DNA from: Mariprofundus sp. NF
Lineage (GTDB): Bacteria > Pseudomonadota > Zetaproteobacteria > Mariprofundales > Mariprofundaceae
Reading direction: 5' to 3'
Assembly: GCF_013387455.1 (NCBI RefSeq)
Contig: NZ_VWNC01000008.1
Span: 1-64,000 of the forward strand
Length of the DNA stretch: 64,000 bases
Made by a program: the position numbers and the translations under genes
Shown: positions 1-64,000 of the stretch, in pieces
How the letters are laid out: each line of letters starts with the position of its first letter
How positions within the stretch are numbered: the first letter of the stretch is position 1
The notes under the pieces: model-generated
Told to the model about the DNA's origin: nothing
Databases searched by the model: none
What the model saw: the letters and a program-made list of their open reading frames with translations, nothing else

Positions 1-1
1 G

Positions 2-124
2 AACAGCCGCCTCAAGGAACTCGTGCATCGGCATAGAGGACTTACACAAAAACGAAAACAGGTTTTAGTGGCGGAACATTTGGCACAAAAAAGGAGGAAA
101 AAACCAACACGAAATGTCACTTAA
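2..124 (+). CDS. C-terminal end of an unidentified protein (partial)
   Basis: An open frame runs in from the left edge and stops with TAA at 122-124, giving 40 residues. The stretch is very basic (many Lys, Arg and His), with a tail that ends ...PTRNVT. No family can be recognised from so little. The frame is called because it is open from the edge and no competing gene lies here. It is followed by about 160 bases without a clear gene. Confidence 0.35.
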   Translation, partial: NSRLKELVHRHRGLTQKRKQVLVAEHLAQKRRKKPTRNVT

Positions 125-285
125 CTCCTTTTTATAGGAAAAAAAGTCCGCCATTCAGGTTTGCGGTGATTGCCAGCCCTGTATTTGTTGTGTGTAAACA
201 GTGGCACAAATTATGCGATAGATATGAGTATAGGAAGAAGCAGGGCAAATAAGTCCTGTTGAGATTCAGGCTAATCAGGAGGTGC

Positions 286-471
286 ATGATGGACGGCATC
301 CGGGCTAAAAAAATCGCAGATCGATTCTCAGGCAATCTGAACTTTATTGTACACTCATACTCTGGCGGACTTCTGGTTCGCTACCATCAACATACACACT
401 ACTTTGTGCGCGAGTCCTGTTTCTGGTCGTATGTCTACAGAGCAGCAGGGCTGCCAATTGGCCACGGCTGA
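286..471 (+). CDS. Small hypothetical protein, about 61 residues
   Basis: A short frame begins at tandem ATG codons (286 and 289). A very good ribosome binding site, AGGAGG (278-283), lies upstream, and the frame stops at 471, only 6 bases before the end of the convergent histidine kinase. The product has no clear signal peptide or membrane span and carries several aromatic residues and His. I do not recognise the family. The strong ribosome binding site is the main reason to list it; it could still be chance. Confidence 0.3.
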   Translation: MMDGIRAKKIADRFSGNLNFIVHSYSGGLLVRYHQHTHYFVRESCFWSYVYRAAGLPIGHG

Positions 472-477
472 ATCTTC

Positions 478-1836
478 TCAATGATCCAAACAGGGCAGGG
501 TAATCGTTACGAGAAGCCCACCCTCTCTATGATTAGCTGCTCTGATATTGCCACCGTGCAGCTCAACCGCATGTTTGGCAATGGCCAGCCCCAGTCCGTG
601 GCCTGTGCCTCCGGCATGACGCTCACGCGCCTCTGAGCCACGTACAAACGGCTCAAACAGCCTGCTCAGCAGTAGATCATCCGCACCATCACCAAAATCG
701 CGAATCTCAATCTTTATCAGGCCTTCAGATCTTTTTAGAGCGACCTCAACACAACTTTCGGCAGGTGTATGTCTGATCGCATTGCGAATCACATTATCCA
801 GCGCACGTGTCATCCATAAGCGGTCGCCCGAGATCTGGCAGGTCACTTTCTCTGTTAGAGATATGGATTTGTTATGCGCCTGAGCTTCGAATGCCGCATC
901 GGCAATGATCTCATCTATGATCTTATCCAGATGCAGTGGTTGCTGTTGTATTTCAACCGCGCCCTGTTCGATGCGGGCCAGCGTTAATACTTCGCCAATC
1001 AGTTCATTGAGCAGGTTGGCCTCTTTCTCAATGCGGTTAAGCTCCTCTTGTGCGCTGTCTCCGGCGGCATTTCTTGCCAGCTCGAGTCCCACCTGCAGTC
1101 GCGCCAGTGGTGAACGCAGTTCGTGGGAGATATCGCGTAGCAGCTGCTTGTGGCTGCCGAGCAGTGACTCAAGCTGCGAGGCCATTTTATCAATACTGCC
1201 TGCCAACGCACCCAACTCATCCCTACGTGAGGCCACGGATGGATCTGTTCGCGCATTTAACGAGCCTGCACCAAGCTGTTCGGTGGTTTGTTGAAGCGTG
1301 CGGATCGGCCGGGTGAACATGCGCGTAAGCAGCCAGCTGATGAGAATGATAGCGATCAGGGCAATAGTGATGCGCATGAGTACTGCCTGACGACTGCTCT
1401 GTCGCATGCTTTGCGGTGGCAGGCGCATGGCAGCCACCCAGAAGTAGTGTTGTGACTGGTAGGTCAGAGGTATAGCTACAGCCAGCCGGGGAGGATCAAT
1501 CAGGGTTATGCGTCTGTTCTGAGTTGTGACTTGATCAACAAGTCCACGCAACTCAGGTGGTAGCGGGCGCCTGTGTAGTGAATTTCCCTCGCTATCCAGC
1601 AGGCCACCATGCATACGCTGATCCCTCATAGCATGGCGATGCCACTGCCGGTAGGCATTCATGCCCCCCTCATGATAGAGACCGGCTGCTGTTTCACCGA
1701 GTGCCGCCATGGTTTGCAGCTGCTTTTCGATCTGCTGGTTTTCCGCAAGCCATTTCTGACTTAGCCAGCCGGAGATGGCAGCGGTTAAAATCAGTGTTGC
1801 CACCAGCAACAGGAATACCTTCCAGAACAGGCGCAT
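478..1836 (-). CDS. cpxA: CpxA-like envelope-stress sensor histidine kinase
   Basis: This is a 452-residue inner-membrane sensor kinase. Residues about 5-25 form the first membrane span and about 150-172 the second, enclosing a periplasmic domain of some 120 residues. A HAMP segment follows, then a HisKA dimerisation domain with the phospho-accepting His near residue 238 in DISHELRSPLARL. An HATPase domain follows, with N-box (NVIRNAIRH), G1 (DFGDGAD) and GHGLGLAIAKH. The start at 1836 has AGGAG eight bases upstream. The gene lies 10 bases downstream of the response regulator, so the two form one operon. The divergent Spy/CpxP-like gene and the CpxR-type box between them support a Cpx assignment over a generic RstB/BaeS-type kinase. 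Confidence 0.85.
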   Translation of the reverse strand: MRLFWKVFLLLVATLILTAAISGWLSQKWLAENQQIEKQLQTMAALGETAAGLYHEGGMNAYRQWHRHAMRDQRMHGGLLDSEGNSLHRRPLPPELRGLVDQVTTQNRRITLIDPPRLAVAIPLTYQSQHYFWVAAMRLPPQSMRQSSRQAVLMRITIALIAIILISWLLTRMFTRPIRTLQQTTEQLGAGSLNARTDPSVASRRDELGALAGSIDKMASQLESLLGSHKQLLRDISHELRSPLARLQVGLELARNAAGDSAQEELNRIEKEANLLNELIGEVLTLARIEQGAVEIQQQPLHLDKIIDEIIADAAFEAQAHNKSISLTEKVTCQISGDRLWMTRALDNVIRNAIRHTPAESCVEVALKRSEGLIKIEIRDFGDGADDLLLSRLFEPFVRGSEARERHAGGTGHGLGLAIAKHAVELHGGNIRAANHREGGLLVTITLPCLDH

Positions 1837-1846
1837 GCTCTAGCTC

Positions 1847-2533
1847 CTATTCAACGGGGACAAACAGCCAGCCGACACTACGTACGGTTTTGATGCGTGG
1901 TTCGTCATTGGCCAACGGTGTAAGTTTTTTACGCAGATGGCCGATATGAACATCGAGTGTGCGGTCGAATGGCCCATAATGTTTACTCAGGGCGATCTTG
2001 CTCAGATCCTGTTTTGAGACCACTTCACCAGCCTTCTCCATCAAGGCTACGAGGATATTGTACTCGGTGGCGGTCAGATCCAGTGCAACGCCGGACTCGG
2101 AAATAGTACGCGATTGTGGTTGCCATTCGATGTTACCAAAATGATGGGTTGAACTGCTCTTGGGTTCGGGTTGCTGCTCGGTTCTGCGCAGTATGGCCCG
2201 GATTCTGGCTGCAAGTTCACGCGGATTGCATGGCTTTGGCAGGTAGTCGTCTGCGCCGAGTTCCAGACCGATAATGCGATCCATCTCCTCGCCCCGGCCG
2301 GTGAGCATAATCACCGGCACGGTGCTGAAACCGCGCAACTCACGCAGCACATCCATGCCGTTTTTACCCGGCATCATGATATCGAGAATCAGAAGCTCAA
2401 AATCGTTTGCCCTGACCTGTTCAAGGCCGCTGTTGCCATCGTGGGCACAGGTGACTTCAAAGCCTTCACCGGCAAGGAAACGCTGCATCAGTTCGCACAA
2501 CTCAACATCGTCATCGATCATCAGAATAGCCAT
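1847..2533 (-). CDS. cpxR: CpxR-like OmpR-family response regulator
   Basis: The product is a 228-residue two-domain regulator. Residues 1-115 are a receiver domain with the acidic pocket (IDDD), phospho-acceptor Asp in LLILDIMMPG and Lys in ADDYLPKP. Residues about 130-225 are an OmpR/PhoB winged helix (TATEYNILVALM, HIGHLRKKL, IKTVRSVGWLF). The gene is first in a minus-strand operon with its kinase. The likely binding site (GTAAA-N6-GTAAA in minus-strand reading) lies about 41-56 bases upstream of its start, which suggests autoregulation. By family knowledge, CpxR answers to envelope misfolding and surface contact. Confidence 0.88.
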   Translation of the reverse strand: MAILMIDDDVELCELMQRFLAGEGFEVTCAHDGNSGLEQVRANDFELLILDIMMPGKNGMDVLRELRGFSTVPVIMLTGRGEEMDRIIGLELGADDYLPKPCNPRELAARIRAILRRTEQQPEPKSSSTHHFGNIEWQPQSRTISESGVALDLTATEYNILVALMEKAGEVVSKQDLSKIALSKHYGPFDRTLDVHIGHLRKKLTPLANDEPRIKTVRSVGWLFVPVE

Positions 2534-2573
2534 ATCGCCATATTGCCATAAAAAAGAGCATCGGGAAGCTGCT

Positions 2574-2589
2574 TTTACGATTCCTTTAC
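2574..2589 (-). promoter_or_regulatory. CpxR-box-like direct repeat
   Basis: Read on the minus strand, the sequence is GTAAA-GGAATC-GTAAA, two perfect copies of the CpxR half-site six bases apart. The published E. coli consensus is GTAAA-N(4-8)-GTAAA. The site lies between cpxR (41 bases away) and the divergent spy/cpxP-like gene (about 105 bases away), so it could serve both. Confidence 0.65.
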
Positions 2590-2694
2590 ATTGATTTGCA
2601 TGCTCTTTGCGTAAGCCCGACCCAACGTTGCATAGAAAGGTTCATAATTCGATCTGCGCCGGATAGCGCATAGTTTTAACGCAAGGAGTTGATT

Positions 2695-3204
2695 ATGAAC
2701 GAGCAGAAAGTATTGAAACAGGATAGTGGTCTGAAAACAGCACTGTTCTTTGTTGTTGCATCAGCGCTATTTATTACAGGTGCCAACATGGCCTACGCAT
2801 TCGGTGGCCCGGATGGCGAACGCAATATGGATCGGCGTGCTGAGAGAATGGCTGAGAAACTGAGTCTGACAGATGCTCAGCGTGATCAGTTCAAACAGAT
2901 TCATGAGCAGGGGCGCGGCGAAGGTCAGGCCATTCATGAAGCGATGCAGAAGAATCGTGATGCGCTGCATAAACTTGACCCATCAGCCAAAGATTACGCC
3001 CAAAAGGTGGCTACACTTGCCAATGAGAAAGCTGAACTGGTGAAACAGATGGTAGTACACCGCAGTGAAGTGCGTGCAGAGGTGCATGCCATGCTGACTC
3101 CTGAACAGCGTGAAAAAGCCACTCAGATGAAGATGGAGCGTAAGGGCAAAGGCAAGCGTTCCGGTGATGGTCCAAGGGGCAAAGGTGAGTGCCGTAATCG
3201 TTAA
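2695..3204 (+). CDS. Spy/CpxP-family periplasmic protein
   Basis: The product has 169 residues. Residues about 15-38 form an export signal (hydrophobic AALFFVVASALFITGANMAYA, ending in an AYA-type site). The mature part is highly charged and helical, with an LTDAQRDQFKQ segment and a later MLTPEQREKA segment. These are the paired LTxxQ motifs of the Spy/CpxP family. Family members are small periplasmic chaperones or stress sensors; CpxP dampens CpxA. The ATG at 2695 is preferred over an upstream TTG because AAGGAG (2683-2688) lies seven bases ahead. The C-terminus is rich in Lys, Arg and Gly. It is divergent from cpxRA and ends before a strong terminator. Confidence 0.8.
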   Translation: MNEQKVLKQDSGLKTALFFVVASALFITGANMAYAFGGPDGERNMDRRAERMAEKLSLTDAQRDQFKQIHEQGRGEGQAIHEAMQKNRDALHKLDPSAKDYAQKVATLANEKAELVKQMVVHRSEVRAEVHAMLTPEQREKATQMKMERKGKGKRSGDGPRGKGECRNR

Positions 3205-3242
3205 TTGACCGGTAAAAAAGTAAGGCTCAGGTCAGCAAAGAG

Positions 3243-3270
3243 ACGCCCTGCATTTGCAGGGCGTTTTTTT
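3243..3270 (+). terminator. Rho-independent terminator after the spy/cpxP-like gene
   Basis: A perfect 9-bp stem, ACGCCCTGC/GCAGGGCGT, with loop ATTT is followed by a run of Ts to 3270. It separates the stress gene from uup. Confidence 0.9.
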
Positions 3271-3295
3271 CTGCGTTCAGGGTTATGATGCGGCC

Positions 3296-5215
3296 ATGCC
3301 AATCATGACCCTTAACCATCTCGATAAAGCTTTCGGATCACAGGTGCTGCTCGATGATATCAGCCTGAGCATCGGACGCGGTGTGCGCACCGGTTTGATC
3401 GGTCGCAATGGAGAGGGTAAATCGACCCTGCTTAAGATTATGGCAGGTATCGTTGAACCTGATCACGGTGACGTGACGCTGCGTTCGGGTACTCGCGTGG
3501 CCTATCTGCCACAGGCTCCCCATTTCGATGCTGGCTTCACTGTCTTCCATGTTGTCGCCGAGGGGCTTGGCGATGTAGCCCGAACACTTGAGCAGTATCA
3601 TGAGACGCTAAAAATGCTTGAGAGCGACTGCTCCGATGCGCTGCTGCGCCGGGTGGACGAGTTGCAAGGTGAGCTGGAGCGAACCGGTGCATGGCAGTTG
3701 CATAGCCGTATTGAGACTGCGATTTCGAAACTGAAGCTGGAGCCTGACCGCGATGTCGGCGAACTCTCCGGCGGCTGGTTGCGCCGCGTGGCACTGGCCA
3801 GAGCTGTGGTCTCAGAGCCGGATGTACTGCTGCTGGATGAGCCGACCAACCATCTTGATATCGCATCAATTGAGTGGCTGGAAGATTTTGTCGCCACCTT
3901 TCCAGGCTCGGTTCTGTTTATTACCCATGATCGCTATTTCCTCGATGCTGTAGCTGAAGAGATTATTGAGCTTGATCGCGGTCACCTGACCCATTTCCCC
4001 TGCTCGTATGCCGAATATCTGGAGAAAAAGTCGGAACTGCTGTCGCAGGAGGAGAGTAACCACCGTAAGTTCGACAAGCTGTTGGCTGGTGAAGAGCGCT
4101 GGATCAGGCAGGGAATTCCGGCTCGCAGAACAAGAAATGAGGGGCGGGCACGGGCGCTTGAGGATTTGAGAAAGCAGCGGGCGAGCCGGCGCATGCGCGG
4201 CGGTGATGTTGATCTGCGCGTATCCTCCGGCATTAAACCCGGCAAGATGTTGATGGAGGCGGTTGAGGTATCACACAGCTTTGGTGATATCTGCATCTGT
4301 GAAAAATTCAGCCATAAAATCATGGCAGGCGATCGTGTTGGTCTGATCGGCCCCAACGGTATCGGTAAAACCACGCTGCTCAAGATTATGCTCGGCGAGT
4401 TGAATGCCGACACAGGCAAGGTGCGTCATGGCGTCCGTCTGGCTCCCGCATTCCTGACCCAGATGCGCGAGTTGAATCCTGAAACAAAGATTAAGGATGT
4501 GCTGTTGCCGCTGGGTGGCAACTATGTGCATATTGGTGGTCATGAACCACGTCATATTGTCAGCTATATGCAGGATTTCCTGTTTGATAAAGAGCGGTTG
4601 AATTCGCGCGTGGCCGCACTATCCGGTGGTGAGCGGGGCCGTTTGATGCTGGCCAAACTACTGCTGGAGCCGGCCAACCTGCTGGTGCTGGATGAGCCGA
4701 CCAATGATCTTGATATCGGTACACTGAGTGTGTTGGAGCAGGCACTGGCGCGTTATGATGGCACAGTGATTCTGGTTTCCCATGATCGTGCTTTTATGGA
4801 TCGGGTTGCTTCACGTGTTTTAGCCTTTGAAGGTGATGGTGTGATTATCCCGATTGAGGGCGGTTACTCCGACTATCAGGCCTGGAAAACTCGACAGCTT
4901 GAGAATGTCCAGCAGCAGGCTGAAGAAGAGAGGAGCAGGGTGCAGCTGCAGGCGACACCGAAAGCAGTAAAAAAACTGACCAAGCTCTCGTATAAGGAGC
5001 AGCGTGAACTTGATGGCTTGCCGCTTGAGATTGAAGCTATGGAAGATGAAAAGGGTCAGATCGAAGTCCGTTTCTGTGAGCCTGACTATTTCAGTAGTGA
5101 TGCCGAAGGGTTTCAAAAAGATCAGAAACGGCTGCATGAACTGGATTGTGCACTTAAAGCTGCTTATGCGCTCTGGGAAGAGCTTGAAGCCAGACAGGAG
5201 GAGCTGGCCGGTTAG
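3296..5215 (+). CDS. uup: ABC-F family ATPase Uup
   Basis: The product is a 639-residue soluble protein with two ABC ATPase domains and no membrane span. Domain 1 has Walker A GRNGEGKST, signature LSGGWLRRV and Walker B LLLDEPTNHLD. Domain 2 has GPNGIGKTT, LSGGERGRL and LVLDEPTNDLD. The C-terminal 90 residues form a charged coiled coil containing KLSYKEQRELDGLP, typical of Uup and distinguishing it from EttA or YheS. ABC-F proteins act at the ribosome, and Uup has been linked to ribosome function and transposon precise excision. The start at 3296 is chosen because an earlier in-frame ATG sits inside the preceding terminator; ATG 3305 is an alternative. It converges on the next gene with 12 bases between. 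Confidence 0.88.
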   Translation: MPIMTLNHLDKAFGSQVLLDDISLSIGRGVRTGLIGRNGEGKSTLLKIMAGIVEPDHGDVTLRSGTRVAYLPQAPHFDAGFTVFHVVAEGLGDVARTLEQYHETLKMLESDCSDALLRRVDELQGELERTGAWQLHSRIETAISKLKLEPDRDVGELSGGWLRRVALARAVVSEPDVLLLDEPTNHLDIASIEWLEDFVATFPGSVLFITHDRYFLDAVAEEIIELDRGHLTHFPCSYAEYLEKKSELLSQEESNHRKFDKLLAGEERWIRQGIPARRTRNEGRARALEDLRKQRASRRMRGGDVDLRVSSGIKPGKMLMEAVEVSHSFGDICICEKFSHKIMAGDRVGLIGPNGIGKTTLLKIMLGELNADTGKVRHGVRLAPAFLTQMRELNPETKIKDVLLPLGGNYVHIGGHEPRHIVSYMQDFLFDKERLNSRVAALSGGERGRLMLAKLLLEPANLLVLDEPTNDLDIGTLSVLEQALARYDGTVILVSHDRAFMDRVASRVLAFEGDGVIIPIEGGYSDYQAWKTRQLENVQQQAEEERSRVQLQATPKAVKKLTKLSYKEQRELDGLPLEIEAMEDEKGQIEVRFCEPDYFSSDAEGFQKDQKRLHELDCALKAAYALWEELEARQEELAG

Positions 5216-5227
5216 GTTGATTCCGCT

Positions 5228-7999
5228 CTAATCCAGAAGTAGCCGAATGGTTCGACTTAACTCTGAGATCTGGAATGGCTTGGAGAGAACCGGAATCTCT
5301 TCGATGCCCTTTAGAGCCTGCAGTGAGTCAGCTCTGTCGTAGCCGGTGGCAAAGACAATGTTTGCCTTCGGATCATGCTCCAGAATAATGCGTGCCGCTT
5401 CCGGCCCTCCCATCTCGGGCATGACCACATCCATAAGAACAAGATCGGTAGAGCTTGAATGGTAGAGCTCTACTGCCTGCCTGCCATTTTCCGCTACTAT
5501 GGTTTTGTAGCCAAGGCTTTCCAGGGTTTCAGCAGTGGTGGAGCGAAGGGTGTCATCATCATCCACCACGAGAATGCGTTCACCCCGGCCCTCCGATGCA
5601 TCTGTTAAGGTTTCACTCTCAGCATTGATCTGTTTCTCTGCTACAAGCGGAATATAGATGTGAAATGCGGTTCCGATGCCGAGTTCACTCTCCACCTCGA
5701 TGAATCCATCATGTGATTTGACAATGGTAATCGACATAGAGAGGCCCAGGCCAGTCCCTTTACCGACCTCTTTCGTTGTGAAGAAGGGGTCAAATATGCG
5801 CTCAAGATGCTCCTTTTCGATACCGTGGCCGTTATCAGAGATCATCATGTGTGCATACTCTCCGACCCTGGCATCCCTGTGTTTTACGCAGAAGTTTTGA
5901 TCGGCATGGATCTGTTCAACATGCAGGATAATGGCGGGTGCTTTCGTCTGTTTCAGTGCATCCACAGCATTGCCGAAGAGATTAAGGATCATCTGCTGAA
6001 GCTGGGTCGGATTACTCCTGATCATTAAATCATGCCCGGTGATTTCTTTGTTGATCTGGATGTTTTCAGGGATAACGATCTGGTGCAGCCTGAATGCCTC
6101 TTTGATGAAGGCGGAAAATGAGATTTGATGCATCTCCACCTCTTCGTTGCGGGCAAAGATCAGCATCTGTTTGATCATCTCTGCTGCCTGGAAACTTACC
6201 TTCTCAACCCGCTCAATCTTCTCAGTTAATTCGGGCATGCCCTTCATCTTTCTTTTGACCATAAACAGGTTGCCGACCATGCCAGCCAGCATGTTGTTGA
6301 AATCGTGGGCGATGCCACCGACCAGCGTACCAAGTGCTTCCATCTTCTGCGCCTGACGGAACTGCGCCTCCAGAGTTTTATGTTCGCTCAGGTCTTCATG
6401 AATACCGACATAGTGGGTGATCTCACCGCTGCTGTTTCGAATCGGAGAGATGGTCAGCATGGCGGGATAGAAGGTGTCATCTTTACGTTTCTCGATAATC
6501 TCACCCTGCCAAACCTCGCCGGATTGAATGGTCGCCCACATTTTTTCGTAGAAGACCTTCTCCTGATTGCCGCTGTTGAGGATGGAGGGGTTCTGGCCAA
6601 TCGCCTCATCTTCACTGTAACCTGTATTGCTACAGAAAGCCTGATTGACGTACTCAATGACACCGTTGACGTCGGTAATGACCACAGCTTCACCAGCCTG
6701 ATCAATGGCTTTAAATATTTTATCAGCTTGAGATTCCAGCTGTTTGTTTTGAATAATGTTTGCAATGGCATCAGCCACTGCTGTCAGAAAAGTTGTCTCT
6801 TCCGAGTTTTTCACGTGATCAGGTTGAACATATAGATTAATCACGCCCAGAAGCCCGGCAGGGGAGAGGATGGGAACGCAGTAGTGACCATGATCTTCCA
6901 TGTCATCAGGGCGGGTGACATGATCAGCATCGATGTTACTTTTGAAAATCAACGTCTTACGTTCTGCCGCCAAACCACACAGGCAGCGGCCATACTCAAC
7001 AGAGGCGCAGAGTTGTTTCAGATCATCGCCGAGGTTTCTTTCTGCGACCATTTTCAGGCATGAGCTTTTTGAGTCCGCCAGGAAAATGCTGCCTTTTTTA
7101 TCCAGAGCCAGCCACTCAATGGCCAATAGAACATCGAGAACCTTTTGCAGGGTTTCAGAAAGTGTCATGTTTTCCAGCGCAAGGGATAAGATTTCAGAGA
7201 GAGACTTGTTGATATCAGCGCGCTGTTTCATGGCCCGTGTCGATTCTTCTGAAATGGTATAGGCCTCATCAAACAGTGCCATGATGATAATGCCACCTTG
7301 AATCAGGAAGGCGATGATGAGAATGAATATGGCCAGGATCAGAGGGTCAATAACCTCGGTAAAATGATGAGGTATTGCCAGTTCAACGAAGCGCATGCCT
7401 TCCATGGCAGTGTAGTGCATGGCTGATACGGCAATACCCATCACGATGGCTGCTGCTGTTTTGGTGGGCATCTGGCTGAATATGCGCGTATCACGCAGGC
7501 GATTGGCGATCAGCAGTGCAGCAGTGGAGGCGATGATGGCGATAGCGATGGCGAGAGCCACGATGGTTGAGTCGTGATGCATAGTCGCATTCATCCTCAG
7601 TGCTGCCATGCCAGTGTAGTGCATGCCAGCCACACTGAGCCCCATCATTGTGCCAATAAACAGTGTTTTAAGGGCAAATGTTTTCAGGTGACCACCTGAA
7701 CGGAGAGGGACGATGGCAATGGCACTGGCGATGATGGCAAGTAGTAGTGAGATTGCTGTAAGAGTGATGTCAAACTGAACAGGGATTGGCATCTGCAGCG
7801 CCAGAATGGCAATGAAATGCATGGTCCAGATACCGGTGCCCAAACTCAAGCCGAATGCTGCAACCCATGCCAGAGATCGTTGTCCGGAACTGGCAGAGTA
7901 GATACGGGGGACGGTAGAGAGGGCAACAAAGGAGGAGCCGATAGCTGCCATGACTGAGATGATTACGAGAAGCCAGTTGTACTCAGTAATTATCTCCAC
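5228..7999 (-). CDS. MHYT-GAF-PAS hybrid sensor histidine kinase
   Basis: The product has about 923 residues. The N-terminal 250 residues are a seven-helix MHYT membrane sensor with MHFIA, MHYTG and MHYTA motifs, a family proposed to bind copper and sense gases. A GAF domain follows (about 300-430), then a PAS/PAC pair ([18 protein letters not shown]), HisKA with [13 protein letters not shown], HATPase with GTGLGLSMS, and a C-terminal receiver ([21 protein letters not shown]). The start is placed at GTG 7999, which has AAGGAG five bases upstream; an earlier TTG at 8047 has no ribosome binding site. No partner regulator lies next to it. Signal and output are unknown. It is divergent from thiI. 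Confidence 0.85.
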
Positions 8000-8077
8000 A
8001 CTCACTCCTTGAATATGATTTAGGCGTATCTTATCAAATCGCTGCAACTTCGGGAATCTATGGGTAGGCTTGCGGGC

Positions 8078-9268
8078 ATGCCAAAATTACTATTTCATCT
8101 CGGAGAACTATCTCTCAAAGGCAAGAATCGTGCCGTTTTCGAGCGCCGCATGGCGAAGAATATCAAACGTGTTATTCAGCCGGTGATCAAACCCGGTGGT
8201 ATCCACCGTGAGCATGGACGCATGACAGCCGATGTCGAAGCGGTTTCTGATGAGCTGATCAACCTGCTCGCGCTCATTCCAGGCATTCGAAACTTCTCGG
8301 TGGCCGAATCGTGTGATCTCGATCTTGCTGCGATGCAGGAGGCTGCCAAAGCGGCGGTGCTTGCCAATTTCGGCCCTGATGTGGAGGGAAGACGCTTCCG
8401 TGTCACCGCCAAACGCAGCGATAAACGTTTTCCTATTAAAACGCCGGAGCTGAATTTCGAGATCGGCGGTTTTTTGAAGAACCAGCTGAATCTGGCAGTA
8501 AATCTTGATAACCCTGAGATCGACGTGCGTGTTGAGATCGGGTTGAAAGAGGCCTATATCTATACCCGTAAGATTGCCGGTATTGGTGGCCTGCCAGTCG
8601 GTTCCTCCGGGCGTGGTGTGGTGCTCTTCTCCGGCGGCATCGATTCACCTGTTGCGGCTTATACGATGATCAAACGCGGTATGGAGGTGGTGCTTGTTCA
8701 CCTCTATAACAGCACCATCAATCGCGATTTTATCAAAATCAGGGATCTGGCACGGCAACTCTCAATCTATCAGGGCAGGGTAAAACTCTACCTGATCGAT
8801 CTTGAAGAGTTTCAGCGCCATGCCATTGCCAATGTGCCGGCTGACTATCGCATGATTATCTATAAACGTCAGATGATCCGCTCTGCGGCCAAAATCGCTC
8901 ATCAGGAGAGGGCACAGGCTCTGGTGACCGGCGATTCGCTGGGTCAGGTTGCCAGTCAGACGCTGGCCAATATTCACGCCATCTATGATGCCTCTGATCT
9001 GCCGCTGCTGCCGCCGCTTATCGGCTCGGATAAGGAGGAGATTATTGCGCTGGCTCGCCGCATCGGCACCTATGATATCTCCATCGAAGAGTATTGTGAT
9101 ATCTGTTCATTCCTGATTGCCAAACATCCGCAAACGCATGGTCGTCGTGATCGCGTGGCTGAGCTTGAGAGCCTGCTACCGTTGGAAGGGTTAGAGTACC
9201 CAACCCGCACAATCTGGTTTGATGGCGGCCATGAGCAGGTTGACGACAAGGCTTCTAACCCTGCATGA
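8078..9268 (+). CDS. thiI: tRNA 4-thiouridine synthase ThiI (short form)
   Basis: The product is about 396 residues from ATG 8078, or 402 from ATG 8060; the later start fits the family N-terminus. Residues about 1-165 hold the ferredoxin-like and THUMP RNA-binding domains. An adenylating PP-loop domain follows with [13 protein letters not shown]. The CDICSF segment carries the Cys that corresponds to the catalytic-domain Cys of E. coli ThiI. The protein ends before any rhodanese domain, so it is the short type found in Bacillus, needing a separate sulfur donor. It makes s4U8 in tRNA and may feed thiazole synthesis. It overlaps the next gene by 4 bases. Confidence 0.9.
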
Positions 9269-9549
9269 GTGAAAAGATGAGTCGGCTCAAACGCACTGTT
9301 GGGCTGTTTCTCTTCTGGGCCTCATGGCTGTTATGGGGCTTAATGCTGCTTATCCCCTTTCTGCTGGATGCCGATGCTACTACAATCACAGTGACGGCTA
9401 CCGCGCTTCTGGTTGCTGCCGAGGTTAGCTTTGCCGTCAGTCTGTTACTGTTGGGGCGCCCGTTTTATCGTGTTTTTAAGGATAAGGTGAAAACCCTATG
9501 GGGCAGAATCAGGGGCCGGGAGAAGGCTGAAGTGGAATCCCTTGATTAG
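9265..9549 (+). CDS. Small two-span membrane protein
   Basis: The product is a 94-residue protein starting at an ATGA overlap with the thiI stop, so it is probably translationally coupled. Two hydrophobic segments (about 12-32 and 40-64) enclose a short acidic loop (DADATT), and the C-terminal tail is basic then acidic. It resembles the small proteins annotated as transporter-suffix-domain proteins, but I cannot confirm that from memory alone. Function unknown. Confidence 0.7.
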   Translation: MSEKMSRLKRTVGLFLFWASWLLWGLMLLIPFLLDADATTITVTATALLVAAEVSFAVSLLLLGRPFYRVFKDKVKTLWGRIRGREKAEVESLD

Positions 9550-9557
9550 GGTCTAAT

Positions 9558-9746
9558 CTATTTGCTCTTTTTTTGATCCTCAGAAGGAGCCGGATTCTCT
9601 CTCACTCTGCGTGAGATGTTCTTCTCACTGCTGCTGAATTTAAAACGCCCGGAGAGGGTGCACCCCTTCATGCCGGGATCACACTTTTTACCCGCCACGC
9701 GTTGACACTCACCTTCAACCTCGTGCGGGCAGCCCCAACCACTCAT
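9558..9746 (-). CDS. Small four-cysteine protein, possible metal binder
   Basis: The product has 62 residues. It has four Cys in the first 30 positions within GCPHEVEGECQRV and KCDPGMKGCTLSGRF, spaced C-x7-C-x7-C-x6-C, followed by a charged, probably disordered tail. The Cys spacing and Gly-Arg-Phe ending look like a conserved small zinc- or Fe-S-binding protein; the metal is inference. It overlaps the upstream membrane gene by 4 bases (ATGA), so it is the third gene of an operon with a creatininase-family enzyme. It runs convergently towards the thiI pair. Confidence 0.65.
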   Translation of the reverse strand: MSGWGCPHEVEGECQRVAGKKCDPGMKGCTLSGRFKFSSSEKNISRRVRENPAPSEDQKKSK

Positions 9747-9967
9747 GCGTCGCTCTGTTTCCTTGAACGTACAAATTTCACAATCAGCAGGATGCAGGGC
9801 AGCAGGTGCCAGAAGAGATCGAAGATATCCAGAGGTTTGGCGAGCGTGCCATCAGCCAGCATCTTCAGTTTTTCAGTGAGATGCGGTTCCGGTTGAAATG
9901 GCAACAGGGCCATAAGCACGGCAATGCCGATCAGAACAAGGTAAGAGATTTCATCCAGCCATTTCAT
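9743..9967 (-). CDS. Small conserved membrane protein
   Basis: The product has 74 residues from ATG 9967, chosen because GGAG lies upstream; an earlier in-frame codon at 9985 has no such site. Hydrophobic spans lie near residues 6-22 and 47-63, separated by a conserved-looking loop (PFQPEPHLTEKLKML) and followed by a basic tail. Proteins of this size and loop are often annotated as RND-transporter-associated, but no transport role is shown. The start lies 17 bases inside the end of the creatininase gene and the stop overlaps the four-Cys gene, so three genes are tightly coupled. Confidence 0.65.
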   Translation of the reverse strand: MKWLDEISYLVLIGIAVLMALLPFQPEPHLTEKLKMLADGTLAKPLDIFDLFWHLLPCILLIVKFVRSRKQSDA

Positions 9968-10706
9968 TATTGTCTCCACTAACAAATTTTCTGTAATCGG
10001 CAGTTAATGCCTCGACGGCAAGCTGGTAGAAACGTTCACCATCTGCAACGGTGGCCAGGGCAGGATTGGAACCAATGCGTCCGTCAGGGAATTTAAGCCG
10101 GTAATCGGCAGCATCGTAGATCTCGCCATTAGGGGCTATTTCAGGCGTCATGGCTACATCTTTGACCGCTTCCGGATGGGCGAAATAACTTAAGGCAACT
10201 TCACTGACCGTGGCATGATGCCCTTCAGCCTCACCGTAGAGTTTGGCTGCAAGCTCAGTGATAGCATCATTGCGCCACCAGTTAGCCAGCCGGCAGCGCG
10301 GGGCGGGCCCGGTAGTTTTTCCTGCGGCATGATAAACCTCACAGAAAGCGCTGGTGACTGGCGGGATATTGCCGCCATGACCATTGATGAAATAGAAGTG
10401 GCTAAAACCGTGCTGCCGCAGTGATGTGATCACATCGGTAACCAGATGAATCAGTGTGGACGGCCTGAGAGTTACTGTGCCGGCGAAGGCCATGTGGTGC
10501 TGTGCCATGCCGTAGTTGATGGTCGGGGCAACCAGCACATTCATCTTCTCTTCCATGCCTGCAGCAATGCGGGTCGGACAGATCGCATCGGTGCCGATCA
10601 GGCCGTTGGGGCCATGCTGTTCGGTCGAACCGATAGGGATAATGATGCCGGTAGCGTGTTCGAGATATGCCTCGACCTCTTGCCATGTGCTCAGTGCAAG
10701 TTGCAT
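9951..10706 (-). CDS. Creatininase-family amidohydrolase
   Basis: The product has 251 residues. Recognisable metal-site motifs are IPIGSTEQHGPNGLIGTDA near the N-terminus, a His in AQHHMAFAGT, FINGHGGN at about residue 110, and EGHHATVSEVALSYF near residue 165. These match the creatinine amidohydrolase / FAPy-deformylase (ArfB)/ MftE superfamily, which hydrolyses C-N bonds with Zn, Fe or Mn. No mycofactocin or riboflavin genes lie nearby, so the substrate is unknown. It is first of a three-gene minus-strand operon with two small proteins. Confidence 0.8.
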   Translation of the reverse strand: MQLALSTWQEVEAYLEHATGIIIPIGSTEQHGPNGLIGTDAICPTRIAAGMEEKMNVLVAPTINYGMAQHHMAFAGTVTLRPSTLIHLVTDVITSLRQHGFSHFYFINGHGGNIPPVTSAFCEVYHAAGKTTGPAPRCRLANWWRNDAITELAAKLYGEAEGHHATVSEVALSYFAHPEAVKDVAMTPEIAPNGEIYDAADYRLKFPDGRIGSNPALATVADGERFYQLAVEALTADYRKFVSGDNNEMAG

Positions 10707-10825
10707 GGTCTCCTCCAGAATAAAAGTAGAGCCGATAAACTAGTTGAATCTGGAGTTTTTTCGAGCCCACTACGCAAATGGCTGAAAATGGTCTAGACTA
10801 TTGATGTACAGTGTAGGGGAGAGAT

Positions 10826-11329
10826 ATGTCTGATATTCGTATTGTAAAGCAGGACATTACCACACTTCAAGTGGATGCCATCGTTAACGCAGCCAACAAT
10901 AGTCTGCTTGGAGGCGGTGGAGTAGATGGTGCAATTCACCGAATGGCAGGCCCTGAATTGCTGGATGCTTGCAGGAAAATAGGTGGCTGTATTACCGGCG
11001 ATGTGAAGTTAACCCGAGGTTATAATCTGCCGGCCAAATGGGTGATCCATACTGTTGGGCCAGTCTGGCAGGGCGGGATTTACGGTGAGCCGGAGCTGCT
11101 GGCAAGCTGTTATCAGAGTGCACTGGAGCTGGCCGTTAGTAAGGGAATGGAGTCGATCGCTTTTCCTGCCATCGCTACCGGGGCATTTGGTTATCCAGCT
11201 CAGAAAGCTGCCAGAGTGGCAGTTCGGGAGATTCTCAACTTCCAGAAAAATCATGATGAACCAAAAGAGATTGTTCTGGCCTGCTTCGATAGTGAGATGG
11301 CGGCGATTTACAGGGATATACTTACCTGA
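10826..11329 (+). CDS. Macro-domain O-acetyl-ADP-ribose deacetylase
   Basis: The product is a 167-residue single macro domain. Hallmarks are VDAIVNAANNSLLGGGGVDGAIHRMAG (ADP-ribose loop with the catalytic Asn and Asp), GDVKLTRGYNLPAKWVIHTVGP, and IAFPAIATGAFGYP. The length and motifs match the MacroD/YmdB class, which removes acetyl or ADP-ribosyl groups and acts on O-acetyl-ADP-ribose. The start ATG at 10826 has GGGGAGAG upstream. Its stop overlaps the convergent cytochrome b gene by 8 bases. Confidence 0.9.
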   Translation: MSDIRIVKQDITTLQVDAIVNAANNSLLGGGGVDGAIHRMAGPELLDACRKIGGCITGDVKLTRGYNLPAKWVIHTVGPVWQGGIYGEPELLASCYQSALELAVSKGMESIAFPAIATGAFGYPAQKAARVAVREILNFQKNHDEPKEIVLACFDSEMAAIYRDILT

Positions 11330-11945
11330 GTGCCTCATCTTCCTTAACCTTCTTGCGGCCGGTAAGCATGGCACGTGGCAGGTTTTCGCCGTGCAGCAGG
11401 CTGGAGATAATAACACCGGCAATATGCACAAAGATCAGCATCAGCATCAGGTTGACAGTGAACTCGTGCACCTCTTCCCAGAACTCTCCTCCGCCGCGAC
11501 CACCGTTCCAGCTGCCGTGGTGGTCATCGGCATGGGCGCTGCTCACCTCAAGCGATATATTGGCCAGTGGACCTTTGCCCTCAGCGGCGTAGGTCTCCAG
11601 TCCAGTCCAGGTGATCAGGGATAGTGCTACCAGCATGATGATCACCATGAGACCGCCAGCCGGGTTATGGCCGATATAGTGTTTGGGGTGTCGGCTCATC
11701 AGGCTTTTAAGATAGGCTTTGACCTCGGAGGGGCGGCATATGAAGTTGGAGAAGCGGGCATATTTTGTGCCGATGATCCCCCAGACAAGGCGGAAGCCAA
11801 TCAGGGCTGCAATGGCATATCCGATCAGGGCATGCATGGTCTCCAGATCACCTTCCCCGGTGAGATAGGCGAGGATAAAAAAGAGTACCAGCGACCAGTG
11901 AAACAGGCGCACAAGAATATCCCATACCTTGATTGTTTGCTGCAT
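11322..11945 (-). CDS. Cytochrome b561-type membrane protein
   Basis: The product has 207 residues with four to five hydrophobic helices. It belongs to the di-haem cytochrome b561 / Ni-hydrogenase-type b-subunit family. The N-terminus VWDILVRLFHWSLV has the conserved RxxHW haem-ligand pattern; MHALIGY and a late FVHIAGVIISSLLH supply further His. Such proteins pass electrons between periplasmic carriers and the quinone pool. A histidine-rich acidic loop lies between the third and fourth helices. There is no adjacent cytochrome c, so the partner is not evident. It could serve a hydrogenase matured by the hyp cluster, but that is speculation. Confidence 0.8.
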   Translation of the reverse strand: MQQTIKVWDILVRLFHWSLVLFFILAYLTGEGDLETMHALIGYAIAALIGFRLVWGIIGTKYARFSNFICRPSEVKAYLKSLMSRHPKHYIGHNPAGGLMVIIMLVALSLITWTGLETYAAEGKGPLANISLEVSSAHADDHHGSWNGGRGGGEFWEEVHEFTVNLMLMLIFVHIAGVIISSLLHGENLPRAMLTGRKKVKEDEALR

Positions 11946-12075
11946 GTGAATACCCCCTGAAATAAGCGCGAACGATAGTTTGGCAACACTTAAGCGGGGA
12001 TGAACTGTTTCTCACTGTTTTTTAATTATTCAACCGGGCTTTCCACTTTTATAAGTTTTTGCTTAGAGTGCGGCC

Positions 12076-12276
12076 ATGAATAATGCAATTGGACTCTTTC
12101 TCGTATTTGGAATTCTTGTCGCTGTGGTTGTTGCAACCAACTGGCAGGATAAGACAGGCAGAAAACTTACTGAATTCGCATGGTATCGCATCGCCAAAAA
12201 GATAGTGCTCGGTATTCTTATCCTGGGTGCTGCCAGTGTCCTTCTTCTCTCCATTTATGGTGCAGCCACACTCTGA
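12076..12276 (+). CDS. Small two-span membrane protein
   Basis: The product is a 66-residue protein with a hydrophobic helix at about 5-21, a polar linker (NWQDKTGRKLTEFAWYRIAKK) and a second helix at about 43-62. I do not recognise a family. It stands alone between the b561 gene and a long intergenic stretch. Support is the well-formed two-helix pattern with basic residues on the inside of both. Confidence 0.55.
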   Translation: MNNAIGLFLVFGILVAVVVATNWQDKTGRKLTEFAWYRIAKKIVLGILILGAASVLLLSIYGAATL

Positions 12277-12357
12277 TCACCGGGCTCATCGCCTCTGTTT
12301 CATTTTGTTAAAGTAGTAAACGGTCTGACTTCTACAGCTCTGATATGAATTGAGTGA

Positions 12358-12504
12358 TCAGTGGGGTAGGCCTATCAGCTTGAAAATCACAAAGCTGACA
12401 ATCAGGCAAGCCGCAATCAGAAACCATGCTGCCCAGGCCGGTGGGCCTAAGAATGCTGCAGTCATGCAGAGTGGTGCCAATGGTCCGGGATGTTTAAACA
12501 TCAT
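12358..12504 (-). CDS. Possible 48-residue single-span membrane protein
   Basis: On the minus strand a frame starts at tandem ATG codons (12504 and 12501) and stops at TGA 12358-12360. The product begins MMFKHPGPLAPLC, then has a proline-rich turn and a long hydrophobic helix (WAAWFLIAACLIVSFVIFKLIG). The composition is what a real membrane peptide looks like, and the overlapping plus-strand frame does not look like protein. There is no good ribosome binding site. The start codons lie within a 12-base sequence (CATCATTTTACA on the plus strand) that recurs at 12640-12651. Confidence 0.4.
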   Translation of the reverse strand: MMFKHPGPLAPLCMTAAFLGPPAWAAWFLIAACLIVSFVIFKLIGLPH

Positions 12505-12526
12505 TTTACACGACAGTAAAAGGAGA

Positions 12527-12572
12527 CGGCTGCATAGCCGCCCGAAGGGTGGAGCCCATGGATGGGTGACAT
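12527..12572. repeat. Three-hairpin element, copy A
   Basis: This 46-base unit is nearly identical (41/46) to copy B at 12701-12746 in the same orientation. It can fold into hairpin I (CGGCT-GCAT-AGCCG), hairpin II (CCC-GAA-GGG) and hairpin III (GCCC-ATGGAT-GGGT). Differences between copies fall in loops or keep G-U pairing. The segment CATCATTTTACA lies 17 bases before it. Confidence 0.7.
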
Positions 12573-12700
12573 CATATACACCTCTTACTCCTAGTATATC
12601 GCACTTTTCTAAAAACAGTTAAGAAAACTTCGATTTCAGCATCATTTTACAGGAGCAAGCGGTGCTGTCCCACCGCGCGATAGAGTTAATAATAGAACCA

Positions 12701-12746
12701 CGGCTACACAGCCGACCGAAGGGTGGAGCCCATGGACGGGCGACAT
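12701..12746. repeat. Three-hairpin element, copy B
   Basis: This is the second copy of the unit at 12527-12572. Hairpin I is CGGCT-ACAC-AGCCG and hairpin III is GCCC-ATGGAC-GGGC. The 12-base CATCATTTTACA again precedes it (12640-12651), with a longer spacer. Nothing else in the remaining 12277-12797 interval looks like a gene apart from the small minus-strand frame. Confidence 0.7.
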
Positions 12747-12797
12747 GACTTTTTGAGTTTGCTTTAATTATTCAGGTTGTCTGACTAGTTTGGCTTC

Positions 12798-13505
12798 ATG
12801 GAAATTGCCGCGAACTTTGATCTGCTGAATGCCAATGGTTTGAACATGCAGGCGGTGTTTAACCTTTGCGAGCTTCCGGAAGCGATGCAGGCGACGCTTG
12901 CCGAGCAGGTGGCCGGTTATACCAATTACAGTCAGCTGATTCTTATCGGCCACGGTGGCAGAGAGATGTGGGAGTCGGTTCAAGCTTCTGAATTCAGGGG
13001 TGCAACTGATCCAATCGATTGCTTTTCGGTTGATCGGGTAGCGCAGTGGCTGGCTGAAACTCACCCTGAAGCAGCATATGAGATTATCTATCCGGCTTCA
13101 CAGCGCATTGTGCCGCTGCAGGCGCTGGGAGGGCTGGCTGGATGGCATCATGCCTCCCCGTTTCGCATCGGTATCAATCAGACATGGGGTTCATGGTTCG
13201 CCTATAGGGTGGCAGTATTAGCAGACACGGATCTTAATCCGACTATAAACGTAGCGCTCGGTTCGCCATGCCTTAGCTGTAGCGACAAGGCGTGTATAAC
13301 AGCTTGTCCAGCGGATGCTTTGGCCGACAGCAAGTTCTCCTTGCAGCGCTGTGTCGATTATCGCCTGCAGGAAGAGTCCAGCTGCAAAAAGCAGTGCCTC
13401 TCCCGCCTGTCCTGCCCTGTAGCAACTGAGCATCGTTACACACTGGAGCAGATCAACTACCATTACGGCCGCTCCATGCAGAGCATTGAGGAGTATTACC
13501 GATGA
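12798..13505 (+). CDS. QueG-like 4Fe-4S ferredoxin-type protein
   Basis: The product has 235 residues. The C-terminal third carries CLSCSDKACITACPADAL, a four-Cys 4Fe-4S motif, followed by QRCVDYR and later Cys (SSCKKQCLSRLSCPVA). Together these resemble the double-cluster region of epoxyqueuosine reductase-type proteins (COG1600). The protein is much shorter than QueG (about 350-380 residues), and the N-terminal half is not clearly the cobalamin domain, so QueG activity should not be assumed. It overlaps the next gene by 4 bases (ATGA). Confidence 0.65.
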   Translation: MEIAANFDLLNANGLNMQAVFNLCELPEAMQATLAEQVAGYTNYSQLILIGHGGREMWESVQASEFRGATDPIDCFSVDRVAQWLAETHPEAAYEIIYPASQRIVPLQALGGLAGWHHASPFRIGINQTWGSWFAYRVAVLADTDLNPTINVALGSPCLSCSDKACITACPADALADSKFSLQRCVDYRLQEESSCKKQCLSRLSCPVATEHRYTLEQINYHYGRSMQSIEEYYR

Positions 13506-14032
13506 CCAATAACGATATCCTGCGCCGAATCCGCTACGCCTTCGACTTTGACGATTCAAAGATGATGGCCCTGTTTGGGCAGGCCGATCTGAAGGTTTCG
13601 CGTGAGCAGATCAGTGCCTGGTTAAAGAAGGATGATGATCCCGCTTTTGTCGAGTGCAGTGAGAGTGAACTGGCGCTATTTCTCGATGGTTTGATTAATG
13701 ACAGGCGCGGTAAAAAAGAGGGGCTGCAGCCCAAGCCGGATCTGCGGCTGAATAATAATATTATCTTCAGAAAACTAAGGATCGCGCTGAATCTGAAAGA
13801 TGAAGGTGTTCTGGAGCTGTTGGCGCTGGCGGGTTTCCCCATTACCAAACCAGAGCTGAGTGCGCTGTTTCGCAAGCCGGACAACAGACATTTTCGAGTC
13901 TGCAAAGATCAGATCTTGCGCAATTTCATCAAGGGCGTGCAGCTGAAATACCGACCCGACAAAACGCCGAAAAAAACGGCTGAAAAAGCAGCGGAAAAAC
14001 CAGCCATAGAGAACTTTAGCTGGTCAAAATAG
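13502..14032 (+). CDS. DUF1456 family protein (YehS-like)
   Basis: The product has 176 residues. It is built of two similar halves, each starting with N(D/N)I(L/I)(R/F)(R/K)(I/L)R-A(F/L) and containing a motif of the E(Q/L)(I/S)(S/A)A(W/L)(L/F)(K/R)K type. This is the tandem layout of DUF1456 proteins such as E. coli YehS. The C-terminal tail is Lys/Ala rich (KTPKKTAEKAAEKP), probably disordered. It is translationally coupled to the Fe-S gene upstream. Function unknown. Confidence 0.8.
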   Translation: MTNNDILRRIRYAFDFDDSKMMALFGQADLKVSREQISAWLKKDDDPAFVECSESELALFLDGLINDRRGKKEGLQPKPDLRLNNNIIFRKLRIALNLKDEGVLELLALAGFPITKPELSALFRKPDNRHFRVCKDQILRNFIKGVQLKYRPDKTPKKTAEKAAEKPAIENFSWSK

Positions 14033-14161
14033 AGGTTGCATCATCGCATCCTATCAACGGTTAACATGAATTAACTCTCAATCATGAGCCACAGCAGCTA
14101 TAGTACGCGGCTGGGTTGATTTATTTTTTATACCCGACATTGAACCATACAGGATAATCCA

Positions 14162-15556
14162 TTGAGCAACGCACCTTTTTCAACACTAAACATGCAAGCC
14201 GATCTGCTGCAGAACCTCTCTTCTCTTGGTTATGATCAAATGACGCCGATTCAGGCAGAGAGTCTGCCACATATTTTGGCGGGCAGGGATGTGATCGGGC
14301 AGGGCAAAACCGGCTCGGGTAAAACTGCTGCATTCGGCCTTGGGCTTCTGAACAGGCTGGATGTGAAACGGCTGCATGTGCAGTCGCTGGTACTGTGCCC
14401 TACACGCGAGCTGGCCGATCAGGTCTCTAAAGAGATTCGCAGGCTGGCACGCACGGTTGCGAACATCAAAGTGCTCACCCTCTGCGGTGGCATGCCGTTC
14501 GGCCCTCAGATCGGTTCACTGGAGTATGGGGCTCATATTATTGTTGGCACCCCCGGCCGCATCGAAGATCATCTCGGGCGCGGTACGCTGAAGCTGGATC
14601 GGGTGACAGCGCTGGTACTTGATGAAGCTGATCGCATGCTGGAGATGGGTTTTCAGGCCTCGGTCGATGCCATCGTGGCCCAGATTCCCAAGCAGCGCCA
14701 GACACTGCTGTTCAGTGCTACCTTCCCGGATAAGATCAAAGCCATCTCTAATCGAATCATGATCAAGCCGGTGATGGTGCAGGTGGAGTCCACACACGAT
14801 AGCAGCACGATTTCACAACACTTTTATCAGACCGGTGATTTTAAGGACTCCATGACTGCACTGCGCCTGCTACTGCTGGAGCACAGGCCTGAATCCTGCG
14901 TGATCTTCTGCAATACCAAACGGGAGACTCAGGATATCGCTGATGAGCTGGTCTCCCATGGTTTTAGTGCTTTAGCCCTTAACGGTGATCTTGAGCAGCG
15001 GGACCGTGACCAGACCATGGTGCGTTTTGCCAACCGTAGCACCGCCATTCTTGTCGCTACCGATGTGGCAGCACGGGGGCTGGATATCGATGCGCTGGAT
15101 GCTGTGATCAATTTTCAGCTTCCCCATGAACCTGAAACCTATGTGCACAGGATTGGCCGCACAGGCAGGGCAGGCAGCAGTGGGGTCTCCTTCACCCTGC
15201 ATAATGGCAGTGACTACAAGCTGACCATGCTTAGTGATTACATCAAACGGCCCATCAGCAGTGAGGCGCTGCCGCCGCTGAGTGTGCTGGATAACAAACC
15301 GGCGAAACCGGCCATGGCCACGCTGCAGATTGGTGGCGGAAAAAAACAGAAGCTGCGTCCCGGTGATATTCTCGGTGCTTTGACCGGTGAAGGTGGCATC
15401 ACAGGCAAACAGGTCGGTAAGATCCATATTCTTGATAACTGGGCCTATGTGGCTGTCAGTCGTGATGTTGTGAAGGTTGCGCTCAATAAATTAAGCGAAG
15501 GTAAATTAAAGGGGCGAACCTTCCGTGTTCGTCTGATGTTTGACTGGCCCGGCTGA
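14162..15556 (+). CDS. dbpA: DEAD-box RNA helicase DbpA
   Basis: The product has 464 residues. Motifs run in order: Q motif (FSTLNMQ...MTPIQAESLP), I (GKTGSGKT), Ia (PTRELADQV), Ib (GTPGR), II (LDEADRML), III (FSATFP), V (ATDVAARGLDID) and VI (HRIGRTGRAG). The last 75 residues (LRPGDILGALTGEGGI...GKIHILDNWAYVAV) are the DbpA RNA-binding domain, which recognises helix 92 of 23S rRNA in 50S assembly. A TTG start at 14162 is used because family members keep the FSTL segment; the next ATG (14192) would cut it off. AGGA lies eight bases upstream of the TTG. Confidence 0.92.
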   Translation: MSNAPFSTLNMQADLLQNLSSLGYDQMTPIQAESLPHILAGRDVIGQGKTGSGKTAAFGLGLLNRLDVKRLHVQSLVLCPTRELADQVSKEIRRLARTVANIKVLTLCGGMPFGPQIGSLEYGAHIIVGTPGRIEDHLGRGTLKLDRVTALVLDEADRMLEMGFQASVDAIVAQIPKQRQTLLFSATFPDKIKAISNRIMIKPVMVQVESTHDSSTISQHFYQTGDFKDSMTALRLLLLEHRPESCVIFCNTKRETQDIADELVSHGFSALALNGDLEQRDRDQTMVRFANRSTAILVATDVAARGLDIDALDAVINFQLPHEPETYVHRIGRTGRAGSSGVSFTLHNGSDYKLTMLSDYIKRPISSEALPPLSVLDNKPAKPAMATLQIGGGKKQKLRPGDILGALTGEGGITGKQVGKIHILDNWAYVAVSRDVVKVALNKLSEGKLKGRTFRVRLMFDWPG

Positions 15557-15568
15557 TCGCTCTCAAGT

Positions 15569-16183
15569 TTAAGGATTGGATAACCTGTAAATATAGATCG
15601 GTGTGCGGTAGAGGTCATCGATTCGGAGAGTCTCTACTGGCTGGTTTTCTGGCAGAGCAAAGGTGTTGCTGATCAGCAGGGTATTAAGTTTTTGCCCATC
15701 AGATGAGAGTTTTTTCTGCAATGCCTGCATGCCTTTGGGGTGAAGGTAGCAGATGAGCAGGGTGGCATCAGGCAGCTGCGTAGTTAAAAAGTTCTGCCGG
15801 TAGATGCGTACATTTTTCAGTCGGAAGATAACGCTATAGGCCTGAGAGTAGATCCACGGCAACCATGAAAGCTCATAACCAATCACCGGGCGGTCGGGAT
15901 ATTTTCTTGCCAATGCAAACAGTAGACCTCCCCAGCCGGAACCAAGATCAATGATCGGGCCCTCTGCAGCTTTTTCGCTTGCCTCCAGTATAACGCGGCA
16001 GACTCTCCCTGAACTTGGCATGGGTGGGATGCCTGTCTTGAGTGTGTACCACAGAATGGAGATGCTGAAGAGGCAGATGAGTGCAATCAGTGCAATTTCA
16101 AACATGCGAAACAGGGTTCTCTTTTGACATAGGTGATTTGTAGGGCCGCAGAGAGCCGCCGTCAACTGATCAAGCCGAGTCAT
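15569..16183 (-). CDS. Membrane-anchored SAM-dependent methyltransferase
   Basis: The product has up to 204 residues. A hydrophobic anchor (FEIALIALICLFSISILWY) is followed by a Rossmann-type SAM site, IIDLGSGWGGLLFALA, then a motif II acid in VIGYELS and a LLICYLHPKGM strand. Proteins of this layout (N-terminal helix plus class I fold) are common and mostly uncharacterised. An internal ATG at 16105 just before the helix is an alternative start. It converges on dbpA and is divergent from groES. Confidence 0.75.
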   Translation of the reverse strand: MTRLDQLTAALCGPTNHLCQKRTLFRMFEIALIALICLFSISILWYTLKTGIPPMPSSGRVCRVILEASEKAAEGPIIDLGSGWGGLLFALARKYPDRPVIGYELSWLPWIYSQAYSVIFRLKNVRIYRQNFLTTQLPDATLLICYLHPKGMQALQKKLSSDGQKLNTLLISNTFALPENQPVETLRIDDLYRTPIYIYRLSNP

Positions 16184-16205
16184 CTTTTACTCTATTAAAC
16201 AGACG

Positions 16206-16234
16206 TTGACAGAGGAGGCCTTCTTCCCACTATT
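16206..16234 (+). promoter_or_regulatory. Predicted groESL promoter
   Basis: A perfect -35, TTGACA (16206-16211), is followed after 17 bases by a weak -10, ACTATT (16229-16234). The -10 abuts the CIRCE operator, as expected for an HrcA-repressed promoter. Confidence 0.55.
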
Positions 16235-16259
16235 GGCACTCCCTTTTGGAGAGTGCCAG
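16233..16259 (+). promoter_or_regulatory. CIRCE operator (HrcA site)
   Basis: The sequence is TTGGCACTC-N9-GAGTGCCAG, with perfect 8-bp arms (TGGCACTC/GAGTGCCA). The known CIRCE consensus is TTAGCACTC-N9-GAGTGCTAA; arms and spacer length match. It lies about 120 bases upstream of groES and predicts repression by HrcA. Confidence 0.88.
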
Positions 16260-16377
16260 AAAAATGCACTTGGGGGGTTGAAACGATTTCAGTCTGCCCC
16301 CATAAAGGGAGTTGAGTCGGCTATTGCCGATTCTTTTATACCAGTTTCCAATATTAATTATTGAAGGAGAAACAACG

Positions 16378-16674
16378 ATGACAACAAAGGTTCGCCCTTT
16401 ACATGATCGCGTAATCGTCCGTCGTCTGGACGAGGAAGAAAAATCCGCAGGTGGCATCATTATTCCTGATTCCGCTAAAGAGAAACCAGTGCAGGGCAAA
16501 GTGATTGCCACTGGTAGAGGCAAAAGCCTTGAGAACGGTGAAGTACGTCCGCTGGATGTGAAAGAGGGCGACACAGTCATCTTCTCTACCTATGCAGGTA
16601 CCGAGATCAAGCTCGACGGCGAAGCATTCCTGATGATGCGTGAAGACGACATCCTGGGTGTGATTGAGTCTTAA
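16378..16674 (+). CDS. groES: Co-chaperonin GroES
   Basis: The product has 98 residues and is full length for the family. The N-terminus [12 protein letters not shown], the mobile loop [18 protein letters not shown] and the roof/base segment GKVIATGRG are all standard. The ATG at 16378 has GAAGGAG upstream. It caps the GroEL ring as a heptamer. It is the first gene of a bicistronic operon with groEL 93 bases downstream, behind a CIRCE-controlled promoter. Confidence 0.97.
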
Positions 16675-16764
16675 TAAGGTTCAGTCGAAATAGTTTTGGG
16701 TTGGCCAGCCACTGTGGTTGGCGAATCGCATATTTTAAAGATATTTAGATTATTAGGAGATTGA

Positions 16765-18408
<1,644 letters not shown>

Positions 18409-18462
18409 AACCACTCATCTGAGTTGGTTTTATATCAGTCGTTTCATCACTGATGAAATAAG

Positions 18463-18493
18463 AAGGGCGGTTCCGAAAGGGCCGCCCTTTTTT
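18463..18493 (+). terminator. Rho-independent terminator after groEL
   Basis: The stem AAGGGCGG/CCGCCCTT, with an 11-base loop, is followed by a T run to 18493. It closes the groESL operon. Confidence 0.88.
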
Positions 18494-18695
18494 GTAGTCC
18501 TTTTTTCGAGACGGTAGATATTGACAGAACGAGCCTACACATTGGCTAATGAGCCAATGACCGGAAGTGATTATAAGAAGCCTCGCGGTCAGATAATTCC
18601 AATAAACATGTCATGGTAAGATCTGATCTTTATTGTTCATGCCGCATTTCTTAGATGCCATGTCTGTTGGTTGTCTACTGGTCAATATCGGTTAT
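18494..18695. other. Intergenic stretch with two perfect inverted repeats
   Basis: No gene is seen. CATTGGCT-AATG-AGCCAATG (18540-18559) is a perfect 8-bp hairpin. TGGTCAATA-N9-TATTGACCA (18679-18687 with 18697-18705) is a perfect 9-bp inverted repeat that runs into the end of the minus-strand gene. Neither is followed by a T run on either strand, so they are not obvious terminators. Confidence 0.5.
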
Positions 18696-19124
18696 TTATT
18701 GACCAATGTCGCGCCCCCTCATCCCTTCAACTTCGGCTCCTCCAGATTGATGCCCGGCACCAGATTCAGGCAGTTTACCATCCAGCCTTATATCAGGAGG
18801 AAGCTCCTTTACGCAGGTTAAAGATGGGGGATTTGTGTGGATAGAGATCGGTTTGTCCACGTGGGCCATCACACCTCCCGAGTTGTTAACGATTTTCAGC
18901 GTTTTATCGGGCTGCTGCACAACCTTTGTTCCCCAAGGGAATTTGTTTTTGACACAATTATTATTACCATAAACAAGCACATAGCCTCCATTAGGACCTT
19001 GCATGTCGATGAAATAGCCTTGTTTTAAGAGATATTTGGTAGTTCCTGCCTGTGCATAGGTCGGTACCAGATAGAATGCTGCTATTGCAATCACAGCGAG
19101 TAGTTTTTTATGGCTGTTCCACAT
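18696..19124 (-). CDS. Secreted hypothetical protein
   Basis: The product has 142 residues from ATG 19124, chosen for its AAGGAGAG ribosome binding site. A signal peptide (KKLLAVIAIAAFYLVPTYAQA) is predicted to be cleaved after AQA. The mature part has two Cys (NNNCVKN and SLTCVKE), perhaps disulfide-bonded, and a Gly-rich tail. No family is recognised. It is transcribed alone, convergent with groESL. Confidence 0.65.
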   Translation of the reverse strand: MWNSHKKLLAVIAIAAFYLVPTYAQAGTTKYLLKQGYFIDMQGPNGGYVLVYGNNNCVKNKFPWGTKVVQQPDKTLKIVNNSGGVMAHVDKPISIHTNPPSLTCVKELPPDIRLDGKLPESGAGHQSGGAEVEGMRGRDIGQ

Positions 19125-19530
19125 GTTACTCTCCTTGATTTGCGAGGGACTGCAGAGTTTATAGCTACCAATCAATCCCTTGCTTTTGCAGCGTAATCGT
19201 CAAATAAAAAAACAGGATAATGTGCGTCATGAAGGTGGGTGTTTCTTTCACGCGCTTTTTTTACGCCTATTTCTAGCTTAGCCCCTCTATTAGGAGGCCG
19301 CAAGATGAGAGTGAAAGGTGTCCGTTAAACTAAGGCTACATCACATGCATTAGGGATGGGGGCAGGTGAGTTTTACCCATTGCTCTGGTTGATTTGGACT
19401 ATCGCACAATTTAGAGCAACCCCGTTGCTCTAACTAGCTTGCTTCGGTAGCGTCCCGAATCCTTATTTTTACAGGGGAACGATGACCTTGGTTGGTTGCT
19501 GTTCTCCTAACTTTTTTACCGGGGTTTATC
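19125..19530. other. Long divergent intergenic region before ppiD
   Basis: About 405 bases lie between the secreted protein and ppiD. They hold a perfect 10-bp hairpin, TTAGAGCAAC-CCC-GTTGCTCTAA (19411-19433), with no T run after it. At 19304 an isolated AGGAGG-led frame encodes only seven residues (MRVKGVR). From 19482 there is an 18-codon leader frame overlapping the ppiD start. No known riboswitch was recognised. Confidence 0.5.
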
Positions 19531-19538
19531 ATGCTTGA
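19482..19538 (+). CDS. Putative 18-residue leader peptide of ppiD
   Basis: The frame has ATG at 19482 preceded by AGGGGAAC. It encodes MTLVGCCSPNFFTGVYHA and stops at TGA 19536-19538, eight bases inside ppiD. The ppiD ATG itself has no ribosome binding site, so coupling through this frame is plausible. A chance frame is the alternative. Confidence 0.35.
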   Translation: MTLVGCCSPNFFTGVYHA

Positions 19539-21435
19539 ATCGATGCGTAATCATGCGCAAGGCTGGATCGCGAAAGTTATACTTGGCGGTATCGCACTCT
19601 CATTTGTACTCTGGGGTGTTGGTGACTACTTCACCGGTGATCAGAATCCGCCTGTAGCGACCATCAATGAGAAACCGATTGGTCAGAATGAGTTTTACAC
19701 GGCCTACAATCGTCAGCTCGATAGCTACCGTCGTATGCTCGGTGCGCAGTTCTCCAAGGATCTGATGAACTCTCTGAATCTGAAAGAGACCACTGTGCAG
19801 ACTATGGTTAATCGCTACATCATGATCGATACGGCAAATCAGCTGGGCATCAATGCTCCTGAAGCTGTGGTGCTGGCTACAGTTCAGTCCGACCCGACTT
19901 TTCAGGCTGCCGGTCGCTTCGACCCGCAACGCTACCAGATTCTGACCCGTAATATGGGCTTTGGCTCTGCACAGGAGTTTGAGCAGGAGATGCGTATCAA
20001 CATCATGGTTGATACGGTACAGAAAGCGATTTCTGACTCTGTTCAGGTTAGCGAGCAGGAGATTCGCGATGCCTTTAACAGTGAATATGAGCAGCGTGTG
20101 CTCTCTGCTATTATCGTTGATCCCAACACTCAGATGAAAGCTGCAAAAGTGGATGAGGCTGCTGCCAAAGCCTGGTACGAGTCGCATAAAGATAGTTATA
20201 TGTCGCCGGTTCGCATCAAGCTTACGGCTGTGGAGATCAGTCCTGCTGAGGTTGCGGCTGATATGGTTATAGATGACGCTGAACTGCGTAAGATTTATGA
20301 AGAGCGTAAGGCTGATTACACAGAAGAGGAGAGTCGTAAGGCATCGCATATTCTCGCCAAGGTGAGCGGTGATGCTTCTCAGGAGCTGCGCCTCTCAATG
20401 CGTGCAAAGATCGAGAAGGCACAGGCCCGCATCAAAGCGGGTGAGCCGTTTGCTACTGTAGCTGCAGATCTCTCTGATGACACATCTGCCAGTAAGGGTG
20501 GTTCTCTGGGCTGGTTTAAACAGGGTGTGATGACCGCCTCCTTTGATCAGGTTGTCTTCTCAATGGATAAGGGTGATGTCAGCGATATCGTTGAAACTGA
20601 ATTCGGTTTCCATCTGATTCAGCTGGATGATGTGCGTGCGGCTAAGGTGACAACATTTGATTCGGTCAAAGAGGGGCTGCGTATTGAGCTTGTAGAGCAG
20701 CGTGCCGCTGATGAGACCTATAAGATTTCACAGGATCTTGATGATGCGCTGGGCATGGAGGGTACACTCAAGGCTGCTGCTGAATCGATGAACCTGAAGG
20801 TAGTGGATATTGAGCCGGTAAGTCTGGATGAGGCGATTGCTCAGCCACTGCTCTTCGATGCAGAAGTGCGCAGTAAAGTATTTGCTACCAGTCCGGGGCA
20901 GGCGGTTGAGATTATGGATGCTGGTAAAGGGCGTTATATTGCCTTTGAAGTGCTGGATCGCATTGACCCTGAAGTTATCGAGTTCGCCAAGGTGGCAGCC
21001 AGTGCTCTGGAAGATGCCCGTCGCGATGAAGCGCGCAAACTGGCAGTGAAGCTCGCTGATGAGATTCGTAGCAGTAGTGAATCTCTGGACAAGCTGGCTC
21101 AGAAATATGGTCAGGCTAAATTCATCTCCAAACCGATTCGCAGTAATGGCGTAGGTGATCAGGCCAGCTGGTTGACCCGTGATCTTCTGACCCAGGCTTT
21201 CCGTGCACCGGCCGGTGGTTGGGTAGATCGCAGCCTGAGCGTGCCGCAAGGTATTGCAGTTGTTCGCGTTGACAGGGTGATTGCACCTGAAGAGAAAGAG
21301 TTCGAGGCGCAGAAAGAGTCTGTCACTACCTCGCTGAGAAAGGCCAAGGGGCAGGCACGCTTCTCGCGCTGGATGGCATCGGTTCGTGACCGTTATGAGA
21401 TTGTCGTGGATGAGAAGGTTCTCGAACGCTTCTAA
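19531..21435 (+). CDS. ppiD: SurA/PpiD-type periplasmic folding factor
   Basis: The product has 634 residues from ATG 19531. The N-terminus MLESMRNHAQGWIAKVILGGIALSF matches PpiD: one inner-membrane anchor (about 13-31) followed by a large periplasmic body. An N-terminal SurA-like helical region comes first, then a parvulin domain near residues 260-360 (SRKASHILAKV, GGSLGWFKQGVM, FGFHLIQLDD), then a C-terminal half with a second, degenerate PPIase-like region. PpiD helps newly exported proteins leave the Sec translocon. Upstream in-frame codons would place extra hydrophobic residues before the conserved start and were rejected. Confidence 0.85.
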   Translation: MLESMRNHAQGWIAKVILGGIALSFVLWGVGDYFTGDQNPPVATINEKPIGQNEFYTAYNRQLDSYRRMLGAQFSKDLMNSLNLKETTVQTMVNRYIMIDTANQLGINAPEAVVLATVQSDPTFQAAGRFDPQRYQILTRNMGFGSAQEFEQEMRINIMVDTVQKAISDSVQVSEQEIRDAFNSEYEQRVLSAIIVDPNTQMKAAKVDEAAAKAWYESHKDSYMSPVRIKLTAVEISPAEVAADMVIDDAELRKIYEERKADYTEEESRKASHILAKVSGDASQELRLSMRAKIEKAQARIKAGEPFATVAADLSDDTSASKGGSLGWFKQGVMTASFDQVVFSMDKGDVSDIVETEFGFHLIQLDDVRAAKVTTFDSVKEGLRIELVEQRAADETYKISQDLDDALGMEGTLKAAAESMNLKVVDIEPVSLDEAIAQPLLFDAEVRSKVFATSPGQAVEIMDAGKGRYIAFEVLDRIDPEVIEFAKVAASALEDARRDEARKLAVKLADEIRSSSESLDKLAQKYGQAKFISKPIRSNGVGDQASWLTRDLLTQAFRAPAGGWVDRSLSVPQGIAVVRVDRVIAPEEKEFEAQKESVTTSLRKAKGQARFSRWMASVRDRYEIVVDEKVLERF

Positions 21436-21456
21436 AGTCTGATACAAATCAGCTTA

Positions 21457-21486
21457 TAAAAAAACCGCCCTTGTGGCGGTTTTTTT
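21457..21486. terminator. Bidirectional terminator between ppiD and lpxK
   Basis: An A run, ACCGCC-CTTGT-GGCGGT, and a T run make a compact hairpin usable on both strands. The lpxK stop codon lies inside the T run. Confidence 0.88.
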
Positions 21487-22477
21487 ATGGCTCTTTATTC
21501 AGTTGTTGGATGATCGCTTCAACCAGACCGGGTTCACCACTACCTTGCAGTTTAAGTAACCAGAGCGGCTTCTCTTTGGGCCATAGCGAGGCCAGTTTGA
21601 CCGCATCTTTAGCCGTGACCGCGACATCAGGCTGCTGCGTGAGCTCATCAACCTCGGACTGAGTGAAACGGTGGTGATCGGGAAATGATCTTGAGCCGGT
21701 CAGTTCAAATCCACTTGTACGAAGAGAGTCGAAAAAGCGCTGTGGTCGGGCAATAGCTGTGGCGGCATAGAGAGAGGTAGGTGCTTCAGTCCCACTGTTC
21801 ATGATATCGATAAGGCCTGCTGATGCGCTCTGCCAGCGCCATTCACGACCCACGGCTATCGGCGTGCAGAAGGCCTGCTCTGCTTCATTACCGGTGCGAA
21901 TGACAATATCGGCACGGGCCAATGCATCAACAGGTTCACGAAGGGGCCCAGCAGGGATCAGGTGGCCGTTTCCCACCCCTTCAGAGGGTATGAGTACAAT
22001 GTCACAGCTGCGCGCCAGATGGCGGTACTGGAAGCCATCATCAAGAATAATGATATCACCGAGCTCTTCGGCCATATGAGCGCCAGCGATACGATCTCTT
22101 GAAGCGATGACCGGGCAGCCTGAGACATCAGCAAGCAGGCGTGCTTCATCACCAACCACTGCGGGATCAGCATCTGCATCAACCAGTGTCGGCATGGAGT
22201 TGCTGCCACCATCACCGCGACAGAGCAGCACCGGAGCATAACCTTCGGCTTTCAGGGCGTGGGCAAGCCAGATGGCAAAGGGTGTTTTACCGCTGCCACC
22301 GGCCGTGATGTTACCGATTGATATCAGTGGCAGTGGTGGCGCTGTCTGTTGCGCAGCGCGGCGATTGAGATTGATGCTATTGATGGCCCGGTAGGCGGGT
22401 TCAAAAAGACGCAGCAGCAGCGGTGGTTTGCTCCTGCTCCACCAGATACGCTCAATACGGCTGTGCAGACTGATCAA
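21485..22477 (-). CDS. lpxK: Tetraacyldisaccharide 4'-kinase LpxK
   Basis: The product has 330 residues. Its N-terminal Walker A (SIGNITAGGSGKTPFAIWLA) is diagnostic for LpxK, followed by LLCRGDGG, GDEARLLA, the DDGFQYRHL motif and a C-terminal DHHRFTQSE segment. It phosphorylates the 4' position of the lipid A precursor at the inner membrane, using ATP. The start overlaps the waaA stop by 4 bases, so the two lipid A-core genes are one operon. It ends in a bidirectional terminator. Confidence 0.94.
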   Translation of the reverse strand: MISLHSRIERIWWSRSKPPLLLRLFEPAYRAINSINLNRRAAQQTAPPLPLISIGNITAGGSGKTPFAIWLAHALKAEGYAPVLLCRGDGGSNSMPTLVDADADPAVVGDEARLLADVSGCPVIASRDRIAGAHMAEELGDIIILDDGFQYRHLARSCDIVLIPSEGVGNGHLIPAGPLREPVDALARADIVIRTGNEAEQAFCTPIAVGREWRWQSASAGLIDIMNSGTEAPTSLYAATAIARPQRFFDSLRTSGFELTGSRSFPDHHRFTQSEVDELTQQPDVAVTAKDAVKLASLWPKEKPLWLLKLQGSGEPGLVEAIIQQLNKEP

Positions 22478-23703
22478 GAGGACTTCTCTAGTCCGGCCAG
22501 TGATGGCTCTATCTCAGCCATGATACGCGCCAGTACCTCGCTTTTATCGCGGATAAAGAGTGCGGCACTGCCATTGAGCTGCTGCAACTCATTGGGACGG
22601 GAGAGTAGTCGGGATACGATCTTCTCCAGCTCGTTGTCATCTGCTGCAACTATGGCTGCATGTTCAGCTTTCATGACATCCATAATATCACGGAAATTCT
22701 GTATGTAGGGTCCGGTAACCACACCGCGGCCGCAAATCGCTGCCTCCAGCGGGTTATGGCCACCGATATTGGTCAGGCTTCCGGCAATGATCACGGCATC
22801 AGCGACTGTATAGAGTTTGCCTAGCAGCCCCATTGCATCAATCAGGATAACATCAGGACGAGAGGCATCAGAGTTTTCATTCTCTAATGCAGACCAGCGA
22901 TTCAGCTTTAAGCCGCGTTCTCGTATTTTTTCAGCCACCTGATCAAAACGCTGGGGATGGCGTGGCACAATGACTGTTAATAGTTCCGGACAGCAGGCGT
23001 GCCAGGCAGGCCACATATCGAGGATCTTCTCATCCTCTTTCTCATGCGTGCTGGCCACCAGCAGGATAGGGCGGTTGCCACCGGCATCGAGCTGCTGGCG
23101 CAGTTGGACCGCATCGACTTCAGGTGCAGTGATGGCGTATTTAAGATTGCCCGCGACGCGAACCTTTTCACGATTTACACCCATCGCTATCAGTCGCTCT
23201 GCATCGATCTCACTCTGAGCCAGAAACAGTGATACAGGCTTTAAGACCGGCCTCCAGAAAAAACGGCTGGCACGGTAGCGGGGGAATGAACGGTCAGAGA
23301 TACGTGTATTGATACCGATAACCGGCACCTTCTGTCGGTGACAGGCTCGCAACATACCGGGCCAGAACTCGGTTTCAGCCAGTAGTAGCAGCGCAGGTTT
23401 CAATGTGCGTAGAAAACGGCTGAACAGGGTTGGCAGGTCCCATGGCAGATAGGAGATGGAGATGTGATTGCCAAGCAGTCGGTGAGCATGAGCAAAACCG
23501 GTTGCAGTCACTACAGTCAGATGAATATCGTGCCCTCTATCAAGCAGAACCCGGATCAGCGGCATGACTGAACCTACTTCGCCAACCGAGCAGGCATGCA
23601 CCCAGATGCAGCCTGAAGCAGTTGCAGGAGGTTGTAGCATCAGGTGTTGCTTCCATTTGATGGCAGCTAGCTCTGAAGAGGACGGTTCTGACGAAACACG
23701 CAT
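22474..23703 (-). CDS. waaA: Kdo transferase WaaA, without the N-terminal membrane anchor
   Basis: The product has 409 residues. The GT-B fold starts with IWVHACSVGEVGSVMPLI (the conserved HAxSxGE) and continues with GINTRISDRSFPRY, VAGNLKYA, VASTHEKEDE, VIVPRHPQRFDQVAEKI and GSLTNIGGHNPLEAA. It transfers Kdo to lipid IVA. Most WaaA proteins begin with a hydrophobic anchor of about 25 residues. This one starts MRVSSEPSSSELAAIKW, with no such helix in frame upstream, so it may be peripheral. It is the first gene of the waaA-lpxK operon and is divergent from the antiporter. Confidence 0.9.
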   Translation of the reverse strand: MRVSSEPSSSELAAIKWKQHLMLQPPATASGCIWVHACSVGEVGSVMPLIRVLLDRGHDIHLTVVTATGFAHAHRLLGNHISISYLPWDLPTLFSRFLRTLKPALLLLAETEFWPGMLRACHRQKVPVIGINTRISDRSFPRYRASRFFWRPVLKPVSLFLAQSEIDAERLIAMGVNREKVRVAGNLKYAITAPEVDAVQLRQQLDAGGNRPILLVASTHEKEDEKILDMWPAWHACCPELLTVIVPRHPQRFDQVAEKIRERGLKLNRWSALENENSDASRPDVILIDAMGLLGKLYTVADAVIIAGSLTNIGGHNPLEAAICGRGVVTGPYIQNFRDIMDVMKAEHAAIVAADDNELEKIVSRLLSRPNELQQLNGSAALFIRDKSEVLARIMAEIEPSLAGLEKSS

Positions 23704-23848
23704 AGGCGTATTCGAACAGGAACATAGGCCTTAAGCACGCTTTTGTTACGGTTATTGCGTGAATTTAAAACTGCTGCGGGTAAATGAGATGGAAATGGCC
23801 TAGTTTTTGCTCAATCAATATTTACACTCATGACGGAGGGACCCGAAT

Positions 23849-25237
23849 ATGATTATTACCGTACTGTCGATAGCCGCTATTCTCTATCTGGCGCTACAGC
23901 TTGAGGACAAGGTGAAAATACCCTCTCCGGTTGGATTGATCGGGCTTAGTTTTGTTTTCCATCTTATTTTCGGCGACCTGTTTATGCTCACTGGCGATGC
24001 CGAACATTTTGCAGCGCTGGTGATCCTGTTACTTCCAATTCTGTTGATTGGTGATTCACTGGAGTTGAAGGTGGATGATCTCAAAGAGCATGGTCTGAGT
24101 CTCTTCTATCTGGCTGTAGTAGCTGTCTCTTTCTCGGTGCTGACCGCGCTGTTGATTGGTGATTCACTGTTTGGTCAGTACAACCTCTCCACCGCTGCTA
24201 TTATCATGCTATTTGCTATGGTGCTGGCTACCGACCCTGTCTCCGTGGTTAGTATCTTCTCCAAATTCGAACTGCCACACAAACTCAAAATCCTCTGTGA
24301 GGGTGAAAGCCTGTTTAACGATGCAACAGCCCTGATCGTGTTCGTGTTTATCGGTCTCTATGCACTCGATGGTGGCGAGATCACAGCCGGATATGTAGCC
24401 CAAACCTCTCTGGTGGTGGTTGGTGGATCGGCTGTGCTGGGTGTGCTGATCGGTTATATCGGTCTGATGGCGATGAAGACAACCGATAATCGAATTGCTG
24501 AACTGCTGATCCTGATTCTGACCGGTTACGGAGCATTTGAGATCTCGGAGCATTTCTATGTGCTTCTGAACCTCTTTGGTGGTCACTCACATATGCATCT
24601 CTCCGGCATTCTGGCCTGTATTTTCTCAACCGTGACAGTGCACCACTTCCTATCCAAGGCGATCGCCTATGATGATATGCGACTGGAGAAAGAGGAGGCG
24701 GAGCTGGAGCGCGAATCTGCATCAGAGAAAACTTCACGTTCACTGATTCAGACTGCCATTCAGACCATCAAGGCGACAGTAGAGGAGCGTGATCGCCATA
24801 TGCGCACCAAAGAGGATGTGCAGTTGCTGGCCATTGTTGCCAATACCATGCTGTTTATAGCTATGGCAGAGATGATCGATATGGAGCTGCTGCTAAAATA
24901 TAAAACTGAAATTGTGGTGATGTTCCTGGCTACAACCGTGATTCGTGCAGCGATGATGGCCAAGTTCGCTTTTATTACCAATCGCACCGATAAGATGACC
25001 AATGTGAATTTCCGCTGGTGGGGTGTACTCACCTTTGCCGGTATCAAGGGTGGTCTCTCTATCGTTATGCTGATGATGATCCCCTCTAGCTTTGAACATA
25101 TGGAGATGTTCACAGCGATTGTGATCGGTGTGATCATGCTCTCCACCTTCATCTACTCATTTATTCTTCTCGCCATTATTGGCAAAAACAGCGCCATCTT
25201 TGCCAAGGAGCTGGAAGAGGAGGGCGGGCATCATTAA
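23849..25237 (+). CDS. CPA1-type Na+/H+ antiporter
   Basis: The product has 462 residues and about 12 membrane helices. The core motifs of the NhaP/CPA1 family are present: ATDPVSVVSIF (helix 5), and EGESLFNDATALIVFVF with the ion-binding Asn-Asp pair. A His-rich loop (YVLLNLFGGHSHMHLSG) and a charged cytosolic loop (DDMRLEKEEAELERESASEK) break the helices, and the C-terminus is short and acidic. It exchanges protons for Na+ or K+ at the inner membrane. The start ATG has GGAGG eight bases upstream. It stands alone and ends in a strong terminator. Confidence 0.87.
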   Translation: MIITVLSIAAILYLALQLEDKVKIPSPVGLIGLSFVFHLIFGDLFMLTGDAEHFAALVILLLPILLIGDSLELKVDDLKEHGLSLFYLAVVAVSFSVLTALLIGDSLFGQYNLSTAAIIMLFAMVLATDPVSVVSIFSKFELPHKLKILCEGESLFNDATALIVFVFIGLYALDGGEITAGYVAQTSLVVVGGSAVLGVLIGYIGLMAMKTTDNRIAELLILILTGYGAFEISEHFYVLLNLFGGHSHMHLSGILACIFSTVTVHHFLSKAIAYDDMRLEKEEAELERESASEKTSRSLIQTAIQTIKATVEERDRHMRTKEDVQLLAIVANTMLFIAMAEMIDMELLLKYKTEIVVMFLATTVIRAAMMAKFAFITNRTDKMTNVNFRWWGVLTFAGIKGGLSIVMLMMIPSSFEHMEMFTAIVIGVIMLSTFIYSFILLAIIGKNSAIFAKELEEEGGHH

Positions 25238-25265
25238 GGCTCTCTCTATTTAGTTTTGTAAAAGA

Positions 25266-25295
25266 AAAAAGGCCCTGCGTAAGCAGGGCCTTTTT
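25266..25295 (+). terminator. Terminator after the antiporter
   Basis: The stem is GGCCCTGC-GTAA-GCAGGGCC with A and T runs on either side, so it can act on both strands. Confidence 0.9.
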
Positions 25296-25457
25296 AGATC
25301 CGACCCATTGTGGGGAAGTGGGGAAAGATGGATGGGCCGGATCTATCTCTGGCCAATTGGCTGAATGAGACTAAGCAATTATAAGGCCAAAATGCGTCAT
25401 TCATGTGACAAGCTCTGTTTTCTCTGTTGAGAGCAAAATTGTCGTGCTCAGCCAACG
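25296..25457. other. G-rich long hairpin between two terminators
   Basis: Arms AGATCCGACCCAT (25296-25308) and ATGGGCCGGATCT (25332-25344) pair at 12 of 13 positions around a G-rich loop with two GGGGAA segments. No gene is seen here. With the terminator at 25458-25487 closing the segment, a small RNA is possible but unproven. Confidence 0.35.
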
Positions 25458-25487
25458 AAAAAAGGCTCCGCTGATGCGGAGCCTTTT
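25458..25487. terminator. Second terminator hairpin
   Basis: The sequence is an A run, GGCTCCGC-TGAT-GCGGAGCC and TTTT. No coding gene ends just before it on the plus strand. On the minus strand it could terminate transcripts from the RND operon that ends at 25659. Confidence 0.8.
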
Positions 25488-25509
25488 CTAATAGAGGGTG
25501 CCTGATGCC

Positions 25510-25526
25510 GGGGAGGGAGGGGAGGG
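25510..25526 (+). other. Predicted G-quadruplex motif
   Basis: The sequence GGGGAGGGAGGGGAGGG has four G-tracts joined by single A loops, the most stable arrangement of the canonical pattern. It lies in the gene-free interval between the terminator and the end of the RND gene. Confidence 0.6.
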
Positions 25527-25658
25527 TGACACCAGACAGCCCGAACTATGCATGATTGCAATGAGAGGGCGGTGAACATGGCATTAAAAAACATTTAGAA
25601 TACACAAGTAAAAAAGTCGGGTATTCACGGTGAATCATGATCCGTTCGAACCGTGACA

Positions 25659-28600
25659 CTATTTTACAGTCACCTCTCTGCCCAGTAGTCGCTCTGTTTT
25701 CTGCTTGATATCCAGAGCAATGCCCAGTGCAGCAGGTACGGAGAAGAGTGTGATCACTGTGGAGAACATCAGACCCCAGGAGAGTGCCAGCGCCATGGGT
25801 GCAACAAATGGATCGTGGCCGCCCCAGCCGTAGGCAGTGGGTAATAGGCCCACAACAGTGGTGATAGCAGTTAGTAGTACCGCGCGCAGACGTCGTTTGC
25901 CGCTCTCAACGATCGCTTCCCGCCATGGCACACCATCAAGAATCTGGCGTTGAATAAATACCGCCATCACCAGCGAGGAGTTGACCACTACGCCGGTGAG
26001 GGCAACAAAACCCATCATGGCCATGAATGAGAGGGGCGCACCATGGGCGAAGAAGCCGATGACAATGCCGATAACACCAAACGGAATCGCCAGCATGACA
26101 AGGATTGGATAACCAATACGGTTAAACTGCACCGCCAGAATGGCAAAGATTCCCATTAGCGCGAAAATAAAACTGAAGATGAGTCCGCGCACAGACTCCT
26201 GGGTTTTCTCCTCTTCGCCACCAAGGTTCACTTTCACGCTAGATGCATCGTCACCCATCCATTCAGCTTTACGCTGGCTGACAATGCTATTGAGCTCTTT
26301 GGAGGTCATGTTTTTCTGATCCACCTCAGCAGAGACGTTGATAACACGTCGTGCATCTTTGTGACGGATACTGCTGGTGCCGGGTCTGCTCTCCAGATGG
26401 GCAATACGATGTAGCGGAATCAGGCCCCCACGCTGGTTGGGAATCTCCAGTTTCATCAGGGTTTTAATATCCCTCTGTGCCTCTACCGGATAGCGGATGG
26501 TGACATCAATCTCCTCTTTACCGCGTTTGATGGTTGAGATTCTCAGACCATCAAATGCTGCACGGATATGGGTGCCAGCTGTTGCAAGATTGACACCCGC
26601 ATAAGCTGCCAGTTTACGATCCATGACAATGCGAATCTCAGGGTCACCCGGCTCCAGATCACTCTCCACAGCATAAACACCGTTGATCGATTCCAGCATG
26701 GTAATCAACCGCTGGGCGACACCGGTCATGGTGGCCTCATCGCCACCGGTCAGCTCAACCTGCAGGGCACGGCCAACGGGTGGCCCGGGTTTCTGCATGG
26801 CAAAACTGATATCCATCTTCGGAAACAGTGGTGGTATCTCTTTCTCCAGTACACTCATCACGTCGTAGGCTTTGACATCTCGCTCGGTAAACGGAATCAG
26901 AATAATACGTTCAAAGCCGAAGCGATCACCAATCTGTTTCAGCGCTTCCCGCTGATCAGCACTATTCTCACCGGCAATCATGGTGGTGGTTTCAAGCAGG
27001 GCCGGATCAATACGCTTGCGCACCTCCACATCCAGCTTAATTAGCTCATCACGCATCTCCTCCAGGGTTGTACCTGTAGGCGCAGCCACGCGAAGATAGA
27101 ATGTAGTCTCAGCACCGGATGGGAAGAGCTGAAATTTCATGGTACTGGCCAGAGCGAAGCTGCCAAGCAGACCTGCAATAGTCAGCAGGATGGTCAGATA
27201 ACGCAGCTTCACGGCTTTTTGCAGCATCCAGGTGTAGATCTTGGTGATCCAGATAAACAGGGTCCGCTCTTTTGGATGTTTGTTCGGGTTGGCTACATCG
27301 CGGATGTGATTGGGAAGGATGAAAATCGCTTCAAACCATGAGAAGGCGAGCAGGATGACAACCACCAGAGGGATATTGGCAATAAATTTGCCAATAATAC
27401 CATCCATAAACAGAAGCGGCATAAAGGCTACGATGGTGGTTAACACCGTTGCTGTAACAGGCCCGATCAGCTCATAGGTGCCTTCAATGGCTGCCTGTTC
27501 GGGTGAGAGGCCACGCTCCATATGGTAGGTGGTGTTTTCACCAATGATGATCGCATCATCCACCATCAGGCCAAGCACCATGATAAATCCGAACATCACC
27601 AGAAGATTGAGGGTGATGCCCATAAAATAGAGTACGCCGATGCCGGCAAAGAAGATGATTGGCAGTCCCCATGCTGTGGTAAGTGCAACAGCGGGGCGCA
27701 AAAAGAGCATGAGCATTGCCAGAACCAGTACAAGGCCGATGGTGCCGTTACTGGTTAATACGCCGAGCCTGAGTCGTGTGATCGTGGAGAAGTCATTGTA
27801 GACGCTGACATGAACCTCTTCGCCATATTTTTCCGGAATCTTGTCGAGGTAGCTGCGCACTTTATCGACAAGTGTGATGATATCGGCATCACCTTTTTTG
27901 ATGACGATCATGGTGATGGCGGGGTCACCTTTGGCAGCTACATAACGGTAAGGTCGCTGTAGTGTCTCGGTGACTTCGGCAACATCTTTCAGATAGAGGG
28001 CCTGGCCTCGTTCATTGGCTCGAAGTACCAGATTGCCTGCATCTTCAGCAGAGACGAACTCACCTGTAATACGGATAATACTCTGGCCATCAGTGGCTTT
28101 CAGACGCCCACCGGGCGCATTGATATTCCACCCTTTGACCAGAGCCATAATATCGTTGATAGAGATCCGGCTATTACGCATCTTCTCAGGATCAGGAACG
28201 ATGCGAATCTCCTCCTTGCGATCACCCTGCACAAAGACATTGGCAACACCATCAACATCACGCACATCATCTTCAATTTTGCCACTGAGTTTTTTCAATG
28301 CCAGTGGTTTGAAATCACCGAAAATCGAGAAGGTGAGCACCGGCGTCTGCTCTGACTTCACCTCCATAATCATCGGATCGGCAGGTAGGTCGATAGGCAG
28401 ATCAGCACGATTAATAGCCTGTTGAATGTCAGATACCAGTCTTGCCCGGTCCTCAAAATTGGGATCAACCTCAATGGTGATCTGCATGGTGCCGGAGTAG
28501 GCGGTAGAGCGGATAACATTGATTCCATCAATGCCTTTTAACTCCTGCTCAATCGGAGCCACCATAAGTCGTTCCACTTCACGCGGAGCGGCTCCCGGAT

Positions 28601-28754
28601 AGGCACCTGATACAGCAATCACATCAAAGTTGATGCTCGGAAATGCCTCGCGCTGCATCTGTGTCGCAGCGTAGATGCCTCCCAGCAGCAGGATCGTGGA
28701 GATGAGATTGACCACTACTCCGCGTTTAACGAAATAGGCGATGATACTTTTCAT
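25659..28754 (-). CDS. RND-family efflux transporter
   Basis: The product has 1031 residues and the full AcrB/MexB-type layout. There is one N-terminal helix, a large periplasmic loop (about 35-335), a helix bundle, a second periplasmic loop (about 560-870) and a last helix bundle. Helix 4 contains GLMVDDAIIIGENT, the Asp pair used for proton relay, so it is a proton-driven exporter. It starts 3 bases after the TolC-like gene on the same strand. No periplasmic adaptor gene is present in this operon. Substrates cannot be deduced; the divergent marR suggests induction by small toxic compounds. Confidence 0.9.
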   Translation of the reverse strand: MKSIIAYFVKRGVVVNLISTILLLGGIYAATQMQREAFPSINFDVIAVSGAYPGAAPREVERLMVAPIEQELKGIDGINVIRSTAYSGTMQITIEVDPNFEDRARLVSDIQQAINRADLPIDLPADPMIMEVKSEQTPVLTFSIFGDFKPLALKKLSGKIEDDVRDVDGVANVFVQGDRKEEIRIVPDPEKMRNSRISINDIMALVKGWNINAPGGRLKATDGQSIIRITGEFVSAEDAGNLVLRANERGQALYLKDVAEVTETLQRPYRYVAAKGDPAITMIVIKKGDADIITLVDKVRSYLDKIPEKYGEEVHVSVYNDFSTITRLRLGVLTSNGTIGLVLVLAMLMLFLRPAVALTTAWGLPIIFFAGIGVLYFMGITLNLLVMFGFIMVLGLMVDDAIIIGENTTYHMERGLSPEQAAIEGTYELIGPVTATVLTTIVAFMPLLFMDGIIGKFIANIPLVVVILLAFSWFEAIFILPNHIRDVANPNKHPKERTLFIWITKIYTWMLQKAVKLRYLTILLTIAGLLGSFALASTMKFQLFPSGAETTFYLRVAAPTGTTLEEMRDELIKLDVEVRKRIDPALLETTTMIAGENSADQREALKQIGDRFGFERIILIPFTERDVKAYDVMSVLEKEIPPLFPKMDISFAMQKPGPPVGRALQVELTGGDEATMTGVAQRLITMLESINGVYAVESDLEPGDPEIRIVMDRKLAAYAGVNLATAGTHIRAAFDGLRISTIKRGKEEIDVTIRYPVEAQRDIKTLMKLEIPNQRGGLIPLHRIAHLESRPGTSSIRHKDARRVINVSAEVDQKNMTSKELNSIVSQRKAEWMGDDASSVKVNLGGEEEKTQESVRGLIFSFIFALMGIFAILAVQFNRIGYPILVMLAIPFGVIGIVIGFFAHGAPLSFMAMMGFVALTGVVVNSSLVMAVFIQRQILDGVPWREAIVESGKRRLRAVLLTAITTVVGLLPTAYGWGGHDPFVAPMALALSWGLMFSTVITLFSVPAALGIALDIKQKTERLLGREVTVK

Positions 28755-28757
28755 GGT

Positions 28758-30245
28758 TTATTGTCCATTGCTGCTGGCGATATCGATATGCAGTGATTCA
28801 AGAAGTGTTCCTTGTGCCCACAAGAGCTGTTTGTTTGCCAGCTGCAGAATAAGCGCCTGCAGGTCGGCATTAAGCTCTGCGCTGCGCAGTTCCCCTTCAA
28901 ATTGTACGATCGTGGCAGTATCAGAGCGCCCTTCACGATAACGTTTCATCTCGGCTCTGAATTTGCGTTTCTCCGCCTCTGCCTGTCTGCGGGCGGCCAG
29001 CAGGGTAGGTCTGCCTGAGCGCAGTGAGGTAATGGCTGTCGATATGTCACTTCTGATCTGCTCCAGCGTGTTTACCCTTTGAGCAGCAACACGTTGCTGT
29101 TGCAGTACCGCCTTCTCCAGTGCAGCACGTGCACTGTTGCGGCCGACAACTTCACTCAGTTCAACAGAGAGGGAGGCGTAGTGATCGTTGATGGTGAAAC
29201 CACCGGCAGCAGCACCGGCAGCCGTGCTGTTAAGTGCGCGGGTTCCCAGTTCTGCGACCAGATCAAGTTGCAGTTTATCACCATCGCGAGCCATCGTGAG
29301 CTGAGCCTCTGCCGCATCCATCTGAGCCTGTAGTAGCTTCAGTTCAGCCCGTTTCTCTTCTGCCAATGCAACTGACTCAGCCATGGTGGGGGTCGCAACG
29401 TCACTGATCGAATCAATCTGGATGGATATTTCACTATCGGGGGCACGAAGCATCATCCTGTTGAGATTGCTCAGGCTGGCTGCACGCTGACCATGGGCGC
29501 GCTGCAGGGCGGTTTTGCGAGCCGCCAGCAGCGCTTCTGCCTGCAGACGGTCAGCTGTCTCAATCAGTCCGAACTTTTCACGTGTGTGCTGATAACTGAG
29601 CAGCGCTTTTGCCCGTTTTACCGCCTGTTCAGCAATGCGGATATTGATATCATCCGAACTAAGCTGGAACCATGCATTGGTGGCTTGAAGCGCCAGCGTG
29701 CGGGCTGTAATCAGTTGCTGCATATCAGCGACACGGACACCTGCCTGAGTGGCGATCAGTGACTGTTCGTAATCGGGGCGATCGTTGCCTTTGAGCAGTG
29801 GATGACGGTAGTTGATATTAATCTGGTTGCGATAGGCGGGATTAAAACTTGAGAGCTGAGCCGCCAGTGGCGAGGGGGCATAGGCCTGACTGGTGCGATT
29901 GTAGTTGAAATTGGCGCCGAGTGTGCCACCGCTGGACAGTGGTTTGCTGATCGTGCCGGAGATCTGCCCAAGCCTTGTTTCAGAAGGCTGAAAACTGCTG
30001 GTGGTAGGTGTGGTCTCTTCGCTGGCGCCGATGCGGGCTGTGACCACTGGATCGAGCATGCCTTCAATGCGACGACTGTCGGTTTGGGCGATGCGTTGGT
30101 CCAGATGGCTTATCTGAAGTTCCGGATGTTTTTCAATAACGGCTTCAATGGCTGCTTTAAGATCCATCTCCTCTGCAGCAGTGGGCGTGGCTATTGCGGT
30201 CAACAGCAGGCTGGTCACAATGATATGGTTGAACGATGGACGCAT
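28758..30245 (-). CDS. TolC-family outer-membrane efflux protein
   Basis: The product has 495 residues. A signal peptide (IIVTSLLLTAIATPTAA) is followed by two repeats of the outer-membrane efflux protein domain, rich in long helices (LALQATNAWFQLSSDDINIRIAEQAVKRAKALL and similar). Family members form trimeric channels across the outer membrane. It is the first gene of the operon, followed directly by the RND pump. It is divergent from marR across 113 bases that contain a palindrome likely to be the operator. Confidence 0.88.
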   Translation of the reverse strand: MRPSFNHIIVTSLLLTAIATPTAAEEMDLKAAIEAVIEKHPELQISHLDQRIAQTDSRRIEGMLDPVVTARIGASEETTPTTSSFQPSETRLGQISGTISKPLSSGGTLGANFNYNRTSQAYAPSPLAAQLSSFNPAYRNQININYRHPLLKGNDRPDYEQSLIATQAGVRVADMQQLITARTLALQATNAWFQLSSDDINIRIAEQAVKRAKALLSYQHTREKFGLIETADRLQAEALLAARKTALQRAHGQRAASLSNLNRMMLRAPDSEISIQIDSISDVATPTMAESVALAEEKRAELKLLQAQMDAAEAQLTMARDGDKLQLDLVAELGTRALNSTAAGAAAGGFTINDHYASLSVELSEVVGRNSARAALEKAVLQQQRVAAQRVNTLEQIRSDISTAITSLRSGRPTLLAARRQAEAEKRKFRAEMKRYREGRSDTATIVQFEGELRSAELNADLQALILQLANKQLLWAQGTLLESLHIDIASSNGQ

Positions 30246-30307
30246 GGGACTCCCTTGTTTATGAAAAACCGCATATTAAACAGATAAGATGAATGATTGG
30301 TAAAATA

Positions 30308-30336
30308 TTGATGATGTCAACTATTGGCATCATCAA
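30308..30336. promoter_or_regulatory. Palindromic operator between tolC-like and marR genes
   Basis: TTGATGATG (30308-30316) and CATCATCAA (30328-30336) are perfect 9-bp inverted arms 11 bases apart, and the pairing extends by one further base. The spacing and place, between a MarR-type regulator and its divergent efflux operon, fit a MarR-family operator. Confidence 0.65.
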
Positions 30337-30358
30337 CCTTTGTGGTTAAGGTTCATGC

Positions 30359-30826
30359 ATGACTGTTGCTATGCCAAAACGCTTTGAAGATGGACTGGGT
30401 TATCTGGTGCACCATCTGATGTACGCTTTTCGCCAGATGCTGGCCGAACAGTGCGCTGCCAGTGGTTATCCGATTACTGCCGATGAGTTGGGTGTGGTGA
30501 TGATGATTCACCAGTGTGAAGATAAGCTGGGCCTTACCCAGAAGCAGCTGGCCGATACACTGGCCAAGGATAAGGCGGTGATCACCCGCCTGCTTAACAG
30601 CCTGGCTAAAAAAGCGCTGGTGGTACGTGCCACCGATGAGGTGGATCGTCGCGTTGTGCGGGCCAGCCTCACCGAGCAGGGGGTAGAGGCGGCCGAGAAG
30701 CTGCGGCCGAAGCTGATGGAGATTCTCAAGCAAGCCTATAGTGATATCAGTGAAGAGGAGTTTCTTCTTACCCGCGATGTACTTGGCCGCATGCTGAAAA
30801 ATGTAAAAGGCGTATCCCCGAAATAA
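30359..30826 (+). CDS. MarR-family transcriptional regulator
   Basis: The product is a 155-residue winged-helix protein. The DNA-binding part reads LGLTQKQLADTLAKDKAVITRLLNSLAKKALVVR (helix-turn-helix), followed by the wing DEVDRRVVRASLTEQG, whose DxRxxRxxLT pattern is the MarR signature. Flanking helices would form the dimer. It probably represses the divergent tolC-RND operon, and itself, at the palindrome 22 bases upstream, with release by a small ligand. It is followed by a bidirectional terminator. Confidence 0.88.
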   Translation: MTVAMPKRFEDGLGYLVHHLMYAFRQMLAEQCAASGYPITADELGVVMMIHQCEDKLGLTQKQLADTLAKDKAVITRLLNSLAKKALVVRATDEVDRRVVRASLTEQGVEAAEKLRPKLMEILKQAYSDISEEEFLLTRDVLGRMLKNVKGVSPK

Positions 30827-30859
30827 AAAAACGCGACTCATCTCTGGGCCGCGTTTTTT
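30825..30859. terminator. Bidirectional terminator between marR and efp
   Basis: An A run, ACGCG, a 14-base loop and CGCGT followed by a T run make a hairpin that works for both convergent genes. The stem is short, so strength is moderate. Confidence 0.7.
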
Positions 30860-30878
30860 ATCGTGTACAATCAGTTAA

Positions 30879-31439
30879 TCAGGCGCGTTCGACGAATTCT
30901 CCGTTATCGGTATTAACCTTTACACGCGTACCTGATTCCAGATAAGGGGGGACCATAATCGCGGCACCTGTCTCCAGACGTCCAGGTTTATAAGAGCTGG
31001 TAGCTGTCTGACCTTTAATGGCCGCGTCACACTCCACCACCTCGAGGATTACAGTCTGAGGCATTTTCACATTCAACGGACGCTCATCATGAAACTCAAC
31101 CTGGACCATCATCTCAGGCAGCAGGTAGGGAAGGGCATTTTCCAGCATCTCCTCACTTAAGGTGATCTGCTCATAGGTCTCCATATCCATGAAGTGGTAG
31201 TCATCGGCATCAGCATAGAGGTACTGCATATCGCGCTGGCTAAGAACAACACGTTCAACGCGTTCGGTAGAGTTGAAACGTTTGTTGGTTTTGTTGCCGG
31301 TTTCGATATTGCGCATCTCCAGCTGCATGCAGGCTACGCCTTTACCCGGTGTGACATGATTGGTCTTCATGACGCGCCAGAGACCGTTGTCGACCTCAAG
31401 AATATTGCCAACACGTACGCTGGTTACATTGATTTGCAT
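30879..31439 (-). CDS. efp: Elongation factor P
   Basis: The product has 186 residues from ATG 31439, preceded by GAGGAAC; an upstream in-frame codon adds ten non-conserved residues. All three EF-P domains are present, with RYxxPGxG-like tip NHVTPGKGVA carrying Lys33. The C-terminal domain has the usual SSYKPGRLETGAAIMVPPYL signature. EF-P relieves ribosome stalling at consecutive prolines. A Lys at the tip points to EpmA-type or no modification, rather than the Arg-rhamnose system. No modifying enzyme gene lies in the window. Confidence 0.94.
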   Translation of the reverse strand: MQINVTSVRVGNILEVDNGLWRVMKTNHVTPGKGVACMQLEMRNIETGNKTNKRFNSTERVERVVLSQRDMQYLYADADDYHFMDMETYEQITLSEEMLENALPYLLPEMMVQVEFHDERPLNVKMPQTVILEVVECDAAIKGQTATSSYKPGRLETGAAIMVPPYLESGTRVKVNTDNGEFVERA

Positions 31440-31582
31440 GGGTTGTTCCTCGCTTTTCATCGGCGGCATAGGGATCAGCCAGTGTGAAACTCTTTTCTCA
31501 AATGGCCCGGGACAATAGCTATTTGTACCATTTCGGGCAACAATTCGCCTTCGCTCGTGATCGCTTATCTCAGGGAGTAACC

Positions 31583-31624
31583 ATGTTTATCCGCCAAACG
31601 CATGCCCTTCAGGTGCTTGTATGA
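31583..31624 (+). CDS. Putative 13-residue leader peptide
   Basis: ATG 31583 has CAGGGAG seven bases upstream and encodes MFIRQTHALQVLV. Its stop overlaps the next gene's start as ATGA (31621-31624). The downstream gene has only a weak site of its own, so translational coupling is likely if this frame is used. Confidence 0.4.
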   Translation: MFIRQTHALQVLV

Positions 31625-32436
31625 GTCGCTCTCACACACTCCAGGAGTCGATGGATGATTTTATTCAGAATACTGCTGCCAGTTTCACAACCGGCTCTGC
31701 TGTACATTCGACTCAGGAGCAGTGTATGGAGATGTTGGCGCAGTATCTGATTCACTACTCCGATCTGTTTCAGGATGCAGAAATGAATGATGAGTCCGAT
31801 TTTGCCGAGTGGGAGGAGGGGTTAGAGCAGCATATGGCCGATCTTCTCGAGGGTGACGTAGAGCCCTCAAGTGATCTCGGTCAGCTGCCCATGGATGCGC
31901 TGGACCCGGAGCATCTGCGCGATTTTCTCGGTTGGTTTTCGGTGCGGGAGACCAGCAATGCAGAGCTTATTCAGGCTTACTCGGATTCCCTGCAGGCGTG
32001 GATCTCGTTTAGTCACGAACGCGGTTGGTTTAAACATGATCAGTACTTGAACCTGATTGAGATTCTGGCCGAGGTGACGCCGGATGCAATCCGGGTAGCG
32101 CGGCTTTCACGTGTATTATTCCACTTTGTCCGCTCCGGTGGCGGCGTTTCGCCACGCCTGCGCAGTAAACGTTTCTCACGTTTTGTTGAGGGGCATGGCC
32201 GGGTGGTTGCTGTAAACAGCGATTCGATTATCTTCGATTTTGATAATATGCAGGAGCGCATTGGTCCTGTAGCGCTACCGCAGGTGATTCTTGAGATGAT
32301 CGAAGAGGGTGATGTCTTCGATGTCGAACTCGGCCTGCGCGGTGATGCCTGGGTGATTGTCGATATCGGGCCGGTCTATCCAGCCAGTGTCTATGTTGAG
32401 GTGGAGGAGTACCAGGGGCTGGATAAGCGCTCCTGA
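31621..32436 (+). CDS. Conserved hypothetical protein, acidic
   Basis: The product has 271 residues and is cytosolic by sequence: no signal peptide or membrane span. It is strongly acidic in the first 110 residues. A short basic segment (PRLRSKRFSRFVEGHGRVV) is followed by a beta-rich C-terminal part (SIIFDFDNMQERIGPVALPQ, VFDVELGLRGDAWVIVDIG) that may be a small nucleic-acid- or ligand-binding barrel. I do not recognise the family. The start overlaps a 13-codon leader frame. Confidence 0.65.
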   Translation: MSRSHTLQESMDDFIQNTAASFTTGSAVHSTQEQCMEMLAQYLIHYSDLFQDAEMNDESDFAEWEEGLEQHMADLLEGDVEPSSDLGQLPMDALDPEHLRDFLGWFSVRETSNAELIQAYSDSLQAWISFSHERGWFKHDQYLNLIEILAEVTPDAIRVARLSRVLFHFVRSGGGVSPRLRSKRFSRFVEGHGRVVAVNSDSIIFDFDNMQERIGPVALPQVILEMIEEGDVFDVELGLRGDAWVIVDIGPVYPASVYVEVEEYQGLDKRS

Positions 32437-32497
32437 ATCTCACAAATATATAAAAGTAGGCGTGTGGGTGTATCTAAATCGCACCATATTCATTGCT

Positions 32498-32516
32498 GAT
32501 AATGTATATAATTATC
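32498..32516. promoter_or_regulatory. Fur-box-like palindrome upstream of dapA
   Basis: GATAATGTATATAATTATC matches 15 of 19 positions of the classical Fur consensus and has 6-bp inverted arms (GATAAT/ATTATC). It lies 144 bases before dapA in an AT-rich stretch, so chance is a serious alternative. Confidence 0.3.
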
Positions 32517-32659
32517 TGCGCTTGATATGAACTTTAAGGGATGGGGAGAATATATCTCCTTTCTCGAACAGATGATGCGGTTATAGTTCAGCCAGTTAGA
32601 GATGACATCACCAACAGATACAAAGTGTTTTATTCGGGTGTCATATTTCGGAGGCAGGC

Positions 32660-33559
32660 ATGTTCCATGGTACGATGACCGCACTGGTCACACCATTCGC
32701 AAACGGAAAGATTGATGAAGAGGCTTTTCGTGAGCATCTGGAGAGGCAGGTCGAGGCTGGCGTAAACGGTGTCATTCCTGCCGGTACGACCGGTGAAGCG
32801 GCAACACTCTCTTTTGATGAACACAAGCAGGTGATCCGCATGGCGGTGGAGCAGGTGGCCGGGCGAGTGCCGGTAATTGCCGGAACCGGAAGTAATAATA
32901 CCGCAGAATCGGTTGAGCTTACGGCTGCAGCCAAATCTATTGGTGCTGATGCTGCGCTGTTGATCTCCCCCTACTACAACAAACCAACCCAGGAAGGCAT
33001 CTACTGCCACTACAAGGCAGTTGCTGATGCGGTTCATCTTCCTCAGCTGGTTTACAATGTACCTGGACGCACCAACTCCAATATTCTACCTGAAACGGTT
33101 GGCAGGCTTTCACATGTTGCCAATATCGTTGGTATCAAAGATGCCACGGCAAATATGGAACAGCTGGCCCACACCATGGCAGCCTGTGGTGACCGTATCG
33201 AGTTCTACTCCGGTGATGATGCTACGACGATGCCATTTATGGCCATGGGTGGTCACGGTGTGATCTCTGTGGTCGCCAATATAGCACCGCAGGCGATGCT
33301 GGCTTTGACCGGGGCGATGGCTGATGGTGATCTGCAACGGGCTCGTAAAGCACAGTTTGCGATGCGCGAACTCAACAGTGTACTGTTTGTTGAAGCCAAC
33401 CCGATTCCTGTAAAAGCTGCATGTGCTGCACTGGGCTGGATAGGCAGTGAGCTGCGTCTGCCGCTGTTGCCGCTTGCCGGTGAATCACTGCAATCACTGC
33501 GCCAGGCTATGGCTAACTTTGAATTTGAAGGCCAACGGTTGGAGCTTGCTGAAAGCTGA
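32660..33559 (+). CDS. dapA: 4-hydroxy-tetrahydrodipicolinate synthase
   Basis: The product is a 299-residue TIM barrel. Catalytic features are GTTGEAATLSFDEH, Tyr in LVYNVPGRTNSNI and the Schiff-base Lys in VGIKDATANME; SGDDATTMPFMAMGGHGVIS closes the active site. It condenses pyruvate with aspartate semialdehyde, the first committed step to lysine and diaminopimelate for peptidoglycan. ATG 32660 has GGAGG upstream. It is followed 7 bases later by a histidine kinase gene, so the two may share a transcript. Confidence 0.95.
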   Translation: MFHGTMTALVTPFANGKIDEEAFREHLERQVEAGVNGVIPAGTTGEAATLSFDEHKQVIRMAVEQVAGRVPVIAGTGSNNTAESVELTAAAKSIGADAALLISPYYNKPTQEGIYCHYKAVADAVHLPQLVYNVPGRTNSNILPETVGRLSHVANIVGIKDATANMEQLAHTMAACGDRIEFYSGDDATTMPFMAMGGHGVISVVANIAPQAMLALTGAMADGDLQRARKAQFAMRELNSVLFVEANPIPVKAACAALGWIGSELRLPLLPLAGESLQSLRQAMANFEFEGQRLELAES

Positions 33560-33566
33560 GGCCTCG

Positions 33567-34895
33567 ATGTCACGTTTGCGCCTGATTTTCAGCTTCAGGC
33601 GGCTGGTGCACTCATTCGCCTATTTCGGCGCCACACTGGCGGCGATAGCTGTCTTCGTGCTGGTGCTGATGCTGGCCGAATCGGCTGTCTATCTGGTCAC
33701 CGGCCTGCCTGTCTCGGTCTGGGCAATGGTGATCGCGGCGATTGCTGCGGCTTTCGGTTTTGCACCGCTGGTGCAGTCGATGCAGCGAGCGCTGGATCGA
33801 CTCTTTTTCCGTCATCAACTTGATATGCTGGCAGCCATTCGTCAGCTGGGCGCCGGAGACCTTGCCCAGTTGCCGCTTCAGGATATTGAATCGGCACTGC
33901 TGGAGCGGATCTATAATGTGAGCCATCGCCGTTATGTGGCATTGGATGAGCGTAACAGACCCGACGGCGAGTGGTACGCTTTTCCTGCCAATGCGCCGAT
34001 GATTGATGAGCAAGCCCATGATGGCCGGCATGAAACCTATGATCTCTGCCTTGAACTGCCTGATGCTACCGGTGAGGCCTACCTCTGGCTGGGACCCCGT
34101 CTGGATAGCTGGCCAATGGATAGTGAGGAGAGAGCCAGTCTTGAGTCACTGGCCAAGTTTGCAGCCATGAGTCTGGAGCATGCCCGCCTGACCCATCAGC
34201 AGGCTGAGGCAGCAAGGCTTGACTCACTCTCGCGTGTCACCAAACAGCTGCACTCCCACGATCTGAAAAATCGTCTGCACGATCTCTCGTTTCTTGCTCA
34301 CCATCTGGGCTCCGGCAAGCTCGATGAGGAGGATGTGGCGCGCATGCTGACGGCGATTAAAAAGGTGACCGGCAGAATGCAGACGCTGATGCAGCGTATG
34401 AATGATCCCAATGCGCCCGTTGATCTCACCATAACACCGATCGATCTTGTCGCGCTGCTGCAACGCAGTGTGCGGGATCGCCTCTGGCCTGAATCGATCA
34501 CCATAACAGATAACTACCAGCTGCTGCCTGCCGTCGCAGGCGACAACGACCAGCTGCAGGGCGTGTTTGAGAACCTCTATGATAACGGCGTGCAGTCAAT
34601 GCAGCGTCAGGGTCGGATTCATATAGAGACCCGTCTTGTGAAAAACAGCGCCAATGAAGAGATGGCTGAAGTGCGGATCAGTGATCAGGGCTGCGGCATG
34701 ACGCCTGAGTTCCTGAAAAACCGACTTTTCAGACTGTTTGCCACCAGCAAGAGTAATGGCTTGGGTGTTGGCCTCTACCTCTCACGCCGGATTGTCACTG
34801 CCCATGGCGGAATGATTACGGCACAAAGTGAGGGAGTGGGCAAAGGTTCCACCTTCATCGTGCAGCTGCCCCTATGGCAGGATAAGCATGGTTAA
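33567..34895 (+). CDS. NtrB/PrsK-like sensor histidine kinase
   Basis: The product has 442 residues. Two membrane helices (about 20-45 and 50-68) precede a linker or GAF-like domain (about 85-225). A non-classical HisKA segment has the phospho-His in SHDLKNRLHDLSFLAHHL, of the HDLKN type seen in PrsK kinases. The HATPase has NLYDNGVQSM, RISDQGCGM and GLGVGLYLSRRIVTAHGG. PrsK of the exosortase/PEP-CTERM system has more helices, so this is a shorter relative. The start ATG 33567 follows dapA closely. The cognate regulator lies 36 bases downstream. Confidence 0.82.
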   Translation: MSRLRLIFSFRRLVHSFAYFGATLAAIAVFVLVLMLAESAVYLVTGLPVSVWAMVIAAIAAAFGFAPLVQSMQRALDRLFFRHQLDMLAAIRQLGAGDLAQLPLQDIESALLERIYNVSHRRYVALDERNRPDGEWYAFPANAPMIDEQAHDGRHETYDLCLELPDATGEAYLWLGPRLDSWPMDSEERASLESLAKFAAMSLEHARLTHQQAEAARLDSLSRVTKQLHSHDLKNRLHDLSFLAHHLGSGKLDEEDVARMLTAIKKVTGRMQTLMQRMNDPNAPVDLTITPIDLVALLQRSVRDRLWPESITITDNYQLLPAVAGDNDQLQGVFENLYDNGVQSMQRQGRIHIETRLVKNSANEEMAEVRISDQGCGMTPEFLKNRLFRLFATSKSNGLGVGLYLSRRIVTAHGGMITAQSEGVGKGSTFIVQLPLWQDKHG

Positions 34896-34931
34896 TATGA
34901 GATTCAATGCGCTGATAAAGGAGCATCTGTT

Positions 34932-36344
34932 ATGAAACAAACGGTACTTGTCGTTGATGATAACGATATCAATCGGCTGAATTTGAAGCTGTTGCTGAAA
35001 GAGTCGTATCAGATTCTTGAGGCGGGTGATCTGGAGGGTGCAGATCAGATGTTATCCGGGAACCGGGTTGATCTGGTGGTGCTTGATCTGGCACTGCCAC
35101 CGGAACCGGATAATCCTGAGATTGGCATGGGTTATCTGACGCGTCTGAGAGAGGAGAGTCCTGATACACCGGTCGTAGTCATCACCGGTCATGATGAGCG
35201 TGCTTTTGCACTACGGGCTCAGGAGCTGGGAGCACTGGATTTTTTTGGCAAACCGTTTGATCCGGATGAGGTAAAGAGCACCATTGATCGCAGCATGGAG
35301 ATCAGCTGGAAGGCGATGCGTGAGCAGGAGATGGAGCGCGCCTTGCAGAGTCAGGTTAACACCGATCTGCTTGGTGAATCTGAAGTGATGCAGCAGCTCA
35401 GACGGTTGATTGAGCAGGTGGCCCGAGCTCCATCCACAGTATTGATCTGTGGCGAAACAGGAACAGGAAAAGAGCTGATTGCGCGAAAACTGCATGCAGC
35501 CAGCAACCGGGCGGAGCAGCCCTTTATTGCTATCAACTGTGCTTCGATGAGTGCGGAAATGCTGGAAAGTGAGCTGTTTGGCTATGAAATGGGTGCCTTT
35601 TCCGGAGCGGGAAAACGCAAGCTGGGATGGTTTGAGCGCGCCAGTGGTGGCACGCTGTTTCTCGATGAGGTTGCAGGCTTGCCTCTGCCGGTTCAGGCCA
35701 AGCTGTTGCGGGTTCTGGAGTCGGGCGAGTTTTCGCGCCTTGGTGGTGAGGCGATTCTCTATTCGGATGTGCGTCTGATCTGCTCTACCCGTGAAGACCT
35801 TGAGCGCAACGTGGCTGAAGGGCTGTTTCGCGATGATCTCTATTATCGTATTCATGTGGTTGAAATTGCAGTGCCGCCACTACGCGATCATATCGATGAT
35901 CTTCCTGAACTGGCTGATGCGATTCTGCTGCGTAAGGCTGCGATGTGTGGCAAACGTATGGATGGTTTTTCAGAGGATGTGCTTGAACAGCTGTCGCGCT
36001 ATAGCTGGCCGGGCAATGTCAGAGAGTTGGAGAATGTGATTGAACGCGCTGTTGTTCTCGCCTCTGATGAGGTGGTCGCAGCCATTCCGTCACTGGCCGG
36101 CCCGCAGTTTGTATCTGATGATATCGATCCCCTGCAGCTCTGGCTTCAGCAGTTGCCCGATAGTGGCATCCGTGCAGAGAAGGCGGTGGCAGAGTTTGAA
36201 CGGCAGCTTGTTGAGGCAGCCTTAGAACGCAACCATCACATCAAAGCCAGAGCCGGTCGCTGGCTTGGATTCGGTGACCGCGCCAAGGATAAAATGCGCT
36301 ATCTTTGTGATAAATATGATATTGAGGTGCAGGAGGGTTTATGA
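34932..36344 (+). CDS. PrsR-like sigma-54-dependent response regulator
   Basis: The product has 470 residues. The receiver has VVDDND and LVVLDLALPPEPDNPEIG, whose extended LPP-PD loop after the phospho-Asp resembles PrsR-type regulators. The AAA+ domain has Walker A GETGTGKELIA, Walker B GGTLFLDEVAGL and the sigma-54 loop as GAFSGA in place of the usual GAFTGA. YSWPGNVRELENVIERAV follows. The C-terminal helix-turn-helix (NHHIKARAGRWLGFGDRA) is divergent from Fis type. The ATG has AAAGGAG upstream. It is coupled by an ATGA overlap to a small secreted protein gene. Target genes are unknown. Confidence 0.85.
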   Translation: MKQTVLVVDDNDINRLNLKLLLKESYQILEAGDLEGADQMLSGNRVDLVVLDLALPPEPDNPEIGMGYLTRLREESPDTPVVVITGHDERAFALRAQELGALDFFGKPFDPDEVKSTIDRSMEISWKAMREQEMERALQSQVNTDLLGESEVMQQLRRLIEQVARAPSTVLICGETGTGKELIARKLHAASNRAEQPFIAINCASMSAEMLESELFGYEMGAFSGAGKRKLGWFERASGGTLFLDEVAGLPLPVQAKLLRVLESGEFSRLGGEAILYSDVRLICSTREDLERNVAEGLFRDDLYYRIHVVEIAVPPLRDHIDDLPELADAILLRKAAMCGKRMDGFSEDVLEQLSRYSWPGNVRELENVIERAVVLASDEVVAAIPSLAGPQFVSDDIDPLQLWLQQLPDSGIRAEKAVAEFERQLVEAALERNHHIKARAGRWLGFGDRAKDKMRYLCDKYDIEVQEGL

Positions 36345-36748
36345 GAAAGCTGTTGATCTTGCTGGCTCTCTCTCTTGGCCTGCCTCTCTTCGCACAGGTT
36401 GGCGTCACTTTTGCCACTGAAACAGACTACCTCTATTACCGCGATGCCAATGTTCCACCCTTTCAGAAGTCCCGCGAATTTTTCGACATGCCCAATCGCC
36501 CCGGCCTTTATGAGGTGACAATGGTTTCCGATACCGTCGGGCCGCTCACCTTCCGCGTTGTAAGGGTACATGGTGATATCGAGAAGACCATGCAACAGCG
36601 GCGCAGCTACAAAGTCGGTAGTCATGAATTTCAGACGCGCTTTAACAATCCGGAAGGGGCGGATGATCTGATTGTTGAGATTGCCAACTCCAATCCGGCA
36701 ACGGTTGCCAAAGTTGCGGTGTTTGTGGTCGAACTCTCTAATCATTAA
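36341..36748 (+). CDS. Small secreted hypothetical protein in the prsKR-like operon
   Basis: The product has 135 residues. A signal peptide (KLLILLALSLGLPLFAQVGVTFA) is followed by a beta-rich mature domain of about 110 residues with no Cys. The family is not recognised. It overlaps the sigma-54 regulator by 4 bases, so it is expressed with the two-component pair and may be its periplasmic accessory. That role is inference. Confidence 0.7.
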   Translation: MRKLLILLALSLGLPLFAQVGVTFATETDYLYYRDANVPPFQKSREFFDMPNRPGLYEVTMVSDTVGPLTFRVVRVHGDIEKTMQQRRSYKVGSHEFQTRFNNPEGADDLIVEIANSNPATVAKVAVFVVELSNH

Positions 36749-36817
36749 GCATGCCCTGAGCTTCCACTGTCATATTGCTGTTTGCTGTTCGCATCCTGAA
36801 CCCTTAATCTGTTTGCT

Positions 36818-39469
36818 ATGAGGCAGGCTTTTACACTTATTGCACTTTTGTTGATCTCACTCGGCTGGGTCGCCCCGATCTCTGCGCATGAGGGTGATCT
36901 TGATAGCGTCGGATTGCAGCTGAAATGGAAGCATCAGTTCCAGTTTGCCGGTTATTATATGGCTATTGAGAAGGGATATTATGCTGATGAAGGGTTGAGG
37001 GTTGAACTCGTTGAGGGTGGCCCGGGAAAAAATCCGGTCAGGGAGCTGCTGGAGGGGCATGCACAATATGCAGTGGGTAACGCCAGTGCCCTCCTGGATC
37101 GGGCCGAAGGGGCTCCGATCGTTGTTCTCGCCTCTATTTTTCAACATACAGCACAGGTGATCTACACTCGTCCTGAGATCAGTTCTCCGGCTGAGTTGCG
37201 CGGCAAGCGTATTGTTATGATGCAGGATGGACGGCGCGAGGTTGAGGCTTTTGCACTGCTGAAGAAGTTTAATATCAACAGCGGTGATTTTGTTCGTCAG
37301 TCGGCAGGTGTGGCTGAGGATCTGTTTAACGGTAAGAGCGATGCATGGCCCGGTTATAGCAGCAATGAGGCATTTCTGTTTGAGCAGAAGGGTATGCCAT
37401 ATCGCATGTTCAGACCTCAGGAGTTCGGCCTGGATATCTATGGCGATACGCTGCTGACCACAGAGAAGGAGATAGAGGAGAACCCCAAACGAGCCGATGC
37501 ACTGCATCGCGCCACGATCAAGGGGTGGCACTATGCACTGAATCATGTCGATGAAGTGATTGAGCTGATCAAGGAAAAATATGACTCGCAGCAGAAGTCG
37601 CACGACTTCCTGAGGTTTGAGGCTGAGATCATTGCCGATTTGATGAATGTCGAAATTATCCCGATTGGTCTCTCAAATCCCAGACGCTGGCATCGTATTG
37701 CCGAAGAGTTTCAAGCCCTGGGTTATCCGATTGGTGAGCTGAATTGGGATCACTTTCTCTACCAGCCGCAACCGACGATCTCGCATGTGATGAAGAATCA
37801 TGTCTACCCCTATCGTTTCTGGATCGGCATTGCCGTTTTGCTGATATTGATTCTGATTCTCTACGCCTTTAACAGGCAGCTGCGTCATGGCATCGAAAAG
37901 CGTACGAATGAACTGGAGAAGCTCTCCAGCGAGTACAGGGAGATGCTCGACCAGATGCAGGATACCTATTATCGCGTCAATCTGGATGGGGTGCTGCTCT
38001 GGGTCTCAGCCTCGGTTGAACGTCATCTGGGATATAAACGCAGCGATTTGATCGGTATGCGAACCAGTGATCTCTATTATGAGAAAGAGGGACGTGAAAA
38101 ACATCTGCAGGCATTAGCCGATGGAGATGGAAAAATTGAACAGTATGAACTTTGTTTGAGGCATCGGGATGGCTCCCGCTTCTGGACAGAATCCAACTCG
38201 CACTACTGTTATGATGAAAACCGTAATGTTATCGGCGTGGAGGGCAACCTTCGTGATATCAATGCCCGCAAACAGGCAGAGCAGGAGAGAGAGGAGCTGA
38301 CCAGCCAGCTGCAGCAGGCACAGAAGATGGAGAGTGTCGGTGTGCTGGCCGGAGGCATTGCCCATGACTTTAATAATCTTCTGGTCGGTGTGATGGGTAA
38401 TGCTGAACTGGCACTGCTGGATGCGCCCGATGAAGGCGAAATACGCTATTATCTCAAGCAGGTTTTCAAGGCATCCAAGAAGGGTGCTGAACTTGTTCAT
38501 CAGATGCTCGCCTATTCAGGGCAGGGTCGCTTTGCGATGGGGGAGCAGAATCTTAATCTTCTGATTAGCGATGTGTCAGAGCTTCTCGGCACAGTGATCG
38601 GTAAACGTGTTGAGCTGGAGCTGAAATTGCAGGATGGGCTGGCAAATCTGCATGGTGATAAAAACCAGCTGACTCAGATGCTGATGAATCTGATGACCAA
38701 TGCTGCTGAGGCGATGCAGGGGAAACCGGGAAACGTCACACTCTCTACAGGTAGCGTGCACCTGAATCAGCGTGATTTCTCACGCATGTATCTCAAAGAT
38801 GAGCTTGTTGAAGGTGAATATATCTTTGTCGAGGCGTGTGATACGGGCTGCGGCATGGACAGAGAGACACAGCAGCGCATTTTCGATCCCTTCTTTACCA
38901 CCAAAGAGATGGGTAGTGGTCTTGGTCTGGCGGCACTGCTCGGTATTGTCCGCAGTCATGCAGGCGCACTCTCCCTCTACAGCGAGCCGGGGCGTGGTTC
39001 CTGTTTTAAAATCTATTTCCCGGCACTCAAAGGTGAAGCAGTTGAGTCTGTCGAGGAGCAGACCGGCCAATATGAACTGCCGGTGGCTCTGCGTGGAACC
39101 GTGCTGCTGGTCGATGATGAGCAGGCGGTGCGGGATGTCGCCAGTCGTATTCTGGAGCGGGAAGGGATGCAGGTGATCACGGCAGATGATGGCGAAATGG
39201 CCTTGACCCTGCTGGACAAACATTGTGATGAAATAGCACTGGTTGTGCTTGATCTTACCATGCCCAAACTGGATGGGGAGCAGGCCTTCCATCTGATGCA
39301 TGCCAGATATCCGGATATCCCGATTGTCCTCAGTAGTGGTTTTTCAGAAGGAGAAGCGGCGGAACGTCTGTTTGTTCATGGCCTGGCAGGTTTTGTGCGC
39401 AAGCCCTACAGCCGCAAGGCTCTGCTGCAGGCGGTGAGTGAGGCCGGTGTTAATGGAAGTGATCTCTAA
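36818..39469 (+). CDS. Hybrid histidine kinase with NMT1/THI5-type binding-protein sensor
   Basis: The product has 883 residues. A signal peptide (about 1-24) precedes a periplasmic solute-binding domain (about 30-320) of the NMT1/THI5 family: LQLKWKHQFQFAGYYMAIEKGYYADEGL, EGGPGKNPVRELLEG, GKRIVMMQDGR. A single helix follows (about 333-350), then PAS/PAC (about 370-480), HisKA with [16 protein letters not shown], HATPase with GSGLGLAALLGIV, and a receiver (LLVDDEQAV, LVVLDLTMPKLDG, VRKPY). In transporters this binding domain takes thiamine pyrimidine precursors, nitrate, sulfonates or similar. Here it is built into a kinase, so it is a direct small-molecule sensor. The ligand cannot be deduced. 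Confidence 0.87.
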   Translation: MRQAFTLIALLLISLGWVAPISAHEGDLDSVGLQLKWKHQFQFAGYYMAIEKGYYADEGLRVELVEGGPGKNPVRELLEGHAQYAVGNASALLDRAEGAPIVVLASIFQHTAQVIYTRPEISSPAELRGKRIVMMQDGRREVEAFALLKKFNINSGDFVRQSAGVAEDLFNGKSDAWPGYSSNEAFLFEQKGMPYRMFRPQEFGLDIYGDTLLTTEKEIEENPKRADALHRATIKGWHYALNHVDEVIELIKEKYDSQQKSHDFLRFEAEIIADLMNVEIIPIGLSNPRRWHRIAEEFQALGYPIGELNWDHFLYQPQPTISHVMKNHVYPYRFWIGIAVLLILILILYAFNRQLRHGIEKRTNELEKLSSEYREMLDQMQDTYYRVNLDGVLLWVSASVERHLGYKRSDLIGMRTSDLYYEKEGREKHLQALADGDGKIEQYELCLRHRDGSRFWTESNSHYCYDENRNVIGVEGNLRDINARKQAEQEREELTSQLQQAQKMESVGVLAGGIAHDFNNLLVGVMGNAELALLDAPDEGEIRYYLKQVFKASKKGAELVHQMLAYSGQGRFAMGEQNLNLLISDVSELLGTVIGKRVELELKLQDGLANLHGDKNQLTQMLMNLMTNAAEAMQGKPGNVTLSTGSVHLNQRDFSRMYLKDELVEGEYIFVEACDTGCGMDRETQQRIFDPFFTTKEMGSGLGLAALLGIVRSHAGALSLYSEPGRGSCFKIYFPALKGEAVESVEEQTGQYELPVALRGTVLLVDDEQAVRDVASRILEREGMQVITADDGEMALTLLDKHCDEIALVVLDLTMPKLDGEQAFHLMHARYPDIPIVLSSGFSEGEAAERLFVHGLAGFVRKPYSRKALLQAVSEAGVNGSDL

Positions 39470-39471
39470 CC

Positions 39472-39500
39472 CTTGGATTTGCCACTATAAAGCCCTATAG
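39472..39500 (+). promoter_or_regulatory. Sigma-32-like heat-shock promoter before clpB
   Basis: CTTGGAT (39472-39478), a 14-base spacer and CCCTATAG (39493-39500) resemble the heat-shock consensus CTTGAAA-N11-16-CCCCATNT. It lies just after the hybrid kinase stop and 46 bases before the clpB start. Confidence 0.45.
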
Positions 39501-39545
39501 AGATATTAATCAATCATTATTGGATTGTAGTGTAGGAGCTTTTTC

Positions 39546-42143
39546 ATGGATATGAACCGATTAACTCAGAAGGTAAGTGAAGCTGTTGCATCAGCGCAGT
39601 CGCTGGCGACACGCCTGTCGCATCAGGAGGTGGATGGTGAACATCTTCTGGCTGAGCTGTTGGCTCAAAAAAATGGTTTAGCGCCCAGGTTGATTGATCA
39701 ATGTGGTGTTGCCATCGATCTGATCAAAGCAAAGATCGAAACGTCACTTTCAAAACGTCCCAAAGTGGCGCTCGGCCCTGCCCAGGCCAATACCCTCTAT
39801 GTCACGCAGCGACTGCAGCAGCTTTTCATCCAGGCCGAAGATGAGGCAAAGAAACTTCAGGATGAGTACATCTCTGTTGAACATCTGCTACTTGGTTTTA
39901 TCGATGAGCAGGAGAAAAGCGATGCAGGCAAAGCCTTCAAGGAATTTGGCATCACTCGTGATCTCTTCATGCAGGCGCTTGAGAAGGTGCGTGGTCATCA
40001 GCGTGTCACCAGCGATTCGCCTGAGTCGCAGTATGATGCGCTGAACAAATATGGTGTTGATCTGGTGGAGATGGCCAGAAACGGAAAGCTCGATCCGGTC
40101 ATCGGTCGGGATAGTGAAATTCGTTCAGTTGTCAGAATTCTGTCACGCAAAACCAAGAATAATCCGGTACTGATCGGTGAGCCCGGTGTGGGCAAGACAG
40201 CTATTGCCGAAGGTCTGGCACAACGCATCGTCTCCGGCGATGTGCCTGAGGGGTTGAAGGATCGCAAGCTCTTCTCACTGGATATGGCCGCATTGATGGC
40301 CGGTGCCAAATACAGAGGCGAATTTGAGGAGCGACTGAAAGCGGTACTCAAAGAGATCAAAGAGTCGGATGGGCGCACCCTGCTGTTTATTGATGAGCTG
40401 CATACCATTGTCGGAGCAGGTAAAACTGAAGGCAGCAGTGATGCCGGTAATATGCTCAAACCGATGCTGGCACGTGGTGAACTGCACTGTATCGGTGCCA
40501 CCACACTGGATGAGTATCGTCGCTATATTGAGAAGGATGCGGCGCTGGAACGCCGTTTTCAGCCGATCATTGTCGATGCACCCAATGTCGAGGATACCAT
40601 CTCGATTCTGCGCGGTTTGCGCGAACGTTTTGAGCTGCATCACGGTGTCCGTATTACAGATGCTTCACTGGTGGCGGCAGCAACACTCTCTGATCGTTAT
40701 ATCTCAGATCGTTTTTTGCCTGATAAGGCAATTGATCTTGTGGATGAGGCGTGCGCTTCGATTCGCACAGAGATGGATTCGATGCCGGCAGAGCTGGATG
40801 AGATCAGCCGCAGGGCTATGCGTCTGGAGATTGAGGAGACAGCGCTGAAGAAGGAGAAGGATGCGGCCAGTGGCGAGCGACTGAAGGTGTTGCGCAAAGA
40901 GCTGGCAGATCTTCAGGAGCGGCGGGATGTGATGCGTTCGCAGTGGGAGAAGGAGAAGGGGGCAATCAGTCAGGTGCAGTTGTTGCGCGAAAAGATTGAA
41001 CAGACACGTTTTGAGATCGAAGCAGCCGAGCGCAAGTATGAGCTGGAGAAGGTCGCTTCACTGCGTTATGGCACACTTCCTGAGTTGGAGAAAGAGCTGG
41101 CGGCGCTTGAGGCCAGCAACCATGAGTCCAGTGGCCTGTTGCGCGAAGAGGTGAGCGAAGAGGAGATTGCCCAGGTGGTGGCGCGCTGGACAGGCATTCC
41201 ATTAACGCGGTTGCTGGAGGGTGAGCGGGATAAGCTGCTCAAGCTTGAGTCAGTACTGCATGAGCGGGTGATCGGACAGGATGAGGCGGTAAAAGCTGTG
41301 GCTGATGCTGTGCTGCGCGCACGCGCTGGCATCCGTGATCAGCATCGTCCCATCGGTTCATTCCTGTTTCTTGGTCCTACCGGTGTAGGTAAAACCGAGC
41401 TGGCCAGAACCCTGGCCCGGTCGCTGTTTGACTCTGAGGATAATATGGTGCGCATCGATATGTCCGAATATATGGAGCGCCATACCGTTTCCCGTCTGGT
41501 CGGTGCACCTCCGGGTTATGTCGGTTTTGAGGAGGGGGGGCAGCTGACTGAAGCTGTGCGACGCAAGCCTTACTGTGTGCTGCTGCTTGATGAGGTGGAG
41601 AAGGCGCATCCGGATGTATTTAATATACTGCTGCAGCTGCTTGATGATGGTCGCCTGACCGATAGCCATGGTAGGACAGTCAATTTCCAGAATACCATTA
41701 TCATCATGACCAGTAATATCGGTTCCCAATATCTGCTGGATGGCATCGATAGTCATGGCGTGATTGATGAGGCTGCACGCACGCAGGTGATGGCCGCCTT
41801 GCGCAGCCATTTCCGGCCGGAATTCCTCAACAGGGTGGATGATACCGTACTCTTCCAGCCGTTGAGTGAGTCGGTGATTACTGAAGTGGTGTCGCTATTT
41901 CTCAATGAGTTACAGCAGCGACTGCATGAGCAGCAGATTGGACTTGATGTCACCGCAGGAGCCAGAGCGTGGCTGGCAGTTGAGGGTTATGATCCGGTTT
42001 ATGGTGCCAGACCGCTGAAACGATTTATCCAGCAGCAGCTGGAGACACCGGTAGCCAGAATGTTGATTGCCGGAGAGGTGATGCCCGCAGGCACGATCAC
42101 CATTGATGTTATTGATGGTGAATTGCGCTTTAAAAGTAGCTAA
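39546..42143 (+). CDS. clpB: ClpB disaggregase
   Basis: The product has 865 residues and is full length. The N-terminal repeat domain (about 1-145) is followed by AAA1 with [15 protein letters not shown] and [14 protein letters not shown], and by the coiled-coil middle domain (about 405-525). AAA2 has [15 protein letters not shown] and [16 protein letters not shown]. The middle domain identifies ClpB rather than ClpA or ClpC. It resolubilises aggregates with DnaK. TAGGAG lies upstream of the ATG, and a heat-shock-type promoter precedes it. Confidence 0.97.
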
Positions 42144-42241
42144 GCGGTTCCCTCATCGTAGCGATCAGGAGAGCTGAGGTGGCGAGTTCCCCCATGGGGG
42201 GGATTCTTTTCTACTGCCCCTGTTTTTGGCCAAGCTTAGGG

Positions 42242-42270
42242 TTGACACCATGAGGCGGCGTGCGTAGCAA
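42242..42270 (+). promoter_or_regulatory. Predicted promoter of the cytochrome c gene
   Basis: TTGACA (42242-42247) is followed after 17 bases by TAGCAA (42265-42270). The -35 is perfect, the -10 poor. The cytochrome start lies 33 bases further on, with GAGGAGG between. Confidence 0.45.
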
Positions 42271-42302
42271 GTCATCTCCAAATTCGAGAGGAGGATTTTA
42301 TC

Positions 42303-42671
42303 ATGAAAAAAGCACTAATGATCGCAGCCGCAGCTGCATTCGTAATGGGCGGCATGGCAGCAACTGCTGATGCTAGCGCACTGGGCAAGTGTAAAGCTTG
42401 TCATCACCTGGATTCTGACGCCAAAAAAGTTGGCCCAGGTCTGAAGACCATTGCTGGTCGTACTCAGGGCGGCGTTGATGGCTTCAAGTACGGTTCTTAC
42501 CTGTCAGCTCAGAAAGATGCTGGCGCTGTATGGGATGACGCAGCTCTGGAAGCATGGGTATGTGAGTCTAAGAGTATTGCTAAAGCTGCACACGGCAAGT
42601 CTAAGATGCCTAACCAGAAAGTATGTGGTGACAAAGCTAAGGCTGCTGTTGCTGAGCTTCACACTCTGTAA
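42303..42671 (+). CDS. Small periplasmic c-type cytochrome
   Basis: The product has 122 residues. The signal peptide (KKALMIAAAAAFVMGGMAATADA) is removed to leave about 97 residues. One haem site, CKACH, follows, with VGPGLKTIAGR downstream as in class I cytochromes and a candidate Met ligand in SKMPNQKV. Two further Cys (WVCESK, KVCGDK) could form a disulfide, which is less usual. It probably shuttles electrons in the periplasm. In an iron oxidiser, carrying electrons from the outer-membrane Fe(II) oxidase to the terminal oxidase is the attractive role, but that is inference. Strong promoter, ribosome binding site, codon bias and terminator suggest high expression. Confidence 0.85.
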   Translation: MKKALMIAAAAAFVMGGMAATADASALGKCKACHHLDSDAKKVGPGLKTIAGRTQGGVDGFKYGSYLSAQKDAGAVWDDAALEAWVCESKSIAKAAHGKSKMPNQKVCGDKAKAAVAELHTL

Positions 42672-42689
42672 GAAGGTTTACACCTGATC

Positions 42690-42724
42690 AAAGCGGTCCA
42701 TGGCAACATGGGCCGCTTTTTTTT
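42690..42724 (+). terminator. Terminator after the cytochrome c gene
   Basis: A 13-bp stem, AAAGCGGTCCATG with CATGGGCCGCTTT (one T-G pair), around loop GCAA is followed by eight or more Ts. Confidence 0.93.
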
Positions 42725-42961
42725 GTGTCCGGGGATGCTTGAGGGTAAAAAAAGACCGGACACCTTTCGGAGGGGAGAGGGGAGTGAAAGGCGCCCGATC
42801 CGTGCTTCAAGGGGAATCTTGGGGAGAAGCACTTCTTTCTGCTTTTTATATGAGCATATTGTGTGCCAATAGGTTTATTGGTTAGAACAGCAGCAGTATG
42901 CAGTTATGAGTGAGAAATGTGCTGAAACTCTGAGCAGTCTCTGCCTGCTATTTGATCAATC
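42725..42961. other. GGA-rich structured intergenic segment
   Basis: No credible gene is seen. GTGTCCGG (42725-42732) pairs perfectly with CCGGACAC (42756-42763). A GGAGGGGAGAGGGGAG purine run follows. GTGCTTC (42802-42808) then pairs with GAAGCAC (42826-42832) around a loop with two GGGGA motifs, and a T-rich tail follows. About seven GGA motifs occur within 110 bases. A CsrA-binding small RNA is one reading. Confidence 0.4.
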
Positions 42962-43450
42962 TCAATATCGATTCGGATTGGAGAGACTCTCGAGCATCGG
43001 TTTGGTATAGCCCATTTTCAGCAGCTCTTTGTGAGCTATTTTCTCTTCGATTGCATCAACAAAATTGATGTCCGGAGCAAATAGTTTGCAGATGCGGTGG
43101 TACTTGATGTAATAGATTTTTCCCGCTTCAAAATCGAACTGCTCGCTGCCCTGATTATAGTTGGTAAAGCGGGTCACAATATTGGTGATTGTAACTGTGT
43201 AGTTGCCGGGATCAGCGGTAAGCGAGGTGTAAGCATCATTACCAAGGGCTGCGACCGTTTTTTTATTGGCACTGATATAGAATGGGTCGGTGATGTTGCA
43301 GAGGTCAGCAGGCCGATAAAAGATAACCACTGCCTTGCTTTGATCAGTGATCTCAACGGGTTGAAATTTTGAGCCCAACGATACACAGCTTGCAGTCAAC
43401 AGGATAAGCGTTGCGGCAAACAGTTTTGTGATTAGATCAAGACGATTCAT
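42962..43450 (-). CDS. Outer-membrane-type lipoprotein (DUF2846-like)
   Basis: The product has 162 residues with a lipoprotein signal: LFAATLILLTASC, where Cys22 is the acylated residue in an L-T-A-S-C lipobox. Ser at +3 rather than Asp at +2 favours the outer membrane. The mature part (VVIFYRPADLCNITDPFYI, LTADPGNYTVTI, EAGKIYYIKY) resembles DUF2846-type lipoproteins. Function unknown. It is divergent from the hyp operon. Confidence 0.75.
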   Translation of the reverse strand: MNRLDLITKLFAATLILLTASCVSLGSKFQPVEITDQSKAVVIFYRPADLCNITDPFYISANKKTVAALGNDAYTSLTADPGNYTVTITNIVTRFTNYNQGSEQFDFEAGKIYYIKYHRICKLFAPDINFVDAIEEKIAHKELLKMGYTKPMLESLSNPNRY

Positions 43451-43564
43451 ATGACGTAATATCCTCTCACTTGAGATTAGTTCAAGTGCGCTGTTTGGCA
43501 GCGTTATTTGAACAGCCCGAAAGCGAAACAGAGCTGCTGTAGGTGTCTCTCCTGAAAAGGGAGG

Positions 43565-43594
43565 TTGTCTCTGCTATGCCTGTAGGATTATAAT
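43565..43594 (+). promoter_or_regulatory. Predicted promoter of the hyp operon
   Basis: TTGTCT (43565-43570), an 18-base spacer and a perfect TATAAT (43589-43594) lie 32 bases before hypA. No obvious NtrC- or FNR-type site was noticed close by. Confidence 0.55.
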
Positions 43595-43625
43595 CTTGGA
43601 ACAGCATCATTTGAGGTGAACGGCT

Positions 43626-43967
43626 ATGCATGAGATCTCTCTTTGTGAGAGTTTGTTGAAGGTTATTGAAGATAGCGCCTCACAGCAGAACTTTTCTCAG
43701 GTAAAAACGGTATGGCTGGAGCTGGGCAGGTTCTCCTGTGTGGAGCCTGAAGCGATGCGTTTCAGTTTTGATGTGGTGATGAAAGGCACGCTGGCTGATG
43801 GCGCCAAACTTGAGTTGCTTGAGCTGCCTGCCAGAGTCTGGTGCCAGATCTGCTTAAAAGATGTAGAGATTAAACAGCGTTATGATGCCTGCCCATACTG
43901 TGGCGATTACAAGTTGCAGATTTCTGGTGGTGAAGAGATGCGAATTAAAGAGTTGGAGGTGGTGTGA
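43626..43967 (+). CDS. hypA: Hydrogenase nickel-insertion protein HypA
   Basis: The product has 113 residues. The nickel-binding N-terminus [11 protein letters not shown] is intact, with the conserved Met-His-Glu. The zinc site is formed by two CxxC pairs in VWCQICLKD and ACPYCGDY. HypA delivers Ni to the large subunit of NiFe hydrogenase together with HypB. It is the first gene of a tightly overlapped six-gene operon; its TGA overlaps the hypB ATG by one base. Confidence 0.95.
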
Positions 43968-44821
43968 TGTGTACGGTATGCGGTTGTGGTGAAGGCGAAA
44001 CCACCATTGAAGGTCACGAACACCACCATCATCATGAAGAGGGGCACAGCCACTCCCATGCAGATGACCATGGTGATCATAACCATGATTATGGGCAGGG
44101 GGCTGCACATGCGCATGCGCCGGGTTTGAGCCAGTCGCGCATGGTTCAGATTGAGCAGGATATTCTTGGTAAAAACAATCAGTACGCCGATGCCAACCGT
44201 CGCTTTTTCAGTGAACATGGCATCCTGGCTCTGAACCTTGTTTCAAGTCCGGGGTCGGGAAAAACAACACTGCTGACTGCAACTGTCAGGGCTATGCTTG
44301 ATCAGACTCCTGTTGCCGTGATTGAGGGTGATCAGCAGACAGCACTCGATGCAGATCGTATCCGCGAATCTGGTGCGAAAGCTGTGCAGATCAATACAGG
44401 CAAGGGGTGTCATCTGGATGCCCACATGGTTGGACACGCTATCGGTGATCTGAAGTTGCAGCGTGGTAGTGCGCTGTTCATCGAAAATGTTGGCAATCTG
44501 GTCTGTCCTTCGGCATTTGATCTTGGTGAAGCGGCCAAGGTGGTGATTCTTTCGGTGACAGAAGGTGCTGATAAACCACTGAAATATCCCGATATGTTTC
44601 ACGCTGCAAGCTTGATGATCCTGAATAAAACTGACCTGCTTCCCTATGTCGATTTTGATGTGGAGGCCTGTTGTGACTATGCGCGCCGCATCAATCCCGG
44701 CATCAAGATTATTCAACTCTCAGCTACTACAGGTGAGGGGATGGATGACTGGTTAGGCTGGATCAGAGCCAATCTTGCCATTGCGCAGATCGGAGTATGT
44801 TCACCGGCTAAGGAGCGCTAA
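43967..44821 (+). CDS. hypB: Hydrogenase nickel-incorporation GTPase HypB
   Basis: The product has 284 residues. The N-terminal MCTVCGCG holds the high-affinity CxxCGC-type Ni site. A long His-rich stretch follows ([22 protein letters not shown]), which stores Ni. The GTPase domain has Walker [11 protein letters not shown], switch region [13 protein letters not shown], the metal-binding [10 protein letters not shown], and NKTDLL. The ATG overlaps the hypA stop, and its own stop overlaps hypC by one base. Confidence 0.95.
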
Positions 44822-45048
44822 TGTGTCTCGCTGTCCCGGCCAGGGTTGAGTCGCTGGATGACTCGGCCTCTTCTGCTATCGTCAATCTCGATGGTATTCG
44901 CAAAGAGATATCCACTCGTCTGCTTGATGAAGTCGCTGTTGGTGATTATGTACTGGTGCATGTCGGTTATGCACTGGAGCGCATCGATCCGGATGAGGCG
45001 GAGAAGACGCTGCTGCTGTTTGATGAGCTCAAGGCTATGGAACCATGA
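44821..45048 (+). CDS. hypC: Hydrogenase maturation chaperone HypC
   Basis: The product has 75 residues. Cys2 in MCLAVPARV is the residue that holds the Fe(CN)2CO unit. The small OB-like fold ends with the usual VHVGYALERIDPDEAEKTL segment. It shuttles the iron group from HypD to the hydrogenase precursor. It overlaps hypB by 1 base and hypD by 4. Confidence 0.94.
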   Translation: MCLAVPARVESLDDSASSAIVNLDGIRKEISTRLLDEVAVGDYVLVHVGYALERIDPDEAEKTLLLFDELKAMEP

Positions 45049-46160
45049 AATACGTCGATGAATTTCGTGATGGAGAGAAGGCACGCAGGGTCGCAGAGTT
45101 GATTCACCGGCAGGTAGAGCCGGATCGTGACTACCGTTTGATGGAGTTTTGTGGCGGGCATACACATGCGATTTTCCGCTTTGGTGTGCATGAATTGATG
45201 CCATCAAATCTTAAATTTGTGCATGGGCCGGGTTGCCCGGTCTGTGTTTTGCCCGCAGGGCGTATTGAGGCTGCCATTCAACTGGTCGAGTCTGAGGATA
45301 TTATTCTCTGCACCTATGCCGATCTGATGCGGGTGCCAGCAGGCAAACGGGACTCTCTGCACAAAGCCAAAGCGCGTGGTGCCGATATTCGCATGGTCTA
45401 CTCCGTTAGTGATGTACTGGCGATTGCGCGCGACAGTCCTGAGCAGCAGGTGGTCTTTTTTGCCATCGGTTTTGAGACTACAACGCCGCCCACGGCAGTG
45501 GCTATTCAAATCGCTGAGGCAGAAGGGCTGAGTAATTTCAGTGTCTACTGTAACCATGTGCAGACACCACCGGCGATGGAGCATCTGCTGGCCAGTGGCG
45601 AGGCGCATATCAACGGTATTCTTGGCCCCTCACATGTCAGTACCATTATCGGCAGCTCTGCTTATGCAGCGTGCTGCAGTCATCATCAGATCCCCATCGT
45701 GATTGCAGGTTTTGAACCGCTGGATGTGATTCAATCGACACTAATGCTGGTTCGTCAGATCAATGAGGAGCGCTTTGAGGTGGAGAATCAGTACAGCCGA
45801 GCGGTGAGTCAAACCGGCAATCTGAAAGCACAGACTTTGATGCGTGACGTGTTTGAGGCGCGGCCACTGTTTGAGTGGCGAGGGCTGGGTTTACTGCCAG
45901 ATAGTGCCATTCAGATCAGAGCCAAATATGCAGATTTTGATGCCGAGAAACGATTCGGCATGGCAGAGATTGCAACTGCGGATATCAAAGGCTGTATCTG
46001 TCCGGCAGTGCTTAGAGGCTTGAATGATCCGGATGAGTGCAAGCTGTTTGCTACTGCCTGTACCCCGGAAGAGCCGAAGGGGGCGTGCATGGTCTCATCT
46101 GAAGGCGCCTGTGCGGCGCACTACAGTTATGGCCGTTTTCGGGATGAGGCGGGCGCATGA
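45045..46160 (+). CDS. hypD: Hydrogenase Fe-cyanide scaffold HypD
   Basis: The product has 371 residues. Conserved motifs are MEFCGGHTHAIFRFG, HGPGCPVCVLP (Fe and thiol site), FFAIGFETTTPPTA and the C-terminal 4Fe-4S ligands within GCICPAVLRG, DECKLFATACTP and GACMVSSEGACAA. It assembles Fe(CN)2CO with HypC and HypE. ATGA overlaps join it to both neighbours. Confidence 0.96.
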   Translation: MKYVDEFRDGEKARRVAELIHRQVEPDRDYRLMEFCGGHTHAIFRFGVHELMPSNLKFVHGPGCPVCVLPAGRIEAAIQLVESEDIILCTYADLMRVPAGKRDSLHKAKARGADIRMVYSVSDVLAIARDSPEQQVVFFAIGFETTTPPTAVAIQIAEAEGLSNFSVYCNHVQTPPAMEHLLASGEAHINGILGPSHVSTIIGSSAYAACCSHHQIPIVIAGFEPLDVIQSTLMLVRQINEERFEVENQYSRAVSQTGNLKAQTLMRDVFEARPLFEWRGLGLLPDSAIQIRAKYADFDAEKRFGMAEIATADIKGCICPAVLRGLNDPDECKLFATACTPEEPKGACMVSSEGACAAHYSYGRFRDEAGA

Positions 46161-47182
46161 GCAGACTGGATATCAAACACGGTGTAGTCGAGATGGCACA
46201 CGGTAGTGGGGGCAGGGTCTCTGCAACGCTGATTGATGAGCTGTTTATTCGTCATCTGGATAATGAACTGTTAAGGCAGGGTAACGATAGTGCCGTGTTT
46301 GAACTACCTGCCGGACGTATGGTGATGAGTACCGATGCGCATGTGGTTTCCCCTCTGTTTTTTCCCGGTGGTGATATCGGTTCACTCTCCGTGCACGGCA
46401 CAGTCAATGATGTGGCCATGAGCGGCGCCAAACCACTCTATCTCTCCGCCAGCTTTATTCTTGAAGAGGGTTTTGCTCTGGCTGATCTGGAGAGGATCGT
46501 TATCTCTATGGCAGCAGCCAGCCGAGATGCAGGGGTGCCCGTGATTACAGGCGACACCAAAGTGGTGGAGCGTGGCAAAGGTGACGGGGTGTTTATCAGC
46601 ACCACAGGCTTTGGTGTTCTTCCTGATAACGTTCAAGTCTCAGGTGACAGGGCAGAGGCCGGTGATCTGATCATCATCAGTGGTTATATCGGTGATCATG
46701 GCACAGCTATTCTCTCCAGCCGTGAGGGGTTGGAGTTCGCTACTACGATTCAATCAGATTCAGCAGCACTGCACGGACTGGTGGCGGCAATGGTTGCAGC
46801 GGTTCCTGATATCCACTGTCTGCGTGACCCCACCCGCGGTGGGCTGGCTACCACACTTAATGAGCTTAGCAGACAGTCGGCTGTCGGTATGCAGATCAGA
46901 GAGATCGATATCCCTGTGCGTGCCGAAGTGCGAGGTGCCTGTGAACTGCTGGGGCTTGATCCGCTGTATATCGCCAATGAAGGTAAGCTGGTTTGCATCT
47001 GCCCGGCTCAATCTGCTGCAGAACTGCTGAGTCTGATGCAGCAGCATCCGCTTGGCAGAGATGCGGCCATTATTGGTGAAGTGATTAGCGATGCACGTCA
47101 TCTGGTCACCATGAAAACTGCCTTTGGTGGCCAGCGCGTTGTCGACTGGTTAGCTGGTGAACAGTTACCACGCATCTGTTGA
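46157..47182 (+). CDS. hypE: Carbamoyl dehydratase HypE
   Basis: The product has 341 residues of the PurM-like ATPase fold. It starts with EMAHGSGGRVSATLIDELF, has STDAHVVSPLFFPGGDIGSLSVHGTVNDVAMSGAKP, and ends exactly in PRIC. The C-terminal Cys is the residue carbamoylated by HypF and then dehydrated to thiocyanate. All needed residues are present, so a carbamoyl donor must exist in the cell. Confidence 0.96.
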   Translation: MSRLDIKHGVVEMAHGSGGRVSATLIDELFIRHLDNELLRQGNDSAVFELPAGRMVMSTDAHVVSPLFFPGGDIGSLSVHGTVNDVAMSGAKPLYLSASFILEEGFALADLERIVISMAAASRDAGVPVITGDTKVVERGKGDGVFISTTGFGVLPDNVQVSGDRAEAGDLIIISGYIGDHGTAILSSREGLEFATTIQSDSAALHGLVAAMVAAVPDIHCLRDPTRGGLATTLNELSRQSAVGMQIREIDIPVRAEVRGACELLGLDPLYIANEGKLVCICPAQSAAELLSLMQQHPLGRDAAIIGEVISDARHLVTMKTAFGGQRVVDWLAGEQLPRIC

Positions 47183-47184
47183 CG

Positions 47185-48351
47185 ATGACCGCTCCATTCA
47201 CCATACAAATCGATCTGCCCGATGGTTTTGAAGATGCGACCAGAACGCTGGCGCTCGGTGGAGAGTTAAAGAGCACTGTCTGCCTGCTTAGTGGCGGCAG
47301 AGCCCAGCTCACAGAGGCAATCGGTGATCTGGAACAGGAAGATATCTACCGCCATTTCATCGGGCAGGTCGAGAGTCAGTTTAAATCATCTCTACCTGTG
47401 CAACTTGTCATCGACAGGCACCCGGATTATCTCTCATCACAGTGGGGTGAGAAGCTGGCTCTCCAACATGAAATCAAACTCATTGCCGTTCAGCATCACT
47501 ATGCCCATATCGCAGCCGTGATGGCCGACAATGCGCTGCCACTGAACACAAAACCTGTTCTCGGTTTTGCGTTGGATGGCCTCGGTTTTGGCGATGATGG
47601 CAGCATCTGGGGTGGCGAGATTCTGCTGGCCGATTATCACGGATTTCAGAGATTAGCCTGCTTTCAACCGGTTGCCATGATTGGTGGGGCAGCGGCTATC
47701 CATGAGCCGTGGCGCAATACCATGGCGCATCTGTTGCCACTCTGGGGCCGGGTATCTGATCAATTTTCTGATGTTGATATTGTACAGTTCCTGCAATCCA
47801 AGCCTGTGGGGACACTGCAGAGCATGGTGGCAAAAGGAGTGAATGCACCACTGGCTTCATCCTGTGGTCGCCTGTTTGATGCGGTCGCCGCTGCACTTGG
47901 TCTGAACCGCGAAAGGGTGGCGTTTGAGGCAGAGGCAGCCATCAATCTGGAAAAGCTCGCTACAGGCTGTTTTAACGATGTTAGTGAACCCTATTCTATC
48001 CATTTTGAGCAGAGTTCATGCAGTGTTCTGAACTGGCAGCCCATGTGGCTGGAGATTCTCTCTGACCTTCAGGCCGGGGTTGCAGTGGCCCATATTGCCT
48101 CACGTTTTCATCACACGCTGATCCATGCCCTGACCCAGGTGGCACTGGAGCTAAGAGAGCAGCATGAGTTTGATAGCATCGCACTCTCCGGTGGTGTGTT
48201 TCAGAATCGGCTTATCTCTACCCATTTGCCCATCATGCTGGAATCGCATGGTTTTAACGTCTTACAGCACAGGCAGGTTCCAGCACATGATGGTGGCATT
48301 GCTCTGGGGCAGGCGGTGATTGCGGCAGTGCGCAGCATTGAATCTGTGTGA
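47185..48351 (+). CDS. hypF: HypF reduced to its C-terminal carbamoyltransferase domain
   Basis: The product has 388 residues from ATG 47185. It corresponds only to the Kae1-like end of HypF: the metal-site His in VQHHYAHIAAVM, the Asp in FALDGLGFGDDGSIWGGE, SSCGRLFDAVAAALGL, and SGGVFQNRLISTHLP with HDGGIALGQAV. The usual HypF is about 750 residues with acylphosphatase, two zinc-finger and YrdC domains before this part; none is present here. A shortened HypF1 of about this size is known in Ralstonia eutropha. Either the missing parts are encoded elsewhere, or carbamoyl-adenylate comes from another protein. It is the last gene of the operon. Confidence 0.88.
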   Translation: MTAPFTIQIDLPDGFEDATRTLALGGELKSTVCLLSGGRAQLTEAIGDLEQEDIYRHFIGQVESQFKSSLPVQLVIDRHPDYLSSQWGEKLALQHEIKLIAVQHHYAHIAAVMADNALPLNTKPVLGFALDGLGFGDDGSIWGGEILLADYHGFQRLACFQPVAMIGGAAAIHEPWRNTMAHLLPLWGRVSDQFSDVDIVQFLQSKPVGTLQSMVAKGVNAPLASSCGRLFDAVAAALGLNRERVAFEAEAAINLEKLATGCFNDVSEPYSIHFEQSSCSVLNWQPMWLEILSDLQAGVAVAHIASRFHHTLIHALTQVALELREQHEFDSIALSGGVFQNRLISTHLPIMLESHGFNVLQHRQVPAHDGGIALGQAVIAAVRSIESV

Positions 48352-48461
48352 GACTCTGCCGGGTGTTGATCTTATTTTTCCCATCATTGCCGAGCTTTCC
48401 CCATTTTACCGGGAGGTTCAGGCTGTTATGATGCGATTTATGACTTCTCTGGAGACCTGAC

Positions 48462-49061
48462 ATGCAGAAAATATTTTATCCTCTTCTATTCGCTCTTTTA
48501 TGCCACGTAACGCCTGTGCAGGCTTTTGATATCAATCCGTTTGGCTATATCAAAGATGCTGTGGAAGCGGTGGCCGAAGATCGCAGTTCATCGGATATCG
48601 GCAAGGACGCCAAAATCAAAGCCTCCATTGTTTCAACGATCACCGACAAGATGGGTACAGACGTTGTTTCAGTCTCCACCGATGTCTATGAACAGGATGT
48701 CATGCTTACAGGCGTGGTTGAAACCAGTAAGCAGAAGCAGCAGGCTGGTAGTATCGCGCAATCAATCAAGGGCGTTAAAAAGGTCTACAACGAAGTGATT
48801 GTGCACAAGAAAACCGATAAAGATAAAGGTGCTGTCGCAGGTTATGTAGATGATACCGTCATTGAGAAAAAGATTAATGCCCTGCTGTTGGAGGGCAAGA
48901 GTGTGAATGTCACCAACTTCCGCTGGCGCTCTGTCGGCGGTCATGTCTTCCTGTTTGGCCGGGCCCTCTCCAAAACCGAACGCAGCAAAGCGACCAAGAT
49001 TGTAAAAGGTATTAAAGGTGTCTCAAAGGTGACCAGCAGGGTCAAAGTTAGATCAAAATAG
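48462..49061 (+). CDS. Periplasmic protein with two BON domains
   Basis: The product has 199 residues. A signal peptide (FYPLLFALLCHVTPVQA) is followed by two BON domains: about 50-115 (DAKIKASIVSTITDKMG ... VMLTGVVETSKQKQQAGSIAQSIKGVKKVYNEV) and about 130-195 (DTVIEKKINALLLEG ... HVFLFGRALSKTERSKATKIVKGIKGVSKVTSRV). Such proteins (OsmY, DolP/YraP) bind phospholipids and protect the envelope. It follows the hyp operon by 110 bases and appears to be separately expressed. Confidence 0.85.
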   Translation: MQKIFYPLLFALLCHVTPVQAFDINPFGYIKDAVEAVAEDRSSSDIGKDAKIKASIVSTITDKMGTDVVSVSTDVYEQDVMLTGVVETSKQKQQAGSIAQSIKGVKKVYNEVIVHKKTDKDKGAVAGYVDDTVIEKKINALLLEGKSVNVTNFRWRSVGGHVFLFGRALSKTERSKATKIVKGIKGVSKVTSRVKVRSK

Positions 49062-49220
49062 CGCCGCTTTGTCAGGTGTAACGAGTTCACCAAGCCGGAA
49101 GACAGTAGCGTAGCGCGTTATCGATGGAAGTTCCAAGGATAGTACATAATTGTTGCGCTCCTCTTACAGACCGGCGGGTTTGGCTCGTAGTGGTCATTCG
49201 GGAATCAAATATGTTGTGTT

Positions 49221-49239
49221 AGTAATGGTAGTCATTATC
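49221..49239. promoter_or_regulatory. Fur box upstream of the Fur-family gene
   Basis: AGTAATGGTAGTCATTATC matches 15 of 19 positions of the Fur consensus GATAATGATAATCATTATC. It ends 10 bases before the start codon, so binding would block transcription or initiation. Confidence 0.6.
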
Positions 49240-49249
49240 ATCTTGTTCT

Positions 49250-49624
49250 ATGGCTAAACTCACCCAACACCGTCAGGTCATTCTTGATCTTATCAATGAC
49301 TCCAACCATCACTGGGATGCGGAGGAGTTGGCGCGGGCGCTTATTGAGCGTGGTTCAAGCATGGGCATCGCAACGGTTTATCGTGGCCTGGCTGCGCTGG
49401 AGTCACAGGGGCTGATCAGTGCATTTCAGATGGCTGATCGCAAACGTTATGAGCGGGCCAGCAAAGCGCATCATGATCATCTTGTCTGCACAGGCTGTGG
49501 CAAGATTCAGGAATTCTTCAACGATGATATCGAGCAACAGCAGGATAGGGTTGCTGAAGAGAATAGTTTTACCATTACCGGTCACCAGTTGGTAATTTTC
49601 GGTACCTGCAATAACTGTAGCTAA
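49250..49624 (+). CDS. Fur-family metalloregulator
   Basis: The product has 124 residues. The winged helix (HRQVILDLINDSNHHWDAEELARALIERGSSMGIATVYRGLAALESQGLI) carries the Fur signature ATVYRGLAAL. The dimerisation domain has the metal-site cluster KAHHDHLVCTGCGK and a C-terminal CNNC. The two CxxC pairs form the structural zinc site. It is shorter than classical Fur (about 140-150). It could be Fur, Zur or PerR; a Fur-like box at its own promoter and the adjacent iron uptake genes favour iron. Confidence 0.85.
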   Translation: MAKLTQHRQVILDLINDSNHHWDAEELARALIERGSSMGIATVYRGLAALESQGLISAFQMADRKRYERASKAHHDHLVCTGCGKIQEFFNDDIEQQQDRVAEENSFTITGHQLVIFGTCNNCS

Positions 49625-49680
49625 AACACCGCCCACATTTTTCTATTCAGATAACGCAGCTTTTACCCTGGCAGTATATT

Positions 49681-49699
49681 GATAATGACTATCATTACT
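49681..49699. promoter_or_regulatory. Fur box 1 upstream of the iron-uptake operon
   Basis: GATAATGACTATCATTACT matches 15 of 19 positions of the Fur consensus. It lies 51 bases before the cupredoxin start. Confidence 0.65.
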
Positions 49700-49714
49700 A
49701 TTTACATATAAAAT

Positions 49715-49733
49715 GATAACGATTATCGTTCGC
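49715..49733. promoter_or_regulatory. Fur box 2 upstream of the iron-uptake operon
   Basis: GATAACGATTATCGTTCGC matches 14 of 19 positions and contains the palindrome AACGATTATCGTT. It lies 16 bases before the cupredoxin start, so two sites flank the presumed promoter. Confidence 0.55.
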
Positions 49734-49749
49734 GAAATAGGAGAACGAT

Positions 49750-50112
49750 ATGAAGTTTTTATCAGAGATACTAATGATCAGAAAAGCGGCCTTGCTGGCT
49801 GGTGTTGCTGTGGCCCTGATGGCCAGCACTACAGCCAACATGGCATGGGCAGCCGAATACCGGGTGGTGATTGAGAATCACCGCTTTGAACCTGCTACCA
49901 TTGAGATGGTGGCAGGAGAGAAACATCGCCTGCATGTGATCAACAACGATGCCACACCTGAAGAGTTTGAAAGTTATGAACTTAATCGCGAAAAGATCAT
50001 CGCCGGCAGATCGACTGCGGTGATTTTTCTGCCAGCGCTGGCAGCCGGTTCCTACCCGTTTTTTGGTGAATTTAATGAAGAGACCGCCCAGGGCCTCATT
50101 GTCGTGAAGTAG
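49750..50112 (+). CDS. Periplasmic cupredoxin-fold protein of the FTR1 system
   Basis: The product has 120 residues. A signal peptide (KAALLAGVAVALMASTTANMAWA) is followed by a cupredoxin-like domain of about 85 residues (YRVVIENHRFEPATIEMVAGEKHRLHVINNDATPEEFESYELN ... SYPFFGEFNEETAQGLIVVK). It resembles the N-terminal cupredoxin part of EfeO. The classical Cys ligand of blue copper is absent, so it may bind iron or copper differently, through His, Met-poor and Glu-rich positions. The ATG has AGGAGAAC upstream. It is 13 bases before the FTR1 gene. Confidence 0.8.
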   Translation: MKFLSEILMIRKAALLAGVAVALMASTTANMAWAAEYRVVIENHRFEPATIEMVAGEKHRLHVINNDATPEEFESYELNREKIIAGRSTAVIFLPALAAGSYPFFGEFNEETAQGLIVVK

Positions 50113-50125
50113 GGGGGGCGCATTT

Positions 50126-51664
50126 ATGTTATCAACACTTATCATTGTATTTCGTGAAGCACTTGAGGCGATTCTGGTGATCAGCATTGCCATGGCTGCT
50201 TCCCGTGGCATCCCATCCTCATCCCGCTGGATCTATGCTGGTGTTACCGGTGGTCTGATCATCGCTGTGATCGTGGCACTGTTTGCCGAACTGATTGCCA
50301 GCTCCATGGCCGGTATGGGGCAGGAGCTGCTTAATGCTGCGATACTGCTATCGGCCTCGATGCTTATGGTCTGGAGTGCAATCTGGATGCGCAGGCAGGG
50401 CAAAGAGATCTCTGATCGTATTCGCCAGCGCTGCTCAGAGATCAAAGGAGAAGGTGTTTCAGTCGTGCTGCTGGCAATCGTGGTCGCTCTGGCTGTGGCC
50501 CGCGAGGGTTCAGAGGTGGTGCTCTTTCTGCATGGTGTGGCTGCCAGTGGTGCGGCTGATCTAAGCGGCATGTTAACCGGTGCCGTGGCAGGTCTGCTGC
50601 TTGGTCTGGCTGTGGCGCTGCTGCTCTATCGCTCGCTGGTGAAAATTCCAATGCGCCATGTTTTCTCAGTCATCACAACGCTGATTGTGCTGCTGGCTGC
50701 CGGAATGGCTTCGCAGGGTATGGCATATCTGGTCACCATCGATGCAGTACCTGCGCTGGGTCAGATGATCTGGAACAGCTCAGGGCTGATTGCTGAACAG
50801 AGTGTCACCGGTCAACTGCTACAGGCATTGATGGGTTATGATGATCGCCCCAGCGGTATGCAGGTGCTTACATTTATATCGGTGCTGTCACTGACCTGGT
50901 TGGTGATCTATCTGCAGGCAAGGCCCAAAAACGGAGCGATTGTTGCGGCAGTGCTGATGCTCTGTGCGTTATCCGTGACCGCATTGCCACAAGATAGCTA
51001 TGCCAAAAAAGTTTACTCCCCGATTGTTGAGCAGGGAGAATTGGAGTTTGAATATATTCTCGACTTCAGCTTTGACAGTGACCCGACCAAAGATGGCAGT
51101 GCCAGAGATCAGTTTGAACTGGAGTATGGCGTCACTGATCGCTGGATGACGGCCGTGGTGGGTGATTTCAGAAAGAGGCCGGGGCAGAGCTTTGCTTATC
51201 AGGGGTTGAAGCTGGAAAACATCTATCAGCTTTTTGAACAGGGCGAGCGCTGGCTGGATGCAGGTCTGTATATCGAATATCTCATACCACAAAGCTCACT
51301 GAACAAACCCGATGTGATTGAGTTCAAACTGCTGCTTGAAAAAGAGAGTGGCAGACTGATCCATACAGCCAATCTGGTTTTGAAAAAAGAGCTGGGTGCC
51401 AATGCCGTTAATAACACGACTGCCGGTTACGCATGGCGTAGCAAATGGCGCTGGAACCGGGCTCTTGAGCCGGGTGTCGAGATCTATGGCGCCATCGGTG
51501 AAGTGGGTAACAGCAGTCCACTCTCCCGCCAGACGCATCAGATTGGACCGGTAGTGTTTGGTAAACTTCCTGCTGGTCTGAGTTATGAGATCGGTTACCT
51601 GTTCGGACTCACCACTGCCAGTGACAAAGGCATGTTGAAGTTTGTACTGGGCTATGAGCTATAA
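50126..51664 (+). CDS. FTR1/EfeU iron permease fused to an exported beta-barrel-like domain
   Basis: The product has 512 residues. Residues 1-265 are an FTR1 permease with seven helices and both iron motifs, REALE (10-14) and REGSE (126-130). After the last helix comes a further hydrophobic segment (about 268-287, KNGAIVAAVLMLCALSVTAL) ending PQDSYA, which reads like a signal peptide with a cleavage site. Residues 294-512 then look like a beta-barrel: alternating strands (GELEFEYILDF, DQFELEYGVTDRWMTAVVGDF, LDAGLYIEYLIP, GMLKFVLGYEL). A typical FTR1 of bacteria is about 280 residues. Whether the second part is cleaved off or stays joined is unknown. No frameshift or internal start with a good ribosome binding site was found. 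Confidence 0.82.
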   Translation: MLSTLIIVFREALEAILVISIAMAASRGIPSSSRWIYAGVTGGLIIAVIVALFAELIASSMAGMGQELLNAAILLSASMLMVWSAIWMRRQGKEISDRIRQRCSEIKGEGVSVVLLAIVVALAVAREGSEVVLFLHGVAASGAADLSGMLTGAVAGLLLGLAVALLLYRSLVKIPMRHVFSVITTLIVLLAAGMASQGMAYLVTIDAVPALGQMIWNSSGLIAEQSVTGQLLQALMGYDDRPSGMQVLTFISVLSLTWLVIYLQARPKNGAIVAAVLMLCALSVTALPQDSYAKKVYSPIVEQGELEFEYILDFSFDSDPTKDGSARDQFELEYGVTDRWMTAVVGDFRKRPGQSFAYQGLKLENIYQLFEQGERWLDAGLYIEYLIPQSSLNKPDVIEFKLLLEKESGRLIHTANLVLKKELGANAVNNTTAGYAWRSKWRWNRALEPGVEIYGAIGEVGNSSPLSRQTHQIGPVVFGKLPAGLSYEIGYLFGLTTASDKGMLKFVLGYEL

Positions 51665-51704
51665 GTTACGACAGTAGCGATATCACTCTATGTGCCAGTC
51701 AGAC

Positions 51705-51740
51705 AAAAGGGCCCGCAGTGAAAAACTACGAGCCCTTTTT
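51705..51740. terminator. Bidirectional terminator between the FTR1 gene and slyD
   Basis: The outer stem GGGC/GCCC and inner stem CGCAGT/ACTACG (one mismatch) enclose loop GAAAA, with A and T runs on the two sides. It is nearly identical (33/37) to the hairpin at 52325-52361. Confidence 0.85.
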
Positions 51741-51763
51741 GATCGTTAAAATGTGCTGAGAAA

Positions 51764-52273
51764 TCAGCTGCAGCAGTCGCCTTCACCGCAGCACTCTTCA
51801 TCATCACCATGGATGTGGCCGTGCTCCAGCTCTTCAGCCGTGGCATCACGAATATCAGTGATCTCAACATCGAAATGGAGGTTCTGGCCAGCCAGAGGGT
51901 GATTGCCATCGACAGTAATATTGTCACCATCAACGTCTGAAATACGTACGATCTGAACGCCTTCGCCATCAGGGATCTCGGCCTGGAACTCCATGCCTAC
52001 CTCGATGTTGTCAACGCCATCAAACAGATCAGCTGATACAATCTCAACCATGGTCGGATCAAATTCACCGTATGCATCGGCAGCATCGAGTGAGACTTTC
52101 AGCTTATCGCCAACGCTCTTACCCTCCAGTGCCAGCTCCAGCCCCGGAACAATATTCTCTTCGCCATGCAGATAAGGCATCGGCTCGCCACCAGCTGATG
52201 TGTCGAGGATGGTGCCCTGATCATTGGTCAGGGTGTAGTGGAATGAAACAACCTTATGGTTAGTGATCTGCAT
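51764..52273 (-). CDS. slyD: FKBP-type prolyl isomerase SlyD
   Basis: The product has 169 residues. The FKBP core (VVSFHYTLTNDQGTILDTS, PMPYLHGEENIVPGLELALEG) is interrupted by the insert-in-flap chaperone domain (about 70-130). The C-terminal tail is short but metal binding (HGHIHGDDEECCGEGDCCS). SlyD helps folding and stores nickel for hydrogenase assembly with HypB, so its presence near the hyp cluster is functionally coherent. ATG 52273 has AGGAGA upstream. It lies between two near-identical terminators. Confidence 0.92.
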   Translation of the reverse strand: MQITNHKVVSFHYTLTNDQGTILDTSAGGEPMPYLHGEENIVPGLELALEGKSVGDKLKVSLDAADAYGEFDPTMVEIVSADLFDGVDNIEVGMEFQAEIPDGEGVQIVRISDVDGDNITVDGNHPLAGQNLHFDVEITDIRDATAEELEHGHIHGDDEECCGEGDCCS

Positions 52274-52324
52274 GTTTATCTCCTGTTTTTGGCTCGAAGG
52301 ACTTCATAAGAGGTCTGAATGTAA

Positions 52325-52362
52325 AAAGGGCCCGCAGTGATGAACTGCGAGCCCTCTTTGAG
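52325..52362 (-). terminator. Terminator of the tRNA-fMet transcript
   Basis: The outer stem GGGC/GCCC and perfect inner stem CGCAGT/ACTGCG are followed, on the minus strand, by five Ts. It lies directly after the tRNA and before slyD. It is a near copy of the hairpin at 51706-51742. Confidence 0.85.
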
Positions 52363-52365
52363 ATT

Positions 52366-52440
<75 letters not shown>

Positions 52441-52562
52441 TTAGGGAGGCCGAACTATAGGGGCCGAACTTGCGCTGTCAACCATCTAAAAACATGTTGG
52501 CTGTGTGTGGTTGACCGGCTGCTTGCGGGCTATAAAATCGCGACAGATTAGCGCCCATAGCT

Positions 52563-53255
52563 GTGCATAAAACGCGGGCAAGGATAACCACCATTAACTC
52601 CCAATCTTCACTGATTCTATTTGATTGCGACGGCACTCTGACCGATTCGCACGGTGCTATTGTCGAGGCGATGCAGCAGGCCTTTCTCAACAATGGTCTG
52701 CAGCAACCTGATGCAGATACGGTCAATGCCGTGATCGGACTCTCATTACATGAGGCGGTGCGCAGGCTTCTGCCTGAGCCTGAGCAGCAGAGTGAGCTGT
52801 TTGAGGCGATTACACAGGCGTACCGGGAGTGTTATCGCACTGCCGAGCAGCATATCACTCTCTATCCCAATGTGCGTGAAGTGCTGAGCGAGCTGCGCAG
52901 GCGTGGTTACTGGCTGGGTGTAGTGACCGGCAAATCTCTGCCGGGGCTGCATCGGGTGCTTGATACCTTTGCACTGGCTGATCAGTTCTATGTGCTGCGT
53001 ACGGCCGATTGCACCCACTCCAAGCCTCATCCGGCGATGGTCAATGAGTGTATGGCAGAGATGGGTGTGGGCGTGGAGAGAACCGTTGTGGTTGGTGATG
53101 CGCTGTTTGATGTACAGATGGCGGTGGCGGCGGGGGTACCCTGCATCGGTGTATCCTTTGGTGTCGGCGATAGCGATGAACTGCTTGCAGCTGGAGCCGA
53201 GCTTGTAGTGGATGAGTTTATCACCCTGCTGGATCACTTTCCGCCTCTTGCATGA
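52563..53255 (+). CDS. HAD-superfamily phosphatase (Gph/PpaX-like)
   Basis: The product has 230 residues, starting at GTG 52563 because no ATG precedes the conserved core in frame. Motif I is LFDCDGTLTDS, motif II is GVVTGKS, motif III is Lys in HSKPHPAM, and motif IV is VVGDALFDVQMA. The alpha-helical cap lies between motifs I and II. Phosphoglycolate or pyrophosphate-type small-molecule phosphatase activity is likely; the substrate is not certain. There is no clear ribosome binding site. Confidence 0.85.
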   Translation: MHKTRARITTINSQSSLILFDCDGTLTDSHGAIVEAMQQAFLNNGLQQPDADTVNAVIGLSLHEAVRRLLPEPEQQSELFEAITQAYRECYRTAEQHITLYPNVREVLSELRRRGYWLGVVTGKSLPGLHRVLDTFALADQFYVLRTADCTHSKPHPAMVNECMAEMGVGVERTVVVGDALFDVQMAVAAGVPCIGVSFGVGDSDELLAAGAELVVDEFITLLDHFPPLA

Positions 53256-53345
53256 GCTGGTGAAAATACCCACCATAGCTCTTTCAATCCATGTTAGTAT
53301 GCGCTGCAGCCGTCCGACAGCGCGTTTGATCAAAGGAGTTTACTT

Positions 53346-55649
53346 ATGACCTCAGCCATTGCCAAAACCGTCCGTTATTCGCTTATCGTTGTAGGGTTGC
53401 TGATTGTTACGCTGCTTGTTGTCCCATTCTTTATCGATGTGAATAGTTATAAAACGCAGATTGAGCAGAGCGTTGAGGATGCAACCGGACGCAAGCTGAC
53501 TATCGGTAAGGTGAGTGCATCACTCTTCCCATGGATTGGTGTCGAACTGGATGATGTGCATCTTGCCAACCGTGAAGGTTTTGCCAAACGGGATTTTGTC
53601 AGTGTGCAGAAGCTGAATGTGAAACTGGCGCTGCTGCCACTGCTGAGCAAAAATATCGAGATCAAAGATTTCGAAGTGGCAACACCTAAGATCTATCTGG
53701 AGCGTCATGCCGATGGCCAGAGTAACTGGGGCGATCTCATCGCATCTGGCGCTACTGAATCTGAAAGCGAAGCTGCAGCCGCACCATCATCGGAACCATC
53801 ATCGGAACCATCTGCAGCACTGGCTGCTCTGCAGGCTGAATCATTAATACTCACCGGTGGCGAGCTGACCTGGGTGGATGGCAAAGCTGCGCCGGTTGTG
53901 CTCTCCGAATTGAATGTGGCGCTGACCGATGTGCAGTTGGAACGTCCAGTTGCCGTAAAACTCTCAGGCAAACTCTCCGGTAATGCATTTGCCATGGATG
54001 CCACTGTCGGGCCATTGGGTGATCTGAGCACGATTGATCCGGTTAATCTGCCGGTGCAGGGTCAGGTTACGGCTGGCAAAGTGGAGTTGAAAGCATTTAA
54101 ATCATTGATCACTGGCTGGCCTGCAGAGCTGGGTTCGATTGATAACGCTTCGGTCGGTTTTTCCGCCAATATTGAACAGCGTCCTGATGGCCTGCGTCTG
54201 GGTGAGGGTGAACTGGTTCTCAATTCACTGATCAATGTCAAACTCGGTTGGAAGGTTGATATGGCCAAAGCCGATCGTCTTGAGGTGCGCCGCGCCGCGC
54301 TTGCCATTAACGGCAAGGATATCCTGGAGGCCAAAGGCAGTGTGAAACAACTGACTACGACACCTTCATTTCAACTGCGTCTGGACGGCCATCCGCTTGA
54401 GCGCAGCTGGTTAGCGGCATTCGCGCCTGATCTGAACACACTCTATGCCGGCCACCCATCGCCCTGGAAAGAGGTGAAATTCAGCACGCTTCTCGCCGGT
54501 GACAGTAAACAGGTTGAAATCCGCGATATGCAGTTGATGCTGGATCAGGAGCTTGTTCAGATCTCAGGCGCGGTGGTTTATGCCGTTCCCGATATCCGTT
54601 TGCGCATTGCCACGCGTGATCTGCATATGGATCCGTGGCTACCGCAGCCCAAGCAGGAGTCAAAACCAGCTTCCAGCCAGCCAGCTTCCAGTGGCTCTGG
54701 GGCAGCTGCTGCCGAGAAGCCGCCCGTAGAGCCGGATCTGCGTTTTCTTACACCGTGGCGTGTGACGGCCAAGATGCAGGCAGACACGCTCTATCTGCGT
54801 GGTATGGAGATGAAGAACTTCAATGTAAACATCAGCGGTTCCAACGGTCTTTTTAATCTCAACCCGCTGCGGTTTAATCTCTCCGGTGGCACAGTAACTG
54901 AAAAGGCGAGCCTGAATGCGGCCACTTATCCTGCCAGCTGGAAGGAGTCGGTTCATATTACAGATGTAAAAGTCGGGCCACTGCTTAAAGCACTGGCTGA
55001 TATGGATATGCTTGAAGGTAGTCTGTCGATGGATACCAATATGAAAGCGACAGGATTGACAGAGGCAGGTGTCAAAACGCTCAACGGTCGCGGCAATGTG
55101 CTGATGCGCAATGGTAAGATCAAAGGTTTTGATATGGCCGGTGCCATCCGCAAATTCACCAATCCGATGGCGGCAACCGGCCCCCAAGAGACCGATTTCT
55201 CACAGCTCTCGGGAAGTTTCACTGTGAAAAATGGTGTGGCTGATAACCGGGATCTGTTTATGGCTTCACCACTACTGCGTGTAACCGGAAGTGGCACAGT
55301 TGATCTGGTGCAGAAGCTGCTGGATTACCATGTTAAACCGCGCGTAGTGGGCACACTGAAAGGGCAGGGGGATGCATCACCGGTTCGTCGAGGTCTGACC
55401 GTTCCACTGCATATCAGCGGCCCATTTGCTGCCCCGAGTGTGAAACCGGAGATTAGTGCCTCCACCCTTATCGACAATGCTCCGGCGCTGTTGAAAAAAG
55501 GTAAGGTGGGCGGAGCGCTGGGTAAGATTCTCGGTGGTGATAAAGCTGCAGGTACAGCTCCTGCAGATCAGACTGCGGAGCAGCCGGCAGCACCTGAATC
55601 GCGTGAGAAGAAGTTGCTCAAAGGGCTGGGTGGTGCACTCGGTTTTTAA
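53346..55649 (+). CDS. AsmA-family protein
   Basis: The product has 767 residues. An N-terminal helix anchors it in the inner membrane (about 10-30), followed by VDVNSYKTQIEQSVEDATGRKLTIGK, the AsmA start motif. The rest is long, repetitive beta structure, with low-complexity Ser/Ala/Pro linkers near residues 140-155 and 435-455. A C-terminal AsmA_2 part has NGRGNVLMRNGKIKGFDMAGAI. AsmA-like proteins are proposed phospholipid bridges to the outer membrane. ATG 53346 has AAGGAG upstream. Confidence 0.85.
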   Translation: MTSAIAKTVRYSLIVVGLLIVTLLVVPFFIDVNSYKTQIEQSVEDATGRKLTIGKVSASLFPWIGVELDDVHLANREGFAKRDFVSVQKLNVKLALLPLLSKNIEIKDFEVATPKIYLERHADGQSNWGDLIASGATESESEAAAAPSSEPSSEPSAALAALQAESLILTGGELTWVDGKAAPVVLSELNVALTDVQLERPVAVKLSGKLSGNAFAMDATVGPLGDLSTIDPVNLPVQGQVTAGKVELKAFKSLITGWPAELGSIDNASVGFSANIEQRPDGLRLGEGELVLNSLINVKLGWKVDMAKADRLEVRRAALAINGKDILEAKGSVKQLTTTPSFQLRLDGHPLERSWLAAFAPDLNTLYAGHPSPWKEVKFSTLLAGDSKQVEIRDMQLMLDQELVQISGAVVYAVPDIRLRIATRDLHMDPWLPQPKQESKPASSQPASSGSGAAAAEKPPVEPDLRFLTPWRVTAKMQADTLYLRGMEMKNFNVNISGSNGLFNLNPLRFNLSGGTVTEKASLNAATYPASWKESVHITDVKVGPLLKALADMDMLEGSLSMDTNMKATGLTEAGVKTLNGRGNVLMRNGKIKGFDMAGAIRKFTNPMAATGPQETDFSQLSGSFTVKNGVADNRDLFMASPLLRVTGSGTVDLVQKLLDYHVKPRVVGTLKGQGDASPVRRGLTVPLHISGPFAAPSVKPEISASTLIDNAPALLKKGKVGGALGKILGGDKAAGTAPADQTAEQPAAPESREKKLLKGLGGALGF

Positions 55650-55707
55650 AGTAGATTATTACTGAGTGGGAGATCGCCACCTGACGGTGGCTGAAGGGAG
55701 AGGGAAC

Positions 55708-56325
55708 ATGCATCTGTTTGAACACCTCCGGTTACATCCGGAGCGTCCTCAGATTCGCCAGATTCGGCGCGCTGCTGATTTGCTGCGCCAGGGATTGTTT
55801 ATTGCGGTGCCAACCGACAGCACCTATGTGCTGTTATGCCTGCCTCAGTCGACCAGAGCGATAGCTGATATCACCAAGTTCAGACAGCTGGATAGCTCGC
55901 ATATGTGGTCTGTAGTTTGTGAAGACCTGTCGCAAGCAGCAACCTGTGTTCGTATGGATAATTATGCCCACCGCATTCTCAAGCGTTGCCTGCCCGGTGC
56001 CTATACCTTTATTCTTCCTGCCAGCTCATCACTACCCAAGCGCATTTTCGGTAAACGACGCGATGTCGGCATCCGTATTCCTGATAATCAGGTTTGCCAG
56101 ATGCTGCTGGATGAGATGGGTGAAGTGCTGCTGGCTACAACCTTGCAGTTGCCGGGAGAGTCAGAACCTGAATATGATCCGGATGAGTTTGTGCCGAGGC
56201 TGAAACATCTATCGTGTGCGGTGATGGATGCTGGCTGGGGTGGCATGATGCCGACAACGGTGATTGACCTCTGTGAAGGTGAGCCGGAATTGCGCAGGCA
56301 GGGGGCAGGGGAGTGGCCCATTTGA
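55708..56325 (+). CDS. yciO: YciO-type YrdC/Sua5-domain protein
   Basis: The product has 205 residues from ATG 55708, with GGGAGAGG upstream. It is a YrdC-fold nucleotide and RNA-binding domain with FIAVPTDSTYVLLC, KFRQLDSSHMWSVVCEDLS, RCLPGAYTFILPAS, KRRDVGIRIPDN and TTVIDLCEGEPELRRQGAG. The overall match is to YciO rather than TsaC, and YciO may act in threonylcarbamoyl-AMP or related chemistry. It lies 7.4 kb from the domain-minimal hypF, so a link to carbamoyl-AMP is conceivable but unsupported. Confidence 0.85.
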   Translation: MHLFEHLRLHPERPQIRQIRRAADLLRQGLFIAVPTDSTYVLLCLPQSTRAIADITKFRQLDSSHMWSVVCEDLSQAATCVRMDNYAHRILKRCLPGAYTFILPASSSLPKRIFGKRRDVGIRIPDNQVCQMLLDEMGEVLLATTLQLPGESEPEYDPDEFVPRLKHLSCAVMDAGWGGMMPTTVIDLCEGEPELRRQGAGEWPI

Positions 56326-56410
56326 CAGAATTGTGATTTTGGCATCGATCCTGCTGGTGATTTTTAAATAATAAACTAGATTGACGCAATAAAGATTAGA
56401 GAGGGAAGTT

Positions 56411-56932
56411 ATGAAATCATTTTTTGAAAACATTCTGTGGGGTTCACGCTATATGACGCTGCTGGCGGTCTGGTCATGTATTATCGGTATGACACTGCTG
56501 TTTACCCTTTCAGCCATTGATATGGGTAAGCTTCTTCTTGAATTTATTGATGTTTATTTTCTTGGTCACGACGTCCCCGATTTCCATACTCAGGTAGTGA
56601 GCCATGTGATTACCGCTGTGGATGATTTCCTTCTAGCTATGGTACTGCTGATCTTTGGACTTGGTGTGTATGAACTGCATATTGATAAGATCGATTGTGC
56701 CCGTGATAACCAGGCGGCAGGTAAACTTCTGAAGATCGAGAGTCTTGATGATCTGAAAGATCGCTTGGGTAAAGTGATTCTGATGATTCTTGTCGTGGCA
56801 TTCTTCAAGAATGTTTTGCATGTGAAATTTGATGACCCTCTGAATATTCTCTATATGGGTGGCGGCATTTTCCTTGTTTCTCTGGCGCTCTATTTCGGTC
56901 ACAAAGCGGGCCACAAGGCGGAACCTAAGTAG
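56411..56932 (+). CDS. YqhA-family membrane protein (UPF0114)
   Basis: The product has 173 residues with three or four helices. NILWGSRYMTLLAVWSCI at the start, the central DDFLLAMVLLIFGLGVYELHIDKID and the late VILMILVVAFFKNVLHV match UPF0114/YqhA. Function unknown. It is followed 7 bases later by a potassium channel gene, so the pair is probably co-transcribed. Confidence 0.88.
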   Translation: MKSFFENILWGSRYMTLLAVWSCIIGMTLLFTLSAIDMGKLLLEFIDVYFLGHDVPDFHTQVVSHVITAVDDFLLAMVLLIFGLGVYELHIDKIDCARDNQAAGKLLKIESLDDLKDRLGKVILMILVVAFFKNVLHVKFDDPLNILYMGGGIFLVSLALYFGHKAGHKAEPK

Positions 56933-56939
56933 GTTTGCC

Positions 56940-57650
56940 GTGACAAACAGGCTCCTTTTCCAGCGCATCCTCGATGTAAGCCTGTTTATGACGACCATCG
57001 CGGCCGTCGCTACTTCATTTATTAAGGATCTTCCGGAGTGGAGCATTATGGCTGTACTCGTCGTTTTTGTGGTGATGTTTTTTGGCCGCTGGTGGATTGC
57101 TGAGAGTCGTAAAGCCTGGATGAAAGCCAACTGGTTTGATCTGGTGCTGGTGGTGCTTCTCTCATCCCCAATCCTGCGTATGCTGATGGCACTGCGTGTT
57201 GTGCATCTGCTTCCCGCCCTCAGGCTCGGTGTGCTTATTCGCTCCAACAAGGATCGCTTGCTGCGTCTGCTGGTGCTCTCAGGCGATAGTCTTCCTGCTG
57301 CAATGGCGACGCTGTTTGGTCTCGTGTTTATCTTTGGTACGGTCACCTTCTCCCTTGAGCATGGTAGTAATGCGCAGTTCGGGGAGTTTCAGGATGGCCT
57401 CTGGTGGGCTTTTGTAACACTGACCACCGTTGGTTATGGTGACATCGTGCCGCAGACCCCGGCTGGTCGTGTAGTCGCAGTGATGACGATGATCTTTGGC
57501 GTGATTGTCTATTCGCTTGTGGTGGCCAATCTGACTGTATTCCTGGAGAACTACGGCAAGAAAATCGCTGCAGTAACTGCAGCAGAAAAAGTCGCGGTGA
57601 AAGTAGATGAAATAGCTGAGTCCGGTTCTTCAGATAATAAGGGTCAGTAA
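56940..57650 (+). CDS. Voltage-gated-type potassium channel
   Basis: The product has 236 residues from GTG 56940. It has six helices. Helix S4 carries regularly spaced Arg (LRMLMALRVVHLLPALRLGVLIRSNKDRLLRLL), and the pore reads GLWWAFVTLTTVGYGDIVPQT with the K+ selectivity filter TVGYGD. A short cytosolic tail follows. It is KvAP-like by layout. Physiological role unknown. It is coupled with yqhA; earlier in-frame codons lie inside yqhA and were rejected. Confidence 0.87.
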   Translation: MTNRLLFQRILDVSLFMTTIAAVATSFIKDLPEWSIMAVLVVFVVMFFGRWWIAESRKAWMKANWFDLVLVVLLSSPILRMLMALRVVHLLPALRLGVLIRSNKDRLLRLLVLSGDSLPAAMATLFGLVFIFGTVTFSLEHGSNAQFGEFQDGLWWAFVTLTTVGYGDIVPQTPAGRVVAVMTMIFGVIVYSLVVANLTVFLENYGKKIAAVTAAEKVAVKVDEIAESGSSDNKGQ

Positions 57651-57744
57651 ATAGCATCTTCTCAGTTTTGTAATATTCTCCTATAACCTTGTGGTCCGCT
57701 ACTCTTTACGCTCATTTAAGTTCATGGCTTTGAATAATAATCAG

Positions 57745-57760
57745 TGTGATTTTCATCACG
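57745..57760. promoter_or_regulatory. CRP/FNR-type palindrome
   Basis: TGTGA-TTTTCA-TCACG matches 9 of 10 defined bases of the CRP site, and reads equally as GTGAT-N4-ATCAC. It is about 25 bases upstream of a TTGACA (57782-57787) and about 95 before the glycine-zipper gene. Confidence 0.45.
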
Positions 57761-57853
57761 TGCGAAATTCCCCCTAAATAGTTGACATAGTCCACTTTAT
57801 TGAAAAAGTCATTTTCTACAGACTCTCTCCATGCCAATGACAAGGAGGCGACA

Positions 57854-58372
57854 ATGAAAAAAATATTCATAGCCACGTTAATTGTAACATTCACATCAGC
57901 AGCTGCTTATGCAGGTCCTCAGGAGCGCGGTATGGCCACGGGAGCTGCAGTCGGAGCCACCGCCGGAGCTGTAATCGGTTCACAGAGTAATGAGACGGCT
58001 CAGGGTGCTATTATCGGCGCGATGTTCGGTGCCATTGCAGGCGCGATGCTTTCAGATGCCCATGCCACACCTGTGCACTATAGAAGCCAGAGACCAGTTT
58101 ACGTGCAGCCACGCAAACCTCACTACCGTGATCGTCACGCTTCACGTTCACATGGTTGCCGCGACGTAAGGCATGCTCACTATCGAGGCCAAAACCGTTA
58201 CCAGAGGTCTCATGATAGGCATGAACGCCATGAGTACCGTGAACATCGTCGTGATAACAACAGGCACGCTCAGCGTCCGCAGGTTCGCACCAATGAACGT
58301 CACCACTACAGCAATCGTCTGATTCAGGCGAACAACAGGAGAATTGAGCACTACGCACACTCAGGCAGGTAA
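57854..58372 (+). CDS. Exported glycine-zipper protein with His/Arg-rich tail
   Basis: The product has 172 residues from ATG 57854, with AAGGAGG upstream. A signal peptide (KKIFIATLIVTFTSAAAYA) is followed by a glycine zipper (GAAVGATAGAVIGSQSNETAQGAIIGAMFGAIAGAM) of the YMGG/17-kDa-antigen type. The rest, about 100 residues, is very rich in His, Arg, Tyr and Gln. The tail could bind metals or nucleic acids or be an unstructured surface region. Function unknown. A CRP/FNR-type site lies upstream. Confidence 0.75.
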   Translation: MKKIFIATLIVTFTSAAAYAGPQERGMATGAAVGATAGAVIGSQSNETAQGAIIGAMFGAIAGAMLSDAHATPVHYRSQRPVYVQPRKPHYRDRHASRSHGCRDVRHAHYRGQNRYQRSHDRHERHEYREHRRDNNRHAQRPQVRTNERHHYSNRLIQANNRRIEHYAHSGR

Positions 58373-58426
58373 TGTCGATTCGGATGCGGTGGTGGAGATG
58401 CCACTGCCGCATCAAGGTTTGAAGAT

Positions 58427-58457
58427 AAAAAAAGGGCGCTGGATGGCGCCCTTTTTT
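58427..58457. terminator. Bidirectional terminator between the glycine-zipper gene and the aminotransferase
   Basis: An A run, GGGCGC-TGGATG-GCGCCC and a T run form a compact hairpin usable in both directions. Convergent genes end on both sides. Confidence 0.88.
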
Positions 58458-58474
58458 ATGGATGGTTGGCGTTG

Positions 58475-59677
58475 TTAAATCAGCGAGGCAGCAGCTTTTG
58501 CAATGCGATCTACAGCATCTTCCAGCGTATCCTGACTGACTGCATAGGAGAAACGCAGATGGCCGGGAGAACCGAACTCGGTGCCAGGTACAAGTGCAAC
58601 ACCCGCCTCTTCAAGCAACCATTCACAGATCACCAGATCATCACTGAGCAGGATGCCACTCGGTGTCGTTTTGCCGATCCATCCGGCTATCGATGGGAAG
58701 ACGTAGAAAGCACCGTCGGGAACAATAGCCTGCATGCCGGGAATGGCATTGAGTGCATCGACAAGCCAGTTGCGGCGAACCTCATAGGTGCGAACCATCT
58801 CATCCAGCTCATCGGTAGGCCCTGTCAGTGCCGCCAGCGCTGCTTTCTGGGCGATGGAGTTGGGGTTGGAGGTACTCTGCCCCTGAATCTTGCCCATCGC
58901 TTTGATGATGGAGAGGGGGCCTGCACAGAAGCCGATGCGCCAGCCGGTCATGCAGTAGGCTTTAGATACACCGTTAAGGGTAATCGTCTGATCTTTCAGA
59001 TCAGGATTAACCTGAGCAAAGGTAGCGAAGGTTTTGCCATCGAAAAGAATCTTCTCATACATATCATCGGTGGCGACGATCAGACCGGGATGTTTGCGCA
59101 CCACCGCACCGATAGCGGCCAGCTCCTCGGCGGTATAAGCCATACCGGTCGGATTGGACGGGGAGTTGAGGAAGAGCACTTTACAACGGTGGCATAATAC
59201 CTCTTCAAGCTGCTCTGCCGTGATCTTGAAACAATTTTCAGCCGTGGTGTTGACGATTACCGGTGTACCTTCAGTCAGCTTGACCATATCCGGATAAGAG
59301 ACCCAGTAGGGGGCCGGAATAATCGCCCGCTCGCCCGGATTCATCACAGCCATCAGCAGGTTGAAGATGCACTGCTTGCCACCGGTTGAGACAAGAATCT
59401 CATCAGGGGAGTAGTCGAGATCATTATCCCGCTTAAACTTCTCAGCAACTGCTTTGCGCAGCTCTGGAATGCCTGCTACAGCAGTGTAGCGGGTGAAACC
59501 GGCATTGATCGCTTCGATACCCGCTTCGCGGGCCGCTTTCGGTGTTTCGAAATCGGGCTCGCCAACGGAGAGTGAGATGATGCTTTTTCCGGCAGCTCTC
59601 ATCTCAGCAGCTTTTGCAGTAATCGCCAGGGTGGCGGATGGTTTAACTTGTTGGACGCGAATGGATAGTCGTTTCAT
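58475..59677 (-). CDS. Class I aspartate aminotransferase
   Basis: The product has 400 residues. PLP-fold motifs are SLSVGEPDFETP, YTAVAGIPELRKAV, FLNSPSNPTGMAYT and the Lys-containing LNGVSKAYCMTGWRIGF, with a C-terminal RFSYAVSQDTLEDA. It belongs to the 1-beta group of aspartate aminotransferases, which also includes prephenate-competent enzymes. It likely makes aspartate from oxaloacetate and glutamate. It is transcribed alone or with the upstream AsmA-like gene (47-base gap). Confidence 0.92.
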   Translation of the reverse strand: MKRLSIRVQQVKPSATLAITAKAAEMRAAGKSIISLSVGEPDFETPKAAREAGIEAINAGFTRYTAVAGIPELRKAVAEKFKRDNDLDYSPDEILVSTGGKQCIFNLLMAVMNPGERAIIPAPYWVSYPDMVKLTEGTPVIVNTTAENCFKITAEQLEEVLCHRCKVLFLNSPSNPTGMAYTAEELAAIGAVVRKHPGLIVATDDMYEKILFDGKTFATFAQVNPDLKDQTITLNGVSKAYCMTGWRIGFCAGPLSIIKAMGKIQGQSTSNPNSIAQKAALAALTGPTDELDEMVRTYEVRRNWLVDALNAIPGMQAIVPDGAFYVFPSIAGWIGKTTPSGILLSDDLVICEWLLEEAGVALVPGTEFGSPGHLRFSYAVSQDTLEDAVDRIAKAAASLI

Positions 59678-59724
59678 CCCTTAATGATGCCATGGAAACG
59701 TGAATGCTCAAGCGACTATTGTAG

Positions 59725-62343
59725 TTATTGCAGTTGCTGCCAGGAGGGGGTGGGCCACTCACCATCAATGGCGTAGAGCTGGCTCTGATCTTTGCTCTGC
59801 AGAGTACCTTGTATGGCCAATGCATTGCTGACCTCAGCTTTGCCTTGAAACAGTGATCCGCCAAGATTCAGTTTAATCTGGCTGATATCACTCTGCTGAT
59901 CGCGAATTCGGAAGCGAAAACTGAGCTCGCGGAAGCCATGCGAGATCAATTCGGTCTCTTTGATGCCCAGATGTTCTGAGAGGGAGTTAGCCTCGCTCTG
60001 CCTGATCCACTCACCGCTATAGATGAGAATATCACCATTGCTCAAGTTCCAGCTCTCTTGCTTGAGATGAGGGATTTTACCCTGCAATTCAATATTGGCG
60101 TGTAGTTTACCTTTCAGCTCAGCCTGCAGCAGTGAATCCAAACCGTTAATCTGCTGCAACAGCATATTTTTCAAACGTACTTTTCCCGCTATGCCGTAAC
60201 CGCCAGCGTCGAGGGAGATGAGCAGTTTTTTTGAGATAAGCTGACCAGCTGCGATTGAGGCCTGAATATTCTCCAGACTTAATTGATCACTTTTAATGCG
60301 GTAGTAGCCGTGAATAGCCTGCAGCTGATTACTCAGCAGTGTGAGCTGGGCCTGATGGATACGGCCCCGGATATTCAATCCCCTCAGGGACTCAGGTAGT
60401 GCCGGGTAACCCTCGGTTATCAGTGTTGCGGCGAGAATATCTACATCACCAGTAGATTTACGGAAATTGATCTCACCTTTGAGTTCCGCTTCTCCATAGG
60501 GGCCCTGCAGCAGTAGCTGCGGGGATTGAAAAAGACCCTTCTTTGCAGTGATGGATCCGTTGCTATACCAGCTATTTTTTCCAAAGTTCTGCAGGTGCCA
60601 TCTGCCACTCATCTGTTCAGCCCAGTTCATAACACCTGTAGTAGAGCTATTTCTTCTGCTTGAGCCGCTCCCTTCAACAAGCCCCCGGAACTCACTCAAG
60701 CCGGCAGGCAGCAGTACAGCATGGTGCTGAAGCTGATCAAATTGCAGACTGAGGCTTTTAATCTCCAGCTGCTCCTGCTTGTTGCTGCGTTTCCAGACTG
60801 CTTTTTTCAGTGATGAGTTGTCCAGCTGACACTTCTCCATGGCGACTGCAGTTGGCAGCTTATCGCTGTTAGACCAACTGATCTCAGCAATGCAATTTGC
60901 GATGATTGTTTCAGGCTTTTTGAACAGTGACGCATAGGAGATGGCGGCTTTCTCTGCATCAAGATCGAGCTTAAGTCGTTTCTCTTTACGGCTCTGTTGC
61001 AGCTGAATCAATCCGCTTATAAATCCTTCACCATCGAGTTGCGGCTCAATCTGCAGTGAACTGAGTAGCAGGTTGGCAAGCGGCTGCCAGAGTGGTGCAT
61101 CCACCAGATTGGCATTGATCTGCATATCCTTGCTGCCGGAGGATTTCTGACTACTGGTGATAGCCATCTCACCATTTGCATCAGGAGAGGTGAGGATGGC
61201 TTTTGCATACCAGCTCTTTTTATCACCGCGCAGCTCTTCGGTTTGCAGCTCAATTTCAGGTAGCGTGTATTCTCTTTCGTTGTAGCGATAAGAGGCATCT
61301 TTAAGCCTGAATGCTGCACTACTGTCCCAGCTTTTATCACTCCATTGAACATGAGCATTGAGATCGGTCACGCCACTGATCTGCTTATGAAATGATACGC
61401 CTTTTGGAAGCAGAGGCAGCCATGTTTTCAGGTCAATGTTGATGGCATCAATACCTGTTTCACAATGCTGGTTTCTGCATTCGCCATCAATGGCAATGAC
61501 TGCATTGTTATCAAAATGGATAAAGCTGTCGTGCCATGTGAGCAGACCTGCTTCGGGATGCTCCAGTTTGCCACGCAGCCTGAGCGGTGGCTCGTCAGCG
61601 TCACCCTGCAGGCGCATTTCACCGAATACAGCCCATGTCTGATTGTGGGTGATATCGAGTGTCAGAGAGCCACTGATACTGCCTTCAGACTCTTCAAACC
61701 AAGCAAATATCGAAGCGGGTGTGACTGCACGAAGGCGGGCCAGAGGCACGCGATCAAGTTTGAACTTGCCAAAGCCCGCAGAGATTTCTCCATTATAGAA
61801 ATTAAGTCGGCCATGGCCGCTGAGCGAGTGATCTTTTTGCTGCGCCTGCAGCTCCCACAACGTTTCACGGTTGCTACCGATATTACGCAGATCAAGATGC
61901 AGGTTATTGAGCAGGTCAGCCCCATCGAAGGTCTGAATCTTGCTGCGAATCAACTGGATGCGTTCAACCGGTAGTGATGAGATCGCAGAGGAGGTGGGGG
62001 CAACAGCTTCAGGCCGCACTTTAATGATGGCATCGTGGATATCGAGGTTGTTGATCTCAAGTTTACCGAGCAGAAGTGGCAGCAGCCGGATGCCGATGTC
62101 CATATGGCCGGCATCCACCCGGTAGTGCTGCTGTTTCAACGTCACCCCATCCAGTCTCAGACCGATGCCGTGCATGAATGAGAAAGAACTCTCTTTCGCC
62201 TCCAGTCCGACCTGGGTGAAACCCTGCAACTCCTGCATGACATGGTTGTTCAGACTCTTGATATCAAGCCTGACCACCAGCGTCACCGCAAGCGCAAGCA
62301 GAAGTGCGCCAGCAATAGCTAGCCGACGCACTTTCGGGCTCAT
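59725..62343 (-). CDS. Large AsmA-like protein
   Basis: The product has 872 residues. An N-terminal helix (LAIAGALLLALAVTLVV) is followed by a long chain of beta-rich repeats. The start, SFMHGIGLRLDGVTLKQQHYRVDAGHMDIGIRLLPLLLGKLEINNLDIHDAIIKV, is typical of AsmA-domain proteins. The overall look is that of lipid-transport bridge proteins between the two membranes. It is 7 bases downstream of gatB on the same strand. Few Cys are present (ECRNQHC, NCIAE, KCQL). Confidence 0.75.
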   Translation of the reverse strand: MSPKVRRLAIAGALLLALAVTLVVRLDIKSLNNHVMQELQGFTQVGLEAKESSFSFMHGIGLRLDGVTLKQQHYRVDAGHMDIGIRLLPLLLGKLEINNLDIHDAIIKVRPEAVAPTSSAISSLPVERIQLIRSKIQTFDGADLLNNLHLDLRNIGSNRETLWELQAQQKDHSLSGHGRLNFYNGEISAGFGKFKLDRVPLARLRAVTPASIFAWFEESEGSISGSLTLDITHNQTWAVFGEMRLQGDADEPPLRLRGKLEHPEAGLLTWHDSFIHFDNNAVIAIDGECRNQHCETGIDAINIDLKTWLPLLPKGVSFHKQISGVTDLNAHVQWSDKSWDSSAAFRLKDASYRYNEREYTLPEIELQTEELRGDKKSWYAKAILTSPDANGEMAITSSQKSSGSKDMQINANLVDAPLWQPLANLLLSSLQIEPQLDGEGFISGLIQLQQSRKEKRLKLDLDAEKAAISYASLFKKPETIIANCIAEISWSNSDKLPTAVAMEKCQLDNSSLKKAVWKRSNKQEQLEIKSLSLQFDQLQHHAVLLPAGLSEFRGLVEGSGSSRRNSSTTGVMNWAEQMSGRWHLQNFGKNSWYSNGSITAKKGLFQSPQLLLQGPYGEAELKGEINFRKSTGDVDILAATLITEGYPALPESLRGLNIRGRIHQAQLTLLSNQLQAIHGYYRIKSDQLSLENIQASIAAGQLISKKLLISLDAGGYGIAGKVRLKNMLLQQINGLDSLLQAELKGKLHANIELQGKIPHLKQESWNLSNGDILIYSGEWIRQSEANSLSEHLGIKETELISHGFRELSFRFRIRDQQSDISQIKLNLGGSLFQGKAEVSNALAIQGTLQSKDQSQLYAIDGEWPTPSWQQLQ

Positions 62344-62350
62344 TTGATGA

Positions 62351-63784
62351 TCAACCTTTAAGCAGTTCTAGCAGGCGCTGATTGACCATGCCGGGATTGG
62401 CTTTGCCGCGTGAAGCTTTCATCACCTGACCGACAAAGAAGCCCAACAGCTTATCTTTACCGCCACGATAACCCTCTACCTGTGCAGGATTGGCAGCCAT
62501 CACCTCAAGGATAATGGTATCAATAGCGCCACTGTCGCTGACCTGTTTCAGACCCTTGGCTTCAATGATGGCATCGACACTGTCTGCTGATTCCATCATG
62601 GCGTCGAATACATCTTTGGCCGCTTTACCCGAGATGGTGTTATCACCAATGCGATTAAGAAGTTCGGCCAGTCGTGCTGCAGAAACAGGTGATTCAGAGA
62701 GCTCTTTACCCGCATCATTGAGTCGACCTAGAAGCTCATTGGCCATCCAGTTGGCACAACGTTTCGGATCAGCCGGATGTGCAGCAACCAGTGACTCATA
62801 CCATGCGGCTGACTCAAGCGTCTGGGTCAGCACATCGGCATCGTAAGAGGAGAGGCCGAATTCGGTCTCAAAGCGTTTGCGCAACTGTCCAGGCAGTTCA
62901 GGCATGCCCGCTTTAATGGCGTCCACCTCCTGCTGTGAAACGCGCAGTGGTGGCAGATCCGGTTCCGGGAAGTAGCGGTAGTCATGCGCTTCCTCTTTAC
63001 TGCGCATGGAGCGGGATTCGCATTTTACCGAATCCCACAGACGTGATTCCTGAACCACTTCGCCACCATCTTCGATGATCTCGATCTGGCGCAGCACTTC
63101 AAACTCAATCGCCTGTTTGATAAAGCGGAATGAGTTCATGTTTTTCATTTCAGTGCGTGTTCCGAACGGCTCACCTGGGCGACGGACCGAAACATTGGCA
63201 TCGCAACGGAACTGCCCCTTCTCCATATCGGCACCGGAGACACCGAGGAAACGGATCAGCTGGTGCAGCTGTTTCAGGTAGGCGATGGCTTCATCGGCAG
63301 AGCGCATATCCGGTTCGGAAACGATCTCCATCAATGGTACACCGGAGCGGTTCAGATCGATATGAGACACGGCATCCAGCCCCTCATGCATCGATTTTCC
63401 GGCATCCTCTTCCATGTGGATACGTGTCACACCGAGGCGTTTCTCACCACCATCTTTGGTCGGGATATCGATATAACCACCCTCAACAATCGGTACGGCA
63501 AACTGTGAGATCTGGTAACCTTTGGGCAGATCAGGGTAGAAGTAGTTTTTACGATCAAACTTCGATTCCAGATTGATGTGGGCGTTAATGGCCAGACCGG
63601 TCAGAATCGTTTTATCAACTGCAACGGTATTAAGAACCGGTAGCTGGCCTGGCATACCCAGACATACCGGGCAGGTCTGGGTATTGGGCTCTGCACCAAA
63701 TTGGGTGGAGCATCCACAAAATGCTTTGGTATCAGTATTGAGCTGACAGTGTACTTCCAGTCCGATTACAATTTCCCAACTCAT
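62351..63784 (-). CDS. gatB: Asp/Glu-tRNA amidotransferase subunit GatB
   Basis: The product has 477 residues and is full length. The N-terminus [15 protein letters not shown], the zinc-site region [55 protein letters not shown] and the C-terminal YqeY-like tail ([19 protein letters not shown]) are all standard. With GatA and GatC it amidates misacylated Glu-tRNA-Gln or Asp-tRNA-Asn. The start overlaps the gatA stop by 4 bases. Confidence 0.96.
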
Positions 63785-64000
63785 GACTCACCTCCAAATG
63801 CTGCAGGAGATCTTCTGCTCCACTCTGTTGCTGCCTCATAGGCAGATGCTGCTGAAAGCACGGTATCTTCACGCCATGCCGGGCCAATCCACTGCAGACC
63901 TACCGGCAGATTCTGTGCAAAGCCGCACGGCTGCGAAAGTCCGGGAAGGCCGGCGAGATTCACCGCGATGGTGAAGATATCCGAGAGATACATGGTTAGT
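63781..64000 (-). CDS. gatA: Asp/Glu-tRNA amidotransferase subunit GatA, C-terminal end
   Basis: This is the last 72 residues of a gene that runs off the right edge. [27 protein letters not shown] and [25 protein letters not shown] match the amidase-signature C-terminus of GatA. The frame is open to the edge. Its stop overlaps the gatB start, as in most gatAB operons. Confidence 0.93.

Follow-up and report, generated by a model that had tools for sequence, protein, structure and literature searches.

We report an open reading frame from Mariprofundus sp. NF in which an FTR1-type iron permease continues, through an eighth hydrophobic segment, into a predicted outer-membrane beta-barrel. The frame (50126..51664, forward strand; 512 amino acids) lies in a stretch of 64,000 nucleotides, referred to here as the window, and the fusion is kept in 12 of 78 genomes of the class. 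We propose, with a probability of about 0.68, that it is translated into a polyprotein belonging to a ferrous-iron uptake system under Fur control, and that leader peptidase would release from this polyprotein an inner-membrane permease and an outer-membrane channel. The cleavage, the outer-membrane location and the passage of iron through the barrel are the parts of this proposal that we infer. FTR1 would insert in the inner membrane with its C-terminus in the cytoplasm, as suggested by a basic loop between transmembrane helices 7 and 8, and the eighth segment would serve as a signal peptide inside the chain, so that the C-terminal part is exported. A cut by leader peptidase after A293 would leave FTR1 in the inner membrane, and BAM would fold the freed chain of 219 residues into an outer-membrane channel of 12 strands. 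One transcript with two genes, for a cupredoxin and the polyprotein, would supply all three layers of the envelope: the barrel would be the outer-membrane entry for Fe(II) or small iron species, the periplasmic cupredoxin would bind or oxidise the iron, and FTR1 would pass it through the inner membrane.

The permease part (residues 1-264; 50126..50917, forward strand) contains seven hydrophobic segments and matches PF03239 in profile searches (E 2.6e-31, 109.4 bits against a curated cut-off of 25.3). It also matches NF041756, the EfeU equivalog, with E 7.8e-38 and 130.5 bits, a score below the equivalog cut-off of 255. Two REXXE motifs are present on the forward strand, REALE at residues 10-14 (50153..50167) and REGSE at residues 126-130 (50501..50515), and both are kept in all 12 fused homologues. 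The description of a seven-helix FTR1 with both REXXE motifs, given in an earlier note on this DNA, is thus borne out, and the coordinates and residue ranges given there are correct within a few residues. The fused protein is the sole FTR1-type permease found in the window genome. FeoB is encoded on another contig of the same genome, and the fusion system is therefore not its sole route for ferrous iron. A sequence search of the PDB returned no convincing relative for either half of the fusion protein.

For the C-terminal part (residues 294-512, 219 residues; 51005..51661, forward strand), profile searches gave no Pfam or NCBIfam match. AF2 predicted a 12-stranded barrel with pLDDT 79.2 and pTM 0.69, from an alignment of 11 sequences and with five models that span pLDDT 79 to 34; the full-length fusion gave pLDDT 43 and no usable model. 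The best structural match of the barrel model in the PDB is OmpG (Z 15.2, rmsd 4.1 over 192 residues), followed by CymA (Z 13), FhaC, FadL, FapF and the COG4313 channel 4rl8 (11.9). Since many barrels score alike, the OmpG-type match gives a fold class and not a function. The C-terminal residue is F in most homologues, which is typical of outer-membrane proteins, and L in the window protein. On the strength of the model, the C-terminal part is predicted to be an exported outer-membrane barrel, in line with the barrel-like region of about 220 residues that the earlier note had recognised. That note had also considered a soluble extension common to FTR1 proteins. We rejected this candidate: ordinary zetaproteobacterial FTR1 proteins, of about 263-331 residues, have no such extension, and the structure predicted for it is a barrel.

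The two halves are connected by hydrophobic segment 8 (residues 267-293; 50924..51004, forward strand), which aligns with the signal peptides of stand-alone homologues of the barrel. Its hydrophobic stretch covers residues 267-289 approximately, with a mean hydropathy of up to 2.6 over 17 residues, and is followed by PQDSYA, so that the segment ends in S-Y-A at residue 293. In all 12 fused proteins the barrel start is preceded by A, S or T at position -3 and A at position -1, and the barrel itself begins with KKVYSP or close variants; the -2 residue and the hydrophobic core around the site vary. Stand-alone zetaproteobacterial barrels open with a normal signal peptide at the N-terminus, and here too A-x-A stands directly before KKVYSP, so split versions do exist in related genomes, with a signal peptide of their own and the same cleavage site. 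Most fused proteins have many K and R residues in the loop between helices 7 and 8; under the positive-inside rule the loop would lie in the cytoplasm and the barrel across the membrane. A signal peptidase I homologue is encoded in the window genome. Taken with the alignment, the conserved site supports the original reading of segment 8 as a signal peptide ending PQDSYA.

If segment 8 were left uncut, the barrel domain would stay tethered to FTR1 by helix 8, either in the periplasm or locally bridging both membranes. The frame is indeed continuous and conserved, and the segment is hydrophobic enough for a membrane anchor. However, the 15-20 residues or so that separate segment 8 from the first strand would be too short to cross the periplasm, and the signal-peptidase-type site found in every fused protein lies in a segment matching the true signal peptides of stand-alone homologues. 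Because this site is kept while the flanking segment varies, we judge the single uncleaved polypeptide between inner and outer membrane, raised as an option in the earlier note, to be the less likely outcome. A tethered barrel is in our estimation very unlikely, and a fixed inner-to-outer-membrane iron conduit, in which the permease would be covalently joined to an unreleased barrel, is more unlikely still.

The two halves could also be made separately, by internal initiation or another translational event, in which case there would be no polyprotein. In two fused homologues (G003 and G017) there is a Met some 31 residues ahead of the site from which a plausible signal peptide could start, and the unfused relatives described below have coupled ATGA starts. 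Against this, no start codon with a Shine-Dalgarno sequence before helix 8 that is common to the fused homologues was found, and several of them have no start codon that would retain the basic n-region, so that an internal start codon had to be set aside for want of a consistent candidate. Moreover, no fused gene has lost the reading frame across the linker, although the linker differs in length. We consider separate translation quite improbable, and the failure to find a common internal start with a Shine-Dalgarno sequence leads us to prefer the polyprotein.

The C-terminal domain occurs in 28 of 78 Zetaproteobacteria genomes and is fused to FTR1 in the 12 already mentioned, which are that of the window and 11 others of the family; two of the 12 are interrupted by contig ends. 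The cultured isolate EBB-1 is among the carriers. A sequencing error or chance join was rejected on the grounds of this distribution. Compared with G019, dN/dS was 0.12 for FTR1, 0.19 for the linker with the signal peptide and 0.09 for the barrel. With other relatives synonymous sites were near saturation, and the linker gave values of 0.2-1.0. These ratios indicate purifying selection on both halves and a joint that is relaxed except for the residues at -3 and -1. No relative was found in the viral contigs searched.

The history of the fusion was assessed with trees of both halves. In the FTR1 tree the permease halves of the fused proteins form one group (100/100 when G027 is left out, 87/51 when it is included) that is distinct from the class's ordinary fur-linked FTR1 (100/99). 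In the barrel tree, which held 11 fused rows and left out G291, the stand-alone barrels of G002, G009 and G022 fall among the fused rows. A one-time fusion with all unfused barrels outside is rejected by this tree (AU p 0.0006 with the 11 fused rows, 0.038 without G027); the nesting of G022 alone is not significant (AU p 0.14). The fused G013 and the stand-alone G022 share a common neighbourhood, with DNA identities of 76% on the promoter side and 74% on the barrel side. The order in G013 is Fur box, cupredoxin, FTR1::barrel, while in G022 the same promoter leads directly into signal peptide and barrel, and cupredoxin and FTR1 are missing from the syntenic site. In G022 the counterpart of helix 8 in the alignment is the signal peptide at the N-terminus of its stand-alone barrel. 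This arrangement is the strongest indirect indication that helix 8 may serve as an export signal. The simplest reading is that the FTR1 half was lost in G022 and in the G002/G009 line; for G022, the difference is more probably a loss than an insertion in the others.

Immediately upstream of the fusion, at a distance of 13 bases, lies a gene for a cupredoxin-like exported protein of the FtrB/EfeO-N type (49750..50112, forward strand; PF13473, E 5.8e-26). Its likeness to the N-terminal domain of EfeO is weak (E 0.036). The acidic EXE and EK residues of Brucella FtrB are ligands of a metal that stood in for iron, and its His121 is a predicted copper ligand (PMC11966278). The window cupredoxin has the EXE and EK ligands, and by alignment and motif spacing its N109 probably occupies the position of H121. 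This substitution makes ferroxidase activity uncertain, and the protein might either oxidise iron or only bind it. Among the relatives, cupredoxins beside fused FTR1 have Asn at the His121 position and several distant ones from split operons have His; the acidic ligands are kept.

Two tandem Fur-box-like arrays (49675..49733, no strand assigned; 14-16 of 19 matches to the Fur box) precede the cupredoxin gene. Further upstream are a gene for a fur-family regulator (49250..49624, forward strand; PF01475, E 1.8e-34) and, before it, another Fur-box-like site (49221..49239, no strand assigned; 15/19). The whole window contains 15 Fur-box-like matches versus 1.55 in shuffled sequence. The locus reads fur, cupredoxin, fusion ORF, and then a gene on the opposite strand that by eye reads as an FKBP-type isomerase. 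Fur boxes are also found upstream of most fused operons and of several stand-alone barrels (for example G022, G002, G038, G039). No Fur box was found at the same threshold before the distant Alteromonadales-type operons. Directly ahead of these operons are genes for a sensor kinase and a response regulator (L138 951-2907, L139 968-2937, L103, L109, L112, L113), a pair that may sense iron.

Unfused relatives of the system are found in distant Pseudomonadota. The barrel gene is 3' of cupredoxin and ftr1 in six genomes (G076, G112, G159, G268, G276, G287) and 3' of ftr1 alone in G079, and it follows or faces the cupredoxin alone in G269, G291, G067 and G175; outside the class, 11 of 14 genomes have the barrel adjacent to cupredoxin and/or ftr1. 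The order cupredoxin-ftr1-barrel is seen in Alteromonas macleodii, on plasmid pBGP9, and in Pseudoalteromonas donghaensis, with the barrel annotated as "hypothetical protein" in both. Stand-alone homologues next to unfused ftr1, for which the earlier note had suggested a search, thus exist, and its view that two neighbouring iron genes were joined is supported by these operons. The simple loss of a stop codon that it had put forward is doubtful. The coordinates of the ftr1 stop and the barrel start indicate an ATGA overlap in all six cupredoxin-ftr1-barrel genomes from the search, and the overlap was read directly in two of them. Since an ATGA overlap puts the barrel in another frame, fusion probably required a frame change, by insertion or deletion, beyond the lost stop.

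It could be argued that the barrel is an outer-membrane protein with another purpose (copper, efflux, or a general porin of the PF13557/COG4313 kind) and merely co-regulated with FTR1. One distant split-operon homologue passes the cut-off of PF13557 (Phenol_MetA_deg), a family named for a phenol-degradation pathway, with 23.3 bits against 22; the barrel domain of the window gave no match at this cut-off in the profile search. Furthermore, most stand-alone zetaproteobacterial barrels are not beside FTR1 or other iron genes, and the role of the barrel may therefore be wider than partnership with FTR1. Across distant lineages it is found again and again beside cupredoxin and/or FTR1, and Fur boxes precede several stand-alone copies; both observations speak against a purpose unrelated to iron, which we hold to be unlikely.

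A permease paired with a cupredoxin is a known kind of system, found in FtrABCD (PMC11966278), in EfeUOB and in the EfeU-cupredoxin pairing of Leptospirillum (PMC2631029). FtrABCD of Brucella and Bordetella is a cupredoxin-FTR1 ferrous-iron transporter (PMC11966278), and the window resembles it in that an FTR1-type permease adjoins a small periplasmic cupredoxin with the EXE/EK ligands of FtrB. It differs in having no adjacent FtrA or FtrD genes, in the Asn at the His121 position, and in the predicted outer-membrane barrel fused to the permease. With EfeUOB of the E. coli type it shares the EfeU-like permease and, through the weak likeness of its cupredoxin, the N-terminal domain of EfeO; however, neither an EfeO M75 domain nor an EfeB peroxidase lies next to the permease, which scores below the EfeU equivalog cut-off and has a C-terminal barrel. 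PF13557/COG4313 and OmpG-like channels are comparable in the predicted 12-strand barrel and in the homologue that passes PF13557, while the window domain has no Pfam match, is joined to a permease and is associated with iron genes. The rhizobial fbcH product (cytochrome b/c1) is a polyprotein cut by leader peptidase, both products of which stay at the inner membrane. Like the fusion described here, it links an exported protein to a membrane protein through an internal signal peptide within a single chain, but the second product here would be an outer-membrane barrel.

In the openly licensed papers searched, we found no recognised outer-membrane partner for cupredoxin-FTR1 importers, no description of a system in which an outer-membrane barrel is regularly the third component, and none of a permease-barrel fusion via an internal signal peptide. 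The fusion, together with the unfused operons of Pseudomonadota, nominates an unannotated barrel family as this partner. If the proposal is true, the gene would be an unusual bacterial ORF that feeds both membranes by means of an internal signal peptide. Split operons are present in culturable Alteromonas and Pseudoalteromonas, which makes both ideas directly testable.

Other arrangements of the barrel gene were also noted. In three genomes cupredoxin and barrel adjoin with no FTR1 gene beside them (L104 5878-6967, L106 6252-7351, L108 5870-6954), and this pair may be a separate functional unit. At L117, L129 and L131, other paralogues of the barrel lie between a sensor kinase/response regulator pair and the gene for a CNSCH-motif protein, which suggests a second role. 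Finally, an in-frame stop splits the barrel gene beside FTR1 on a plasmid of Hydrogenophaga into two annotated fragments (L140 4001-4723), and this broken-barrel region occurs twice in the record.
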